From Schizosaccharomyces osmophilus (taxonomy: Eukaryota; Ascomycota; Schizosaccharomycetes; Schizosaccharomycetales; Schizosaccharomycetaceae): a stretch of DNA of 64,000 bases. Shown one piece after another: positions 1 through 64,000 of this stretch; within the stretch, counting starts at the first letter, position 1; every line of letters begins with the position of its first letter. The notes under the pieces were generated by a model. That model saw nothing but the letters and a program-made list of their open reading frames with translations, made no database searches and was not told where the DNA came from. The stretch lies in contig NC_079239.1 in the NCBI RefSeq assembly GCF_027921745.1, forward strand, positions 89,501-153,500, given 5' to 3'. The position numbers and the translations under genes are program-made.

Positions 1-336
1 AGACAATGATAATCCTTCGAGATTGCCTTTGTTTTCTTAAGCCATTGTGAATCTACCGGTGGTCCATACGCCGTTAAATTGAATTCTACTAAACATGGAA
101 GATAAAATAACACTACTATCCAATTTATTCCCAAATCAAGCTAGAGAAATCTTAAGTAAATACTTGTTCATACAGAATCCAAATAAAAATTCTCTTTACT
201 CCTTAAAAACTATCCATTTCCTAAAGTTATAGTTTTGTTTTTGTATATCTTTGTTTCTTTCATAAATTTCACTCCCTTACTCATTACCCTTGAACTTCCC
301 GACCAACCTTTGTCCTACTGCACAATATAGAGCAAA
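1..336. other. bcp1 upstream region
   Basis: AT-rich sequence before bcp1. No complete ORF; the left window edge may cut a gene on either strand but I see no domain. Confidence 0.4.
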
Positions 337-1300
337 ATGGCAAAACGACAGAATAATGCGTCAGAAGACACTCAGATGAATGAAATTATGAAAGCTCCAG
401 ACATGGATTTCATTAATATCGGTAGGCAGTCTCTTGGAAGCTAGAATGGCCACGCTGACATTGAATTATAGATTTTGAATTTTTTGACCCTCAGCCTATT
501 GACTTCCATGCTTTTAAAAACTTGTTGAAACAGTTGTTGGGCTATGATCACACAAACGTAAACATTAGTGCTCTTTCTGATTTAATTTTAAGCCAGCCTT
601 TATTGGGCTCTACTGTCAAGATCGATGGAAACAATTCCGACCCTTATGCTATGCTTTCTGTCATAAATTTAAATAGCAGAAGAGTAAGTCTACTATAATG
701 GTTTAATGCAATAGACCTGGAAGAACGGGACAGAATACTAATATATACATTTAGGAAGAGCCGGTGATAAAGGAACTCACTTCTTATGTGCTTTCTAGAA
801 TTGCAGCGTCCAATCCAAACATGGAGAAGCAAGTGCGTGAACTATTGTCTCCGGATTCCAATGCACAGATTGGTTTGATTATCAACGAACGATTGATTAA
901 CATGCCCGTTCAAGTAATTCCTCCTATGTACAACATGCTTTTAGAAGAAATGCAGTGGGCTATCGATGCGAATGAACCGTACAACTTTACTCATTATCTA
1001 TTGTTGTCAAGAAGTTACGTTGAGGTCGCTTCGAAGCTTGATGATGAGGATGAACGACCCAAGAAGAAAGGCAAAAAAGCAGGAGAACAAGAGCTTTGCT
1101 ACTTCCATCCAGAAGATGAACAGTTTCGTCAAGCTGGACTGGCCGTTGCCGATTACTCTTTTGCCAACCAGGATTTCAACCCTGATATGAACCGCGTGTT
1201 CCAGGATGCTGGTATTAAGCCTCAAGGTGAATCAATTTTGTTGACTCACGATGCTTTCAAATCTTTAGTTCCTCAACTGCTAGATGTGTATAATGCTTAA
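337..1300 (+). CDS. bcp1: Bcp1/BCCIP-family protein, three exons
   Basis: Three exons, 337-421, 472-683 and 755-1300, join in frame to give 280 residues, close to the roughly 283 residues of budding yeast Bcp1. Intron 1 has the weaker donor GTAGGC with a CTGAC branch point and TAG acceptor; intron 2 has GTAAGT, ACTAAT and TAG. The early segment containing DFEFFDPQPIDFHAFK is the most recognisable part of the BCCIP (p21-C) family, and the last exon has the family's acidic/basic linker followed by YFHPEDEQF. In budding yeast Bcp1 acts in the nucleus as a chaperone for ribosomal protein Rpl23 and in export of Mss4; that role is inferred here. The gene is tandem with sen54, as in S. pombe (SPCC613.08). 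A GTG at 764 is not the start; it lies inside exon 3. Confidence 0.92.
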
Positions 1301-1788
1301 TACACGTGACTACGCTGCTAAAAGCTCAAAAATATTTCTACTTGATTTCGTTATTTTGGTTTTGCTGGGAATTTGGTTCTTTAGGTTTTCATTTTAAAAC
1401 GGCGATAATAAATCCGTTTCAATTAACAACATGTAAATCAATTCAAAAGTCGTTACAGATTTCACGTATTGCTTACATGCTATACATTCATCAACAACCA
1501 GCTCTCACGGTCTGTGTAGTTTATTTCATACAAGTTATGGAATGTTTCAATTGCCATAGTCATCCTTTTAATATGCAAAAGTAATGTATACATCAAAGAG
1601 AACTAGAAATAAAATATAAATAGTAACATTCTCTTTTTTATTTTATTTTTCGATTCTTATCTTTTGTTTTCTCTATTTAGATCATTTACCAGGTGCCGAT
1701 TACAATTTCTCTTTACTTACTTCGCTAAAGAAGTCAACGAAATAGGATTCATTAAAGGCAGTAGAACATATTGACAAAAATACATTTC
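1301..1788. other. bcp1-sen54 intergenic region
   Basis: AT-rich spacer between two genes on the same strand. It holds T-rich tracts near 1630-1680. I see no RNA gene or conserved ORF; a 92-codon frame at 1306 has no family features and starts immediately after the bcp1 stop. Confidence 0.6.
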
Positions 1789-3080
1789 ATGAATGCTCAA
1801 GAGGGCGAAAACCCTTTCACCAATTTTGAAGATGCTGTAGACGCTACTGAAGATGTTCAAGATTGGCGCTTCTTGTCCAATGTAAAAGTGTACGCAATGG
1901 CGATCAAAACCTTTCAAAGAACTCTTCATTTCTTTAATTTAATTTTCTAACATTAATCTAGAGACCAAGGCAATTACACAATTCCTAAAAGAGGAGAAAA
2001 AGATTTTGAGCCAGATGGAACACTGAAACAAGAGGGAGTTTTAGAGCTTAGCCGTAAGGCTATGTACGATGCATTGTCAGTGGAAAGACTTATTTCTTTG
2101 TAAGTTACAATATCACGACGCTTTGATTGGAGAAGCGTTAGCTAACTAGTCGTTCAAGCAAGCATGTTATTATAGGAGTATGGAATTGGGAGAAGAAGAT
2201 GGCTTGCGTAGAGAAAGTGCACGGACCTTTTTTTAAAACAATGGGCCAAGGTGATTCAAAAAATCGTGTGTGGCTTCTCCCGGAAGAAACATTATATTTG
2301 GTAGAACGAGGATCAATGGAATGCTGGGCACCAAATGGTGTCCCTATGAGTCTACAGTCTCTCTATGCAGCAACTATACCGTTTTGTGGCTCTTTAGAAA
2401 GTTATCTTGTATACGCTCACCTGCGAAGATGTGGATTTTCGGTTGTGCGATCCAAACAAGTACAAAGAAACTACGATAATTTATCCAACTCTACAGATAA
2501 TGCAAGGATTGGGTTATGGAGTGTTGGAATGAAGAAAGTATTGTCTGCTTTCCATTATTTGAGCTTTATAAAACTTTGGTCGCCAAAGAGCAGCAAAGGT
2601 TACGGTTTTTTACCAAAAAGAACTTACAGAGACTTTAAACAAGTATATGAAGATATCCAAATTGTCCCTGGGTACTTTCCGAGGCCACATACTCTTGATG
2701 AAGAATTCGTAGCTCCTTTTCAACTAACTTATGATGTATATAAACCGTCCGAAATTTTCAAGAAGTCAGCCTTGAAAGAGCCAGATTTTAGAATATGTGT
2801 TGTTGATGCTCAAAGTACAGTCGTTCCGACATGTATGCAGCTAAACCGTCTCTTCGGCATAGTCCCTATTCAAGAGAACCCGTCGAGGCATATGATGCAA
2901 AGACTAAAGGAGGGAGTTAGGAGTGTTATTTTTGCTGTTGTTGATTATGGTGTCGTTAGTTACGTTCGATTTTCTGATGTATGTATGAATGAAAAATTGT
3001 TTCTTGAGCAACCCAGAAAGCGCGGAAAGGGAGACGTAAAGAAAAAGGGAATTACAAATACTAATCTAAAAGGGAATTGA
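1789..3080 (+). CDS. sen54: tRNA-splicing endonuclease subunit Sen54, three exons
   Basis: Exons 1789-1889, 1962-2099 and 2150-3080 give 389 residues. Exon 1 carries the DWRF motif. Exon 2 carries IPKRGEKDFEPDGT and RKAMYDALS, the hallmarks of the Sen54 N-terminal domain. Exon 3 begins just before KHVIIGVWNWE and contains GPFFKTMG and YLVERGSMECW. Sen54 is the structural partner of the Sen2 catalytic subunit in the heterotetramer that cuts introns from pre-tRNA. The tail is basic and lysine-rich. The first donor, GTACGC at 1890, was chosen because it alone keeps the frame. The second acceptor, at 2149, lies right after a GCTAAC branch sequence; a second in-phase AG at 2157 is possible and would drop about three residues. 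An ATG at 2199 is internal. The gene sits between bcp1 and qcr2, as in S. pombe. Confidence 0.9.
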
Positions 3081-3889
3081 CGGAATTCTCTTTAAATTTC
3101 TTGTCGGCTCAAACGGTTGATCGGTATAGGTCAAAAAATCATATGAACCACTATTTCATTGGACGATTCTTTTTCATAAAAGTCAAGGAATTGTCTACGA
3201 TTATCGGAATTATCTTCAAAATATGTCTTCTTTTTATGACTTTGACAGATGTATATTTCCGATCGCCAAGACGCTCGATCATCTATTTACCGAATCAATA
3301 ATTTACCAGGTAAAGTGATTCCCATTATAATAAGAAATTGAATGTGAAATCTTTATGCCAAGCAAATTAAATGAATTATCGTACGGTGTTCGAGAACAGG
3401 TTGAATTCTACTTACCATGCCCAATCTAGAAGCGGTGCTTAAAAGATCCATTAAAGAACATTTTTTTGCTGTTACCAAATAGTTACAATTTACTATATGC
3501 GTCGAACAATCTACATTTGTCGACTCAGCGGAGATCGAAGTCATTTTGAACAATTACTTATAGAGTAAACAAATGCATATTTGACTCATCCTACATTGTA
3601 AAGGTGTTAGTTTACTTCTTTGACTACTGATACTTGTGGTTTTCTCACAATTTTGCAAAATGAATGGCCAACGGTACTAACAGTAGAAAAGACAATCTTT
3701 TGAAAATAAAAAAAGTAAGAAGTAACTAAATAAATTTAAAATTAAATAAATTATATGGAAATTGTTAATCTAAGCAGTAGCTTTATGAGTAGTAGTAAGC
3801 CATCCCATACGGATATCAAAGTCACCAACTCCCAACTCTGTCATTCACAGCAAACACTCACAAAACAATAAGAAAGCTGAAGTTTCAGG
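3081..3889. other. sen54-qcr2 intergenic region
   Basis: Spacer between two plus-strand genes. It presumably holds the sen54 3' end and the qcr2 promoter. ORFs here are short, lack family features and include antisense noise. I see no structural RNA. Confidence 0.6.
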
Positions 3890-5188
3890 ATGCCAATGAA
3901 TAATATGAGATCATTAACAAAAAACTTGAAGAAGATCTCTCAAAATCGAGGCATTCACGGAGTCTCGTATGTCCCTCAAAAATTACAAGGTATTTCGTTC
4001 GCTGGTAGAGAAACAGCTAGTCCCACTGGGTCCTTGTCCGTTGTGGTCCGTGCTGGTAGCCGTTATCAACCTGATGCTGGTGTCGCTCACTTGTTGGAAA
4101 AGTTTGCCTTTAAAAACACTGAAGATCGCTCTGCATTGCGCATTACTCGTGAATCAGAACTTTTGGGAGGTCAGCTTTCCACCCAATTGACTCCTGAGCA
4201 CATTATTTTGACTGCACGCTTTTTAAACGAATATATGGAGTATTACGCTCGTTTACTCGCCGAAGTTGTTGATGCTTCTCAATATCTTGGCTTCCAGTAT
4301 AAAGAAGAAGTTTTGCCCGCCGCTAAGTTGGAAAGCTCTTTATGGAAGGGCAACCCCATGAACGTTGCCATGGCCAAACTTCACGAAAAGGCTTTCCATC
4401 GCGGTCTCGGTGACTTGCCTTATCTACCACTGGGAGCTAATGCTTCTATTTCCCAAATTACTGATTATGCTAAGGCTGCCTACGTAAAGTCTAACTTTTC
4501 GGTTGTTTCTTCCGGTCCTGATGTCCAAAAGGCTGCTGATACAGTTGCAAAGTATTTCTCAGTAGTTCGTGACGGGAACCCTCTTCCTACTGCTCCTACT
4601 AAGGTTGCATCTGGAGAATCTCGCATCTACTCTAGCAAGCCAATGAACCACTTCTTACTTGGTTTCCCCACCAATACTGCTCCTTCGGCTGAGCTTTACG
4701 TTTTGTCCTCTATCCTCGGTGGACGCCCCTCTGTCAAGTGGTCTCACGGAAACTCTTTACTTGCTAAAGCTTCTGAGAAGGCCTCTGAATTCAAGGCCAC
4801 TGCTGCCGCCAACTTGCATCCTTACACTGACGCTAGCCTTTTGTCCATTGTAGTTTCTGGTACTTGCCCTAAGTCTATCAAGGCTACTGCTTCCGAATCC
4901 GTTCAAGCCCTTAAGTCCTTGACCTCTTCTATTCCTGTAGAAACCATTAAGGCTGCCGTTGCGGATGCCAAGACCAAGTACCTTAGCTCTTACGAACCTA
5001 GTGTTTTGAACCCCGTTTCTACCACTTCTCTCTTTGCTACAAATTATCAACCTGAGCCTTTCATTTCTGCTTTAGATGCTGTCACACCTGAGTCCGTCGC
5101 CAAGACTGCTTCCACTTTATTATCTCGTCCTGCTAGCACCGTTGCAGTTGGCAAACTTAATCACTTGCCTTACTATGATGAGCTTTAA
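3890..5188 (+). CDS. qcr2: ubiquinol-cytochrome c reductase core subunit 2
   Basis: A single exon of 432 residues, near the 426 I remember for S. pombe Qcr2. The first 20 or so residues are rich in Arg, Lys, Ser and Asn and lack acids, as in a mitochondrial presequence. The body is an M16 peptidase-like fold. RAGSRYQPDAGVAHLLEKF (residues 54-72) replaces the zinc-binding HxxEH of active M16 peptidases, so the subunit is non-catalytic, as expected for core 2. It is an inner-membrane, matrix-facing part of respiratory complex III. Codon use is biased toward C-ending and highly expressed codons, fitting an abundant protein. Two further in-frame ATGs at codons 3 and 6 make the exact start slightly uncertain. 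Confidence 0.95.
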   Translation: MPMNNMRSLTKNLKKISQNRGIHGVSYVPQKLQGISFAGRETASPTGSLSVVVRAGSRYQPDAGVAHLLEKFAFKNTEDRSALRITRESELLGGQLSTQLTPEHIILTARFLNEYMEYYARLLAEVVDASQYLGFQYKEEVLPAAKLESSLWKGNPMNVAMAKLHEKAFHRGLGDLPYLPLGANASISQITDYAKAAYVKSNFSVVSSGPDVQKAADTVAKYFSVVRDGNPLPTAPTKVASGESRIYSSKPMNHFLLGFPTNTAPSAELYVLSSILGGRPSVKWSHGNSLLAKASEKASEFKATAAANLHPYTDASLLSIVVSGTCPKSIKATASESVQALKSLTSSIPVETIKAAVADAKTKYLSSYEPSVLNPVSTTSLFATNYQPEPFISALDAVTPESVAKTASTLLSRPASTVAVGKLNHLPYYDEL

Positions 5189-5582
5189 AGGTTTCTTTAA
5201 TCTTCTTGTTCTTTTACTATTTAAATTGAACAGCATTCCAGTATAGCTCAAAAAGTACCTGATAATTCTTTAAATTCCAAAGTTTTCTTATTTGAAGAAA
5301 ATATTTAGCAAACCTTGGAATTACTTTCTTTTATACGACTGCTATGTTGTGGTTTTCTCCCATTGAAAGGTATCGAATAAAACATGATTATCTCATGGAA
5401 ATCTATGTCATCTTTACTACAAACTCGTGAAATTAAATATATATACCATTAAGTCTAAATTTTAGCATTTGCAGGAACGAAAGTAGCAAATTATGTAAGT
5501 TAGCTTTCCATTTCCGTTAAAAGAAAGATCTTGTACGCCATCTCTAGTATGTACAAATTATACTCAACAAGATTGAGTATTA
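5189..5582. other. convergent qcr2/raf1 3' region
   Basis: Tail-to-tail spacer of about 0.4 kb. S. pombe has a further gene (meu23) between these two, if I recall its order correctly; the space here is too small and has no such ORF. Confidence 0.5.
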
Positions 5583-7496
5583 TCAAATAATGTTGTGCTC
5601 TTTAAATGTAAACCCCCCAAATTCGTTATGATTATCGTTTCCTATATTATACATATATACATCGCCTCCGTTACAGCAGACTGAAAGTTTGGTTGTATCC
5701 GGACTAAAGACTCCGTGAGTGATCGCAAAGTCCAGCTCAGCAAAGTTTCGTATGAATGGCTCATTTAATCGAAGATCCCAAACTTTTACAATGCCGTCAC
5801 TGCCGCCAGTAACAAATAGGCTTCCATTCGGAACCCACTGGGCCATAGTAACACCTGCATCTACTTCTTCCTGATTTGCATCATCAAAATGAATCATTTT
5901 TGTTTGCCCATGTTTCAAAACATTCAAGACCTTATTGGGTTTGCGAGAATCCCAAACAAAAGTTTGATTGTCAGTTCCGCTAGATGAAACAAGGAACCCA
6001 GAATTGCTAATTGTAGCATGATTAATATCTCTTTGTAAGGTATTAAACACAATGGCAGGTTGGTAAATCCTTGTATCAATGTAATAAACTTTTCCTTTGT
6101 GAGAGTTATTACTACTGGCTACAAATCCAATGTTTGACGGATGCATATAAAGGGAAGTAAATGCTTCATCAGCCGTATTAAACCTTTGGATGAAGTTACC
6201 ATTAGTAGAGTCAAATAAGGCAAGACATCCACGCGAGTCAGATAAATGAAAACTGTCGTATCCTACAACGACACGAGAAGAGGAATCATTATCTGAAGAA
6301 GAAGAAGAGTATTCAATCAACGATGCGGAAAATTTTTTCTTCAGTGCGTTAGGATATATTAGTTTTTGAGAAGAAAGTATACTGCCCGAGTTTTTGTCTA
6401 TTGGAAGCATATAACCAAGACCGTTTTTGCATGCCACAGCAAGCACATCATCTTTAGATAAAGAGAGCTTATGAATTCGATCATTGGGTTCATTAGAAAT
6501 TCCACAGAGGGTTCCCGCCATGTCCCAAACCTTCACAGTATTATCAAAAGCACCAGTATATAAAAATTGTCCATTCTGAGAAAAGCAAAGATCAGAGATG
6601 GTTGAAAACTCATTCTCTCCATACTCATTAGTTTTGTAATGACCCGCTAAGGCTTGAACGGTATCCACCTGAAGATCACCCAGCCATAAATTGCCAACTC
6701 TATTGTACGCACCGTCCTGAGCTGTACTTCCAAAAGCAAACTTTCCAAATAAAGGATTAAAATCAACGCACACTGTATCACCACTTGTTTCGTTAAAGTA
6801 CTTCCAAGGTGTCATAAACAGAATGGTCTCACTCTGCATGAGGTTGATACAATTTCCCCGATGGAAGTGTGATACTTTCGCATCGAACAATTTTTCAAAA
6901 TATTTCGGAAGATAACAAGCTCGTTCTTGTTTCTTCAACTGCAAGGCTCCATAATCTGCAACAGGGATCAGGCTTGGATAATCGGCCTCAAATTTCTGAC
7001 AATCTTTGTAGGTTCTTCCAGGTATTTTTGGAGAAATATAAATTGGAAAAGCATCATGGAACCGAACAGTGTTAACAGGCCCATATTTCCTTTTGGCCTT
7101 CTGAAGGATTTGACATTCTTGAGGGGTGAAATCAACATGAAGGATTGTAGACTCTAAAAAATTTTTCGGCGTATTATATAAAAGATCAATATGCTCTCTT
7201 GCCTTTTTGCTCAAATATGGACGAGACTTTGGATAGTATAAACCAGAACTTAAACACAACCTTAATTCCTCATCTTCATCAAAATTTTCGGGTTCTTTCT
7301 TTTCTATCTTCGCTTTAATAGGTTGTGAGACCCGACTACGGGGAACTTGTACTTGGTCAAAAGGATCATAAAGCTCAAATCCATCCTCTAAATTTTCATA
7401 AATCGTTTCATCCTCCAAGTCCGTTTTCGGTAAGAGTTCATTGTTCCATTTATTTAAAGTTCTTTGTCGTTTTATTGATGGAAAATCTTCATTCAT
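5583..7496 (-). CDS. raf1: Rik1-associated WD40 adaptor Raf1 (CLRC heterochromatin complex)
   Basis: A single 637-residue ORF, essentially the length of S. pombe Raf1/Dos1/Clr8 (638 from memory). An acidic and basic N-terminal third is followed by WD40 repeats. Repeats can be seen at TGAFDNTVKVWDMAG, at NQTFVWDSRKP and at VTGGSDGIVKVWDLRL (WDLR about residues 573-576). The last two have the WDxR signature of DCAF substrate receptors. In S. pombe Raf1 links the DDB1-like protein Rik1 to the Cul4 ligase and the Clr4 H3K9 methyltransferase, and is needed for heterochromatin. That role is inferred from family, length and position between qcr2 and rhp16. A serine-rich insert lies near the middle (YSSSSSDNDSSS). 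Confidence 0.88.
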   Translation of the reverse strand: MNEDFPSIKRQRTLNKWNNELLPKTDLEDETIYENLEDGFELYDPFDQVQVPRSRVSQPIKAKIEKKEPENFDEDEELRLCLSSGLYYPKSRPYLSKKAREHIDLLYNTPKNFLESTILHVDFTPQECQILQKAKRKYGPVNTVRFHDAFPIYISPKIPGRTYKDCQKFEADYPSLIPVADYGALQLKKQERACYLPKYFEKLFDAKVSHFHRGNCINLMQSETILFMTPWKYFNETSGDTVCVDFNPLFGKFAFGSTAQDGAYNRVGNLWLGDLQVDTVQALAGHYKTNEYGENEFSTISDLCFSQNGQFLYTGAFDNTVKVWDMAGTLCGISNEPNDRIHKLSLSKDDVLAVACKNGLGYMLPIDKNSGSILSSQKLIYPNALKKKFSASLIEYSSSSSDNDSSSRVVVGYDSFHLSDSRGCLALFDSTNGNFIQRFNTADEAFTSLYMHPSNIGFVASSNNSHKGKVYYIDTRIYQPAIVFNTLQRDINHATISNSGFLVSSSGTDNQTFVWDSRKPNKVLNVLKHGQTKMIHFDDANQEEVDAGVTMAQWVPNGSLFVTGGSDGIVKVWDLRLNEPFIRNFAELDFAITHGVFSPDTTKLSVCCNGGDVYMYNIGNDNHNEFGGFTFKEHNII

Positions 7497-8032
7497 GCCA
7501 TGAAAAGATTCTTTCGTAGTCGTGCAAATCGGGTGGATTTATCCAAGTAATAGTTTCACACGCCGAAACAATAGTGCTGACTTTTTATCAAGCAAAAGGG
7601 ATTTATTTTTTGTTTTGATGTCAGATACCTTAGGTGCCGATACCGGGAGACTTTAGTATCGAGTAAATGTGACAACAGAGTAGAGTTGGTAGTATCATTT
7701 CAGTTTGAATTAGCTTAAATATATTAGTTGAATAGTATTAGATATGAAGAAAATTATTAACTATTAACATCTAAATAAATTAATTAATAAATAGCACAAT
7801 CTAACTGAAACCAAATCCTATCTTTAAACTGCATGTAAAAAGAAAAGAATAAAAACAAAACAAATATGGTAAATAAGATAAAAATAAACTTATTTCAAAA
7901 ATTTAAAGTCCGTGTAACAAAGGAAGGACTTGCAAACATCAAGCATGAGCAGACATGTTAAAAAATCAAGTTCATCATTACAACAATATAAATATGATGC
8001 GAGGAACTAAATTTTTCGTACAGTTTTCAGCT
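7497..8032. other. raf1 promoter and rhp16 3' region
   Basis: Spacer between two minus-strand genes. The stretch 7735-7990 is very AT-rich. I see no RNA gene and no coding ORF. Confidence 0.55.
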
Positions 8033-10993
8033 TTAATTGGAAAACAAAAACTGCATATCATCTACCGAGAGCTGGTTTAGAGCCTTTTCATCTTGATCTA
8101 TTGTAGCATGGATCATCTGTGCCTTCTTATCCTGAAGTTCGATGATCTTACTCTCAATCGAATTCTCAATGCAAAGAGTAGTGACACGAATTGGTCGCTT
8201 TTGTCCAATTCGATGGATTCGGTCCATGGCTTGCCATTGAACGGCTCCATTCCACCATGGGTCCATCATAAACACTTGAGAAGCTTCCGTAAGGTTCAAA
8301 GCAACACCACCGGCTTTCAGAGAAACAAGAAATATGCTGATGTTTATATCTTTACTAAAGGCTTCAATTGTTGCTGCTCGTGCTTTTGGAGTCATACCAC
8401 CGTCTAACTTCACGCAGTTAAACCCAGCTTTTCTAAGCCGCCAGTGAATCAGATCTAACATGGAAGTAAACTGAGAAAATACGATGGACTTTATGGTCCT
8501 ATCTTTTCTTCTTAATAGGTATAATTCCTCTACCAAAGCTTCGATTTTTGTGGAAGAACGCCAATTATTCATGTCAATACGATTGAGAATTGATGCATTC
8601 TTAAACTTCTCTTCTGAGAATTCTTCCATAGAAGGTGCACTTAGATCTATGCTTAACGGAATAAAACATGCGGGACATGCAACTTCTTCGGATTCACCCG
8701 CGGAATTCAAAAGTTCAGAGATACAAAGCCGACAAAACGTATGATGGCATCTAGACTCAATAGCATCTTGTGCGACTTCATCACATATTCTACACACTAT
8801 GTTCTCTTGCGTATCAACGTCCACTGTCTTTCTCTTACTCGCTAACACCAAGTCGGGATGATCTGCCATCTGGCGCATCCTAGTAATCAACTGGAAAATG
8901 TTTGCATAGTTGTTTAAAACGACACCTTGTGCAAGGTAAGTGTTAAACTTCCTTTTGGAGTCCATGTAAAGAGATTGATAAACATCTTCTTCCTCTTCAT
9001 TAAATAAATCACGTCGCACTTCTACGACGCGGGGAGGTAGACCTAAATCATCAGCCCTCTCTAACTTGGTTCGTCGAAGCATAATGTTGTTTAAAAGTCG
9101 ATGAACTTTTGCAAATCCAGCTCTTCCAGGTCCTTCACTCCCAAATTTTTGTATAGGCTTCAACATCTCTGCATTAAAATAACAAGTGTGACTCATTGGT
9201 TTATGACCACAATGGTCGCAATTGCTTCTATCCGAAAACTGCCACTGAAGAGACTTGCAATCACACTGCAAACAATAATAAAAAGCAAACGGATCAGCAC
9301 GTAAGAATCGAAGCAATGAAAATAACTCGCCAATTCGGTTTTGCAAAGGAGTGCCCGAAAGGCAAATTCGTCTCTTCGTTTTAAGGGTGCATACCGCCCT
9401 CGCAGTATTGCAAGTCCTGGATTTTATACCGTGAGCCTCATCTAAAATGATCCTGTAAAACTCCAAATTATGAAGCAAAGATTTCTCTTTAACAAGTCCT
9501 CCTTTACGGCGAAAACCCGAACGTTCTTTTCTATAAGCGGATTCAATGACATTGTAACTAGTCAAAACAACGTCATATTTTGACAAATCCTGAGGAGAAA
9601 TATTCCTAGATTGACCATAATACAAATACGTGCTTAAGGCTTTATTAGTATGAACATCAATCTCTTCTTTCCATTGCATGATAGCAACCACAGGAGCTAC
9701 CACCAAGGTAGGTTCCCCACGAGGTGTAGCAAGTAAAAGACCAATTGTTTGAATCGTTTTACCCATTCCCATTTCATCTGCCAAAATTCCTCCTCCAAAA
9801 GAAGATTCTTCCTGATGTCGGAGCCAGTATACACCTTCTCGCTGAAACGGTAGTAAACTCAATACTAACTCTTTCGGTTGCTCTACTTGTTGTACTTGTT
9901 GGGGGGAATCACGCTCGAGAGCATCCCACACATTGTCCAGTTCAGGGTGATTTCGAACTAACCGATGATGGGTCCGTTCATATGGTGGTATCCGAGTTGC
10001 AGGATTTTTGAAGGTATTAGTTGAAGTGGTAAAAGGAGAAGAAGACCCTCGAGAAGTTGATCGTCCTTTCCCTTTCCCTTTCCGCTTAACGCTGACGAGA
10101 GGAATAATGTCCTCATCTGTTTCAGTAGAAGAGTCATCCTTTACAATACCCTTTTCCTCGTCACTGTCATTTAAGTTAATTACACTAGCAATTGCATCAC
10201 CTTCGTCAGCATATTCAGAATCGGACTTTGGAGATCCTTCAGGCTCATCTGAATATTCGGGCGAGAAGGTCGCTGTTGACGAAGGTAGACTAGACTGGGA
10301 TTTTCTTGACCTTAATACGCGCCCCTCATTCGGTTTAACGCTAGATGGGTGTGCATGTAATTTCCTTTTCCTCTCATGACCCTCTAAACTTTGTAAATCC
10401 TCATTGATATCGAGTTTGGCTGCATCATCTTTTATGTCTATAGAAACCGTTTTAGGTAGTGATGGATTAACGCCTAACTCGTTATCGTTTTGCGGCTCGC
10501 TTTGACTTTGGGTATCCAATTGTCTTATACCAGGTCTCTGTGTATCATTGCCGTGAAAAAGCTGAGTCTGTTCCTCAAAAGCATTTGTTGTTTTTTTTAT
10601 TGCTTCAGACGCTTCACTATTTGAAATTAGCGAATGAATTGGCTCGTCATCTTCTGTATCGCTTGCGGCGATTATATCGGCGATGGGTGACGATGAATTC
10701 GCGTCTATGTCTTCGTTGTTTCTTTGGTTCTCTCTTTTTTCTAAAAGTACGGAAACGAATGTTTGATTTCCCTTTCCGGGCAAATCCTGTTGATTTAATG
10801 TTTTGTCATTTTCATTTACGGCATTAGGACCGCTGAAAGGATACAAATTGCGGGTATTCTGATTTTCTAAAGAACCAATTGTCTTATTTAGGCCATTTTC
10901 ATCAAGAATTTCTCTCGATCTATTTAATTTTTCGGTCAGAACGTCCATTTGTAGTTCGCTCTGGGTAAGTTCGCCACGCGTACTGAGTTTCAT
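8033..10993 (-). CDS. rhp16: Rad16-type SWI/SNF ATPase with internal RING finger
   Basis: A SNF2-family helicase of the Rad16 type: walker A region [20 protein letters not shown] box in [11 protein letters not shown], a C3HC4 RING ([20 protein letters not shown] and onward) inserted between the helicase lobes, and motif VI in [14 protein letters not shown] near the C-terminus. A long acidic, serine-rich N-terminal tail precedes a basic patch ([10 protein letters not shown]). With Rhp7 it recognises damage in non-transcribed DNA for global-genome nucleotide excision repair. The open frame runs back to an ATG at 11071, but that would overlap rhp7 exon 1. I therefore place the start at the next ATG, 10993 (986 residues); 10948 is also possible. 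No introns are evident. Confidence 0.92.
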
Positions 10994-11039
10994 TAAAGGG
11001 TCAGAGTTACCCTCTTCCAAATTCAAAATATAAACACGA
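10994..11039. promoter_or_regulatory. rhp16/rhp7 divergent start region
   Basis: With starts at 10993 (rhp16) and 11040 (rhp7) only 46 bases separate the two coding regions, or 91 if rhp16 starts at 10948. Any promoter must lie partly inside one coding sequence or drive both genes. The head-to-head order matches S. pombe. Confidence 0.6.
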
Positions 11040-12776
11040 ATGTCTAGAGGAAGTCGAGTAAGAGGACCCAATTCAGCATTAACTGAATTTTTAAGGGTAT
11101 GTACTTCTCTATAGCCATAACTAACGAGCCTACAGTCTCAAGGGATCAATACATCTGCCTTGGGTAGAGCACGTCCTCCAAGTCCAGAATCTACAACTGA
11201 ACAGACTGACCAAGATTCTATTACGCCGATAAATGAAGCCGTAGAAACACCATTTCCCGAAGAAACGCCTCTCATTGAGACAACAACCGTTCAACTTCAG
11301 AGGCCACCCAGGTCTCGAGGTAGAAGCGTAAAAAAGAAGAAAAAACCTTTAGAAGAAGATAACAATGATGACGATAGTGACTACAACGTAAATTCTGGTT
11401 TTCGTCGTGCTGGATTTTCCTATAAGTCGCGTGAAAGTGCAGGTAAATTAGACTTTTGTGTTCACTGCCAATGTCGATTTACGATTACGCCTTACAGTAA
11501 ATACAGTGAGAAAGAAAACGGATGGCTTTGTTATCCTTGTAGTCGTGGTGCTGAAGAACAGCAGGTTCCTGAAATTCACACTCGAAAGCGACGTGCCATG
11601 ACAAGAAAAAAGGCTGCAGCAGCTACCATGGATGAAGAACTGAATGTTCCCAAGCTTCAAGATTTATGTATTTGCATCATTGCTGAATATATTCATGATA
11701 TCGAAGCTTTGGGAGATATAGGACAAATCAACATGGACAAAATAAGCCAGATAATATCCAAAAACAGATCTTTGGATGATACAACAGTGCAACTATTTTT
11801 GACTGGAGACCAAACGGAACTAAGGCTGTACGATTGCTCCAGATTAACGGCTGAAGCTTTGTTGCAAATTGTTCAGTATTGTCCTCGTTTACATACCCTA
11901 CATTTGACTTTTTGTGGACAAATGAAAGATGGAGTCCTTGATTTATATTCTGAAAAATTGACCGAACTAAAGGACCTTACTATCAATGGTGCCTTCCTTG
12001 TATCTACCGATACATGGATATCTTTCTTTAAGAAACGCGGTCCCCAGTTGACAAGACTAGAAATTACAGATACCGCAAAAGTTCGCTCTTCTGTTATAAA
12101 TGCAATTGCTGATTATTGTCCGAATCTCACGACTCTGACTTTATCACGGATTTTTTATATGGATGATGAATGTGTCCGCTTATTGTCTGGGTGTAAGAAC
12201 CTCACGACCCTGCGTATTGAGTCACCTGGTGAGACCGTTACTGATGGAAGTGTATTAGATGTTTTAAACCAAATTGGCAGTGGCCTTCAAACCCTTAGTT
12301 TAGCAGGCTGTTCCAAATTAACAGATGAAGTGTTACGACAAGGTATAGGACCCTGCTGTGGTCGTCTTCGTAATCTGGATTTAAGTGGTTTATCTGAATT
12401 GACGGATGATGAAGCGGCTTCAATGTTTGGCAGTTGGAACGTACAGTCCGGATTGGAAACATTATCTTTAAGAAGATGTTTAGGACTCGGTGATCGAACT
12501 GTTCGTGCTGTTTTGGTAAATTCGGGGCATTCGCTTTCCAGTTTGGATTTGAATGGATTAGCTTATGTCACGTCGAATTCTCTTCAATATCTAGCAACGT
12601 TTCCTCTTCCCAGGTTACAAACATTGGACGTTAGCTGGATTCGTGATATGAATGACAAACTTGTTTGTGAGTTTGAGGAAAATAAGCCTACACTTGAGAA
12701 ACTTTTAGTATGGGGCAATAACCACGTATTGATGCCGACGAAACGACTTTTGTTAATTGGAAGAGAGGTGCAATAA
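11040..12776 (+). CDS. rhp7: Rad7-type leucine-rich-repeat repair protein, two exons
   Basis: Exon 1 is 11040-11096 and encodes [19 protein letters not shown], which matches the conserved Rad7 N-terminus ([11 protein letters not shown]). The intron 11097-11135 has donor GTATGT, branch ACTAAC and acceptor CAG, and is only 39 bases long. Exon 2, 11136-12776, continues in frame; the total is 565 residues against 563 remembered for S. pombe Rhp7. After a basic and acidic linker a four-cysteine zinc-ribbon-like element (CVHCQCRF ... CYPCSRG) is seen, then leucine-rich repeats to the end. Rhp7 is the partner of Rhp16 in repair of non-transcribed strands. A TTG at 11160 that opens the longest simple frame is internal, not a start. 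Confidence 0.93.
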
Positions 12777-12915
12777 TTTCGATTTAGAAAACTATAATTA
12801 TGCCATTTACTCTAATATCTTAGACTATTTATTTGAAATAGTTATCTATTTATTTTGCGATGATTATGACCTAGAATGGTGTACTAAACAAAAATGTTCC
12901 ATAAATAAAGATTAT

Positions 12916-12985
12916 GCTTCGGCCGGGAATCGAACCCGGGTCGCTTCGATGGCAACGAAGCATTATACCACTAAACCACCAAAGC
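12916..12985 (-). tRNA. tRNA-Gly(GCC)
   Basis: On the minus strand a full cloverleaf can be drawn: acceptor GCTTTGG paired with CCGAAGC (one G-U type pair), D arm with GTTTAGTGGTATAAT, anticodon stem CTTCG/CGAAG enclosing the loop TTGCCAT, and T arm CCGGG TTCGATT CCCGG. The anticodon GCC specifies glycine. The B box GGTTCGATTCC is perfect and no intron is present. A TATA-like stretch lies 28-35 bases upstream (about 13012-13022), which fission yeast pol III genes usually need, and a run of T on the minus strand follows near 12891-12895. Confidence 0.95.
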
Positions 12986-13002
12986 AGCTAATGCTTAATG
13001 AG

Positions 13003-13882
13003 TCTCTATGAATATTATATATCATAGCAAATAACAAACTACCTTTTTGCTACATAGATTATGTAGTTGGAAGCCAAAGTGAAGATGTCACATAAACAAA
13101 CCTTTGCGACACGCGTTTTCTTTTACGTAGAGTCTCAAGAAACAGTACTGTTCCAGGGATTTGTGATATTCACTATAAAGCGTAGCTCAAAGAGCTCTTA
13201 CTTGTACATATTTTATAATTGCTCATACTCAATTGTTTACGATTTGCTAAGGAATTATAGTATCTTCTCTAATTGTTCTCGCAGCAAGGGGCATCATGGT
13301 CTGTTCAAAATCACAAAGCCAATAAATTATCGATTTTATTTAATGCTTTTCATATTCGTAAGTGAGTTTTATAACTACGTAGTTCGACTAATAAAAAAAA
13401 AAAAAAAAGGTATATTATAGGCTTAACATATGTTCAAAAATCAGTGAATAAAAGTGCTATAAAATTGGTTTGTTTATAGTAATGTAAACAAATCCGAAGT
13501 TATGCAGATTGTTACCTTTTCCATGACTCGGCACTGCTTAAGCGATACGAAATTTCTTGCAGGAGCAAAAAATTTTCTTCATTCTTTGCCGATTGCTTGA
13601 ATTTGACTTGTAATTCTAAATGCGCTAAAAAGCAAAACTAAGTTGTAGTTATTTGGAGTAATAATCCTTTCAGTTCCGCCTTTCATAGTGGTTTGCGAAA
13701 TTTTTTCGTTGAATATTATACCAGAGAATTGTAATTTTACTACATTCACATCTCGTAATCCTTTTTTGTTTCCTATTATGGTGCAATTTTGACAGAAAAA
13801 TTGAACGAGCATTACCAAGCATGAATTTACGTTAAACAAGTCAAAAAAATAGATGAAATATTAACAGAAAGACGAGAACAAA
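13003..13882. other. spacer between tRNA-Gly and first 5S gene
   Basis: No coding region recognised. It holds an A15 tract at 13393-13407 and scattered short frames in all directions. It marks the start of the accessory region. Confidence 0.5.
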
Positions 13883-14002
13883 AAGCCTACAGCATCCCGG
13901 ATTCCCATGTTGTCTCCAACCATAGTACTAACGAGACCCTCAGACGCTTAACTGCAGTGATCGGACGGGAACTGGTGTTTTCGCCTAGGTGTGGCCGTAG
14001 AC
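13883..14002 (-). rRNA. 5S ribosomal RNA, copy 1 (intact)
   Basis: The minus strand reads as a full 120-nt 5S rRNA starting GTCTACGGCC and ending GCTGTAGGCTT, very like the fission yeast 5S sequence I remember. The 5' and 3' ends pair as helix I, and the internal control region is intact. Five T on the minus strand follow the 3' end as a pol III terminator. Dispersed single 5S genes are typical of fission yeasts. Confidence 0.95.
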
Positions 14003-14629
14003 ATATACTTGGTAAAGCACTTGTATTTGACAATCTTAAAGTTTTCTGTCAGCTTGATGTACTTCTTTGGCTTATTACATGACAAGTGCGTGATATAATT
14101 AAGAATGAAAAATAAAATAAAACAAAAATGACTACAGGATTTATCGTGTACTCGGCAAAACCCGTTCTTCCTTGAGGTTAAAATTGAATCTTACTGCAAG
14201 CTGCCATCTTATATCGAAAAGACAAAGCTCAACTCATCCCAATGATTTGTCACCACATGAAAGTATTTGAAATGGAACTTGCTTTGAAAGGATGAAACCT
14301 TGGGATTCCTGCTCAAACAACCTGCTTGTACAAATTTTACAGCTAAAACACCAACACGAATGAAATAGATATTTGATATTACAGTGATTTTGACCGAGTG
14401 TTCTTCGAATGCGAAAGCGAAATGTTGGCCAATCTTGGTGTGACTACTATTAAGAGCGAAACTACATGTTCGTTTCGCTTCGCATGCAATTTTAATGTCA
14501 AATAATACAAAGTGGTAAAGAAACGAAAACAATAACTGTAATCAACAAAGGAAGATTCATCTTTTGCCCTCTTTCTTGGTACAACTATCTTTTCTACTGC
14601 AATTTTTGTGCAGCTACTTTTTGTAGAAA
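14003..14629. other. 5S upstream flank and promoter of GPI-type gene
   Basis: No gene recognised. Part of the first 120 bases resembles the upstream flanks of 5S copies 3 and 5 weakly (shared CTTGATG and neighbouring bases). Two overlapping minus-strand frames (14209-14717) have no protein features. Confidence 0.45.
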
Positions 14630-15529
14630 ATGCTACTCTCGATTTGCATTTTGGCCTTCGCAGTATGCTTTTCGTATGCAATAAATGCGACAGTATATGA
14701 TCCATTGTCTTTAGCAATCAATAAGAATGCCAGTGCAAGGAGTGCTAATTACCCATTTTATATCCAAGCTTTTCCATACGATTTCAACTGCCATGGTAAC
14801 CTCTCGTTCCTTCAAAGTCCTCCTCCTATTGACGGACAAGGAGTCTATTCGAGTATGAATAATGTCAGCTCGTTTTTGACGGTTCCTGCGGATAATACCA
14901 GTGTCACCTGTGTGTACACAGGATACGACAAAAGGACATGCTATTCGGGAGATTCTCCAAAATGCTTTAGTATATCAAGCAGTATAAACAACGTAGATGT
15001 TTCCATGAATGATTCTTCCCATGTACTCGATGTGGACAATGGGTTTCACGTCGTGTACACCGAGAGTTACTATATAATTACCCCACAAACCACGTATGCA
15101 TATGTTAATGAAAGCCTCGAAAAACCTAAACACGATCCGTATGCAATATATAGAATCTATTTGTATTCTTGTGACGGTAATCAAACGTGTATGTTTGATT
15201 ACTTGAGTGGGGCCTTAACCAGAGATAAACAGAGATGTGGTCGAGAGTATTCTATTAAAAATAGACACTTTGAAAATAAAGAAAAATTTGTAGCTTATTT
15301 TGACGCACAGCGACAAAATACTGCAAGACAGACGAGTCTGTCTTTTATCCCCCCAAAGTTCAAGGCGATTTCTAATGGGCAAGCAGTGACCCAAATTGAG
15401 TTGGAGTCATCCATAAATTATGTCGATTCTGGCATAGATTGTATCTCTTCATCTACCTCTGTTCGCATGAAATATGGGCCGCTGTGCATTTGCTTAGCTT
15501 TTGGATTGATAATGTCGATTTTTTCATAA
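14630..15529 (+). CDS. putative GPI-anchored cell-surface glycoprotein, unknown family
   Basis: A 299-residue single-exon ORF. Residues 1-17 form a signal peptide ending in SYA. The C-terminus has a serine/threonine stretch (SSSTS) followed by a hydrophobic tail (YGPLCICLAFGLIMSIFS), the layout of a GPI-anchor signal. Many N-x-S/T sequons lie between, and about ten cysteines are scattered through the ectodomain (for example NCHG, TCVYTGYDKRTC, YSCDGNQTC), suggesting disulfides. I do not recognise the family; fission yeasts have several lineage-specific surface glycoprotein families. It is flanked by 5S copy 1 and a broken dehydrogenase, an unstable neighbourhood. Confidence 0.75.
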   Translation: MLLSICILAFAVCFSYAINATVYDPLSLAINKNASARSANYPFYIQAFPYDFNCHGNLSFLQSPPPIDGQGVYSSMNNVSSFLTVPADNTSVTCVYTGYDKRTCYSGDSPKCFSISSSINNVDVSMNDSSHVLDVDNGFHVVYTESYYIITPQTTYAYVNESLEKPKHDPYAIYRIYLYSCDGNQTCMFDYLSGALTRDKQRCGREYSIKNRHFENKEKFVAYFDAQRQNTARQTSLSFIPPKFKAISNGQAVTQIELESSINYVDSGIDCISSSTSVRMKYGPLCICLAFGLIMSIFS

Positions 15530-15954
15530 TTAAAGATAGAACTAATAGAATAGAATAGAATTAGAGTGAGTCATTCCTTTTTAATTTCTTTTTTCATCTA
15601 TTATTAGTCGTTTTATATTTTTACTGTAAGGTCGCATTCATTCCTAGTTTTTCACTCCTTTTCCGTTTCCTTCTTTTCATTCAATGATTCACTAGGTGCT
15701 TAGTCACTTGCATCCATCATGGAAGTGAAACTGATACAAAATTAGGTGGTGCAAGCGAACTTTGATACATGGTTATGTAAACGGTTAGAAGTATGCAAAT
15801 TTACAAAGCTTCAAAAGAAATAAAGCTTTGTGTATAAAGAGAGTAAATTTCTAGGAATATAAGTCTTTAAGATTTGCATATAGAATAGTGAAAATCACAA
15901 ACTGAAGTTTATTAAAGTTTGACTTGTTAGTTTGTATTCTTTGCATTAATCACA
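15530..15954. other. spacer, includes old promoter of the dehydrogenase fragment
   Basis: Contains short direct repeats of GAATA/ATAGA near 15540-15560 and, upstream of the broken dehydrogenase, sequence that looks like a retained promoter and leader. No ORF. Confidence 0.4.
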
Positions 15955-16163
15955 ATGGCATTGCAATATATTGTGAATGACACTAAGTGCGGCTTTGGCC
16001 AATTGAAGCTTCATGAAGCCAACCAAATTAGCTCTTAAACCCAACGAGGTTCAAGTAAGAATGAAAGCGGCTTCTCTCAACTACATAGACTTGGTCATCA
16101 TCAAAGGATTGTACTCTGTTCCTTTGGAGCTTCCTGTGATTCCTGGCTCTGATGGTCGGTGAG
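15955..16163 (+). pseudogene. 5' fragment of zinc-type alcohol dehydrogenase/quinone oxidoreductase
   Basis: The ATG at 15955 opens with MALQYIVNDTKCGFGQLKLH, then the frame ends at a stop near 16036. A neighbouring frame continues with KPNEVQVRMKAASLNYIDLV, IIKGLYSVP and LPVIPGSDG, the conserved N-terminal block of medium-chain dehydrogenases (GroES-like domain). After PGSDG nothing recognisable remains. So this is the first 65-70 codons of a MDR-family gene with one frameshift and loss of the rest. It was probably a functional duplicate of a gene elsewhere in the genome. Confidence 0.75.
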
Positions 16164-16884
16164 GACCTAGAGGAATTCCAACCTGTTATGCTTAGTACAA
16201 GAAAAGAAAAGAAAAGAGGAATGAATACGACGAATGAAAATAAACTTTTTGGTTCCATAAATGTTTAAACAGACTTGCAAATTCCGTTCCTACTGATCAT
16301 CTCTTTGTACCCGTTACTTGTAGAGTAACAATCGATTTCTGATGGCATTCATTCTTTCGTACCGATCATATAGGAACATGTCACGGCAAACTACTAATAC
16401 TCTAAATAATGTGAAAAAGTGAGTAGGATAGAGTGGTGGTTTCGTGGTCAAGTTAAGTATTTTTAACCTAGTATTTTAAAACCATCTAAGGAGTTCTTTG
16501 AATAGTAACAGCCTAGTGATACTAAAACATACCGTAGGATTTCCATCTTGAACGCCGTAACATAGGCACCGATCACAGCTACATGTACATTGGAAGAATG
16601 CTTTGGCCCTATACATTTATGCCAAAACAGATTTTTAGGAAAGATAGCAATGTCTATTTTACTGATCAAAATACCGAACCAACTTTTAGCATTTCTTACA
16701 AAAACACTCGCCTTTTCTGGAATTTATGCATTGAAAATAAACGAATATACATTTCTATCTATGTAAAACAAACAAAATAACGAAATCATCATTAATTAAA
16801 AAATAATGTAAGCAAACCGAATACATTTCTCTTTTCCAAAAACGGCATTAAGCAACCTAAAATATCAAAGCTTGTAGCGAAAAT
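16164..16884. other. spacer between dehydrogenase fragment and OYE gene
   Basis: AT-rich, with an AAAAG-type short repeat near 16200-16215. I find no continuation of the dehydrogenase and no other gene. Small frames at 16463-16780 look like chance. Confidence 0.45.
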
Positions 16885-18117
16885 CTAAACTAAAGAAACA
16901 GGGCGTCTCTTTTCTTCAGCTTGAGGGTCATACTGCAATTCTTTGCCATAATTAGGGAATGTATTGTAACCGTAATTATGAGTAGCATAAAATAAAGAAC
17001 GAACATAAGGAGTAAGCTCATGACCCTTCTTCAGTCTTTCAACCAAATCCGGGTTGGAAATAAAATATCTTGAGAAACCAATCATAGTACGATTGTCGCC
17101 ATTAACATCAGACTTCAATAACTTGAATTCAGGACTGTCATAGGTATAGTTACCAGTCTGTAGAATAGCTCCCTTCCATAAAGACTTAACAAAATCGTTG
17201 GAGCCAACAACGTCAGAGATGTTGAGGTCCGCAATTAAGCCAACGATATCCCTGCCTCCACTAATTCTAGGTTCCACAATAGAAAGGTAAGCAAGCTGTT
17301 TACCATAATCTGCACGCTTTTGAAGCTCATTCACCACATAACTAAAAGTGGTGATAGGATGCACTGAATCCTCGTCACCCTTTATTCCTTGGAATTTGGC
17401 CCAAGGCGATAATCGAATTGCAAGTTTCTCGGCGCCAATGGTCTCACTCAAGAGGTCGATAATTTCCAGTATAATTCTTGCACGCTTTTCAATAGAACCA
17501 CCATAGCTGTCCGTTCTTTGGTTGCTAACAGGTTGTAAGAATTGGTCAAGCATGTATCCATGAGCACTGTGAATTTCGACATAATCAAATCCAGCGTTTA
17601 TGGCATTGATGGCTGCGTTCTTGTAATCTTCATAAATGATACTCTTGATTTCTTCTTCGGATAAGGCTCTAACAGGATTGCCTGCAGCTTCGGCAGCCTT
17701 TTTGGAATCTTCACTACCATAAAGAGCAGAGGAGGAAACCAAATCCAAACCATGTTTTTTCAAAAGTTCTGGGGATCCGACTCTACCCAAAAACCAAAAT
17801 TGGCTTGCTATTAAACTACCCTTTGCATGTACTGCGTCTGTAATTTTCTTCCATCCTTGAACATGTTTCTCGTTCCAAATACCGGGAATATTAGGGTATA
17901 ATCCAGAGCGAGGCGAAATGAATGTGGCTTCTGAAATGAGCAAAGTACCAGAAGCTTGTGCTCTGTCGGAATAATATTGTAACATCAAATCACTTGGAGT
18001 ATGGTCATCAGCAGCACGGAATCTTGTTGTAGGAGCAAAGGCTATCCTCTGATCTAGTGTATGTTTACCAACAGTAATTGGTTTAAACAAATTTGTTTGT
18101 TCCAATCCGGCAGTCAT
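16885..18117 (-). CDS. old yellow enzyme family NADPH dehydrogenase (ene-reductase)
   Basis: A 410-residue FMN-dependent TIM-barrel oxidoreductase. Visible motifs are LFKPITVGKHTLDQRIAFAPTTR at the N-terminus, SQFWFLGR (residues 105-112), the substrate-binding pair H183/H186 with Y188 in EIHSAHGYML, GGSIEKRAR, and the FMN-phosphate region MIGFSRYFISNPDL. Plant and budding-yeast enzymes usually have His-Asn; the His-His version occurs in many other members. It reduces activated C=C bonds with NADPH and is usually cytosolic and stress-related. S. pombe has related genes on chromosome I. The ATG at 18117 is the first Met and needs no intron. Confidence 0.92.
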   Translation of the reverse strand: MTAGLEQTNLFKPITVGKHTLDQRIAFAPTTRFRAADDHTPSDLMLQYYSDRAQASGTLLISEATFISPRSGLYPNIPGIWNEKHVQGWKKITDAVHAKGSLIASQFWFLGRVGSPELLKKHGLDLVSSSALYGSEDSKKAAEAAGNPVRALSEEEIKSIIYEDYKNAAINAINAGFDYVEIHSAHGYMLDQFLQPVSNQRTDSYGGSIEKRARIILEIIDLLSETIGAEKLAIRLSPWAKFQGIKGDEDSVHPITTFSYVVNELQKRADYGKQLAYLSIVEPRISGGRDIVGLIADLNISDVVGSNDFVKSLWKGAILQTGNYTYDSPEFKLLKSDVNGDNRTMIGFSRYFISNPDLVERLKKGHELTPYVRSLFYATHNYGYNTFPNYGKELQYDPQAEEKRRPVSLV

Positions 18118-18595
18118 TGTTTACTAAAGAGTGTATAATACAAGGTTTCTTAGCAGGTTTGCCGAGATTCTTAGTAATGAGAGATGCTTCTTTTCTTTCC
18201 TTTAATTTATATGTTTGGGTTAGCAAAGTTTTGGTGTTGGCTTACTAACTGTATTTGTCAGCGTAAAAAATATTAATAATTCGTACGAAACGAACAAGCA
18301 ATAAGCGAAAGAAGAATATGTTGGAAGAAATTCGGACTTGATAAGGTTATTTGTAGCGAAGTCACTGATGTTTCAAACCCCAGTCTTGGCCATACGGATA
18401 AGGATGTGAGCAAACCCACAGCCGAACCTTTTCACGCTTTCATGAAAGATCGCTGAATTTCTTTTCTAACCTTGTATAATAGCTTTCAAAGTTGCATTGA
18501 GAAGAATTATGGGTATCTCACGCAGAGATTAGAGGGGATGAATGCGTTTCTTGATCTTCTTTAATAAAAATATAATAACTCCCGCAACGGTATCA
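18118..18595. other. OYE upstream region with weak coding-like patch
   Basis: Holds the OYE promoter. On the plus strand about 18345-18454 there is a short open stretch with a non-random composition (VSNPSLGHTDKDVSKPTAEP) that begins without an ATG and ends at a stop. I do not recognise it. Confidence 0.35.
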
Positions 18596-18623
18596 GTTAA
18601 TTTCGCCGAAATCCCAGCGATAG

Positions 18624-18938
18624 CGCTTTGCTTCTTGGCGAAACTCAGTTGAGCTCAGCAACCGGGGTGCCACTCGGTATGACAATAACGACTGTACTCT
18701 TGATGAATTCTGCGTTACTAGAAGCAGGTTTTGTGTTGTAGACAAGAAAGGAAATGAAACCTGCATTTTAAAAAGCGGCAGTAAATACAAAGCAGTGCTG
18801 GACATGTGTGCAACAGCAAATTTGGTGGATACTAAAATTTCATCTACTCTCAGTCCTCTTTTGGGAGACTCAGGTAATGGTCGCATACCTTGCGATGCCA
18901 CTGACACTGCATTTGTGCTCAACGAAATAATTGAATAA
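18624..18938 (+). pseudogene. decayed cysteine-rich secreted-protein-like ORF
   Basis: An open stretch of about 100 codons with no usable ATG. It reads RGATRYDNNDCTLDEFC, then TRSRFCVVDKKGNETC and LSPLLGDSGNGRIPC, with five or six cysteines and an N-glycosylation sequon, and ends at a stop. The composition resembles a secreted ectodomain. I do not know the family. It is probably a remnant of a surface or secreted protein; an unrecognised exon is the alternative. Confidence 0.4.
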
Positions 18939-19096
18939 AAGTACCTAGACACATTTTTTTTAGCTTGTTTATTTTCTGAATGCATGAAAAGCATAACGCT
19001 GTAACAGCCATTAGTCAATTTGATTTTCAAAACAGCAAACGCAATTGTATTTGGGGATTTGAAGGATTTCCTTTATATTTTACAAATACTTTACAA

Positions 19097-19383
19097 ATGA
19101 ATAAACAAACAATCTTTCTCGCTGCTTTAACAACGGCAGCAGGCATGCCATTACCAACGATGAAAGAGTATACGCTAATGCCAAGCATTTTTAAACATCG
19201 ATTTTGAGCACCATCAAAGTATAGTGTTTCGTTTAAACAATAAGGGGGAGGTTATTACAATTGCTGGTCAAGCTTGTCTAACCGATTTGTCGCCTATTTG
19301 TTTCATCAAGTCTTATATGCACAATGAGCAGCAGTTATCCAAGAAGCGTTACAGTAGGAAACTCAGTAATGATAATTTGGAAT
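19097..19383 (+). pseudogene. possible broken small secreted protein
   Basis: ATG at 19097 begins a signal-peptide-like segment (MNKQTIFLAALTTAAG) that runs into a stop at 19207. A neighbouring frame from about 19190 is open to 19383 and reads like a secreted domain (FRLNNKGEVITIAGQACL, then SPICFIKSYMHNEQQL). Family unknown. It may belong with the fragment at 18.6-18.9 kb. I treat it as broken. Confidence 0.35.
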
Positions 19384-19441
19384 GAACCGTTTGTTTGTAT
19401 AGATAATAAGAAATGAAAAAAGGGAAAAAAATAAGAGAAAA

Positions 19442-19558
19442 AAGCCTACAGCACCCTGAATACCGACCATTGTTGTCTTCAGTAAGAACGAGGACCAGAG
19501 ATATTTACCTGCGGTGATCAGTGGGAGCTGGCATTTTTGCCCGGGTGTGACAGTAGAG
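19442..19558 (-). pseudogene. 5S rRNA copy 2 (heavily decayed)
   Basis: About 117 bases align end to end with the intact 5S copies on the same strand. The 3' end (AAGCCTACAGC on plus) and scattered blocks such as GCGGTGATCAG are preserved, but many substitutions cover both the internal promoter and the stems. It is too changed to make a functional 5S RNA. Confidence 0.8.
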
Positions 19559-21918
19559 AGCGCTAAGGGCATTTTGTATTAGTATCCAGTTTTGAGATAT
19601 GGCCTGAAAGTCCACAACAACGGACTCAAGTGCTACCCATCTTTTGTGCAAGACATCGTACGAAAAAAGTGGAAACTTATGCACACTTTTCACTATGGGG
19701 GTATTTGCTAATAGCACATAAATGATGCCACTACTCGAGAGACATGAGGATAAGTAGGATCAGTTTGATATGATATTAATCAATTGTCTTCGTTTAAATC
19801 TTTTGCTTATGCAATGTTTTTTTATGTCTACTTCTAATTTCATTTCTTGAATCACGACAGTCAGTCTAGTGTGGCTTGCTTGAATAGACAAACATTCACC
19901 TGAAAAGCTAAAATAAAACAGCTTTTTATGTTGTAACTCTAACGAGAATGCGAAATCTAGGAAAAGGCATTTAACCAGATAGGAGCAGTTGGAAGATTTT
20001 TAGGCAATTTATCATATAGAAAATATAACTCAATGATGTATATATGAAGCTCTATATCATAGACCACCAAACAAAATGGCAATATTGCAAGCCTTCCTAA
20101 AGAGAAATATTGGGATATAATTTTTATTTTTTTTTCTAAGGTCGTTCTAAAGTCGTAGCCAAAAATACTGGCGATTTATATAAACGTAATTGTTAATTCG
20201 TCCCCTAAATATTTCCAATCGCAAGCTCAAAATTCCACTCTATTCATCCGACTTAACCATATCTTTAGGCGAATCTACCATTTTACTTTTTGAATCTGGT
20301 TGATTTTTCTTCTGCCAGACGATTGTTTTCTTTTCAATTGACACACTGTTCAGGAAAAATTGTACATTGCTTTCGTTCACCTTTTATTGACGGCCTTAAT
20401 GGCTCTGCTTGGTACGATGCTCATGGTGATGTTGCTCTAGGAAGTGTTTCTAGTGCCATAGACAAAAGATCTTTTCCTACCGCTGCCGCAAACTGATATT
20501 AATGTAAAAAAAAGACTACCATACCTGTTTGAGGTACGAATGCTTGCGTTGTTTTATTCGGTGTTTAAAGGAATGCTTCTCTTGGTATCGTATTACTATT
20601 TAGCAGATTTTACACCAATAAAGGTTTTTTATCCGAATTCAAAGTCCTAACTTATTTTTTACAATTTGATTTTCTGTATTTTCTGACAAGGTGATTCAGA
20701 TCCTAATAATATTGATCCATCTTTACTCTGATATAAAGAGAATGTTTATCCAGTCCTACATTAGCAACTGGTCGAGTCCTAGACACCATTTACTTTGCTG
20801 CAGCATTGGAGACTACGTCGTTTATATAGAGTCTGGCCAATCCCAACATTACGAAAGTTACGAAAATGATTTGCGAATGAAATGCTTGAACTAACGAGCT
20901 TGGAATTTGAGCTTAATGAAGGAAGTACTCCCACCGGTAGTTGATGCTCGTCAATAAAGCTAAACAATTGAATTTCGCAAGAATTATCTGTCGTTCCCTT
21001 AATCACAATGATTGGGCCCTTTGCAGTGAGATTTACCTAGTTGGATCTTCTCTCTTCACAGTTTAGGAAAACCGCTTGTCACTTACAGCGACGAAATAAT
21101 TATAATCACAAAAATACATGAACTCAGCACACAAAAGTAAAACCAAAAAAGTTTAATAGCTCAATAAAAATAGAATAGAAAATAGTCAAGTTTAGTCAAA
21201 ATGTTCCATAAAGATGAAAATAAAGGAGAAAAAAGTTATCTGTATAGCAAAGCGCACACAGCCAACACGAAGAACCATTGGAATCTAATTTTTTTCCTCT
21301 TTTATTTTTTTTATTTTTTCCAATGAATAATTAACCTACTGAGTAAGTCAACAAGGCGTATACTACTAACAAACGAATGTGAAACACTGCACATGAAGCT
21401 TCAATTTCATCCTCTTTCCAAATAATCAATCGTCATCCTTCGTAGCGAGTCGCTTTCTAATCGAATCCGAATGGATTTATCTGATTAGGTCAATGTTTAC
21501 AAACAAACAAATTGTTACAGAAGATAAAACAAAATAAAAATGGGACTGCAATCCTCCCAAACCATTTTGTTGTCTTTTACGATTGTACAAACTAGCCTAG
21601 GTTACTAGGATGTTTCACTGATGGAGAGTGCAATTTTTTCGAATAATTGTTCTTTAATTTCCTATTAGAATGAATGATTATTAATGGTGCTCACTAGTAT
21701 TTCCAGTTTATGATACAAGCACTAATTACTTCTAGACAAATTGATTCACATAGGAAATCTAGGATAGCCAGATTATATACCAAATCGATTGATAATAAAT
21801 CCACTAATTTCACTGGTCTGTTAAAACTACCCTTTTAATCAACTTGCTTTTTCACGTTATACAAAGTAGTACACTTTGCTGAGAAAATTGAGACCCTTAT
21901 TTTCCTCTGTTATGATGT
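19559..21918. other. 2.4-kb gene-poor stretch
   Basis: No intact gene. Two short plus-strand patches have coding-like composition: 20385-20496 (reads DGLNGSAWYDAHGDVALG, stop at 20496) and 20505-20650 in another frame. A further patch at 20880-20945 looks similar. They may be remains of one gene; I recognise no family. The rest is AT-rich with a T11 tract at 20125. Confidence 0.4.
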
Positions 21919-23412
21919 TCAGCATGAGTATCTGTGTCTCAAATCTTGTTTATCCGTGACATCATCATAAATATTATACTCAGGTAAATCTTCTTGCTTT
22001 TCAAATTCATCTCTTTTTTTATTTTCTCGCAAAACCTTCCATCTGTAATAACCCATCAGGATTTCCAGTAAACCCCACGAGGCTAAGTTAACACCCAAAC
22101 CAGCATGAAACTTGGGGTCCTTAGAAAAGTTCCACCACTGAGGATAAATAACGGCAGCAAGACAGTAGCCGACAAAAAAGAGGTTATTAGCAATAGATTT
22201 TTTCGTGTGGCCTCTAATGTTTGATGCATTCAAACTTAATAAAATTGACATAGAACATGTAATTACAGATCCAAGCCAAGAAGCCACTATAATGCCCCAA
22301 CCTGCATTGTTCGGTAAGCCTAATAGCAGAGCGTTGCCGACAATAGGAACGATAACTAGAAGCTGAACAATAACTGTACGATAGTTGGGGAAAATCATCA
22401 CTAACAAGACACCGATCCAAACAAAAGCTAGTTGAACGGCGCCGGAAGGAGATCCGTATTCCATGTTTTGAAACTTGTCGTATCCAAAATCACTGAGAAT
22501 TAAAGACTGAAAAACAGTAGTTCCAGAGGTGACACAAACTAAAAAACCAAATGCCAAGGAACACCAAGTGAGCCAGTCAAATTTGAGGCATTCATACATT
22601 TGTTCCTTACTAAATATAGATCCTCCGAACCTATCACTCTCAGCATATATTCTGTAAAGAGCAATTTTTCTCTCTCTTTCAGAAAGAAACCATGCTTTTT
22701 CTGGAGTAAATGGAATTGCAATTACAAACAAAGTTCCTATAAAAGTAGAAATAACACCGCAAATAATAAACATGATTTTCCAATCTGCTAAAGAAGATTG
22801 ATTCGTTATTCCAACACCATACATAAAGAATGACCCAAAGATTTGTGCCAGAGAGTTCATACTTAACCAAGCGGCCATCCGGTAAGGATGTTCCTTTTTT
22901 CTATACCATGACTGAGTGACTAGCAATGTGCACGGTTGGCAAGCAGCTTCAGTCGCTCCTAAAAGACATCTAACAGCAACAAACTGAGCGTAATTTTGGG
23001 TGGCACCAAGGCAAGTACAGCATATACCCCATGCAACTACTGAAACACCAATCAACAAAGTACGATTCACCATTGTCATAAAATAAATGAAAATAAAAGT
23101 TGTAAAAAGTTGGCATAAATAAAAACCAGTACTGCACCATGAATACTGATTTCCAGTCATTTGCAAATCTGTCTTCAAGCCGAATACGGAAGTATAGGTA
23201 ATGGATTGCTTGTCAAGATATTGTGCAAAGAAAATCAAGCATAACGAAGGAAGAATAAGCAAATCTATTTTTCTAACAAGCTTGTGTTCTTCTTCTTTTG
23301 TATACACCAGTTCATCAAACTGTTGAATTTCTCCAAACTCAACATCGTGATCGACCTTTTCGTTTTCCAATCGAAATTTACTGATGGAGCCTTTTGAACC
23401 CTCAGAGGTCAT
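21919..23412 (-). CDS. MFS transporter, Dal5/allantoate-type anion:cation symporter
   Basis: 497 residues with about 12 hydrophobic segments and cytoplasmic acidic tails. The N-terminal LVRKIDLLILPSLCLIFFAQYLDK and the later RCLLGATEAACQP are typical of the Dal5/Tna1 family of plasma-membrane organic-anion permeases (allantoate, nicotinate, vitamins). The mid loop has FTPEKAWFLSERERKI. The substrate cannot be read from the sequence. It is divergent from an amidohydrolase 0.84 kb away, suggesting a joint uptake-and-hydrolysis function. Confidence 0.9.
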   Translation of the reverse strand: MTSEGSKGSISKFRLENEKVDHDVEFGEIQQFDELVYTKEEEHKLVRKIDLLILPSLCLIFFAQYLDKQSITYTSVFGLKTDLQMTGNQYSWCSTGFYLCQLFTTFIFIYFMTMVNRTLLIGVSVVAWGICCTCLGATQNYAQFVAVRCLLGATEAACQPCTLLVTQSWYRKKEHPYRMAAWLSMNSLAQIFGSFFMYGVGITNQSSLADWKIMFIICGVISTFIGTLFVIAIPFTPEKAWFLSERERKIALYRIYAESDRFGGSIFSKEQMYECLKFDWLTWCSLAFGFLVCVTSGTTVFQSLILSDFGYDKFQNMEYGSPSGAVQLAFVWIGVLLVMIFPNYRTVIVQLLVIVPIVGNALLLGLPNNAGWGIIVASWLGSVITCSMSILLSLNASNIRGHTKKSIANNLFFVGYCLAAVIYPQWWNFSKDPKFHAGLGVNLASWGLLEILMGYYRWKVLRENKKRDEFEKQEDLPEYNIYDDVTDKQDLRHRYSC

Positions 23413-24254
23413 TTTTTAAATTCGTTTCAAGTTGTGGTTAGAGAATAGATACACAGTGCTATTCTATACTACCAACTAACTTGATTTATATGTATACCGC
23501 TATTTGGTTTTTGGGCTATCTATATACATACGTATTACTTGGAGCAAGCAACATAAATTGAGCTAAAACTTCTACTAAACGCTGTGTCCTTTGCTTTCAA
23601 GATAAGACTTTCTTTTCTCTCCTTCTGATATGTATGGTATCTAGCCAGCTAGACGCTGAAAGGGTTGGGTTGTCCTGTAGGATAATACCTTATTTTGAAA
23701 CCTGTATATTAACTTTCCTATCCAATTCCAAAGATGGCACGCATTGAATATAATTATTTTCAGCTTGTTCCGTTTGAATTATGCAAAAGAATTTACATTA
23801 AGCTTCGCTAACCTGAAAATAACCCAAAGAACCATTTATGGCTGTTCAGATTAGCCGCTAGAGTAGGTTTACGAAAGCGGTGGAGCTGAAGTGTATGCGA
23901 CTTTTGCAGATTGATCGCCGGCTATCAACTTGTACATTTCTACATCACATGAAATCACTTCCTTCCTAGATTTACTAATGTCGCTATTTTCAAGCATTGG
24001 AGTAACATCGATAAATTGAATTCTAGTTCGTCACCTAGTTGAAACAAGACAGGCAATTGACAATGCAGTTTATGATTAACAAAGAACAAGATACTTGTTC
24101 ATCTATCATGTATGTAGATTGCATAGAAAGTTGTGAGTGATAAAAGGGACATGCATTGCAACTTGATTTCTACCGTCAGTCTATGAGTCATTTAGATAAC
24201 ATTTTAGGACTCTTGAATAGATAACATCTATTTGATTCTTGTGGTATATAAGAA
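23413..24254. promoter_or_regulatory. shared upstream region of transporter and amidohydrolase
   Basis: Divergent 0.84-kb region. TATATAA at 24245-24251 lies only 4 bases before the first ATG of the amidohydrolase frame. A TATA-like stretch for the transporter lies near 23490. No ORF or RNA gene is seen. Confidence 0.5.
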
Positions 24255-25655
24255 ATGAACAGTAGTACATCAAGCCGCCTGTCTAAAAGCAAAAAAATGT
24301 CAGAAAATAAGAGTTTAGAGCAATTCATAAAACCTTGGTCACTGCCACCAAAGAAGAATTTCGCCTTTAAAAATGCCAACTTAGTCGACGTCGCAGAAAA
24401 AAAAATCATCGAAAATACAAGCATTTATGTAAGCAATGGAATTATTCGTCAAGTCAATTCCCTTAAAGCTTTAGATTCAGATCCAGTATTAGAAGGGTAT
24501 GAAGTCGTAGACCTTGAGGGAAAATTCGTTTGTCCTGGATTAATTGATGCTCACATCCACATTGTTGCTGTTCCCGGAGAAGCCAGCTTAAAATCTGGAT
24601 TGAATGTTCCGTTTCCTCATGCTGTTTTGCGTTATCACAAACTTTGTAACCAAATCCTAGAAAGAGGCTTCACTACTGTCAGGGACTGCGGTGGAGTTGC
24701 GGCGTTTGTTCGCAATGCTATAGAGGACGATATTATTTATGGGCCTCGGCTATTTTTCGCAGGCAATGCTCTTTCGCAAACTGGTGGTCACGGTGATTTG
24801 CGTGATCCGGCGTCTAAAGGGCAGCATGTACAGGAGGATGCATGCGGATGTCAAAACAATGCTCTTGCAAGAATATGCGATGGTGCAGACGAATGTTTAA
24901 GGGCGGCACGAGATGAACTAAGAAAAGGTGCTGATTTCATAAAAATCATGGCTGGAGGTGGAGTTATTTCTCCAACGGACAAATTGTCTTCCCTTCAGTT
25001 TAGCCCACAAGAGGTCCGGGCAGCTGTGCTTGCTGCAAGCAATAATGGCACTTATGTTACTGCACATGCATATACACCTCAAGCTGTACGTCAATGTATA
25101 GAAAATGGCGTACGGGGAATCGAACATGGTAACTTGATTGATGAATCAACAGCAAAATACATGGCTAGTTGCGATACCTATCTCACACCTACTCTCGTCA
25201 CCTACAAAGCAATGGCAAGTGATCGATTTTCTAATTTTCTTCCCGAGGACGCAAGGAAAAAAAATGAAAAAATATTAGCCGCTGGATTGAAGTCTCTGGA
25301 AATTGCTAAGAATGCTGGCGTTAACATCTGTTATGGATCGGATTTACTTGGACCTCTTTTTGCTGTACAGACTGAGGAGTTTGTTTTACGTTCGTCTGTA
25401 TGTACACCTGGGGAAATTCTACAACAAGCTACAATAAACCCAGCTAAACTTTTTGGTATGGAAAATAAGCTTGGGCAAATTAAGCCGGATTTTTACGCAG
25501 ATCTTTTAATTTTAAATGATAATCCTTTAGAGGATATTTCTGTATTAGACAGTCCTTATCGTCATCTACTGGCTGTCATGAAGGGAGGTAGAATATACAA
25601 GAGTAGGTGGACAAAGTTGCAAGACGATATAACAATCAATGATACTATTATCTAA
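24255..25655 (+). CDS. metal-dependent amidohydrolase (imidazolonepropionase-like / peptidase-amidase type)
   Basis: 466 residues of the amidohydrolase superfamily. The metal-binding HxH is H100/H102 in CPGLIDAHIHIVA. A lysine in DFIKIMAGGGV is the likely carboxylated bridging residue. Further ligands are His in VTAHAYTP, His in RGIEHGNLID and Asp in CYGSDLLG. The C-terminal part returns to the small beta domain (ADLLILNDNPLEDI). Close relatives hydrolyse cyclic amides or N-acyl/dipeptide bonds; the true substrate is unknown. Because the TATA box is only 4 bases before ATG 24255, the second in-frame ATG at 24297 (MSENKSLEQF, giving 452 residues) is the more likely start. The neighbouring divergent permease may import its substrate. 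Confidence 0.9.
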   Translation: MNSSTSSRLSKSKKMSENKSLEQFIKPWSLPPKKNFAFKNANLVDVAEKKIIENTSIYVSNGIIRQVNSLKALDSDPVLEGYEVVDLEGKFVCPGLIDAHIHIVAVPGEASLKSGLNVPFPHAVLRYHKLCNQILERGFTTVRDCGGVAAFVRNAIEDDIIYGPRLFFAGNALSQTGGHGDLRDPASKGQHVQEDACGCQNNALARICDGADECLRAARDELRKGADFIKIMAGGGVISPTDKLSSLQFSPQEVRAAVLAASNNGTYVTAHAYTPQAVRQCIENGVRGIEHGNLIDESTAKYMASCDTYLTPTLVTYKAMASDRFSNFLPEDARKKNEKILAAGLKSLEIAKNAGVNICYGSDLLGPLFAVQTEEFVLRSSVCTPGEILQQATINPAKLFGMENKLGQIKPDFYADLLILNDNPLEDISVLDSPYRHLLAVMKGGRIYKSRWTKLQDDITINDTII

Positions 25656-25949
25656 CTTTTGCAATGAATGATTTATTATACTGTCAGAGGAACCTTTAAT
25701 AATACACATAGTAAACAAAGCAATTTAACCCTAAGTTTTTGAAACGTCAGCAAGAAACAATTGTAACCCACAAAAAATTACGCTACAAGAAAAACATTTC
25801 ACGAAAATTATATAGTAAGTTTAAATTTTGCATCGGCTCAATCCTTGAGAATGACCTAGTTTTTTAATAAGATTAGCTTGCACGATTAATATTCATGTTC
25901 TGAATGAATTGACAACATGTGCAAATCGAGATCCACAAAATAAACGAGA

Positions 25950-26069
25950 AAGCATACATCACCACAGATGCCCATGTTATCTCCAATCATAGTACTAAAG
26001 AGACCCTCAGACGCTTAACTGCAGTGATTTGATGGGAACTGGTGTTTTCGCCTAGGTGTGGCCGTAGAC
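25950..26069 (-). pseudogene. 5S rRNA copy 3 (5' half intact, 3' half changed)
   Basis: A 120-base match to the intact copies. The part encoding roughly the first 50 nt of the RNA is identical to copy 1, but the remainder carries about a dozen substitutions, several in the 3' strand of helix I and the adjacent stem. Part of the internal control region also changes. A T-rich terminator is weak. It is probably a pseudogene, though transcription is not excluded. Confidence 0.75.
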
Positions 26070-26733
26070 AATGATTTACTTTGTAAAAGCAATAAGAGCA
26101 TTTCGTCTTGTAGTAGTTGATGTTCTTTAGCGTTGTGTCAACTTGATGTCCTTTAAGATCCAATTCAACTCAGCTCTATTTTTGGTTTTTACAGCTGAAT
26201 GGAAGCTGTTTTGTTGAATTAATAAATGACAAAAGGGCTAAAAACGAGCTTATTTCTCTTTTCTATTGATTCACATTGCGCGTAGACGACCAAGTAAAGG
26301 TAACGTCGCACAGAATAGAGTTGGAATATGCGAGAACGTTCGTTACTTTTCATCATACAAAAGAGGAAATAGATGATTTTTCTAGAGATATCGCGAATGA
26401 CGAGTGAAGCTGTAGTAAACAAAAGGATTCAAGGAAAAAGAAAAGAAAAGAAAAGCAAACAAAATTCCTTTTTCTTATTCAGATTGGAAAGAAAGAACTA
26501 AAAAATGACATGAGAGATAAATGAAATACACGGAAATTCGTGGAATCCCGGTGGTGGCCAAGTGGCCGCATCTAGAAAGTACTAGGGCTCTAAAGAAATG
26601 ATCGAACCATCCTTGTGTTCACTTATAAATAGGAGTGAAGTAGGGTTGATTTGACAACATTGACAAAAAAAGAACAAGAGTTAATTTTTTTAGTTTATTT
26701 TCAAGTGTAGTGTGAAAACAAGCGCTATTTACA
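26070..26733 (+). promoter_or_regulatory. hsp16: 5S flank duplicate and hsp16 promoter
   Basis: Bases about 26150-26285 resemble the flank of 5S copy 5 (see the repeat entries). An exact heat-shock element core GAACGTTC (GAAnnTTC) is at 26334-26341. Further partial elements are a TTCTAGAG near 26380 and CTAGAAAG near 26574. An AAAAG repeat lies at 26430-26457. TATAAAT at 26624-26630 is about 105 bases before the ATG. Together these fit heat-shock-factor control. Confidence 0.65.
26150..26285. repeat. flank repeat shared with 5S copy 5
   Basis: Counterpart of the 36733-36862 block. It shows that 5S copies 3 and 5 were duplicated with at least 200 bases of upstream flank, not as bare RNA genes. 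Confidence 0.75.
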
Positions 26734-27165
26734 ATGTCTCTTCAACCTTTCTTCGAGTTGCACCCTTTCCAAGACGTCTTTTCTGACTTTCTGAGTTATT
26801 CTCCTCGTGTCCAACGCCAAAATTGTGTTGGCGATTTGTCACCTGCTATCGATGTTCACGAAGGCAAAGATACCGTCGAAGTGGATGTAGAACTTCCTGG
26901 TGTCAAAAAGCAAGACGTTCAAGTTCATTACGACGAAGGAAAGCTTACCATTTCTGGTGAATCTGTGAATGAGCGCAAGAGCGAAGGCGACAAGGGAAAC
27001 CAAAGATGGTCGGAACGTCGCTTTGGTTCCTTTTCCCGAACAATCACCATTCCAAACAAGGTAGATGCCGATCGTATTGAAGCTCAGTTCAACCACGGTA
27101 TTCTAAGCGTTGTCTTGCCCAAGATTGAGGAATCCCGTTCCAAGAAGCAAATCGCCATTAACTAA
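26734..27165 (+). CDS. hsp16: small heat-shock protein Hsp16
   Basis: 143 residues, the same as S. pombe Hsp16 from memory. The alpha-crystallin domain starts at about residue 33 (SPAIDVHEGKDTVEVDVELP) and contains the usual ELPGV, DEGKLTISGE and FNHGILSVVLPK elements; the last is the family's GxLxVxxPK-type motif. The C-terminal IAIN supplies the IxI-like oligomerisation motif. It is an ATP-independent holdase in cytoplasm and nucleus. The upstream heat-shock element and TATA box support stress induction. Confidence 0.95.
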   Translation: MSLQPFFELHPFQDVFSDFLSYSPRVQRQNCVGDLSPAIDVHEGKDTVEVDVELPGVKKQDVQVHYDEGKLTISGESVNERKSEGDKGNQRWSERRFGSFSRTITIPNKVDADRIEAQFNHGILSVVLPKIEESRSKKQIAIN

Positions 27166-28083
27166 ATCTGAGACCGAATTGGATAAACTATGATGGAGCA
27201 AAACCGATTGACGAGTTTACGACCATTATGTTTTTTATGATAATTTAGCATTGACGATTTGACGACAAAAACTGCATGAATGAATGAAATTAGATATTTA
27301 ATATTTTCTATAATTGAAACTACTCTTTTTAATGCAACCATATAAGTGGAATTCGACTGTATTTGATTGAAACGTTAGAGGAAGTAGATTTTACCTATCT
27401 GTGGATATGTGCAAAACGACTTTGCTGATGTAAATTGAGATGCATTGAAACAATTAAATTAGTACTATAATAGTAGAGGATTCTCTGACACAAACCAATG
27501 TCGAAAGCTTTATTGTGTAATAATATAATTGGAGAAATAAAAGACTTTTTCTACTTTCAACTTGTATTATCCTTAAACAAGTTGTTATTTAATCAGGCGA
27601 AACCACTAAATGATAGACACAAATAATCAGACTTGAACGAATGGTCATATAACGCGGAAAAAACAAACAATTTTGAACACGTCGACCAGAGAATAATATA
27701 GTCCTGCTATAGACTCTTTTGGTGAAGTAGAGTGTTTCTTTGGAAGCAATGTCATGTTTATCCCTGCTTTATTTGTTGTTTTTTGTGTTCATGTAAATAA
27801 ACATACTCTGATATTGATCACGCAATTGTTTTAACTTCTACTTGCTTCTTTGTTTGTTTACAAGCTGGCGGTCCAATTTTGTTTATAAATAGATCAACCA
27901 CGAACACAATCCCAATAAAAAAACCATTTCATTTATTTTAAGAGTATTTGCGTCGTCTATCTTATTCATTCCCTCTTTATACTCCATTGATCAAGGGCAA
28001 TTCAACCAATCCCCAGTAAACAAATATTTACTGTCGACCCTTCTCGTCTGGCTCAATTTTATCCATCTTCTTTTTCTCTCAAG
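27166..28083. other. hsp16 3' region and upstream region of Kre9-domain gene
   Basis: AT-rich. TGTTTGTTTAC at 27851-27861 is a perfect reverse match to the Mei4-binding FLEX element GTAAACAAACA, 223 bases before the next ATG. No ORF is convincing. Confidence 0.5.
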
Positions 28084-28431
28084 ATGATGTTATCCAAGCT
28101 TGCATTTTTTGCTTCCGTCGCCTACTCGATGGCTATTCAAGTTACCAGTCCCTCGAAAAATGATGTATGGGAAACTTTCCAGAATCACACGGTTAGCTGG
28201 AATTTTGTCGACACAGATCCAAAAGTTGCTGGAATATATTTGGCCAATTATGTCAGTGTCAATCAAAATCGGTTCGTTGCAAAGGTTTCTGTATCAGACG
28301 GCAGCTATACTGATGGTACAAACACTTGGCCTACTGGTGAAGGTTATTTCTTCAAATTCACTAATCCTGACAATGTTGAAGAAATATATGCTTTATCAGA
28401 GGGATTCACTCTTACACACCCAAGCACTTAG
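28084..28431 (+). CDS. small secreted Kre9/Knh1 N-terminal-domain protein
   Basis: 115 residues. A signal peptide (MMLSKLAFFASVAYSMA) precedes a single domain beginning IQVTSPSKNDVWETFQNHTVSW and continuing with TDPKVAGIYLANYV, SDGSYT and TGEGYFFKF. This pattern is the N-terminal domain of Kre9/Knh1 and of Ser/Thr-rich GPI proteins (Pfam Kre9_KNH). There is no Ser/Thr-rich stalk and no GPI tail, so it is likely secreted or loosely wall-bound. The role is unknown; relatives affect cell-wall glucan. It has one or two N-glycosylation sequons. The FLEX-like site upstream hints at meiotic expression. Confidence 0.78.
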   Translation: MMLSKLAFFASVAYSMAIQVTSPSKNDVWETFQNHTVSWNFVDTDPKVAGIYLANYVSVNQNRFVAKVSVSDGSYTDGTNTWPTGEGYFFKFTNPDNVEEIYALSEGFTLTHPST

Positions 28432-29478
28432 AGCAATGATTCTTTTCCGCGCTTGTGTCTTTTCCAATCGCATATATATGTCGAATCATATATAGGGTTA
28501 GCACTCTCTGTTGTAAGGTATTACTTTCGACAATGAAAGATTGCTTTTATTAAATAAATGAAATTTTCAAAAATAAAATAGAGTCACAAATAATACAGCA
28601 ACTGTTAATGAGAACCATAAATAATCTACTTAAAAGAGATCATTTTTAGCCGATTGACTAACTTCAATTCCCTTTATCCATGCTCGTGGTCATCGAAGAA
28701 AGATCTGTTTTAATTTGATAAAGTAAAAAGTTTAGACATATATTGGGAATAAACCATCAATTATGTGTGACAAGTCTATTGCTTGCTTACATTCTGAAAG
28801 GCCCTTTATTTGCAACTTTTTGTGTAAGGAAGGAAAAGATGGAAGTCGTAGATATATATGGATTGATATTTACTTGATCTTAATTAAAAGTAATGAACCA
28901 CCTATTCTATGAGTGTAGTACTATGAGATAAAATGTTATTGAGCTAACAGTAAGAGTATCAATTAAAGTAATATGTTTTTTTATAGTCAAATCAAGGCTT
29001 TGGAATGATTTATTATGAAAACTCTACAACTAATCCCAAAGGCACGCAAGTATAAATATATTGTGAAAACGCTCAATACCCGTACCTAAAGATAAAAACA
29101 AAAAAGGTTATATATATATATATATATATATTGCTTTACAGCTTGTATTAATTTTGTATAATGAATAAAGGAAAAAGCTAAAGAAAACAAAAGCAGGATT
29201 TCAAAGCTTTAGAACAGAAAAAAAAAAAAACACTCGTGGATCAGTAGTCAAAGCACCGACTATGGATCGAAAAGTTTCAAGTTTAACTACTAGCAAGACC
29301 GATATGATATTTTAACCTACTTCGTTTTGCCTCTCGGTGAGGTCGATAAATTAATTGTGACGACACTTCTGTTGTTATTTTTTTTGCTTTTTTTGGTACA
29401 ACAAATCAACCTGCTTCTAAATAATACATCGTTTTTACAATTTGACCGAATCCTGCGCTCGACAACCCAATTTGCACC
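28432..29478. other. 1-kb spacer
   Basis: No gene recognised. It contains an AT dinucleotide repeat at about 29108-29131 and an A12 tract near 29219-29230. Confidence 0.5.
29108..29131. repeat. (TA)n microsatellite, about 12 units
   Basis: Uninterrupted alternation of T and A. Likely length-variable between strains. Confidence 0.85.
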
Positions 29479-30411
29479 ATGAGAAAACTCCTGGTCGTCT
29501 TTGGTGCCACGGGAAATCAAGGCGGGTCTGTCATTGAAGAAGTCATCAACGACCCGTTCCTCGTGAATGAATACAAAATTCGGGCTGTTACTCGCGACAC
29601 ATCCAAGTCATCAGCGCAAGCTCTCCAGCAAACGGGCAAAGTGGAAGTCGTTCAGGGCGATGCAGATGATGTCTCGTCTTTGAAGCGAATCTTTGAAGGG
29701 GCTCACACGATCTTCTTTCTCACAACCACCGTCTACGATGAGTTTCTTGAGGAACGAGAACTTTCTCAAGGCAAGGGAATCGCTAATGCAGCTGTGGCTG
29801 CTGGAGCAAAATACCTCATATTCAGCACCCTCTTCCACATTACTCGAGTCTCCGGTGGTAAGTACTACAAGGGGCGCCATTTCGACTGCAAAGCGGAGGT
29901 AGAGGACTACATCAGAACATTGCCTATTAAAAGCGCATTCTTCGCTCCTGGTTGTTTCATGCAGAATTTCGACTGGAACATGAAGCCGCACCCTATTGGC
30001 GATGGCACCTACGCACTGCCCAATATTGTCGCTCCCTCTACAAAACTGCCGCTCATCAATATTGAGGAGACTGGCAAATTCGTTGCAGCCATACTCGCCA
30101 ACGCTAACGATTTTGAAGGCAAGATTCTTGCTGGTGCTACCCAGCTGTACACAATGGAAGAAATTGTCCGAATTATGAGTAAAAGCTCTGGGAAAACAGT
30201 AGTCTACAACCAGCTTCCAGAAAAAGTCTTCCGCAACTTTTTGCCATCATCAATGGCGGATTATTTGGTTGATATGCTACTGTACATTCAGGATTTTGGA
30301 TATTATGGTCCGAAAACAAAGGATTTGGTAGTATGGACAGCAGCCAATGCCCGCGGTAAGTTGACAAATTTGGAGGAGTATTTCACTGAGCATCCATTGA
30401 AGCTGGAATAA
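29479..30411 (+). CDS. NmrA-like NAD(P)-binding protein
   Basis: 310 residues of the atypical short-chain dehydrogenase/NmrA family. The Rossmann dinucleotide motif is VVFGATGNQGGSV (residues 6-18; GxxGxxG type), followed by RAVTRDTSKSSA and GDADDVSSL. SGGKYYKGRHFDCKAEVEDY and the later NIEETGKFVAAIL also fit HSCARG/NmrA-like proteins, which act as redox sensors or quinone-type reductases. The catalytic Tyr-Lys pair of classical dehydrogenases is not obvious. By my count 33 of the first 60 codons end in G or C, higher than in neighbouring genes I counted (25 for the amidohydrolase), with CTC, CGG, GCG and ACG used freely. This may reflect foreign origin. Confidence 0.88.
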   Translation: MRKLLVVFGATGNQGGSVIEEVINDPFLVNEYKIRAVTRDTSKSSAQALQQTGKVEVVQGDADDVSSLKRIFEGAHTIFFLTTTVYDEFLEERELSQGKGIANAAVAAGAKYLIFSTLFHITRVSGGKYYKGRHFDCKAEVEDYIRTLPIKSAFFAPGCFMQNFDWNMKPHPIGDGTYALPNIVAPSTKLPLINIEETGKFVAAILANANDFEGKILAGATQLYTMEEIVRIMSKSSGKTVVYNQLPEKVFRNFLPSSMADYLVDMLLYIQDFGYYGPKTKDLVVWTAANARGKLTNLEEYFTEHPLKLE

Positions 30412-31729
30412 ATCATAAAGATCAGATCATGAAAGAATAAATTGGTGGATTTTCGTCTGGAAAATGAGACTAGGTAGCGAGTACCACGTAAATTACGGCA
30501 ACTTCCTTTGAAGTAGAAATCACAGAAGAAAACCGAGATTGTTTACCAGGACCAATTGATTTACTAGTTCATTCTTGCTGCAAAGAAACAGAAATTTTAG
30601 GCTCCGTTTATATATAATTTAACTTCTGGAGAATTAGTTGCAAACTATTTTTGAACAAAGTGAAAATAAATGGAGCAAAAATTTGGCAAGTAATAATGTT
30701 GGGACCCTGTTATGTGGCCATTTGAATACAAAGAACTATACAACATATGTTAGTTTTTCTTTAAATGTCCTCATTAATTGACACCTATACAAGTCGTTCC
30801 TAATCATTCGCCTTGATACAAATTCTATTTTGACATACAAGAAGAAGCCGAGCCCAGATGGTTTTCTCCTGAAGAGGAGATTTGCTATATCATACCTGCA
30901 AGCATTTCACATCTAGGATACTCACGAAGTAATTGCGACGCTGCTTTTAAAGCAAGATTTATCTGTAATAGCAGGTAACATTGCTCATGGATCAAAGGAA
31001 TGAATTCTGAATTTTCATTGGCATTTACAGAAGGATACAAAACGTATTTTTATTCTATTCTTTACCAGGCATTGGGAAATACGACCATCAGGTTGAACGC
31101 CTGACCTGGCTGTGACGATTGTAATAAGCTACTCTTTACCCATAAGTTAGTAATCCTATCGATACATTATTAACGGGTTATTTCAATTATGGCAGGTTCC
31201 TCTTTTTCTTTGCGTACAAGGCTAACTAAATACGATATGAAAAGTTCATCGTCCAACATCTGTTGTAATTATACAGTGCAAAATTGACAAACAATTCAGT
31301 CACTTGACATACTATTTAAAGTGTAATTGAATCGAGTTCAAGCTGTGTTTAAAATGCTTTATGCTATTATTGTAGCAATAAAGCAAGTTCTTTCTATTGG
31401 TTTCTTCAGCTTTAGGAAGCAGCGATAAAATAAATGTCTTCGTATCTAAATAAAAGCACTTTCGACAGAAAGAAATTTAGGCAAAAGGGATGAAAATTTT
31501 TTATGAAATAATAAAAATTAAATCCGAACGAGGCGAATCCTCCTTTGCTAGTACTTTGACTTCAGCACATATCTATTTTAAATACTGATATGCTCAAGTT
31601 GACAAGCTCTCGGTTTGCTGATAGAACGGCATCCTTTTTGATTTTGTTCTGTATTTAGCTTTTGGATTTAAAAATCTCTACGATATCGGCAATCTTGAAC
31701 ATGCTAGCTTTTAATTCAAGCTTCATTGT
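30412..31729. other. 1.3-kb spacer
   Basis: AT-rich, no intact gene. A patch near 30840-31025 has a coding-like frame (ends IAGNIAHGSKE then stop) broken by an internal stop; not recognised. Confidence 0.4.
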
Positions 31730-32492
31730 AAGCAGTTGAATGCAGACGAGTGGCGCCCAAAATATAAATCTATTCGAAGCTTCCAAAGATTAGGTGGAGG
31801 ACTGCTGCTACTTACTTTCCAGTTGAAGGTTGGGGAATTAGCGCTTGGTAAAAATAGCCAAGTACTAGACCATATTTTTCTCAAGTTAATGAATAAGTTA
31901 ATGACGAGTGCGACGACACTTCTTTTTGCCTATATATTCAACCCGATGAAAATACTGGGACTGGCCCATTTCATTACAACGATAGTTCTGGTCGAAGCTT
32001 TAGCTACCCATTTAACTTTACTCAGTCAAGTTATTACATTGAATTTAAAGAAAAGAGACAAGGAACTTTTTGCTTTGCATCGAGATCGCTCACGAAATAC
32101 GGATCGCCTGCCGAAGCAGTTTTTCAGTTTGGTTTAATTTGGAGTTGGAGAGGTGAGCTAAATGGTTCAGCCTCAAAAGGTGCTCTTTAGTATAGCCTTT
32201 TAGTTTTGGGTTCCTACTGCTTGCGATTCACTGGATGTATACCATATATTCTCATCGATCGAAACTTCTCCCAGTACATTATGCATTTTTAGCTCTAATT
32301 GTGGACCCTCCTTTTCCTTTTGGTGGACAAAATCTTGTAATTTTAACTATTTAGGATTTTTCCTTCCTTGGCGTATTCAACCTATCAAAAAATGGCTTGA
32401 TAAGTTTCTTGGGTATTTGATTTTGTTTCTCGTAGCATCTGGTTTGGGGGTATGGCGACCGATCCATAGATACTCATTTTTGAAACGTGCCC

Positions 32493-32538
<46 letters not shown>

Positions 32539-32953
32539 CTTCAAAGCGGTAGTATTGTCGGGAGTGGCTTTGCGAATGGATCTTGGAGGTTACATGATGA
32601 ACTTTTGAATGATAATGATTATATTCTAGTTTCCACTATCGTTTTAACCGAAGAACCTCTGTTTACATCTCTCTCAAAATGGAGCCCAACTTCTTCCAAG
32701 GTAGCTAGTCTTTATTATATTGTGTTATTTAGTTCCACTTTGTCCTGTGTTATTGCATTATTTTGGTTTAAAAAAATATATTGGCCCAGAAGTATAACTC
32801 CACCCACGTAGGGAGGACCTTGTGCTTTGGACAATCCGTTACGGAACAGAAGTTTTGATTGCCTGTTATATATGGCGCCCATCACAGAATGAACGGACTT
32901 ATTACAAGGAAAAATTTACAGAACCAAAAGAAAAGCAAAATTGCAAAGTCTGA
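31730..32953 (+). pseudogene. decayed paralogue of the seven-TM (LUSTR) receptor
   Basis: Fragments in several frames match the intact receptor on the opposite strand at 34397-35767. NADEWRPKYKSI corresponds to NADDQHPKYNSI. HRSKLLPVHY is identical to the intact gene. GVWRPIHRYS corresponds to GVWRPIHRKS. The C-terminal CYIWRPSQNERTYY corresponds to CYIWRVSKNELTYN, ending in a stop at 32953. At least several frame changes and stops separate these pieces, and a 44-base T tract interrupts the middle. The order along the gene is kept, so this is an old whole-gene duplicate, inverted relative to the intact copy. Confidence 0.85.
32495..32538. repeat. poly(T) tract, 44 bases
   Basis: Forty-four consecutive T on the plus strand, the longest homopolymer in the window, inside the receptor pseudogene. 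It could be slippage expansion, or the A-tail of an inserted element read in reverse; I see no element beside it. Confidence 0.9.
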
Positions 32954-33427
32954 ATTGCGATAATCGTCCTGCTAGCTCAAAGACGATCAGATCCTATACC
33001 TATGAGACTCCTTTTTTTTTGCTGCAGATGCTGTAACTTCCTTTGCTTTTCATAAGGTCTCACTTTCCATTCTCAACTCAAAACATACCTTGATGATATC
33101 TAGAATGTAATGAATTCTAGTTTCATGATGGATAAACTTATGATTATGTGGAAAACTCCCACGTTTACAAATCTTCTCTTTTGATCCTCTTAATGCTTGT
33201 AAAGGTTACCACTTACTCATGAGTCTCCTTGGGTCTTGGAATATGAGAAACTAAGCAGAACTGACCATTGTAGGTCGGCGAATCTGTGACAATGTTGAAA
33301 GTATCGAAAGAAAGTGCAAAACGAAAACACGTACTGTAAAATGAATTGCCTTTAACTTATAATGTTTTGAGTATAACCGAGGTTATAAGCGTTATAGCAA
33401 AGCTAGTCGTTCCGTGAGCATTCTACT

Positions 33428-33754
33428 ATGCCCTTAATTTCCAAATTCCTTCACCTTTGTGAATCTCGAGACGATATACTTTTTCAATGTAAAGCTTTTA
33501 TATCTCTTAAGGAAAACTCTTTAGACCTTTGCATTTATGGCTGGCATTTAATATTCAGTATTCAGTACTTTACAGAACATGAGCACCTGAAGGATAATGA
33601 TAAAGTGAGTTTCGGTGTCTTCTTGATGAGTATTGCCTGCCTTTTGAATTGCATTTTACGTCTGCATAATCCGGTTCTCTTTGGGTCACCTGTTTTTCCT
33701 TATTTGTTGATCTCAATCGAAGTCTTAGTTCTGTCCCTTTTTATTGTATATTAA
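33428..33754 (+). CDS. possible small membrane protein, unknown
   Basis: A 108-codon ATG-started frame. The last 50 residues are hydrophobic with two likely membrane segments (FGVFLMSIACLLNCIL and PYLLISIEVLVLSLFIVY). No recognised family, no clear signal peptide and no close promoter cues. It stands between a pseudogene and a decayed 5S copy, so it may equally be part of a dead gene or chance. Confidence 0.25.
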   Translation: MPLISKFLHLCESRDDILFQCKAFISLKENSLDLCIYGWHLIFSIQYFTEHEHLKDNDKVSFGVFLMSIACLLNCILRLHNPVLFGSPVFPYLLISIEVLVLSLFIVY

Positions 33755-33947
33755 TAACGCCAATAAGATTTTTATTGATGTTTCAAGAATTATTGCTTCC
33801 TGTCTATAATTTGCTGCGCATTCATTTCCTTCCATGAGTAGTATTATCGCTTAGTCGAAGACCATGTTGATAAAACGCACAGCTGTAGGTTTAAAAAAAA
33901 AAAAAAAAGCATAACCGAAAAGAAAGCAAAAAAAAATAAATGAGAAA

Positions 33948-34062
33948 AAGCCTACAGCATCCCAGTTTCGCATGCTGTCTCCAAGCTTACTAAATAGGAA
34001 TGAGGCTCTCAGACTCATAACTTTAGTGATCGAACGGCATTTTATGTTTTTGATTGGGTATA
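33948..34062 (-). pseudogene. 5S rRNA copy 4 (decayed)
   Basis: The first bases on the plus strand, AAGCCTACAGCATCCCAG, match the 3' end of 5S closely. Similarity then falls, with blocks such as CTGTCTCCAAG and GTGATCGAACGG kept. The end that should encode GTCTACGGCC is not recognisable. A non-functional relic. Confidence 0.75.
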
Positions 34063-34396
34063 AAGGTATTTTTTAATAGGTATATATATGCTTATATATT
34101 AGCAATCACTTACTCGTTCTTGAAAGCATGATGCTTTGTTGGTATTGATGTTGGCAATGCAACGGTTTCGTATTGCACGATTGAGATTGCAGGTACGTTT
34201 CTAATAATCTTCCGCATGACTACAGAATCAAAGGATCATTCAGAAACTCATGTATTTTTCGCCTTTTAAAAAAAACCTATAACAATTATTAAACATAATC
34301 ACAAGACGCTCTCAAACAATTTCTTTTTGTTTGACAAAAGTATCACTTATACTTCTGGTTGTATGCGCAACACGTAGAAACATCAAAATTATTAGG
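34063..34396. other. spacer 3' of the receptor gene
   Basis: AT-rich with a TATATATATG stretch near 34080. It holds the receptor's 3' end. No gene seen. Confidence 0.45.
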
Positions 34397-35767
34397 TTAT
34401 GTGCGATTCTGCACTGTTGTTAGGGTATCATCATACTCCTTTTCATTTTCACTATTATAAGTCAACTCGTTCTTAGATACGCGCCAAATATAGCATGGTA
34501 ACAACAGCTTTAATCCATATAAGATAGTGTAAAACGCATAAGCACGTGTATAATAAATATAGTAGATGACAATGGGTGCCAATGTGATATTTGCAACGCA
34601 GTACCACAGCGATTGTTTTGCTAATTTCATAGAGTGCGCCGATTCCACAGAACCAGCTGACTTAAGAAAACGATTTAAAAGGTAGATTGCATATATCCAA
34701 AAGAAGTTGTCGCTAAGCTCTTCCAATAGGTCAATTTCATGTCGTAGTTTAACAAATGAAGGATATTGATGAGTGGTGAGATGGCTTATAGTGCAAAATA
34801 TCATTGGAATTGATAAGACAAGTATTCCACAGGTAATTGATTTTCGATGAATGGGACGCCATACTCCATAACCAAAAGCAATGGAATATAGTACCAATCT
34901 CTGAGCAAATATATTAGTATTCCCTAGTAAGTCTCTGAACAATTTATATTTTATCCATTGATCATGATTAAAACTTTTGATATTGTAAAACTCATGGATA
35001 AATCGAATAGTTGGTTCCCCTAAAACCGAGCAAATTATAAGTAGCAAAAGCCCGTAATGTACCGGAAGGAGTTTCGATCGGTGAAGAAGCATCATACACA
35101 CCCAACAAGTAGCAAGGAAGAGCAAACTAACTGGAAACATCAAAAGAAAGTAATTGACAGTCCTCTCATGAGGGACTGGGACATCTTCATACACTGATTT
35201 CGTTCTACTTAATTCCATATTTGGCAAACTTACAGAGCCATTTTTCAACAATGGTCTCGTAGCAAAGCAATACACCCCTCTTGTTTTTTCTTCAATTTCA
35301 AGAAATTCGTGTCGTTTACTGGAATTTGCAGGAAAGTTGAGTGTGCGTACAGAACTTCCATTGTATGTAAACGGACCAAGAATAGTGTCTCTCTCCTCAG
35401 GGCGAATGTATCGAGACACAGAAAATTCATTTATTTCTTCTGTGATTTGCGACAATTGAGAAATATGATGTAGTAGCTTTTCATCATAACCAAGAGCTAA
35501 TTCCCAATCCTGGAGATTGAAATAAGTACTACCAATCCCACTGTTACCCTCGTCGTCGATGCTGTTATATTTGGGATGTTGATCATCTGCATTAACCCGT
35601 TGGCAAGCAAGCCTGAATTGAAATTTGTCAAAATCATTATTATTTTCGTCGGAACCTGAAAGAAAACTATCAGAATCTGCTTTAATGAATGACAATAGTG
35701 AGCAACAAATAAAAAATCTAAATAAGTATTTATAGTAGGAATTCCCCATACTAGTCTTCCAGTTCAA
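34397..35767 (-). CDS. lung-seven-TM-type receptor-like membrane protein
   Basis: 456 residues. An N-terminal signal (FRFFICCSLLSFIKA) precedes a lumenal domain of about 190 residues with N-glycosylation sequons. Seven hydrophobic segments follow from about residue 205 (NYFLLMFPVSLLFLATCWVC). The core carries HRSKLLPVHYGLL and GYGVWRPIHRKS, which fit the GPR107/GPR108/Ptm1 family (LUSTR, Lung_7-TM_R). These proteins sit in the Golgi and endosomes and take part in trafficking; S. pombe has SPAC26H5.07c. The tail is acidic and cytosolic. A second ATG six codons in is also possible. A TATA-like element lies near 35820-35829. A decayed inverted copy lies 1.4 kb away. Confidence 0.85.
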   Translation of the reverse strand: MNWKTSMGNSYYKYLFRFFICCSLLSFIKADSDSFLSGSDENNNDFDKFQFRLACQRVNADDQHPKYNSIDDEGNSGIGSTYFNLQDWELALGYDEKLLHHISQLSQITEEINEFSVSRYIRPEERDTILGPFTYNGSSVRTLNFPANSSKRHEFLEIEEKTRGVYCFATRPLLKNGSVSLPNMELSRTKSVYEDVPVPHERTVNYFLLMFPVSLLFLATCWVCMMLLHRSKLLPVHYGLLLLIICSVLGEPTIRFIHEFYNIKSFNHDQWIKYKLFRDLLGNTNIFAQRLVLYSIAFGYGVWRPIHRKSITCGILVLSIPMIFCTISHLTTHQYPSFVKLRHEIDLLEELSDNFFWIYAIYLLNRFLKSAGSVESAHSMKLAKQSLWYCVANITLAPIVIYYIYYTRAYAFYTILYGLKLLLPCYIWRVSKNELTYNSENEKEYDDTLTTVQNRT

Positions 35768-36550
35768 ATTTCGTTTTTATGGAGGAAGTTGGTAAGGTAG
35801 TAGTGAGGAGAGCTGAAACTTATATATACCTCTGATGAAGAAGGTTTAGTAAAATAAAATATGAATCACATCCCTTTTTGATATTCCCAATCTGATTTTG
35901 CTCTCCTGCCACTTTCGAAACATCATAGGGTCAAGGGAACCTCCAAATATTACTTTAAATTATTGCTACAGGATAATATTATACAGTATAATATAATACT
36001 GTGTAAGCAAACACAAACACGAAAATGATGGATTTTTCCTGGATGGTACTGAGTTACAAGTTGAAACTTCATAGAATAAATTTTCTTTTACTTAGGAGTC
36101 TTAGTTTATTATAAAACTAACAACTAATTCCAGGAAATATATTTCAGGTGGGAAGAATTTCATGACAAAAGTCAGTATACTTGTTTTTTAACATATTCTA
36201 TTGCTGGGAAGAGTCAAAGTCAAAGGTTATTCTCGTTACCTGTTCGTAGAATCCATAGCGTCTGTCATGACATTCGTCGAAATCATTGAAAAAACATGCT
36301 TTATAGTCCCTGTTTCGCTAATAATAGAAGAGAACAAGAAGAAACTATTCATCGATGATGAGATTAACAGAAAAAACCTAGCAAACGTTACAGTTGGAAA
36401 AACATTTCATTTTGCTACATCCTCTTAGACATTAATAGCAGCGCAGTCCATCTTTGTATTGTTAGATATGTTTGTTAGGAAAGGACATTTCTGGTTCAAT
36501 GACGAGACGAGAAAAAACATATAAAATTTAAACAGAAAGACGAGAACAAA
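35768..36550. other. receptor upstream region to 5S copy 5
   Basis: No gene recognised. A 75-codon frame at 36201-36428 has an ordinary composition but no family match and no context, so I do not call it. Confidence 0.45.
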
Positions 36551-36670
36551 AAGCCTACAGCATCCCGGATTCCCATGTTGTCTCCAACCATAGTACTAAC
36601 GAGACCCTCAGACGCTTAACTGCAGTGATCGGACGGGAACTGGTGTTTTCGCCTAGGTATGGCCGTAGAC
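36551..36670 (-). rRNA. 5S ribosomal RNA, copy 5 (intact), left border of the wtf-wag cassette
   Basis: Full 120-nt 5S on the minus strand, identical to copy 1 apart from one base near the 5' end (GCCATACC instead of GCCACACC in the RNA sense), where it agrees with my memory of S. pombe 5S. The 3' flank, with five T, shares at least 20 bases with that of copy 1, so the terminators share an origin. Confidence 0.95.
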
Positions 36671-36732
36671 ATTTGTTATGATCTGTAAAGATATTTATTA
36701 CAATAATGATCCAGTCTTTTATTTGGCTTGAT

Positions 36733-36862
36733 GAACTACAAGATCCAATTCAACTCAGTTCTATCTGGTATTTTTCATGGCTAAATGGTGAATGCTTTCA
36801 TATTATAAGAATAATATTTGAAAACACACTGTTTTCTCTTCTTTATTGATTCACATTGTGGT
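36733..36862. repeat. flank repeat shared with 5S copy 3
   Basis: The blocks AAGATCCAATTCAACTCAG and TTATTGATTCACATTG also occur, in the same order and orientation and at a similar distance from the 5S, at 26155-26280. The sequence between is recognisably related. Confidence 0.75.
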
Positions 36863-37382
36863 CGCAGGAGCATCAAATTGAGTGTATGAGTTTATGGGTT
36901 GAAAATGTTACTTAATATAAATTGGGTTCTACTTGAAATTTTTCATGGTCCGTCGACTTGACTGCCAAAGTAAACGATAATTCAATGTTTTAAACTACAT
37001 CAATTGAACCTTCCAACCTGATGATTTGTGCTTTCTATGCTGTGAATGAATTTTACCTCTGGCGGTAATCACTTTCGTTCTTACAATTAATGAAAGACAC
37101 GACACAGTTTTGAGTAAAAAACTAGTTAATTACGATGGTATTTTCCTCAGAATAATTAAATAATCATTAAAAAGGGTGTCTATTCATGCAGAAAATGAAC
37201 GATGTCGTGAAACGAATAAGAAGATTCATGAAAGAGAAATGAGAAAAGCAATCAAAGTCTGCTGGTTTCATCTGATCCAAGCTTTTGTGGAAACGAATAC
37301 AGGAACTTGGTAGACTGCAATTGACATCGATGTTTCCAAAGAAGGAGCGAAATGTAAAGAACGAAAGCAGGTTCGGTAAAAC
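36863..37382. other. wtf 3' region
   Basis: AT-rich sequence downstream of wtf. No ORF or RNA recognised. Confidence 0.45.
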
Positions 37383-38425
37383 TCAAACATCAGCCCTTTG
37401 CTCAGCAAGAGGCTGAAGTTCGATTTCTTCGTTACGAGGTGGACCATTCCTGCTAATTCTGTTCTGACAGGTTATTAAGAGATCCTAGATTAAGAATAAT
37501 AAATGTACTTACTACACGTGTCATATCTTGAATATCTTCAATCACATCTGGGTTTCCTAGAGAAGTTAGAAAGGTTGATAGAAAATAGCACCTTACGAAT
37601 GAGAAGTACAAAGAAGCATATGTTCAGTACTGCCAAAACAACCAACACCGCAGCTGAATGTATATATTCAAATCCTCCTGATAATTTCAAAACGTAACCA
37701 CCGACTCCATTCAAACTTATCAGTATAATTAGGGCTTTACACACAGCTGGTGCCACTTTCTTTGTTGCTCTTCCAGCTTGCGTGAGCCCTTGTTTGGCCT
37801 GCGGGAACCATTCTTTAGGCAATTGAGTTATTACTAATAGTTAGTAAGTCATTAAAAATCCTGAAATTAGTTTCTTACCAATTGTCAATGACAAAAATAG
37901 AGCGCACCAAACGCCAAAAAGTACCCAAACGGCAAGCTGATTAAACGGAATTTCGTAAACAAGAAGAATGACCCTCGCAATAATTAAGCATACATTATAT
38001 ACAATAAAAATAGCAAAAACAATTGCTAATTTACGAGGCGTCAGATACCTTTTCTTTTTAGAACTTTCTTCTGTTTCAGGAGCCATTTCTAGATCAATAA
38101 ATTTGGTTGAAGCTAATGGATGTATTATTAACTGTTCTTTCGTTGTTTGTGAAAAGGATAGAGGTATTCGCCCTGTTTGTTGACACTTATCGACAAGGTT
38201 ATTAGTTTCAAACCCATCAAATAAATAAACAAGCATGATTCTTCCATCATGAACCGTTCAAACAAGAACACAAAGAATAAACCTTTCCTTTCCATTTCAA
38301 CTAATCTTACCTGAATACGGAGGAGGCGTACCATCAGAAGGAGACGACTGACTATCTACCTTTTCATCATTGAGCGTTTTGGAAGAGTCATCAGAATCCG
38401 AAATAGGAGTATATTTGTTTTTCAT
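37383..38425 (-). CDS. wtf: wtf-family gene (meiotic driver/antidote family), five exons, looks whole
   Basis: Exons on the minus strand are 38425-38311, 38172-37879, 37833-37597, 37556-37513 and 37463-37383, giving 256 residues with all phases consistent. All donors are GTAAGN, and introns 2 and 3 have clear CTAAC branch points. Exon 1 encodes MKNKYTPISDSDDSS and a PY motif PPPYS (residues 34-38), typical of the wtf antidote N-terminus. Exons 2-4 encode about six hydrophobic segments. Exon 5 ends NEEIELQPLAEQRADV, the wtf C-terminal pattern. Known members make two proteins from one gene: a full-length antidote and an exon-1-less poison from a transcript starting in intron 1. Here exon 2 has an in-frame Met (residue 68, 38086-38084). 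Intron 1 holds FLEX-like sites. Whether this copy drives, only protects or is silent cannot be read here. Confidence 0.9.
38174..38184 (-). promoter_or_regulatory. FLEX-like (Mei4) site at the 3' end of wtf intron 1
   Basis: On the minus strand the sequence is GTCAACAAACA, 10 of 11 matches to FLEX GTAAACAAACA and a match to the forkhead core RYMAACA. It abuts exon 2. A second, weaker match on the other strand (ATAAACAAGCA) lies at 38223-38233 in the same intron. FLEX elements in intron 1 are described for driver-type wtf genes. Confidence 0.5.
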
Positions 38426-39468
38426 ATTTACAATGGCAATCAGAGCCCAAAATAACACCGATATTTACCCTCTAAACGAAATCAACTATTTAATCACCAA
38501 GAAAAGTCCGTAGGAACTGGCCCCAGGTTTCACAGATCTTTCAAAAATAGGAATTGGACCTTACGTTAAAAACAAACAAATTTTTCAACACAACTTTTCC
38601 CTTAAAAACCAAAGATGCGAGTTTGAAAAAATCTTGGTAATGGCTTTTCGCATGTCTCAATTCATAAAGCTGCGACATTATGTCACTGACTGGTCACAGT
38701 CCTCGTTACGATTATTCAACGTTGGTTTTTTATTGCGATTTTTCTAAATAGTATAATCCAAAAGAGTCGTCGTTTATTACAAAAAGTAAACAAAGGAACA
38801 TTTGGCAAAACAACCATGCTGTTTGCTTAAATTATAAATAGCAGGATTAGAAATGCATATATTTGTATTGGAAGGTTCTGTGACTTTGGCTTAACAGGTT
38901 TTACAGTTTTCATTTCGTTAATTAGATCCTAAACTTGAGAATAATTGGTCCACTGGTATAAAAGCAGAATCCCAATTGAATGAAAATATGATTATTTACA
39001 CAATCAGTCATTTAACAAGAAAGCGAATGGGAAAGGTTCGACGCTTGTTTTATAATGTTCCCAAGACCCATCAGAAGTGTCATACAATACTTGTGTAGCT
39101 GTAAATATGGAAAATCATAATTAACGACATTTATAGTGACTAGTACATCTTTATTTAATTTATTTTAATCACACGATAGAAACAAACAAAAGCGATTTCG
39201 GACTGTTCATTCATTGTAAATATATATAGAATAGCGTACGCTTACTAGCTATCTGTATGTGTGTCAGAGAGGGTGAATGACAGCTTCACCTCTGCAAAAC
39301 TCTAGTCATTGCCATTGTGGACTCGATTCATGTAGTTTGGAGTTGTTACAAAGTAGATTTATATTAAACTTGTTAGTCGGATCAGATGTGTGCTACTGTT
39401 TTGAAAGTTCTGACATGAATTTGGGTGTTTACTGCCTGTTTGAGTAGGTTTTGAAGGAATTTCAGAAA
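38426..39468. promoter_or_regulatory. wtf-wag divergent intergenic region
   Basis: 1.04 kb between the two start codons. AT-rich, with no ORF. It must contain both promoters for the long wtf transcript and for wag. Confidence 0.5.
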
Positions 39469-40330
39469 ATGACTGAAAAAAACAAATACAAAAAGCTAAA
39501 AGATGCTGATTCAGCTGACGTTCCTCGCTTGGGCACTCTTGCAACGTTTGACGGTGAACTGCCACGGTACAATGAAATCTTGAATTCTCATCTAGACGAC
39601 TTGGAAAAAGGTCATGCACCTCCGTACTCAGAAAACAGACATCAAGAAGCGTCTACCAACATGGCACAAGGAAGCGGATTCTTTATTCTTTTACGAAATG
39701 TCTTGACGGCATTATTGTGGTTGATTCTCTGGCCGGCAAAAATTGTGAGAATCCCCGAAGCAAAGCGGAGACAGGAGAATGAACTTCTTCGGCTTGGTTG
39801 GTGCTTTATTGGTTCAATCGTATTGGACTTTTGGTTTTCTTACAAATACCTTGTCCCCTTTATAAAGGAATCGATAAAAGAATCTGTAGGGGTAAACTTT
39901 CAAGCTACTGTAGCAGTTGTTTTTTTCGTCGTGGCTTTCTATATGTTCTTATTTGTTTTTTCACGTAAGTGGAATGGTGGGATTTTAATTTGATATGTTT
40001 ACTAATGGGGTACTTTTAGTGTTGGTGGATATAATCGTTATATTGATTCCTCTAGTTTTTACTTGGATTTCCTCGATTTTTTCTGGGATTTTTTCTGTGA
40101 TTACTAGTGCTCTAGGCTTCAGGATGTCATCGGATAGAAACGACTTGACGGATGATAATAGTATCCCATTAAACAGCTTGCCACCAGAGCCTGAAAACCA
40201 GTTCAACGATCGTAGTGATGATACTTTTAAACAACCGTCCTCTGAACATACCTCTGAACATACTGAGCAATCTCCAGGGTTACGCCAGGAACCGGGTCAG
40301 TCTAGGGATGTTGAAAGCGGTGGGAATTGA
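39469..40330 (+). CDS. wag: wag-type UPF0494 membrane protein, two exons
   Basis: ATG 39469; exon 1 39469-39964, exon 2 40020-40330, 268 residues. The 55-base intron has GTAAGT, a perfect TACTAAT and TTTTAG, and keeps the frame. Residues 1-55 are polar and carry two PY-type motifs, LPRYNE and APPYSE, with DLEKG between them. Membrane segments start at about residue 76 (FFILLRNVLTALLWLILWPAK), then WCFIGSIVLDFWFSYKYLVP, VAVVFFVVAFYMFLFVF and a hydrophobic exon-2 start. The body resembles the S. pombe UPF0494 family as I remember it, and such genes (wag) neighbour wtf genes in related species. In S. pombe relatives the FSRxxxGxVLFW segment is coding; here it would fall in the intron. So the alternative is an unspliced gene disrupted near 39990. 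Function unknown; the long tail is acidic and hydrophilic. Confidence 0.72.
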
Positions 40331-40658
40331 TTTATACGGAAAGTAAAGCATTGTTTTTTATAATGTCCGGTCTTTTCGATTTTTCTCCAGCATGCTTTTG
40401 CTTATGTTTATGTTTCATCTTTGCATTTTGTATTTTATATTTATTCGTCAAGCACTTTTTAATTACTGATCCTTATAGAATCTTTTCAATTCTAACTAAC
40501 AAGGAATTTAATTAATTTGTGAATCATGGTTGACCATTGCTTCCTTGCAATCACTAGTATCACTAAGTCAAACGTCTATGTCGATCAAGACGAAAGCCAT
40601 GTGCTTCAATTTTTAAAAGAGCAACAAAGAGAAGCAAAAAGTAAAATAAAACAGTGAA
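40331..40658. other. wag 3' region
   Basis: AT-rich. A 62-codon hydrophobic frame overlapping the wag stop (40327-40515) has no start context and looks like chance. Confidence 0.45.
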
Positions 40659-40778
40659 AAGCCTACAGCATCCCGGATTCCCATGTTGTCTCCAACCATA
40701 GTACTAACGAGACCCTCAGACGCTTAACTGCAGTGATCGGACGGGAACTGGTGTTTTCGCCAAGGTGTGGCCGTAGAC
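40659..40778 (-). rRNA. 5S ribosomal RNA, copy 6 (intact), right border of the wtf-wag cassette
   Basis: Full 120-nt 5S on the minus strand. It differs from copy 1 by one base (CCAAGG instead of CCTAGG on the plus strand), in the first internal loop region. TATATGAG on the plus strand at about 40799-40806 lies 20-28 bases upstream of its start and may act as the TATA element. The 3' flank (plus GTGAAAAGCC) offers only four T, so termination may be weaker. Confidence 0.93.
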
Positions 40779-41223
40779 AACTTTCATGTTTTTTTTCTAT
40801 ATGAGTATTGTCACTGGTATAAGTTTTCCCCAAGGAAAAGTTTACAATATTTTTTAGACAAACCATCGGCTGAACTGTTGTAAAATTACTTGAATGGATA
40901 TAGAACGAATATATAAAAACAAAAACCAAAAAAGAACGTATATCAAGTCGGCGAAGTCAAGAATCTCACTCTTTCCTAACGTTCTTGCACTTTCGGCATA
41001 CACCAACATTCCTTATATTGTAATTGACTTTGAAAAATCGACAGCAATATCCATCTTCCAAAAGCTTTCTGATTTCTCCATAAATTCAATATTGTTAGAT
41101 GAAAGCAATTTCCCCGTAAAAGCCGACTAGCACTAGCATTAACATTTCACTATTTCACGAAGGTTCAATTATTGGTATCAGCAACTCTCTTTTTTGATAC
41201 TTTATAAGAAATAAATTAAAGAA
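40779..41223. other. gtb1 upstream region
   Basis: Holds the gtb1 promoter. A 78-codon frame at 40894-41130 ends 93 bases before gtb1. I do not recognise it and do not call it. Confidence 0.45.
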
Positions 41224-42871
41224 ATGGGAAGAGAGATTATTACGATTCAAGCCGGGCAATGCGGTAATCAAAGTAAGTGTTTTTCATAGTTTGGAGCATA
41301 CTGCTAATTCATTTGCTTACAGTTGGTTCTCAGTTTTGGCAGCAACTGTGTCTTGAACATGGTATTAGCCCCGATGGCACTCTAGAAGATTACGCTACGG
41401 ATGGCGTGGATCGAAAAGACGTCTTCTTCTATCAGGTATGAACATAAGGATTGATTTGAATACTAACTAATCTTTTTATACAGTCAGATGATAATAGATA
41501 TATTCCAAGAGCACTTCTGATTGACCTTGAGCCAAGGGTAAGAGAAATCCCATTTACTAGTTTGTAGTAGACTAACTAACAAACGCCTTTAGGTGGTATC
41601 CAACATCCTTAGTGATACATACGGAAATCTATACAATCCAGAAAATATCTTGGTTACAAAAAATGGCGGCGGTGCTGGAAATAATTGGGCCCATGGGTAT
41701 TCTTACGCCGACCGGATTTTCGAAGATATCATGGACATGATTGACCGTGAAGCTGATGGAAGCGATTCTTTGGAAGGGTTTTCTCTTTTACATTCTATAG
41801 CTGGTGGTACAGGTTCAGGATTGGGCTCTTATTTGTTGGAACGCTTAAACGATAGATTTCCCAAAAAAATTGTCCAAACCTATTCCGTTTTTCCTAATAA
41901 TCAGTCGGTTTCTGATGTTGTCGTTCAACCATATAACAGTCTTCTCGCACTTAAGAGGTTAACTCTCAATGCTGACGCCGTTGTTGTTTTGGACAACGCC
42001 GCGCTGGCTCATATTGCTGCCGACCGTCTCCATATCCAAAACCCAACTTTTCATCAACAAAATCAACTGGTAGGCTCAATTTCTAAGTATCTGCTCTAAC
42101 GGCTTGTAGGTTTCTACTGTGATGTCTGCAAGTACCAACACCCTTCGATATCCTGGCTATATGAACAACGATTTAGTCAGTATTATCGCGTCTTTAATCC
42201 CAACTCCTCGTTGTCATTTCCTTTCTACATCATATACCCCATTTACGAACCAACAAGTGGAGGAAGCTAAAACAATTAGAAAAACAACTGTTTTAGAAGT
42301 CATGAGAAGGTTGCTTCAACCAAAAAACCGAATGGTGTCTGTAAATCCTAGTAAACAAAGTTGCTTTATTAGCCTGTTAAACATCATTCAAGGAGAAGCT
42401 GACCCCACTGATGTACACAAGTCTCTTCTCCGTATTCGTGAAAGAAAGCTTGCGACTTTCATACCTTGGGGACCCGCGAGTATCCAAGTCGCACTTTCCA
42501 AGAAATCTCCTTACATAAAAACAAATCATCGTGTTAGCGGATTGATGCTTGCAAACCATACGAGCATTGCGTCGGTAAGTATCATTTTGCAATTGGAGCA
42601 TCAATCATCAGAAATAATAGAATCTAATATTTGTTAGTTATTCAAGAGGACCCTAGATCAATATGATCGTTTGCGAAAACGAAATGCATTCCTTGACCAA
42701 TACAAAAAGGAGTCAATCTTTGAGGATAATTTGGACGAATTTGATTCTTCGAGGTATGTCATTTACATTTTAATTGTTCAAAAGCTTACGAGGTTTGTAA
42801 ACAGAGAGGTTGTCTCCAATTTGATTCAAGAGTATGAGGCATGTGAGAACCCTAATTATCTATCCATGTGA
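41224..42871 (+). CDS. gtb1: gamma-tubulin, seven exons
   Basis: Exons 41224-41272, 41323-41435, 41484-41537, 41593-42069, 42110-42574, 42638-42753 and 42805-42871 give 446 residues, the length of S. pombe gamma-tubulin. The start [20 protein letters not shown] is diagnostic. The GTP-binding tubulin signature is GGTGSGLGS in exon 4. Exon junction 4/5 restores [24 protein letters not shown]. The C-terminus is [13 protein letters not shown]. It nucleates microtubules at spindle pole bodies and cytoplasmic organising centres in the gamma-tubulin complex. The introns are 39-63 bases and cluster at the ends of the gene. It is the first gene of the chromosome-II-like block. Confidence 0.97.
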
Positions 42872-42995
42872 TGAGGTCTTGGGATTTAGACTCTTCTTAC
42901 AAGGAAGTAAAAATGTATAGCCATTAAAACGGTAAATAGCGAGGACTTAATGAATATGCAAAATCTAATATTTTCTATTTATACACAGATACTCG

Positions 42996-43764
42996 TTACA
43001 CTAACCTATGAAGCAAAGCACTCTTTCGTCGTTCCAACAAAATATTTTCTACCTCTTCGCGAGCCGGAACGTGCTCGATAACAATGGGGTTCCAATTCTC
43101 CAAGGAGTTGGGTTTTTCTTTTGATATACGATTTAATCGCTGATTAGATATGTCTTTCTCAAAGTCCTGTAATGAGGATTCTTCTTCCAAAGGTGTATAT
43201 CCGTAATACCAAGCATCAAGTTGCCGATGTTGCATCTCTTGTTTTCGTAAGCGTTCAGGTACAAAAGTCATATCAGCTTCAAATAACTCTTTTACACCAG
43301 GTAATTCTCTAGCACGTCCATAATAGCGATAATCATCGACTTCGCCAATCTTTTCACCATCATCTGCAAAGAGTTTTGCTTTTCTATATAAATAATTGAT
43401 TCCACCAAGTTCATGAATCTGGACTTCCCAAGCATGCTTCTCACGCATTAATTGATTAATAGCATCGTTCAAATCACGTATTTGATAATCCGGCAATTGA
43501 GCTAATTTGTTCGTTAGTGTCGATAGGATTCAATTCAATCATTGTACTGTTGTACTTACCACTCTGAATCTTGTTGATTTTTTTGGAAAGGTCTTTCACA
43601 ACACTTTGTCGGTGTTTTTCACAAGTAGCTACAGAATTTATATTTTTTATATTCCTTTGTCTTTTTTCAACAGGCTTGCTTCCGGCCACATACTAATTAA
43701 TGATTCGTTAGCCAGCAAGCACTTGCTATAGATGCGTTGACTCACATACCTGTTTTGAAGACAT
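42996..43764 (-). CDS. cwf12: Isy1-family splicing factor Cwf12, three exons
   Basis: Exons on the minus strand are 43764-43750, 43692-43560 and 43501-42996, giving 217 residues, as remembered for S. pombe Cwf12. Exon 1 is only 15 bases (MSSKQ). Exon 2 carries the family block [20 protein letters not shown]. The junction with exon 3 restores [14 protein letters not shown], then [12 protein letters not shown] and [11 protein letters not shown], all conserved in Isy1. It is a component of the Prp19-associated (Cdc5/Cwf) spliceosome complex and acts around the first catalytic step. It is convergent with gtb1, with 124 bases between stops. Confidence 0.93.
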
Positions 43765-44342
43765 TTTCACAACTTTTCCAAACGGATACCTCACAATTAA
43801 TCGTAAACTTTGACTTAACCTACGAGGAACGTGAAATCAATAAAAACAGTAAACTGGCTTATCGTTTATGCCAAGCATATGCAAATGCACACTTGTCCTA
43901 TTTTCCCGAAGGCGTTGTTTCTTTCAATGATTCTCTTTCACTCAAAAGAACGTTCAGTTAATTTCTTCTATAAAAGCAAATCTATAAAAACGAGGCAAGA
44001 GTATATTGAGACAGCGTTTTCCAACAGAGGATTCTATATGACCTCTTGCCTACCTTACCAATTCTGGTGGTCTTGTTTTGAACGTTCAAACACGCAAACT
44101 CATATAGTGAAACGCGTAAAATTGTGGTTTATCACTTAAGCAGTTTTAGCGACTCGAAAGGGAACGACATTAAACTGGATTCACGGTTTGCAAGGGAATC
44201 AGAACCCTGTGAATAAACACAGAAATACAAAGGAAAAAAAGGATTTTATTTATTATTTCTTTTAGAATACCAGATATTGATTTTGTTCGTTTGGAATTTT
44301 GAAAGGTACAGTGAACTCAATCCACATGCGCTTGGTTCTCCT
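43765..44342. other. cwf12/pch1 divergent upstream region
   Basis: Shared 0.58-kb promoter region. Two overlapping plus-strand frames (43737-44139) lack family features. No RNA gene. Confidence 0.5.
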
Positions 44343-45474
44343 ATGAAAGAAACATTTAGTACACCGGAAATTGATTGGCAAAGGTCTTCTCAATGGATAA
44401 TTAGAAAAGAAGACTTGGAATACACGCCTTCTGCTCTCGATGGAATTCCTTTGGTACAAGAACAAATCCAGAGGTCCAAAGGTTGTAACTTTATCATCAA
44501 TGTCGGCTTAAGATTAAAATTGTGAGTTCCTCTTTTCTGTAAAAAGAATGTTCAATTAACCTAGGTTAGGCCTCAAATTACACTAGCGACAGCGAATGCT
44601 TATTTTCATCGGTTTTATCTTCGATTTTCCTTGAAGGATTATCACTATTACGATATTGCAGCGACTTGTGTCTTTTTAGCAAGCAAAGTAGAAGATTCCA
44701 ATAGAAAGCTGAGAGATATTATCATCAACTGCGCAAAAGTTGCTCAAAAGAGTAACAACATCTTGATTGACGAGCAGACCAAAGAATACTGGCGCTGGCG
44801 GGACGTTATTTTATACACAGAAGAGATTATCCTAGAAGCACTATGCTTCGATTTTAAAGTAGATCACCCTTTCAATGATTTGATGCGCTTAATCCAAAAA
44901 CATGCTTCCGATCACAAAAACCTTACAAAAGTCGCCTGGACCTATATTAATGATAGTACGAGAAGCATTTCTTGTTTGCTTTTTCCAAGCAAAGTGATCG
45001 CAGCAGCTGCTTTCCAGTACGGCCTTGAAAAAACCAAAACATCACTTCCTCTGGATGAAGCGGGCACTTCTTTATGGCTTCTAGACTATAACGTTTCGAT
45101 GGATGATATACATGGTAAGCAGTGAGCATTAATTTTTCGTACTAATTGTTTCGATAGCTGTTATGAACTTGATCCATTCTTTGTACAGGCAAATCAACAG
45201 TGGAAAGCCTGTTGTTGCGCATGGTGAGACCAGATTAGACTCGCAAGTGTCAGCTTCTCATTCTACTACTCCTTCAACGATGGCTACAAATTCTGCTCAA
45301 TCAACACCGCAAAAGCAACCTGTCTCTACATCCCTTTCTTTTGAGATAGGTCAAAATGCCACTCCTTCTCGGGTTGATTCCCTTACCGCTTCTCATGAAC
45401 AGACAGAACAAGAACAAAACATTACCGAGACAGGCAAAAATGAAGAAACCCGGGAAGCGATGGAAATTAGCTAA
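44343..45474 (+). CDS. pch1: cyclin Pch1 (P-TEFb cyclin partner of Cdk9), three exons
   Basis: Exons 44343-44521, 44570-45114 and 45158-45474 give 346 residues (S. pombe Pch1 about 342). The N-terminus has SSQWIIRKEDLEYTPSALDG and IQRSKGCNFIINVGLRLKL. The cyclin box follows in exon 2 (FHRFYLRFSLKDYHYYDIAA, then LASKVEDSNRKLRDII and WRWRDVILYTEEIILEAL). Exon 3 is a Ser/Thr/Gln-rich tail. It activates Cdk9 to phosphorylate Spt5 and the Pol II C-terminal domain during elongation. The ATG at 44277 used by the longest simple frame is less likely, since family similarity begins after 44343. Intron 2 has TACTAAT and TAG. Confidence 0.93.
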
Positions 45475-45600
45475 AAGAAATATAATAAACTTTAAATCGT
45501 CTTGATTTTTTCGGTATTAGATCTTTACCTAACTTAAAATATGATAGTACTCTACAAATGGGTCTGTAGTAAGCGAAGTAAAACAAAGGAAAAACATTTC

Positions 45601-46617
45601 TTATTTCCCATGCTTGTCCTCCATTTGGTTATCCAGAATTCGTATTTCCCGGGATTTTTTGGCTCGCCAACTCAGATATGTATATTTACATATGTCTTTC
45701 ACAAACAGGGCAAAAATACTACCCAGAATACTTTTCTGCACCTTCGATAAGGTCTTTGGGAAAAGTTGTCCCAAAAATCTTCCTGCTAAAGGAAATAAGA
45801 TAATTGGTCGTAGAACCCGAAGAAGTTCATTTGTAATTACGTCTAAAAACATATGAGCAACTGAAAAAAAAGTCCGTAATTCAGAGTCTTTTACTTCTGC
45901 ATCCTCATCAGTCACAAGGCTTTGGTTCTCAATCTGGTGATCTAGTTTTCGGAGCCAGTCTTTCTTTGATTCTTCGTCGTCTTCCTGTGGATATACCAAA
46001 ATCTTTTGTTTGAGATAGCTCGTTAGCTCTTTGTGAATAGAGCGTATCCATGGCAAAGCACAAAATAATATCTGCGTAGTTGAAAATCGATCTACACAGA
46101 TATAAACAGAGCAATGAATAAATAAACTAATGCCAATGTCATAAGATGGTGCTTCACAAAACCGCACGAGCATGCAAGGAAGAATTGGAAGAATGGCCAA
46201 CGAAAACAATGGTCGTTGCATCACAAATAGCATCGATTTTTCATCGGCCACCTGGCGACATGCCCAAAGCCCTGTCTCTCTGAATATTCCATACACAGAC
46301 TTAGTTATACCAAGACAAAGGCCTGTTCCAAGTGCGACCTGTGCTAATCCAGATTCGATATTTTGACAAAGGCCGACGGCATGTAAGAACCAGCTTTTGC
46401 TTTTCATAAATCGAGCAATTCTATATTCACTAAGGCATTGAGGACATCTAGTGTTTGATGAACTTGTAACGTACGTGACTAAGCAGTTTTCATGGGCTAT
46501 CAAAGAGCATTTGCAAGGTCGTCTCCAGGGACTTTTAGCACTGCGCACCCCATCAAACTCATCATAGCAAATCCAACATCGCAAAGGGTGGGTTTTATCA
46601 ACGCAGGAACTTTCCAT
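45601..46617 (-). CDS. RING-CH (MARCH-type) membrane E3 ubiquitin ligase
   Basis: 338 residues. A C4HC3 RING-CH domain lies at the N-terminus: CWICYDEFDG (first Cys 14), PCKCSLIAHENCLVTYV, CPQCLSEYRI. Several hydrophobic segments follow (for example VALGTGLCLGITKSVYGIF, LFSLAILPILPCMLVRF). The C-terminal half has an acidic linker and more apolar stretches. The layout suggests an organelle-membrane ligase for protein quality control or trafficking, but the target is unknown. It matches S. pombe SPBC32F12.07c by position and type. It is convergent with pch1. Confidence 0.9.
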   Translation of the reverse strand: MESSCVDKTHPLRCWICYDEFDGVRSAKSPWRRPCKCSLIAHENCLVTYVTSSSNTRCPQCLSEYRIARFMKSKSWFLHAVGLCQNIESGLAQVALGTGLCLGITKSVYGIFRETGLWACRQVADEKSMLFVMQRPLFSLAILPILPCMLVRFCEAPSYDIGISLFIHCSVYICVDRFSTTQILFCALPWIRSIHKELTSYLKQKILVYPQEDDEESKKDWLRKLDHQIENQSLVTDEDAEVKDSELRTFFSVAHMFLDVITNELLRVLRPIILFPLAGRFLGQLFPKTLSKVQKSILGSIFALFVKDICKYTYLSWRAKKSREIRILDNQMEDKHGK

Positions 46618-46898
46618 TACTATCGTACAACTTTAAATTATGTCGTCCAACAATAAATAGAAGTTAGTGAATATTTGAGGCAAATGATTGCATTTTCTAT
46701 CCAAAATGGAAAATTGAATTGCCTTTTCGACTAATGTATCAGAAGAGATCGAATTTTATGGAGTTTTGACTATCCTTCGAAAAGTGGAATGAAAAGGGTA
46801 GAAAGCTACTTCCGAGGGACCAACAAGTATAGCAATAAATAAATTAAAATAAAATGAATACTAAAAAACAAAAGAAATTATAAAATGTTGAAAAGTAG

Positions 46899-47720
46899 CT
46901 AATGGGGTTGATTGCGCTGAGTATTTGCTGGATGTGTGGATGAACGTAAGATGGAATTTGGCCTTCTAGGAAGGACGGGAGGACGTCGTGTACCAGTCAT
47001 AGTCATCGACGAAGTTCGCTCCGGAGGACGAAGACGGGAAGAGCTTCTTGAGTATAAACTACGTCTTGAGGCGCTCGATGCCCTTGGCTGGACTTGCGGA
47101 TCATGAGAAGTAGCCGTCGATGTGGATGCGGGATATGAAGAAGAAGCATTACGACTTGGTATGGTAGCCCTTGGTCTTGGAACGGAAGAGTAAGAGGTAA
47201 TTCTTCTATTTGCAGAGGTGTTCAGAGTAGAGGGACGGCTTGCACTACCAGCAATAGACGAAGAGGGCCGAGGAGAGGGGATAGAGGAAGAGTTACGAGA
47301 AGGAATCGAAGATACTCTTGAATTTCTTCCTCGAAAAGTACTTGAGCGTTTCTTTTGAGCTACTAAGGCTTCCTCTCTTTCTCGCCGTGCCTGCTCTTCT
47401 GCTTGGCGTTGGCGCTGTATCTGTAGTTGTTGCTGTTTTTCTAGTTCTTGCTCTTGCTGTACCTTTTCCTTTTGTAATACCTCGATTTCCTCAAGGTCCT
47501 GCATGGGCCCCTTCCAGTCTGTATTCAGTAACAACTGCTGCGTGTGATCTGTTTGGCTCTGTATCGAGGACCAAATATTTACTAGTTGATTAGCAGACTG
47601 AATGGACCCTTCAAAAGAATGAAGTTTTTCTGAAGATATTCTCAAACTCCCTGTAAGTTTTTCAACCACTTCATTAAATGCCTTTAGCAGCTGAAGCTCT
47701 TGTCGTAAGTCGCCCGACAT
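46899..47720 (-). CDS. duo1: DASH complex subunit Duo1
   Basis: 273 residues from the ATG at 47720; the open frame extends two codons upstream but only through a TTG. The first 75 residues (LRQELQLLKAFNEVVEKLTG through WSSIQSQTDHTQQLLL) form the Duo1 helical region. A coiled coil rich in Gln/Glu/Arg follows (about 85-125). The long C-terminal half is Ser/Pro/Arg-rich and basic, as expected for a microtubule-binding tail. DASH rings couple kinetochores to spindle microtubules. Neighbours fit SPBC32F12.08c. Confidence 0.88.
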   Translation of the reverse strand: MSGDLRQELQLLKAFNEVVEKLTGSLRISSEKLHSFEGSIQSANQLVNIWSSIQSQTDHTQQLLLNTDWKGPMQDLEEIEVLQKEKVQQEQELEKQQQLQIQRQRQAEEQARREREEALVAQKKRSSTFRGRNSRVSSIPSRNSSSIPSPRPSSSIAGSASRPSTLNTSANRRITSYSSVPRPRATIPSRNASSSYPASTSTATSHDPQVQPRASSASRRSLYSRSSSRLRPPERTSSMTMTGTRRPPVLPRRPNSILRSSTHPANTQRNQPH

Positions 47721-49204
47721 TTTCAATTATATAGTAGTAAAAGTGCCTTGAAGATGTCCTTTTTTATACAATGAAGCTGGTTTAGTGAATTTTATAAAAT
47801 CATCAGCTAGTCTGAAGCCTTTCAGTAAGGAAAGTAAATTAGTGCAAGTAAATCTAGAGGTAGATGGTTTATGTTAAGTAAGGGAATTTAAAGAAACAAG
47901 AAAAAACTTCGCAAGTATAAATCAACAACTGCTGTGCCATTACTTTCTTTTCGTTGCAGTGCTTCGCTCCTTTGAAGCTAGGCGATGAAACTGAGTGAAT
48001 GCATGTGAGCCTTGCATGAAACTTTTTTGTTAAGCGCATTCAGTTTTTCATCATATTTAATGGTAATTTAAAAAAAAAAAGTAAAATAAATTGCTGTTGA
48101 TCCCAGTAATGGAGGTTGGTCAGAATAATAAGATTTACATGCACAAAGGAAAAAAAAAAAAAAGCATAAATTAAACTAGCTTACAATGCTTAATACCAAT
48201 TCGCTCAAAGCCTTCTTGATTAATTTTCTTTCAGTTTACCGTTCGTGTGCGATTATCAGATTTTCTTTTGTTTACTAGCTGCAAATGAAGAAAACAGCCT
48301 ACTATGCTTTGATGAAATTTCAAGAATAGTTTTTCAATGTAACAAAGAAATATAAAATAGGAATCACGGGAGACAATAGAAAAGAATTACAAAGAGTATG
48401 AAATTATTGTTTAATGTCCTTCCGTGTAGATTGTTACTCTGTTTGTTTACTTTGCTACCTGCGAAAACAATGAGTGGTTTGTGTCGCGTCGCGATTTAGC
48501 AACAACACTCATCCACCCATTGTAAGTAAAACATAAAAACGCGAGTTTTTATGAATTGAAGGGTTGCTGAGCTTTATTTCTTTTGTCGAGAAAGTTATCT
48601 TTGCTTGCTTCACCGAAGGTTTATTAAAAAGTCGTTCCTTGACGAAAAAGAGCCCTGCTGCTCTCTGAGTGGAAGATACAAATTCATTGAATTCCCAATC
48701 TATAGACAATTTTGGTTACTAAATTTTAGCTCAAGACCCAAGGTTCATGAGTTTTTATTAAAAAAGTCCATTTAGTTGCTTACAATCACAGTTGTTATTG
48801 TTTCAACAGGTTTTAATTTACCTCTTTTTGATTATTATCGTGGGCATTATATTACTAAAAAAATTCTTGGACTGAAAAGTTTTACAAAGTCTGCGTTTGC
48901 ATCCCAACTTTTTGGGTTCATTTTATTTTGATTTGTTTTTATAAATCTATTTTGTTATTCTGGTCTTTTTTGATTTAACTTTCGTTTTGTGAATTGCAAA
49001 GCTTAGTTTTCTTTGTTATTATTCACCGTTAAGGGAGGAACCGTATCTAAAGCTCTTTCTTCCAGGACCACATTCTATAGCACTACCCTCACAAAATACT
49101 AAAGATTTTTATCTGTTTCGTTTATTTGAATTGCTGAGTCTTTGAGAATAACTTTATTGTTGCTCTATCTATCATCAATTACTCTTTTACTGAACCCCAA
49201 AAAA
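47721..49204. promoter_or_regulatory. duo1/rum1 divergent upstream region (1.5 kb)
   Basis: Long divergent spacer. TGTTTGTTTAC at 48440-48450 is a perfect reverse match to FLEX. There are A10-A13 tracts near 48070 and 48149. No ORF with family features. The size suggests a long rum1 leader or complex control. Confidence 0.5.
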
Positions 49205-49882
49205 ATGGAGCCTACTACTCCGCCTTTGCGGCCTGTATGTACTCCAACTACTCCAGAGTCACCATCGAATTCCAAAATTGATCTTGAAAGCTACTTTGAC
49301 TCTGAGACGAACGACTCAAGTACCAGGTATACTGGGTTACCGAACGCCGAAGCTTCTTGCAATGGGCTCCCACCCACACCTGCGAAAACTCCCAAAAAGC
49401 GACTGTTTCCTTCTTTACTTCGAGAACGAAACAATCAGACGCTCCCACTCATCGAAGAAGATGCTGATAATAATCCGTTTTTGGGACCTCCTGCGTCAGC
49501 TGAGGTGGTTGCGAAACGGAAACGTGAGTTGGAAGCACCTCCATCGGATGGTTTATTTTATGTTTTCCGCGGGAAAAAGGTGAAAAAAATGTTCTCAGGA
49601 GGAACAGACTCGTCATCACTGAAACCCAGACGACTATTTCCAGAAGCTGCAAGCAGTTCCACAGCAACGCCTTTCTCTCGCACGATGGAGACTTCTCAGC
49701 AACCTCACATTGGCGTTCTTCCTCCAGACTGTAATCATGAACAAAAGTCCTTGTATGGATCATCATCTCTTTTTGGGTCAGCCACTGCTGCATCATCACC
49801 ATTCCGAAATCGTGGTTCCCATCCACCCCCCTCTCATACTTCTTCATTTAACAATGGAAGGAACCACCAACTTCCGAGGTGA
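49205..49882 (+). CDS. rum1: CDK inhibitor Rum1
   Basis: 225 residues from ATG 49205 (S. pombe Rum1 is 230). The start MEPTTPPLRPVCTPTTPESP and the block PPTPAKTPKKRLFPSLL are shared with S. pombe Rum1; the two T-P sites in PPTPAKTP are the known CDK/MAPK phosphorylation sites that trigger its degradation. The central inhibitory region contains PPSDGLFYVFRGKKVKKMF. The C-terminus is low in conservation and Ser/Pro rich. It blocks Cdc2-cyclin B in G1 and is removed by the SCF (Pop1/Pop2) pathway. The frame opens upstream at 49142 with a non-ATG codon, but the family start is at 49205. Confidence 0.93.
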   Translation: MEPTTPPLRPVCTPTTPESPSNSKIDLESYFDSETNDSSTRYTGLPNAEASCNGLPPTPAKTPKKRLFPSLLRERNNQTLPLIEEDADNNPFLGPPASAEVVAKRKRELEAPPSDGLFYVFRGKKVKKMFSGGTDSSSLKPRRLFPEAASSSTATPFSRTMETSQQPHIGVLPPDCNHEQKSLYGSSSLFGSATAASSPFRNRGSHPPPSHTSSFNNGRNHQLPR

Positions 49883-51208
49883 TAGGCAAACTTGGGGGTT
49901 CTTTAAATTTCCACTTTGATCGTTGTGTTTCCTCGTATAATATATGATTTGTGTATTTATCCGTACGCTTAATGAAGAAAGATAGGATTTCTTTTTCACT
50001 CACCTTCTCTCTCTCTCTCTTATTCCCCTTCTTTTTTCAGTGCTGGCCGCTGGTAATGTTTGTCTATGGCAACCGTCATGAAATAACTATATAAGTATTA
50101 TTTAACGGTTGATGTTTGCATATCGATTCCTTTAATTCAACGAGATATCCCAGAGTATGGTACTTTTAAGGCAGGTTCCAACAAAAAAGACATACTTTCC
50201 ACTTTCCTTTATAACTACTGATGATTTTATTTTCGCATTCCTATAGTAATCCTATAATACAATTCGCCTCCTGTAATAATTGTTTTTGACCTTGTCATCT
50301 CGAAGAAGTCCAAGGTTTTACGAGGGTTTTTCTTTAACATTGAAACAGGCATAAATAATTGATGCAAATTTTTTTAACGTTTTTTTGTTTTTTTTTTATG
50401 TGTTTTGAAAACTTGATTTTGACTTCAATAAGAACAGATGAAAAGATTTAGTAGAAGGTTGTTTTTTATTATACTGTTTAATTTTGTAATTCCGTTCCTT
50501 GGATTGCTTGTTTCCCTTATTCTTTCTCACCATTTATTTATGATTTTTTTTCTATTTTTTTGTTTATTTACTTTTTTTCAATAACTCCATCCTTATTCAA
50601 GGGAACGATGCATTCAGCAAAGTTGTTTGTCCATATCTTTGGGTTACGCTACTAGTTGAACCTTGTCTTGTGTCAAACCATGGCATTGGTTATCAACGCT
50701 GCCGACCCTGAAATTCAAAGCTAAAAGCCATCCAAACGATTCATTCCTACAGACTAGAGAAGTCCTCATTGAAAGAAAAAGTCCAGGAAGAGATTCAAAC
50801 TTTTTGCTCCGAAGAATTCGGACCTATGGTTGAAATTTACAGTTGTAAAAGGTGTTTGTTTACTGGATGAATTGTTTGTTATGGTATGACGTGGCGTATA
50901 TAGAAAGACAGCAACCAACACCATTGGTGACAAAGGCGTGGGGCTATTTCGTTAAGTTTCGTTATACTGCGGGTTCGTTTGTTTATATACTAAGCAAGGT
51001 CTTTGCACTTGCCCTCAGCATATACTCACTTGGAGTTGACAAGCCAGCTCGAAAAAAAATCATCTTTTCACGAAACGTGTTATATAATAAGTCTTATTAT
51101 TGTTAACGAAGTTTCTAATTTACGTTCCTTTGAAGCATAAAACACTTGCTTTAATTTGTTTGCATTTACGATATATTTGTTTGACGATCCCTTGAAAGCA
51201 TTTGCATA
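49883..51208. other. rum1-pgm1 intergenic region (1.3 kb)
   Basis: T-rich, with a CT dinucleotide tract near 50007-50022 and long T runs between 50370 and 50580. A small frame at 50852-51106 has no features. No RNA gene recognised. Confidence 0.5.
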
Positions 51209-52873
51209 ATGATTGAAACGATTGCTACGAAGCCTTTTGAAGGCCAACGCCCTGGTACCTCTGGCTTGCGTAAGAAGGTGACCGTTTTCCAGCAACCGGG
51301 CTATTTGGAGAATTTTGTCCAAGCCACTATGGATGTCGTGGAACCGTCCTCCAAGGGCTCAAAGTTAGTCTTGGGCGGTGATGGTAGATATCTGAATGAC
51401 CATGCCATTCAAGTCATTTGCTCGATCGCTGCCGGAAACGGTGTCGAAAAGCTAGTCATTGGTGTTGATGGCTACTTGTCCACTCCTGCCGCTAGTCATA
51501 TTATCCGCAAATACAAGTTACATGGTGGTATTATTTTAACTGCTTCTCATAATGCCGGTGGTCCCAACAACGACTTTGGTATCAAATATAACCTTAGCAA
51601 TGGTGCTCCCGCTCCCGAGGGAGTGACTGATAAGATGTACTCGATCACCAAGACCATTTCTGAATACAAGAGAGTTCAAATCCCCCAAGTTGACTTGAGT
51701 ACGGTTGGTGAACGCAAGTATGGTCCCTTGACGGTAGAAATTATTGACCCTGTCAAGGACTATGTGGAGTTTATGAAGCAAATTTTTGATTTTAATTTAA
51801 TTCGCAGCTTTATTTCCAAGAACCCCGACTTCACATTTGTTTTCGATGCTCTTCACGGTGTAACTGGTCCCTATGGATTGGCCATTTTCCACAAAGAACT
51901 TGGATTACCCGAGAACTCTTGTGATAACTGCCAGCCCTTAAAGGACTTTGGTGGTGGCCATCCTGATCCCAACCTGACCTATGCCAAGTCTTTGGTTGAA
52001 CGGGTGAAGCGCGAAAAGATTGTGTTTGGTGCCGCTTCCGATGGTGATGGTGATCGAAACATGATTTACGGATACGAATCGTTCGTTACCCCTAGTGACA
52101 GTGTTGCTTTGATTGCCCACCACGCGGACTTGATTCCCTATTTCCGCGAAGGAGGTATCCATGGCTATGCTCGTTCGATGCCCACCTCAGGAGCCATTGA
52201 TTTGGTTGGTAAATACAAGGGCAAGGCTGTTTATGAAGTGCCTACGGGATGGAAGTTCTTTTGCAATTTGTTTGATGCAAAGCGCTTGTCTGTTTGTGGT
52301 GAAGAATCCTTTGGAACGGGTAGTGACCACATCCGTGAGAAGGATGGTATGTGGGGTATTTTGAGTTGGTTGAACATTTTGGCAGCTTTGAATGCACAAA
52401 ACCCCAAGATCAAGACGATTAAGGATGTGATGAAAGATTTCTACAGCATTTATGGACGAACCTTCTTTACACGTTATGATTATGAAGAATTGGACGGCGA
52501 GGGAGCATCCAAGGTGATTCAAAAGTTCCGTTCGATTGTGGAAGCGAAGGATGCTACAGGCAAGGAAGTTGCCCCAGGATTTGTGATTGCAAAGGCAGGA
52601 GATTTCGTGTACCATGATGTAGTGGATGGAAGTGTGAGTGAGCACCAAGGATTGTATGCCAAGTTTGAGAACGGCAGTCGAATTGTGACTCGACTTTCGG
52701 GAACAGGATCTAGTGGAGCAACTTTGCGCTTGTACATTGAGAAGCATGAATCTGATGCTAGCAAGTATGAGGTGGATACACAAGAGGCCCTGAAGCCAGT
52801 GATTGGAGTGGCATTAGATTTACTGTCTTTGGAAGCATTGACGGGAAGAAAGGAGCCTACAGTAATTACGTAA
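51209..52873 (+). CDS. pgm1: phosphoglucomutase
   Basis: 554 residues, full length and intron-free. The catalytic serine is S113 in LTASHNAGGP. The metal-binding loop is SDGDGDRN (about 276-284). The sugar-binding loop is GEESFGTGSDH, and the phosphate-binding loop near the C-terminus is RLSGTGSSGATLR. It interconverts glucose-1-phosphate and glucose-6-phosphate in the cytosol, feeding UDP-glucose and cell-wall synthesis. Codon use is that of a highly expressed gene. It corresponds to SPBC32F12.10 by position. Confidence 0.97.
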   Translation: MIETIATKPFEGQRPGTSGLRKKVTVFQQPGYLENFVQATMDVVEPSSKGSKLVLGGDGRYLNDHAIQVICSIAAGNGVEKLVIGVDGYLSTPAASHIIRKYKLHGGIILTASHNAGGPNNDFGIKYNLSNGAPAPEGVTDKMYSITKTISEYKRVQIPQVDLSTVGERKYGPLTVEIIDPVKDYVEFMKQIFDFNLIRSFISKNPDFTFVFDALHGVTGPYGLAIFHKELGLPENSCDNCQPLKDFGGGHPDPNLTYAKSLVERVKREKIVFGAASDGDGDRNMIYGYESFVTPSDSVALIAHHADLIPYFREGGIHGYARSMPTSGAIDLVGKYKGKAVYEVPTGWKFFCNLFDAKRLSVCGEESFGTGSDHIREKDGMWGILSWLNILAALNAQNPKIKTIKDVMKDFYSIYGRTFFTRYDYEELDGEGASKVIQKFRSIVEAKDATGKEVAPGFVIAKAGDFVYHDVVDGSVSEHQGLYAKFENGSRIVTRLSGTGSSGATLRLYIEKHESDASKYEVDTQEALKPVIGVALDLLSLEALTGRKEPTVIT

Positions 52874-54984
<2,111 letters not shown>

Positions 54985-55397
54985 CTAGCTAGTCCGGCAC
55001 ATGTGAAGAAACGAAAAGTGAACACATAGGAGGTTCCATTTCATTTCTCAACTTAAACAAAATACTCTTCAAGGATTTTGTTTATTTATGAAAACAATTT
55101 TGATGCCTTTACCTGGTACGTTTCTCTAGTTTAACGTATATATGCTTTAATAATGAATTTTTGACAATTATTTCTTTTAAATTTTTCCAGAAAATGTAGT
55201 TCCACTCGTGTAAAATGTAGCTGAAGACGAAATAAGAAAATACGCAAAACGTAGTGAATCCATGGTTATGAAGAGGTTTTTCTTCGCGTGTTGAACTCGA
55301 AGAGGTGGTAAGAGTTGGTGGGTGCGAATTGCGAAAGACGCTTTGCGCTCTTCGCTTTGTTTGCCTTTTGCACTTTACCAACCACGTCGCTACCTCC
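54985..55397. other. tdh1 3' region and tfb5 upstream region
   Basis: 0.4-kb spacer, AT-rich. A minus-strand frame through 55109-55552 is antisense to tfb5 and not credible. Confidence 0.5.
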
Positions 55398-55604
55398 ATG
55401 CCCAGAGCCCAAAAAGGATTGTTGTTGGTGGAGTGCGACCCAACTGTCAAGCAACTCATTCTAAACATTGACGAAAAGTCGCCTGGAATTGTTATTGAAG
55501 AAATCGACGACGAACGCCTTCTCGTAAACGAGCATCGTCTGGAACAAATCAAGGCCGAGCTCGAGCGTCGTCTGGAGGAAAATACATATCAAATCGAAGA
55601 TTAA
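55398..55604 (+). CDS. tfb5: TFIIH subunit Tfb5
   Basis: 68 residues from ATG 55398: MPRAQKGLLLVECDPTVKQL and ending LEENTYQIED. The MPRAxKGxLxxCDPxxKQ start is the signature of Tfb5/TTDA (GTF2H5), and the length is right. It stabilises Tfb2 in core TFIIH, needed for nucleotide excision repair and transcription. The frame is open upstream to 55305 but that part lacks an ATG and family similarity. It is convergent with tvp18. Confidence 0.95.
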   Translation: MPRAQKGLLLVECDPTVKQLILNIDEKSPGIVIEEIDDERLLVNEHRLEQIKAELERRLEENTYQIED

Positions 55605-55891
55605 TTTCTGTTTATGGTCTTTTAAAAGACTGACTCAATTTCTTTTCATTATATACTCTATTCTATAACGCAAAACATTCTGCAAACAACCACTTCCTAG
55701 TTGTGAAAAACGTAGCAAAAGCTTTGGTGAAAACTTGAAATTCTCAAAAGATGGTCTTAGTATACGGCGTCTCTCTCCACCTCAAATAGTGATTGATATT
55801 GATGCACTGGGCATCAAGGCATGTCGGGTCATGTCAAGCTACTGAAGTCAGGTAGGTACAATAGCATTCTTCCGCTATTCCTTCTTTACAT

Positions 55892-56689
55892 TTACACCAT
55901 GCCAGCGGGTGCGTCGTTGTTTCCTCCTCCGGTTCCACCGAGGGTAGAGCTCGAAGTAAATGCCTGGCCCTTGATTCCTGCAAAGGTATAACAAATCCCG
56001 GTCAAACCCAAGACCACACCAGCGGCGATCAAACTAGTAATCGAGAAAATGCATCCCAAGAAGGTCACCAGTGCAAAAATCGCATAGATAAGCTAGAATT
56101 TTAGTGTTAGTTATTTCCACGAAAAACAGGTTCCATGCAGAAAAAGTCTCACCCCGCGATAATAGTTGCTTGCAAAAGTGTCTGTAAACGTTTGAAATTT
56201 TTGTGAAACAGGGCAAATGCGTGCCAAGAAGGGAAGTTCAATAAAAACTAATAGTACACCTTCCACAATGGTCAAGGCCGAGAACAAGACGACTAACGTA
56301 ACATGAAACAAATTCACAATCCCCAAGATAAGACACACTACATTCCCATGTTAGCATAGTAGATCAATGAAAAGCAATGTCCATCGTGCACTGGAACGAA
56401 GATTGAGTTTTGTATACCCAATTTGCATGAGTGTACCACATTTCATGAACCCAAATCCATCGGTTTTCAGCAAAAAAAGTGTTTTTCTTGCATTATTCAC
56501 CAGTTTCCACACATTCCTCTTTTGCTGACGCCTTTTACTTACAGATAATCGAAAGAATACCGAGCCATTGAGCGTAAATTCTGCAAGTTTTGTTAGTGTA
56601 CGTCTTTACAGCCGTTCCAGTGTTCCATACGAGAAATTCCAACTCTTTAGTTCTCCAAAGAACGTATTTTTTATTCGATCTATAATCAT
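55892..56689 (-). CDS. tvp18: Golgi membrane protein Tvp18, four exons
   Basis: Exons on the minus strand are 56689-56631, 56580-56543, 56337-56153 and 56092-55892, giving 160 residues with all phases consistent. The exon 1/2 junction restores LKSWNFSIYAQWLGILSII and exon 3 continues LCLILGIVNLFHV, the conserved Tvp18 start. FIELPFLARICPVSQKF in exon 3 is the family's central motif. Exon 4 contains SITSLIAAGVVLGLTGICYT. Four hydrophobic segments fit a tetraspanning Golgi vesicle protein of unclear function. Exon 1 depends on a GTATGG donor, the weakest element. The acceptors follow CTAAC branch points. It matches SPBC32F12.12c by position. Confidence 0.85.
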
Positions 56690-57424
56690 AGACTGAAACA
56701 TTTCGAATGAAGGATGATGCTAAGCGCAAACACTTGGATCCAAGTTCCACAGATCTTGGTCTACTCGTGCTCCATTTAAGGAGATTGAATCTCGTTCGTA
56801 AGTCATTTTCCGCATCACTAAGCATCGCTTAAAGTAGGATCTTATCTGATCAGATAAAATCATAAACAAAGAAACTCATAGTTTGGGATGCTGGAAACGG
56901 TGCGTTTTTAAAGGGAAGAATAAAGAAGATTTGAATATTTCATCGGTTGTATCTTTTTTTCTTTTTGCATCAACTTCAAGCGAACTCGTCAGGTCCTCTC
57001 AGAAAACGACTTGCTGTACTGATGAGCAAGTCCATAATAACCACAGTACTCTCAGTGATTGGTAACGAATCAAAACATTGAAATGGCAGTGTGTCATATC
57101 CTTGTTATGAAATGCGTCTTATCTTTATACGACAGTCAACCAAGGCCCTTTTCTTTCTCATGCATCAAGGATCTTTCTATGCATTAAATTCCTATTTTAT
57201 TTATTTTTTTCATTAACGTCTGATGTATTAAGTCACTTGGTACCCATAAACTTGATGTTTCCAAAGCATCACTGATTTTCAATGCTGGAATACTTCATAA
57301 TGTCTTATGTCCTGTTCCGGTAAGGAAATCAAAAACTATCATGCCATTGATAATTTAAAAATTATTTCTACGTGGCTTTCATAGCCTTATCAGCTATTCA
57401 CCGAATTAAAACAATTTCTGATAT
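56690..57424. other. tvp18 upstream and mni1 downstream region
   Basis: Spacer between two minus-strand genes. Bases 56690-56825 extend the open frame behind tvp18 exon 1 but have no family similarity. No RNA gene seen. Confidence 0.5.
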
Positions 57425-58036
57425 TCATTCCTTTCCCGTCAGACGAGAACCTGACTCGCTTTCCGAAGAATAATCTTCATTTCTCTGTTTCCATTTCCCT
57501 TTTAGAGTTCGTGGAGGATTGCCAGCTGCTTTAGGTTTCGGAGGCTTCTCAAAATTTTCCTGGTGAAATGGTCGAGCTGATCTTCGCCATTCCGGCGTCG
57601 CGTTTCTGCTAGACTTTTTCAAAGGAGTCTGTTTAAGGTTTCTCATTTCCTTCTTGTCCGTTGTTTCTGTTGCTCTTGGGAGAATTCGTTCTTTTGTCGC
57701 CTTCATGTATTCTTTTCCTGTAGTTTTCATCGTTCCTTCCACATTTTCCGTAGATTTCTTTTCTTTTTCATCCATAGATTTCGTAGGCTTCGTCTCGTTC
57801 TCCTGTTGTTTTCTTTTGTCAGCCTGGCTTTCGTTTTCCAGCTTCAGCTTTCGCATCTGCTTTTCCAAAAAAGCTAGTCCACCACCGCCGGGTCTGTACC
57901 GAGGAGTATCTTCTGGAGCAACATATCCAGGCCTGACTTGTATTTTTTGCCTCACGCTTCCATCTTTCCTTTTGCTTTCTGGGATAACGAGTTTGCCTTC
58001 AACCAAACGCGCTCTGTCATCAATTAATAATCTATT
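57425..58036 (-). CDS. mni1: Mago-binding (PYM/WIBG-type) protein, first exon unresolved
   Basis: About 200 codons on the minus strand. Residues LVIPESKRKDGSVRQKIQVR followed by PGYVAPEDTPRYRPGGG are the Mago-binding domain of PYM, which binds the Mago-Y14 dimer of the exon-junction complex. The remainder is highly charged, low-complexity Lys/Glu/Thr-rich sequence ending in an acidic Ser/Glu patch, usual for PYM. No ATG precedes the domain in this frame. A TAG acceptor at 58037-58039, or a CAG about 22 bases further in, must join an upstream exon; an ATG at about 58193 (MVSFLG) with a GTACGA donor is one candidate. It is divergent from ubr1, as I remember SPBC19C7.01 and .02. Confidence 0.75.
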   Translation of the reverse strand, partial: NRLLIDDRARLVEGKLVIPESKRKDGSVRQKIQVRPGYVAPEDTPRYRPGGGGLAFLEKQMRKLKLENESQADKRKQQENETKPTKSMDEKEKKSTENVEGTMKTTGKEYMKATKERILPRATETTDKKEMRNLKQTPLKKSSRNATPEWRRSARPFHQENFEKPPKPKAAGNPPRTLKGKWKQRNEDYSSESESGSRLTGKE

Positions 58037-58292
58037 CTACAATTTCGTAAAAACGAACCCAGAAAAAGAATTTTCACCCTCCATTAGGGTATATACTTTA
58101 CCTTCAGTCAACCTGGATAGGTTCAATTCAGTTCTTGGTTTGTCCTCTTAGCGTTGCAGTACCAAAATCTTTCGTACCCCAAAAACGACACCATTGCTTT
58201 CGCATACCTTATTAAGCGTTGGTTTTCTTGATTTTTATTTTATGTATCTTTAATTCTGAATCATCGATTATCCTTTGGCCGATTAGCATGCC

Positions 58293-61200
58293 ATGGTATC
58301 GAGCGAGACGAACCGACCTTTGTCACGATGTGCTTTAATACGCAGGCGATTGCTGTTGTTTCTTCAGTCCCATGCATTGATGTACTCTTTCATGTGGTCT
58401 GAATCCGCCAAAAAGTCTTTGCTGAACGAAGTATTCTCTGCACTTTTGGGTTATGACCACACTTTATGGCAAGCTTTCTTGTCAGAAAAGCCCGTCATTG
58501 GACCTTCTTTTAAGCTACGTTACGCTCAAGGACATAGAGAAGGCGATGAATATCGTCCTGGTATATGCGGCCTTTCCTGTGGTCGTATATTCAAGAAAGG
58601 TGAGGTCTTTTATCGGTGCAAAACCTGCAGCATTGACAGTAACTCTGCCCTTTGCGTGAAATGCTTCCGAGCTACAAATCATCATGGGCACGAAACCTCC
58701 TTTACGATTAGTGCTGGAAGCGGAGGCTGCTGCGATTGCGGAAATCCCAGTGCTTGGATTCGCGATATGCCGTGTAAGATCCACAATTCGTCACAAAACG
58801 TAGGTGAAACACAAAGTGATATTCAAACAATTGATGAAAAACTTGCCTTAAGTATTAAGACAACGATCGAATGCGTACTGGATTTTATTCTTGACGTATT
58901 CCACTGTAGTCCCGAAAATTTGAAAAAAATGCCTACTTATGAATCGATTATTGAGGACGAACACTCTAGTCGGTTGAGCGAGGACAAGTATGGTGATATT
59001 GATGATTCATGCAATTTATACTCTTTAATGCTTTGGAATGATGAGAAACATTCCTTCAAGCAATTTTATGAACAAATTACCATTGCGTTCGATGCACCCA
59101 GCGATTCATTTGGACAAAGATTATCGAATATAATAAATGACACTGGAAGAGCTTGCGTGGTGACAGATTCAAATATAAAAGAATTATTAAGAATTGGTCA
59201 TAAACTTGCTCAGATAAATTTGACTGTAACTATACGGTCTATGAGGGACACATTTCGTGAGGAATGCTGCGGAGTTTTAGTGGAATGGCTTGCTGATATT
59301 GCTGGAAGCAAAGTATGCGGTGATGGAAGATATTTCAGAACTGTTATCTGCCAAGAACTTTTACGACCTTGGGTGTGTGGATTACAATCAAGTATTCACT
59401 CATTAAAATCCCCTTCTTACGCTGAATCCAAAATAGTCGCCATTGATAATCCAGATGCCTTCCTTAGTGAAACTCATGATCGGTCAGTGCAGATGCTATT
59501 ACAATCTGCTTTAGAAAATTCTGATGAGAATGAATTAGATGCTGATGCATTTCATTTTACTTCTCATTGGACACCTTCTTATGTAAAAAAGGGCAAGCAT
59601 GAAGTGTTATCGCAAACTCGTTTTGATTACTTTTTTTTGTATGACTTGAAGCTTTGGAAGAGCTTGAGATATAAATTGCAAGAACTTTACTTGGGTTATT
59701 TCATTAACGTGCCTGGATTTAAAGAGATTATGGGAGCCCGTATTGCTATCTTATATCGGAGGCTGGCCGAACTATTTCTGCTTTTAGACAGAGAACCTGA
59801 GCATTCTGTTATATTTTTTTCGATGCAGATCTTCACTGTTTTTGGAATAGCAAAAGTGTTAATAAGCGACTTTGATTTTTTGACAACTGTAAACGCAACT
59901 CTTTATACTTTTTTTACTTATAAGGTGTTGTCTGCTCCAAACTTTGTTGATGATCAAGCTATTATACGAGTTGATTCTGCAGCATTTCATTCTCGTAGGT
60001 ATATTCATATCTTTCATCACATACAGTTTATGTTGGGGATTGATTGTGTTGCTGAAGCAGTTCGCGAAGACCATCGCTTTTTGAGGCAGTATGTTGACTT
60101 TTTCTCACTTTTTCAAGGTATGAGTCCTTATACGCGTGCAATTTCACAGCATGTTGAATGGGAAAGCGATTCGTGGATGTACGTTTTGAACGTCAGTTTG
60201 CAAGTAGCAAAACTCTGTAGACATGTTGGAAATGTATTTTCCTGCTTAGATCCCGATAAACTGAAAGTTGCGATTGATTATTTAAATCAAACTATAATAC
60301 AACCTAGAAACCGTCCTGCTGATTCATGGAGTAACACTGAATCATCAACAACTGGGACGTGGAAAGACACGAATGGAATGATTCACTTGGTCGAGTATGA
60401 CATTGGTGCCCAACCTATTTCATTCCACCATCCCTTGCATTGGTTATTAACTTATCTATTAGCCTTTCATATGCGGAAGGTTGGTTATGAAAAAGCCTGG
60501 TGTGAAAGCGATCTTTTACGAGTCGTGGATCACCCTTTGAGAGTTTGCGCTTGGCTTGCCCAAATGCGCTCGAAACTGTGGATAAGAAATGGAACCACAC
60601 TTCGTGATCAAGCTCATCACTACAGAAATTTAAGTTTTCATGAATATACATTCGATTTGGATCTTACCTTACTACAACTTGTTTTGGTATACGGTAACCC
60701 GAATGTCGTTCTTCCCATATACTCAGAAAGATACCAACTCAGTGACCAATTTATAGGTAATTACTTCGCCCGGCATAAGCACTACGATGTGCCTCAATTA
60801 TCAAGCATGTTTGAAGAGTTTATGCTTTTGCTTATATCTTTAGTTAGCCATACAGCTATTTTGGACGACTGGAGTATGCGCGATAGCATAAAGTATGAAA
60901 TTGCACATCTACTTTGCTTTCAGTCCTTGTCGTATTCTGAAATAAGCAAACGCGTTTGCGAACATTTCTTAGATGAAAGAGATTTTGAAAAGACCTTACA
61001 TGAGATAACACATTTTCGACCAGCCGAAGGCATAAATGACACTGGAACTTTTGCTTTAAAGGATGAATACTTTAACCTAATAGATCCCTTTAGTGTTCAT
61101 TATTCCCGAAACCAACGTGAAGAAGCCGAAATAATACTTCGGAAAAAGTATGCAAAAAGGCACGATAAACAGCTGGATGATGTGGTATATGAAGCTTATC

Positions 61201-64000
61201 ATCCTATAATTACATCTACAAAAACACTTCACGTCCTTCAAAGTGATGCTTTTCTGGCGACTTTATGGCATTCTGTAAATTACTGTTACTTGTACCCATC
61301 TGATCGAGGTAAATGTGAAGGTCTTTTGTTGGCAACTTTGCATGCTTGTTTAATTGCCTTAAATGCGGAAAAGAACGGCGAACCAAGATTTGCTTTGAAA
61401 TTTTGCGAAACGAAATTTCCGGTAGTTAGAGGGCTCGATCAATCTTGCAACAGTTCAGATGTGTCTTTGTTTACAGTGTTGTATCAGATAAAAGATCATA
61501 CTGAGTTTGCTTTCGCAAGAAAAAAGTTGAACTATTTGTTCTCTATCTTAAAAGAGCGAATCCCTTCATGCTATGAAAAGTTATATCGGGAGACATTAAC
61601 GGTCTCTTCTTCTAAAGTTGCTCAGTCATTATCGGAAGCCGAAGAAGCAGAGCAACGTCAAGGAAAGATTCGTTTAGCTAAAGAACGACAACGACGTATT
61701 ATGGAACAGTTTCGTTTACAACAAAACAAGTTTTTAGAAAATAATACGGACTTTGAATTGTCTGATGCAGAAATGGACGACGCTGATACCTCCTCAATTA
61801 CAAGTTCACTCAGTACAAGGTTGTTTTTGGAACCTCCAGTCGAATCTTGTTTGCTGTGTCAAGAGGAACTTAGGGATAAGCGACCTTATGGTACACTCGC
61901 ATTCATTCAAAGGAGTTCTATACTTCGGTACTTGCCTTCCGCTGATCTTGCTAATTTACAGGAGATATATGATTTACCCGTCAATTTAGACCAGACACTG
62001 TCATCTCGTCCCTTTGGTATGGCAGCTCACAATAAGCATAATTTGGACGCTGTCGACAACTATCAGTCCTATACTTCAGATAAATCCTATTCAGAATTTG
62101 AAGGCGTCGATGATTTAGAATCAAAAGATATTTTGAAAGGATTTCCTTCGGATTCTTTGGACCGAGGATTGTACGCTAATAGTTGTGGACATTTAATGCA
62201 CATTGATTGCTTTAAAAATCTAATGACTACTGTAACATCAACTACCCGATCAAACCCTTATCGAAATCATCCCCACAATCTAAGCATGAAAGAGTTTCTG
62301 TGTCCACTATGCAAGGGTCTTTGCAACACGATTTTGCCTTTTCTTTGGAGGCCAAAGGAAGAATTGAATTCTTCTGAAGTCAAAACTAATGATTGCGCCT
62401 TGACATCATGGTTATTTCCTGCTCCTGTCCCTAATGAATTGATGTCAACAAACCAATTGTACTCATCAGCCGATACCAGTGCTCAAAGTATTGGTCCATA
62501 CAATCCCAACTTTTTGGACGTCTTGCAGAATACATTCAAAGATTCATTGAAGGACGTGTATACCCTTAACGCTGGGAACAAATCTACAGAAGACCTAACA
62601 TCAAATTCGGACAGCTATCTGAGTATAGCAGATTCTTCATCTTTTAAATCAATTCCAAGTGAAAGAAAGTCTTTGGAAGATCGCTTAGTTGTTTCTGAAG
62701 ACATATTTGAATTATATCGTCGATTAAATGAAGTAGTGGATTTAAACTCTTCCCTTTACTCGAGTGAGTATCTTCCTTTAAACGGTAAAATAACGAATGT
62801 CTTGAAGCTCTTTTCTTACACATTAGCCCAAGTCGAATTATCTGCCCGAGGAAACGTAAAAGCAGCCAACAATGCTTTGCCGGACGTTTGGCTTTACAAT
62901 ATCAGTAAAAAGCAACAAGTCTTTTTACGAGTCTTATCAGAGACAGTTAAAACGTACACGCTTTTGTGTGCTCATGACTCCGAAAAAAGCATAGATGGCT
63001 CGATGCAGGAATACGAGCTAATAAACTACTGCCAACAAAAAAGATTATTTGGAAAAGTTTTTCATTCATTGGAGTTTCCTCTAACGAATGCAATAAGTGA
63101 TGATAGAATTGAACCTCTACTAGAAAAGGATCCATTTCGTGAATTCGCAGAAGCAAGTGTTTCTGGCCTTGTGATGTGTGAAGAGTCATTTCATGTTTTG
63201 ACTCAGCTGTATTATTTGTCTGACATTGTCAAAAACTTGTGGGTTTTACTTAGAAGCAAAGCAGCTTTGGTGCAGCTTATGCATGACCAATCTATTGAAA
63301 TGTTGGATTCGAGCAGGCTTGAAGGATTTCAATCACTGGTATTTCGCATTTGGCAATTGAGTGGTTTGGCTAACCATTCAAATAATCCCGAGTATTTTAA
63401 CATCCATGATTTATACGATTGTCGAACTTTGTCTCTTCTTTACCATTTTATGGAAAGATTCGAGCTTGTTTTCCTAAGGAAGTCTGCTTTGCTGTGGTAC
63501 TGTCGTTATGGTGTATCTTTTGAGGGTCAAACAATAAAAGACGGTGCAGCAACATGTGAGTTAAAACGTTTAGAAAGTCGACTTCAGCTGGATAACTTAG
63601 AGACATTGGCAAGTAAATTACTGAATACGAATGATTCCCGGGAATGGTCGATTGTGGAATATTGGTGTAGATCCCTTGCACTTAATGACAGTTTATGCGA
63701 GTCTCCACGTTTATACAGTCCTTGCATTCCCGAATTGGTTTCCTTACCCTTTGAGCACGATAAATTATTTGAGCTTCTTTTGGGGAAAAAATGTTCCAAG
63801 TGTCTTTCGGAACCACTAGAGCCAGCTATCTGTCTATTTTGTGGACAATTTTTATGTTTTCAAAGCCATTGTTGTGCATTTAATGGTATTGGTGAATGCA
63901 ATTTACATATACAACAATGCGCCGGGGACGTTGGGATCTTTTTTATTGCCAAGAGATGTGCGATATTATATTTAAATCCACCACTTGGCAGCTTTGCGGT
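58293..64000 (+). CDS. ubr1: N-recognin E3 ubiquitin ligase Ubr1, 3' end beyond window
   Basis: An uninterrupted frame from ATG 58293 to the window end: 1,902 codons and two bases. The UBR box starts at C92 (CGLSCGRIFKKGEVFYRC, later LCVKCF, HETSF, CCDCGNPSAW), which binds basic N-terminal residues. A ClpS-like N-domain follows (LYSLMLWNDEKHSFKQFYEQ) for bulky hydrophobic residues. A RING-H2 begins at C1186 (CLLCQEEL ... SCGHLMHIDCF ... FLCPLCKGL). The C-terminal cysteine/histidine domain (FCGQFLCFQSHCCAFNG, then GIFFIAKRCAILYLN) is cut by the edge, with perhaps 60-80 residues missing. It ubiquitinates N-degron proteins. Position beside mni1 favours ubr1 over its paralogue ubr11. Confidence 0.93.
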   Translation, partial: MVSSETNRPLSRCALIRRRLLLFLQSHALMYSFMWSESAKKSLLNEVFSALLGYDHTLWQAFLSEKPVIGPSFKLRYAQGHREGDEYRPGICGLSCGRIFKKGEVFYRCKTCSIDSNSALCVKCFRATNHHGHETSFTISAGSGGCCDCGNPSAWIRDMPCKIHNSSQNVGETQSDIQTIDEKLALSIKTTIECVLDFILDVFHCSPENLKKMPTYESIIEDEHSSRLSEDKYGDIDDSCNLYSLMLWNDEKHSFKQFYEQITIAFDAPSDSFGQRLSNIINDTGRACVVTDSNIKELLRIGHKLAQINLTVTIRSMRDTFREECCGVLVEWLADIAGSKVCGDGRYFRTVICQELLRPWVCGLQSSIHSLKSPSYAESKIVAIDNPDAFLSETHDRSVQMLLQSALENSDENELDADAFHFTSHWTPSYVKKGKHEVLSQTRFDYFFLYDLKLWKSLRYKLQELYLGYFINVPGFKEIMGARIAILYRRLAELFLLLDREPEHSVIFFSMQIFTVFGIAKVLISDFDFLTTVNATLYTFFTYKVLSAPNFVDDQAIIRVDSAAFHSRRYIHIFHHIQFMLGIDCVAEAVREDHRFLRQYVDFFSLFQGMSPYTRAISQHVEWESDSWMYVLNVSLQVAKLCRHVGNVFSCLDPDKLKVAIDYLNQTIIQPRNRPADSWSNTESSTTGTWKDTNGMIHLVEYDIGAQPISFHHPLHWLLTYLLAFHMRKVGYEKAWCESDLLRVVDHPLRVCAWLAQMRSKLWIRNGTTLRDQAHHYRNLSFHEYTFDLDLTLLQLVLVYGNPNVVLPIYSERYQLSDQFIGNYFARHKHYDVPQLSSMFEEFMLLLISLVSHTAILDDWSMRDSIKYEIAHLLCFQSLSYSEISKRVCEHFLDERDFEKTLHEITHFRPAEGINDTGTFALKDEYFNLIDPFSVHYSRNQREEAEIILRKKYAKRHDKQLDDVVYEAYHPIITSTKTLHVLQSDAFLATLWHSVNYCYLYPSDRGKCEGLLLATLHACLIALNAEKNGEPRFALKFCETKFPVVRGLDQSCNSSDVSLFTVLYQIKDHTEFAFARKKLNYLFSILKERIPSCYEKLYRETLTVSSSKVAQSLSEAEEAEQRQGKIRLAKERQRRIMEQFRLQQNKFLENNTDFELSDAEMDDADTSSITSSLSTRLFLEPPVESCLLCQEELRDKRPYGTLAFIQRSSILRYLPSADLANLQEIYDLPVNLDQTLSSRPFGMAAHNKHNLDAVDNYQSYTSDKSYSEFEGVDDLESKDILKGFPSDSLDRGLYANSCGHLMHIDCFKNLMTTVTSTTRSNPYRNHPHNLSMKEFLCPLCKGLCNTILPFLWRPKEELNSSEVKTNDCALTSWLFPAPVPNELMSTNQLYSSADTSAQSIGPYNPNFLDVLQNTFKDSLKDVYTLNAGNKSTEDLTSNSDSYLSIADSSSFKSIPSERKSLEDRLVVSEDIFELYRRLNEVVDLNSSLYSSEYLPLNGKITNVLKLFSYTLAQVELSARGNVKAANNALPDVWLYNISKKQQVFLRVLSETVKTYTLLCAHDSEKSIDGSMQEYELINYCQQKRLFGKVFHSLEFPLTNAISDDRIEPLLEKDPFREFAEASVSGLVMCEESFHVLTQLYYLSDIVKNLWVLLRSKAALVQLMHDQSIEMLDSSRLEGFQSLVFRIWQLSGLANHSNNPEYFNIHDLYDCRTLSLLYHFMERFELVFLRKSALLWYCRYGVSFEGQTIKDGAATCELKRLESRLQLDNLETLASKLLNTNDSREWSIVEYWCRSLALNDSLCESPRLYSPCIPELVSLPFEHDKLFELLLGKKCSKCLSEPLEPAICLFCGQFLCFQSHCCAFNGIGECNLHIQQCAGDVGIFFIAKRCAILYLNPPLGSFA

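What the first reader, a model, noticed from the sequence alone, without database searches (positions are those of the whole stretch)
36551..40778. Whole-looking wtf gene and wag-type gene in a cassette bordered by two intact 5S rRNA genes
The order 5S(-), wtf(-), UPF0494/wag(+), 5S(-) is the arrangement I recall being reported for wtf meiotic drivers outside S. pombe. Seen directly: a five-exon wtf frame with consistent phases and ends typical of the family, a divergent UPF0494-like gene, and intact 5S on both sides. This is the strongest candidate for a selfish genetic system in the window. Inferred: recombination between 5S copies may move or remove the cassette.
Basis: partly seen in the sequence, partly recalled or inferred. 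Interest (0 to 1): 0.85.

Follow-up and report, generated by a model that had tools for sequence, protein, structure and literature searches.

The report
Fission-yeast wtf–wag cassette between 5S genes
This is a fission-yeast gene of the wtf family (genes that can kill spores lacking them), sitting with its usual companion gene between two 5S ribosomal RNA genes, an arrangement already in print; whether this copy kills or only protects is not settled by its sequence.

Summary
Two intact 5S genes in the same orientation (117 of 119 bases identical) enclose a five-exon wtf gene (-, 256 aa) and a divergent two-exon gene in the wag position (+, 268 aa). The spliced wtf product matches Pfam WTF (E 3.2e-4; 21.0 bits, below the curated 25). 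Order, orientation, exon number and a single PY motif in the N-terminal tail are those published for S. octosporus, S. osmophilus and S. cryophilus (De Carvalho 2022; Zheng 2023). A wtf presence/absence difference ascribed to tandem 5S recombination is in print too. It is a known kind of locus, probably already catalogued.

The UPF0494 label found no support (no DUF999 match). Killer status is open: the first in-frame exon-2 ATG is at base 87, against base 27 in the proven driver wtf25, and the FLEX-like sites in intron 1 are imperfect, so antidote-only is nearly as likely as driver.

Two leads, not seen in the passages I read: the wag protein carries a PY motif about as far from its start as wtf's, and part of the wtf–5S linker recurs beside another 5S gene next to a small heat-shock gene, recalling centromeric 5S-associated repeats.

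The parts
36552..36670 (-). 5S rRNA gene C (wtf-side border)
   Evidence: Rfam RF00001, 107 bits; TTTTT run directly 3'
36671..37382 (-). linker between wtf stop and 5S; its part 36724-36870 has a relative beside 5S B
   Evidence: nhmmer E 9.7e-10 to 26139-26290; blastn 101/140 identical, 56.3 bits against at most 30.1 in 200 Markov shuffles
37383..38425 (-). wtf gene, five exons, 256 aa: exons 38425-38311, 38172-37879, 37833-37597, 37556-37513, 37463-37383
   Evidence: gene model; Pfam WTF E 3.2e-4, 21.0 bits
38315..38326 (-). PY motif PPPY (residues 34-37) in exon 1, present only in the long isoform
   Evidence: residue positions; coordinates worked out by hand from the exon-1 start at 38425
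38173..38310 (-). intron 1 (138 nt), where poison promoters lie in known wtf drivers; FLEX-like sites at 38184-38174 (1 mismatch, sense), 38225-38235 and 38221-38231 (2 mismatches each, opposite strand, overlapping)
38084..38086 (-). Met68, first in-frame ATG of exon 2 (base 87 of the exon); candidate start of a PY-less short isoform (189 aa)
39469..40330 (+). wag-position gene, exons 39469-39964 and 40020-40330, 268 aa, hydrophobic stretches at residues 68-90 and 138-195, PY motif LPRY at residues 31-34
40660..40778 (-). 5S rRNA gene D (wag-side border), 446 bp before a tubulin gene starting at 41224
   Evidence: Rfam RF00001, 100.9 bits; start of tubulin gene; Pfam Tubulin

Best explanation
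This is a wtf-family gene in a 5S-wag-wtf-5S unit of a non-pombe fission yeast. Shown: the intact five-exon frame, the divergent companion, the direct 5S repeats, one PY motif in the tail that only the long isoform has, and an in-frame second start (Met68) downstream of FLEX-like sites. Inferred from work on relatives: the long protein (exons 1-5) is an antidote kept harmless because its PY motif recruits Rsp5/NEDD4-type ubiquitin ligases that send it, with bound partner, to endosome and vacuole; a meiotic transcript starting in or just after intron 1 would give a PY-less protein from Met68, a poison reaching all spores, so that only spores with the antidote live. I put about 50% on this copy being driver-capable, 40% on antidote-only, 10% on neither. 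The 5S direct repeats would give the unit its mobility and fragility: recombination between them could delete it to one 5S gene or release a circle.
For: Gene model and WTF match; WTF is seen in 0 of 7 local shuffles, whose best chance match of any family has E 0.011. Arrangement as published: 5S-associated, wag between wtf and the upstream 5S, wag and wtf divergent. Gene structure like the five-exon genes of the three non-pombe species. Exactly one PY motif in the antidote tail, as reported for the intact wtf genes of those species. A FLEX-like site of 1 mismatch in intron 1: 93 of 4000 random 138-nt pieces of the window have at least one. A second, weaker site has the opposite orientation and lies 139 nt before Met68; in S. 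pombe wtf4 the motif has the opposite orientation and lies 110 bp before the poison start. No other ATG lies between the 1-mismatch site and Met68. Direct 5S repeats 117/119 identical, 4108 bp apart.
Against: The WTF score is below Pfam's curated cut-off (21.0 against 25); the first 74 residues alone and the part from Met68 alone have no WTF match at E up to 10. No exact FLEX motif in intron 1. The start at base 87 of exon 2 is later than in wtf25. No expression, toxicity or cross data. No wtf or wag sequence of a named species could be aligned; none was found in the one collection I searched for them.
Confidence: 0.87

Rival explanations
1. Antidote-only wtf gene: it makes only the long PY-bearing protein and protects spores against a related driver, so it is a suppressor and not itself a killer.
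For: No ATG near the start of exon 2 (first in-frame one at base 87), while S. octosporus wtf25 starts its poison at base 27; S. osmophilus wtf16 and S. cryophilus wtf2 are reported to lack that start. FLEX-like sites imperfect. Out-of-frame ATGs precede Met68 in any transcript that begins early in intron 1.
Against: Met68 is in frame, and a protein from it keeps the hydrophobic regions and loses the PY motif. 14 S. octosporus genes without a confident FLEX site still make short transcripts.
Confidence: 0.4
2. Decayed wtf gene: the frame is open but splicing fails or the protein is no longer functional.
For: No early exon-2 ATG; by reading, no 7-aa repeat in the exon-4 product (no repeat program was run on it).
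Against: Five open exons with consistent phases, GTAAG donors throughout and a closed frame; repeat number varies between genes in print.
Confidence: 0.1
3. An unrelated membrane-protein gene that only sits in a wtf-like place.
For: Pfam score under the curated cut-off; one other weak match, DUF6594, E 0.016, which a shuffled version also gives (E 0.017).
Against: WTF is the best match among 24736 models, starts at profile position 1 and appears only in the spliced order; exon number, PY motif, 5S and wag context all agree.
Confidence: 0.03
4. The 5S genes are chance neighbours and play no part in moving or deleting the unit.
Against: In print: the wtf31 presence/absence difference between S. 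osmophilus strains, ascribed to tandem 5S genes, and a 5S gene in S. cryophilus at 11 of the 12 sites where S. osmophilus has a 5S-flanked wtf gene and S. cryophilus has none.
Confidence: 0.15

Closest known systems
5S-wag-wtf-5S units of S. octosporus, S. osmophilus and S. cryophilus (De Carvalho 2022, PMC9562144; sections 5, 7-11 and 16, first part of 6, passages elsewhere)
   Same: Order, divergent wag, flanking 5S genes, five exons, an in-frame start inside exon 2
   Different: Exon-2 start later than in wtf25; no exact FLEX motif; wag identity rests on position and orientation, not on sequence comparison
S. octosporus wtf25, proven poison-antidote driver (passages in PMC9562144 and PMC11892871)
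   Same: Five-exon gene whose long isoform carries a PY motif
   Different: wtf25 poison starts at base 27 of exon 2, here base 87; wtf25 has repeats in exon 4, none seen here by reading
S. pombe wtf4 (passages in PMC9762604 and PMC11892871)
   Same: FLEX-like site in intron 1 in opposite orientation, upstream of the second start
   Different: Here the site is degenerate; wtf4 has six exons and an LTR upstream
S. osmophilus wtf16 and S. cryophilus wtf2, lacking the exon-2 start (one sentence in PMC9562144)
   Same: No start codon at the very beginning of exon 2
Centromeric Five-S-Associated Repeats with hsp16 genes, S. cryophilus (passages in PMC6538654)
   Same: 5S genes with interposed genes; a 5S gene here lies 665 bp before an Hsp20-domain gene and shares a linker with the wtf side
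   Different: This unit lies beside conserved genes and is single in the window; whether the window is near a centromere was not tested

Membership tests
wtf family (non-pombe type) | Sequence relation to Wtf proteins | tested here: met
   Pfam WTF E 3.2e-4, best hit; 21.0 bits, under the curated 25; in print the closest S. pombe-S. octosporus pair shares only 16% identity
wtf family (non-pombe type) | Five-exon structure | tested here: met
   transcripts not available
wtf family (non-pombe type) | Multi-pass membrane protein whose antidote isoform has one PY motif in its N-terminal tail | tested here: met
   PPPY at residues 34-37; four hydrophobic regions, my count from overlapping hydropathy peaks; published rule
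[quoted passage not shown]
   Met68 at base 87 of exon 2; wtf25 at base 27
wtf poison-antidote driver | FLEX (Mei4) motif in intron 1 | tested here: inconclusive
   No exact site; one with 1 mismatch, two overlapping with 2. Not required: 20 of 48 intact genes in S. octosporus, 1 of 2 in S. cryophilus and 0 of 31 in S. osmophilus have a confident site
wtf poison-antidote driver | Toxic short protein, neutralised by long protein; biased spore survival | not testable with these tools
   needs expression and crosses
5S-associated wtf unit | Flanking 5S genes, here in direct orientation | tested here: met
5S-associated wtf unit | Presence/absence between strains or species | not testable with these tools
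   no genome is held for this window
wag family | Between wtf and its upstream 5S gene, divergent from wtf | tested here: met
   rule
wag family | Sequence similarity to published wag genes | not testable with these tools
   I had no wag sequence to compare; no Pfam family over its cut-off
UPF0494 / DUF999 | Match to PF06198 | tested here: not met
   no match at E up to 10 with whole protein or parts, though HMMER's filters drop most matches above about 0.1; the model exists (where it rang in 0 of 14 control genomes, so no positive control); UPF0494 = DUF999 is recalled
Five-S-Associated Repeat (centromeric) | Repeated array | tested here: not met
   no second copy of wtf or wag in the window
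Five-S-Associated Repeat (centromeric) | Pericentromeric position | not testable with these tools
   chromosomal position of the window is unknown

The most novel reading that the evidence does not exclude
Wag is not a passenger but a functional partner. Like the Wtf antidote it is a membrane protein with a PY motif some 30 residues from its start, so it could be ubiquitinated by the same ligases, enter the same Golgi-to-endosome route and tune the neighbouring wtf as accessory antidote, carrier or suppressor. The wtf-wag units and the centromeric 5S-associated repeats with hsp16 genes would then be one class of 5S-borne exchangeable gene units, of which the shared linker beside 5S B is a trace.
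Probability: 0.12. Interest if true: 0.7.

Novelty: already known. Interest (0 to 1): 0.3.

Why it matters
wtf genes are natural spore killers reported to have lasted over 100 million years. This locus adds little to that picture as such. It would matter if the wag partner, called uncharacterised in the papers I saw, proved to act on the same trafficking route, or if 5S genes were shown to shuttle several kinds of genes (wtf, wag, hsp16) and not wtf alone.

Tried and rejected
Whole genome of the window: none held, so no paralogue or strain comparison. Relatives of the wag (203-residue part) and wtf proteins in viral contigs: none confirmed (18 and 1 pattern matches, 0 confirmed). Bacterial genome contigs were not scanned. 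Solved structures: none for wtf at E up to 1; for wag one chance-like match, E 0.76. Further wtf or wag pieces in the window beside the other 5S genes: none beyond chance level by tblastn, and none at E up to 1 by six-frame phmmer.

Common origin of Wag and Wtf: their N-terminal tails align with a score reached in 34 of 5000 shuffles, but BLASTP gives only E 0.084 and the membrane parts align no better than shuffles (1583 of 2000 reach the score). Not shown; kept as a lead. A PY motif arises in 518 of 20000 shuffles of the 70-residue wag tail and 1100 of 20000 of the 86-residue wtf tail, so the wag motif alone is weak evidence.

Species: not determined. S. octosporus is unlikely, since 106 of its 114 5S genes are wtf-associated while 2 of the 4 Rfam-level 5S genes here have no detectable wtf beside them. 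S. cryophilus is my guess (no 7-aa exon-4 repeat seen, a repeat reported for S. octosporus and S. osmophilus; 5S beside an Hsp20 gene); S. osmophilus and S. lindneri are not excluded. Structure prediction was not run: a spliced protein is not given letter for letter by contiguous window DNA, and single exons without relatives would give poor models.
Full report
What is there. Rfam finds four 5S genes in the window, all on the minus strand: A 13884-14002, B 25951-26069, C 36552-36670 and D 40660-40778. C and D border the reported interval and share 117 of 119 bases; each differs from A at 1 of 119. Between them lie two genes. On the minus strand a five-exon frame of 256 codons runs from 38425 to 37383 with introns of 138, 45, 40 and 49 nt, every donor beginning GTAAG and every intron ending AG. 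On the plus strand a two-exon frame of 268 codons runs from 39469 to 40330. The two are divergent, with about 1 kb between their starts.

Identity of the minus-strand gene. Its two longest exon-bearing frames searched alone give no WTF match at E up to 1. The spliced protein gives Pfam WTF as its best match among 24736 models, E 3.2e-4, 21.0 bits, residues 1-150 on profile positions 1-152. That is under the curated cut-off of 25 bits. The controls: 0 of 7 locally shuffled versions show WTF, and their best match to any family has E 0.011; the product with the alternative intron 4 does show it (E 3.0e-4). The first 74 residues alone and the part from Met68 on alone do not at E up to 10. The second match of the spliced protein, DUF6594 (E 0.016), is also given by one shuffle. 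A weak score is what the literature leads one to expect, since the closest S. octosporus-S. pombe pair shares 16% identity and PSI-BLAST was used to find the non-pombe genes. The other features agree: five exons, one PY motif in the tail (PPPY, residues 34-37), as reported for the intact genes of three non-pombe species, and four hydrophobic regions by my count.

Killer or protector. Published drivers make a poison from a transcript starting in intron 1. In S. octosporus wtf25 the poison starts at base 27 of exon 2. Here the first in-frame ATG of exon 2 is Met68 at base 87 (38086); another in-frame ATG lies inside intron 1 (38236), open into exon 2. Intron 1 has no exact FLEX motif. It has one site with 1 mismatch, ending next to the 3' splice site, and two overlapping sites with 2 mismatches on the other strand. 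Of 4000 random 138-nt pieces of the window, 93 have a site with at most 1 mismatch and 12 have three or more with at most 2. In S. pombe wtf4 the motif is in opposite orientation and 110 bp before the poison start; here one of the two opposite-strand sites (38225-38235) is 139 nt before Met68. So a driver layout is recognisable but worn. Two published genes lack the early exon-2 start and appear suppressor-like, and this gene may be of that sort. I give 50% driver-capable, 40% antidote-only, 10% neither. How either would act is inferred from Zheng 2023 (passages read): PY-dependent ubiquitination sends the long protein and its bound partner to the endosome, and protein that is not ubiquitinated stays toxic.

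The companion. By position and orientation it is a wag gene. Sequence comparison with wag genes was not possible. Pfam gives nothing over a cut-off, and DUF999 (PF06198), whose model exists, is not matched at E up to 10; no positive control for that model was at hand (0 of 14 control genomes rang). The protein has an LPRY motif at residues 31-34, about where wtf has PPPY. A PY motif arises in 518 of 20000 shuffles of that tail. The tails of the two proteins align with a score reached by 34 of 5000 shuffles, but BLASTP gives E 0.084 and the membrane parts show nothing. 'wag' does not occur in the main text of the PY-motif paper or of the S. osmophilus genome paper. Of the papers in the listings, I saw wag genes discussed in De Carvalho 2022 and, in one passage, in a 2025 preprint that calls the family uncharacterised; other listed papers that hold the word, in whatever sense, were not opened.

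The 5S setting. Two more 5S relics lie on the same strand: 19443-19558 (22.3 bits, under the gathering score) and about 33945-34061 (blastn 74-76% to parts of intact copies; not listed by Rfam at E up to 5). All six 5S-like sequences found are on the minus strand and lie between 13.8 and 40.8 kb. C shares its 3' flank with A (161-base block, 96%). Part of the wtf-5S linker (36727-36858) is 72% identical over 140 columns to the upstream side of B (26142-26278); 56.3 bits against a maximum of 30.1 in 200 Markov shuffles, and the upstream sides of A, D and both relics give no more than 22.0. B lies 665 bp before an Hsp20-domain gene. In S. cryophilus centromeres, 5S-associated repeats carry hsp16 genes. 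The shared linker may be the trace of a lost wtf-type unit, of a wider class of 5S-borne units, or of an old duplication of a 5S flank; this cannot be decided here. I made no literature search for such a link beyond and the passages read.

Comparison with print. The arrangement, the spread of wtf genes to 5S sites (a 5S gene in S. cryophilus at 11 of 12 sites where S. osmophilus has a 5S-flanked wtf gene and S. cryophilus has no wtf gene) and the presence/absence of wtf31 between S. osmophilus strains, likely by tandem 5S recombination, are published. To the right the unit meets a run of conserved genes: tubulin, Isy1, cyclin, RINGv, Duo1, phosphoglucomutase, glyceraldehyde-phosphate dehydrogenase, UBR-type ligase (one frame among the ten of that call is the amidohydrolase to the left, and the frame 49130-49879 had no match).

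Verdict. A sound observation of a known kind of locus. Papers: De Carvalho 2022 (sections 5, 7-11 and 16, first part of section 6, passages elsewhere); Zheng 2023, Nidamangala Srinivasa 2025, the S. osmophilus genome paper, Tong 2019, the tdk preprint and Nuckolls 2022 (passages only). Supplementary tables, which list the wtf loci, were not open to me, so whether this very locus is listed is not shown.

Noticed in passing
25951-26069 and 26734-27162: A diverged 5S gene (106-107 of 119 bases like A, C, D; only three T directly at its 3' end) lies 665 bp before an Hsp20-domain gene and shares a linker with the wtf side of the cassette.
   Followed up: partly
19443-19558 and 33945-34061: Two decayed 5S copies on the same strand as the four others; the first scores 22.3 bits in Rfam, under the gathering score, the second is seen by blastn only.
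   Followed up: partly
12900-40800: A stretch with all six 5S-like sequences and transporter, flavin oxidoreductase, amidohydrolase, NmrA and Hsp20 genes lies between two runs of conserved housekeeping-type genes.
   Followed up: partly
about 15955-16162: A 41-residue fragment matching ADH_N (E 2.7e-6) and ended by a stop, with a preceding 27-residue fragment without match: looks like an alcohol dehydrogenase-like relic.
   Followed up: partly
34400-35776 (-) and 14627-15526 (+): Two long frames that look secreted by eye and have no Pfam match (E up to 1; E up to 0.001), each within about 0.8 kb of a 5S gene or relic.
   Followed up: no
39422-39432 and 38786-38796: Forkhead-type cores (GTAAACA) in the shared wtf-wag upstream region, one 37 bp before the wag start.
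   Followed up: no
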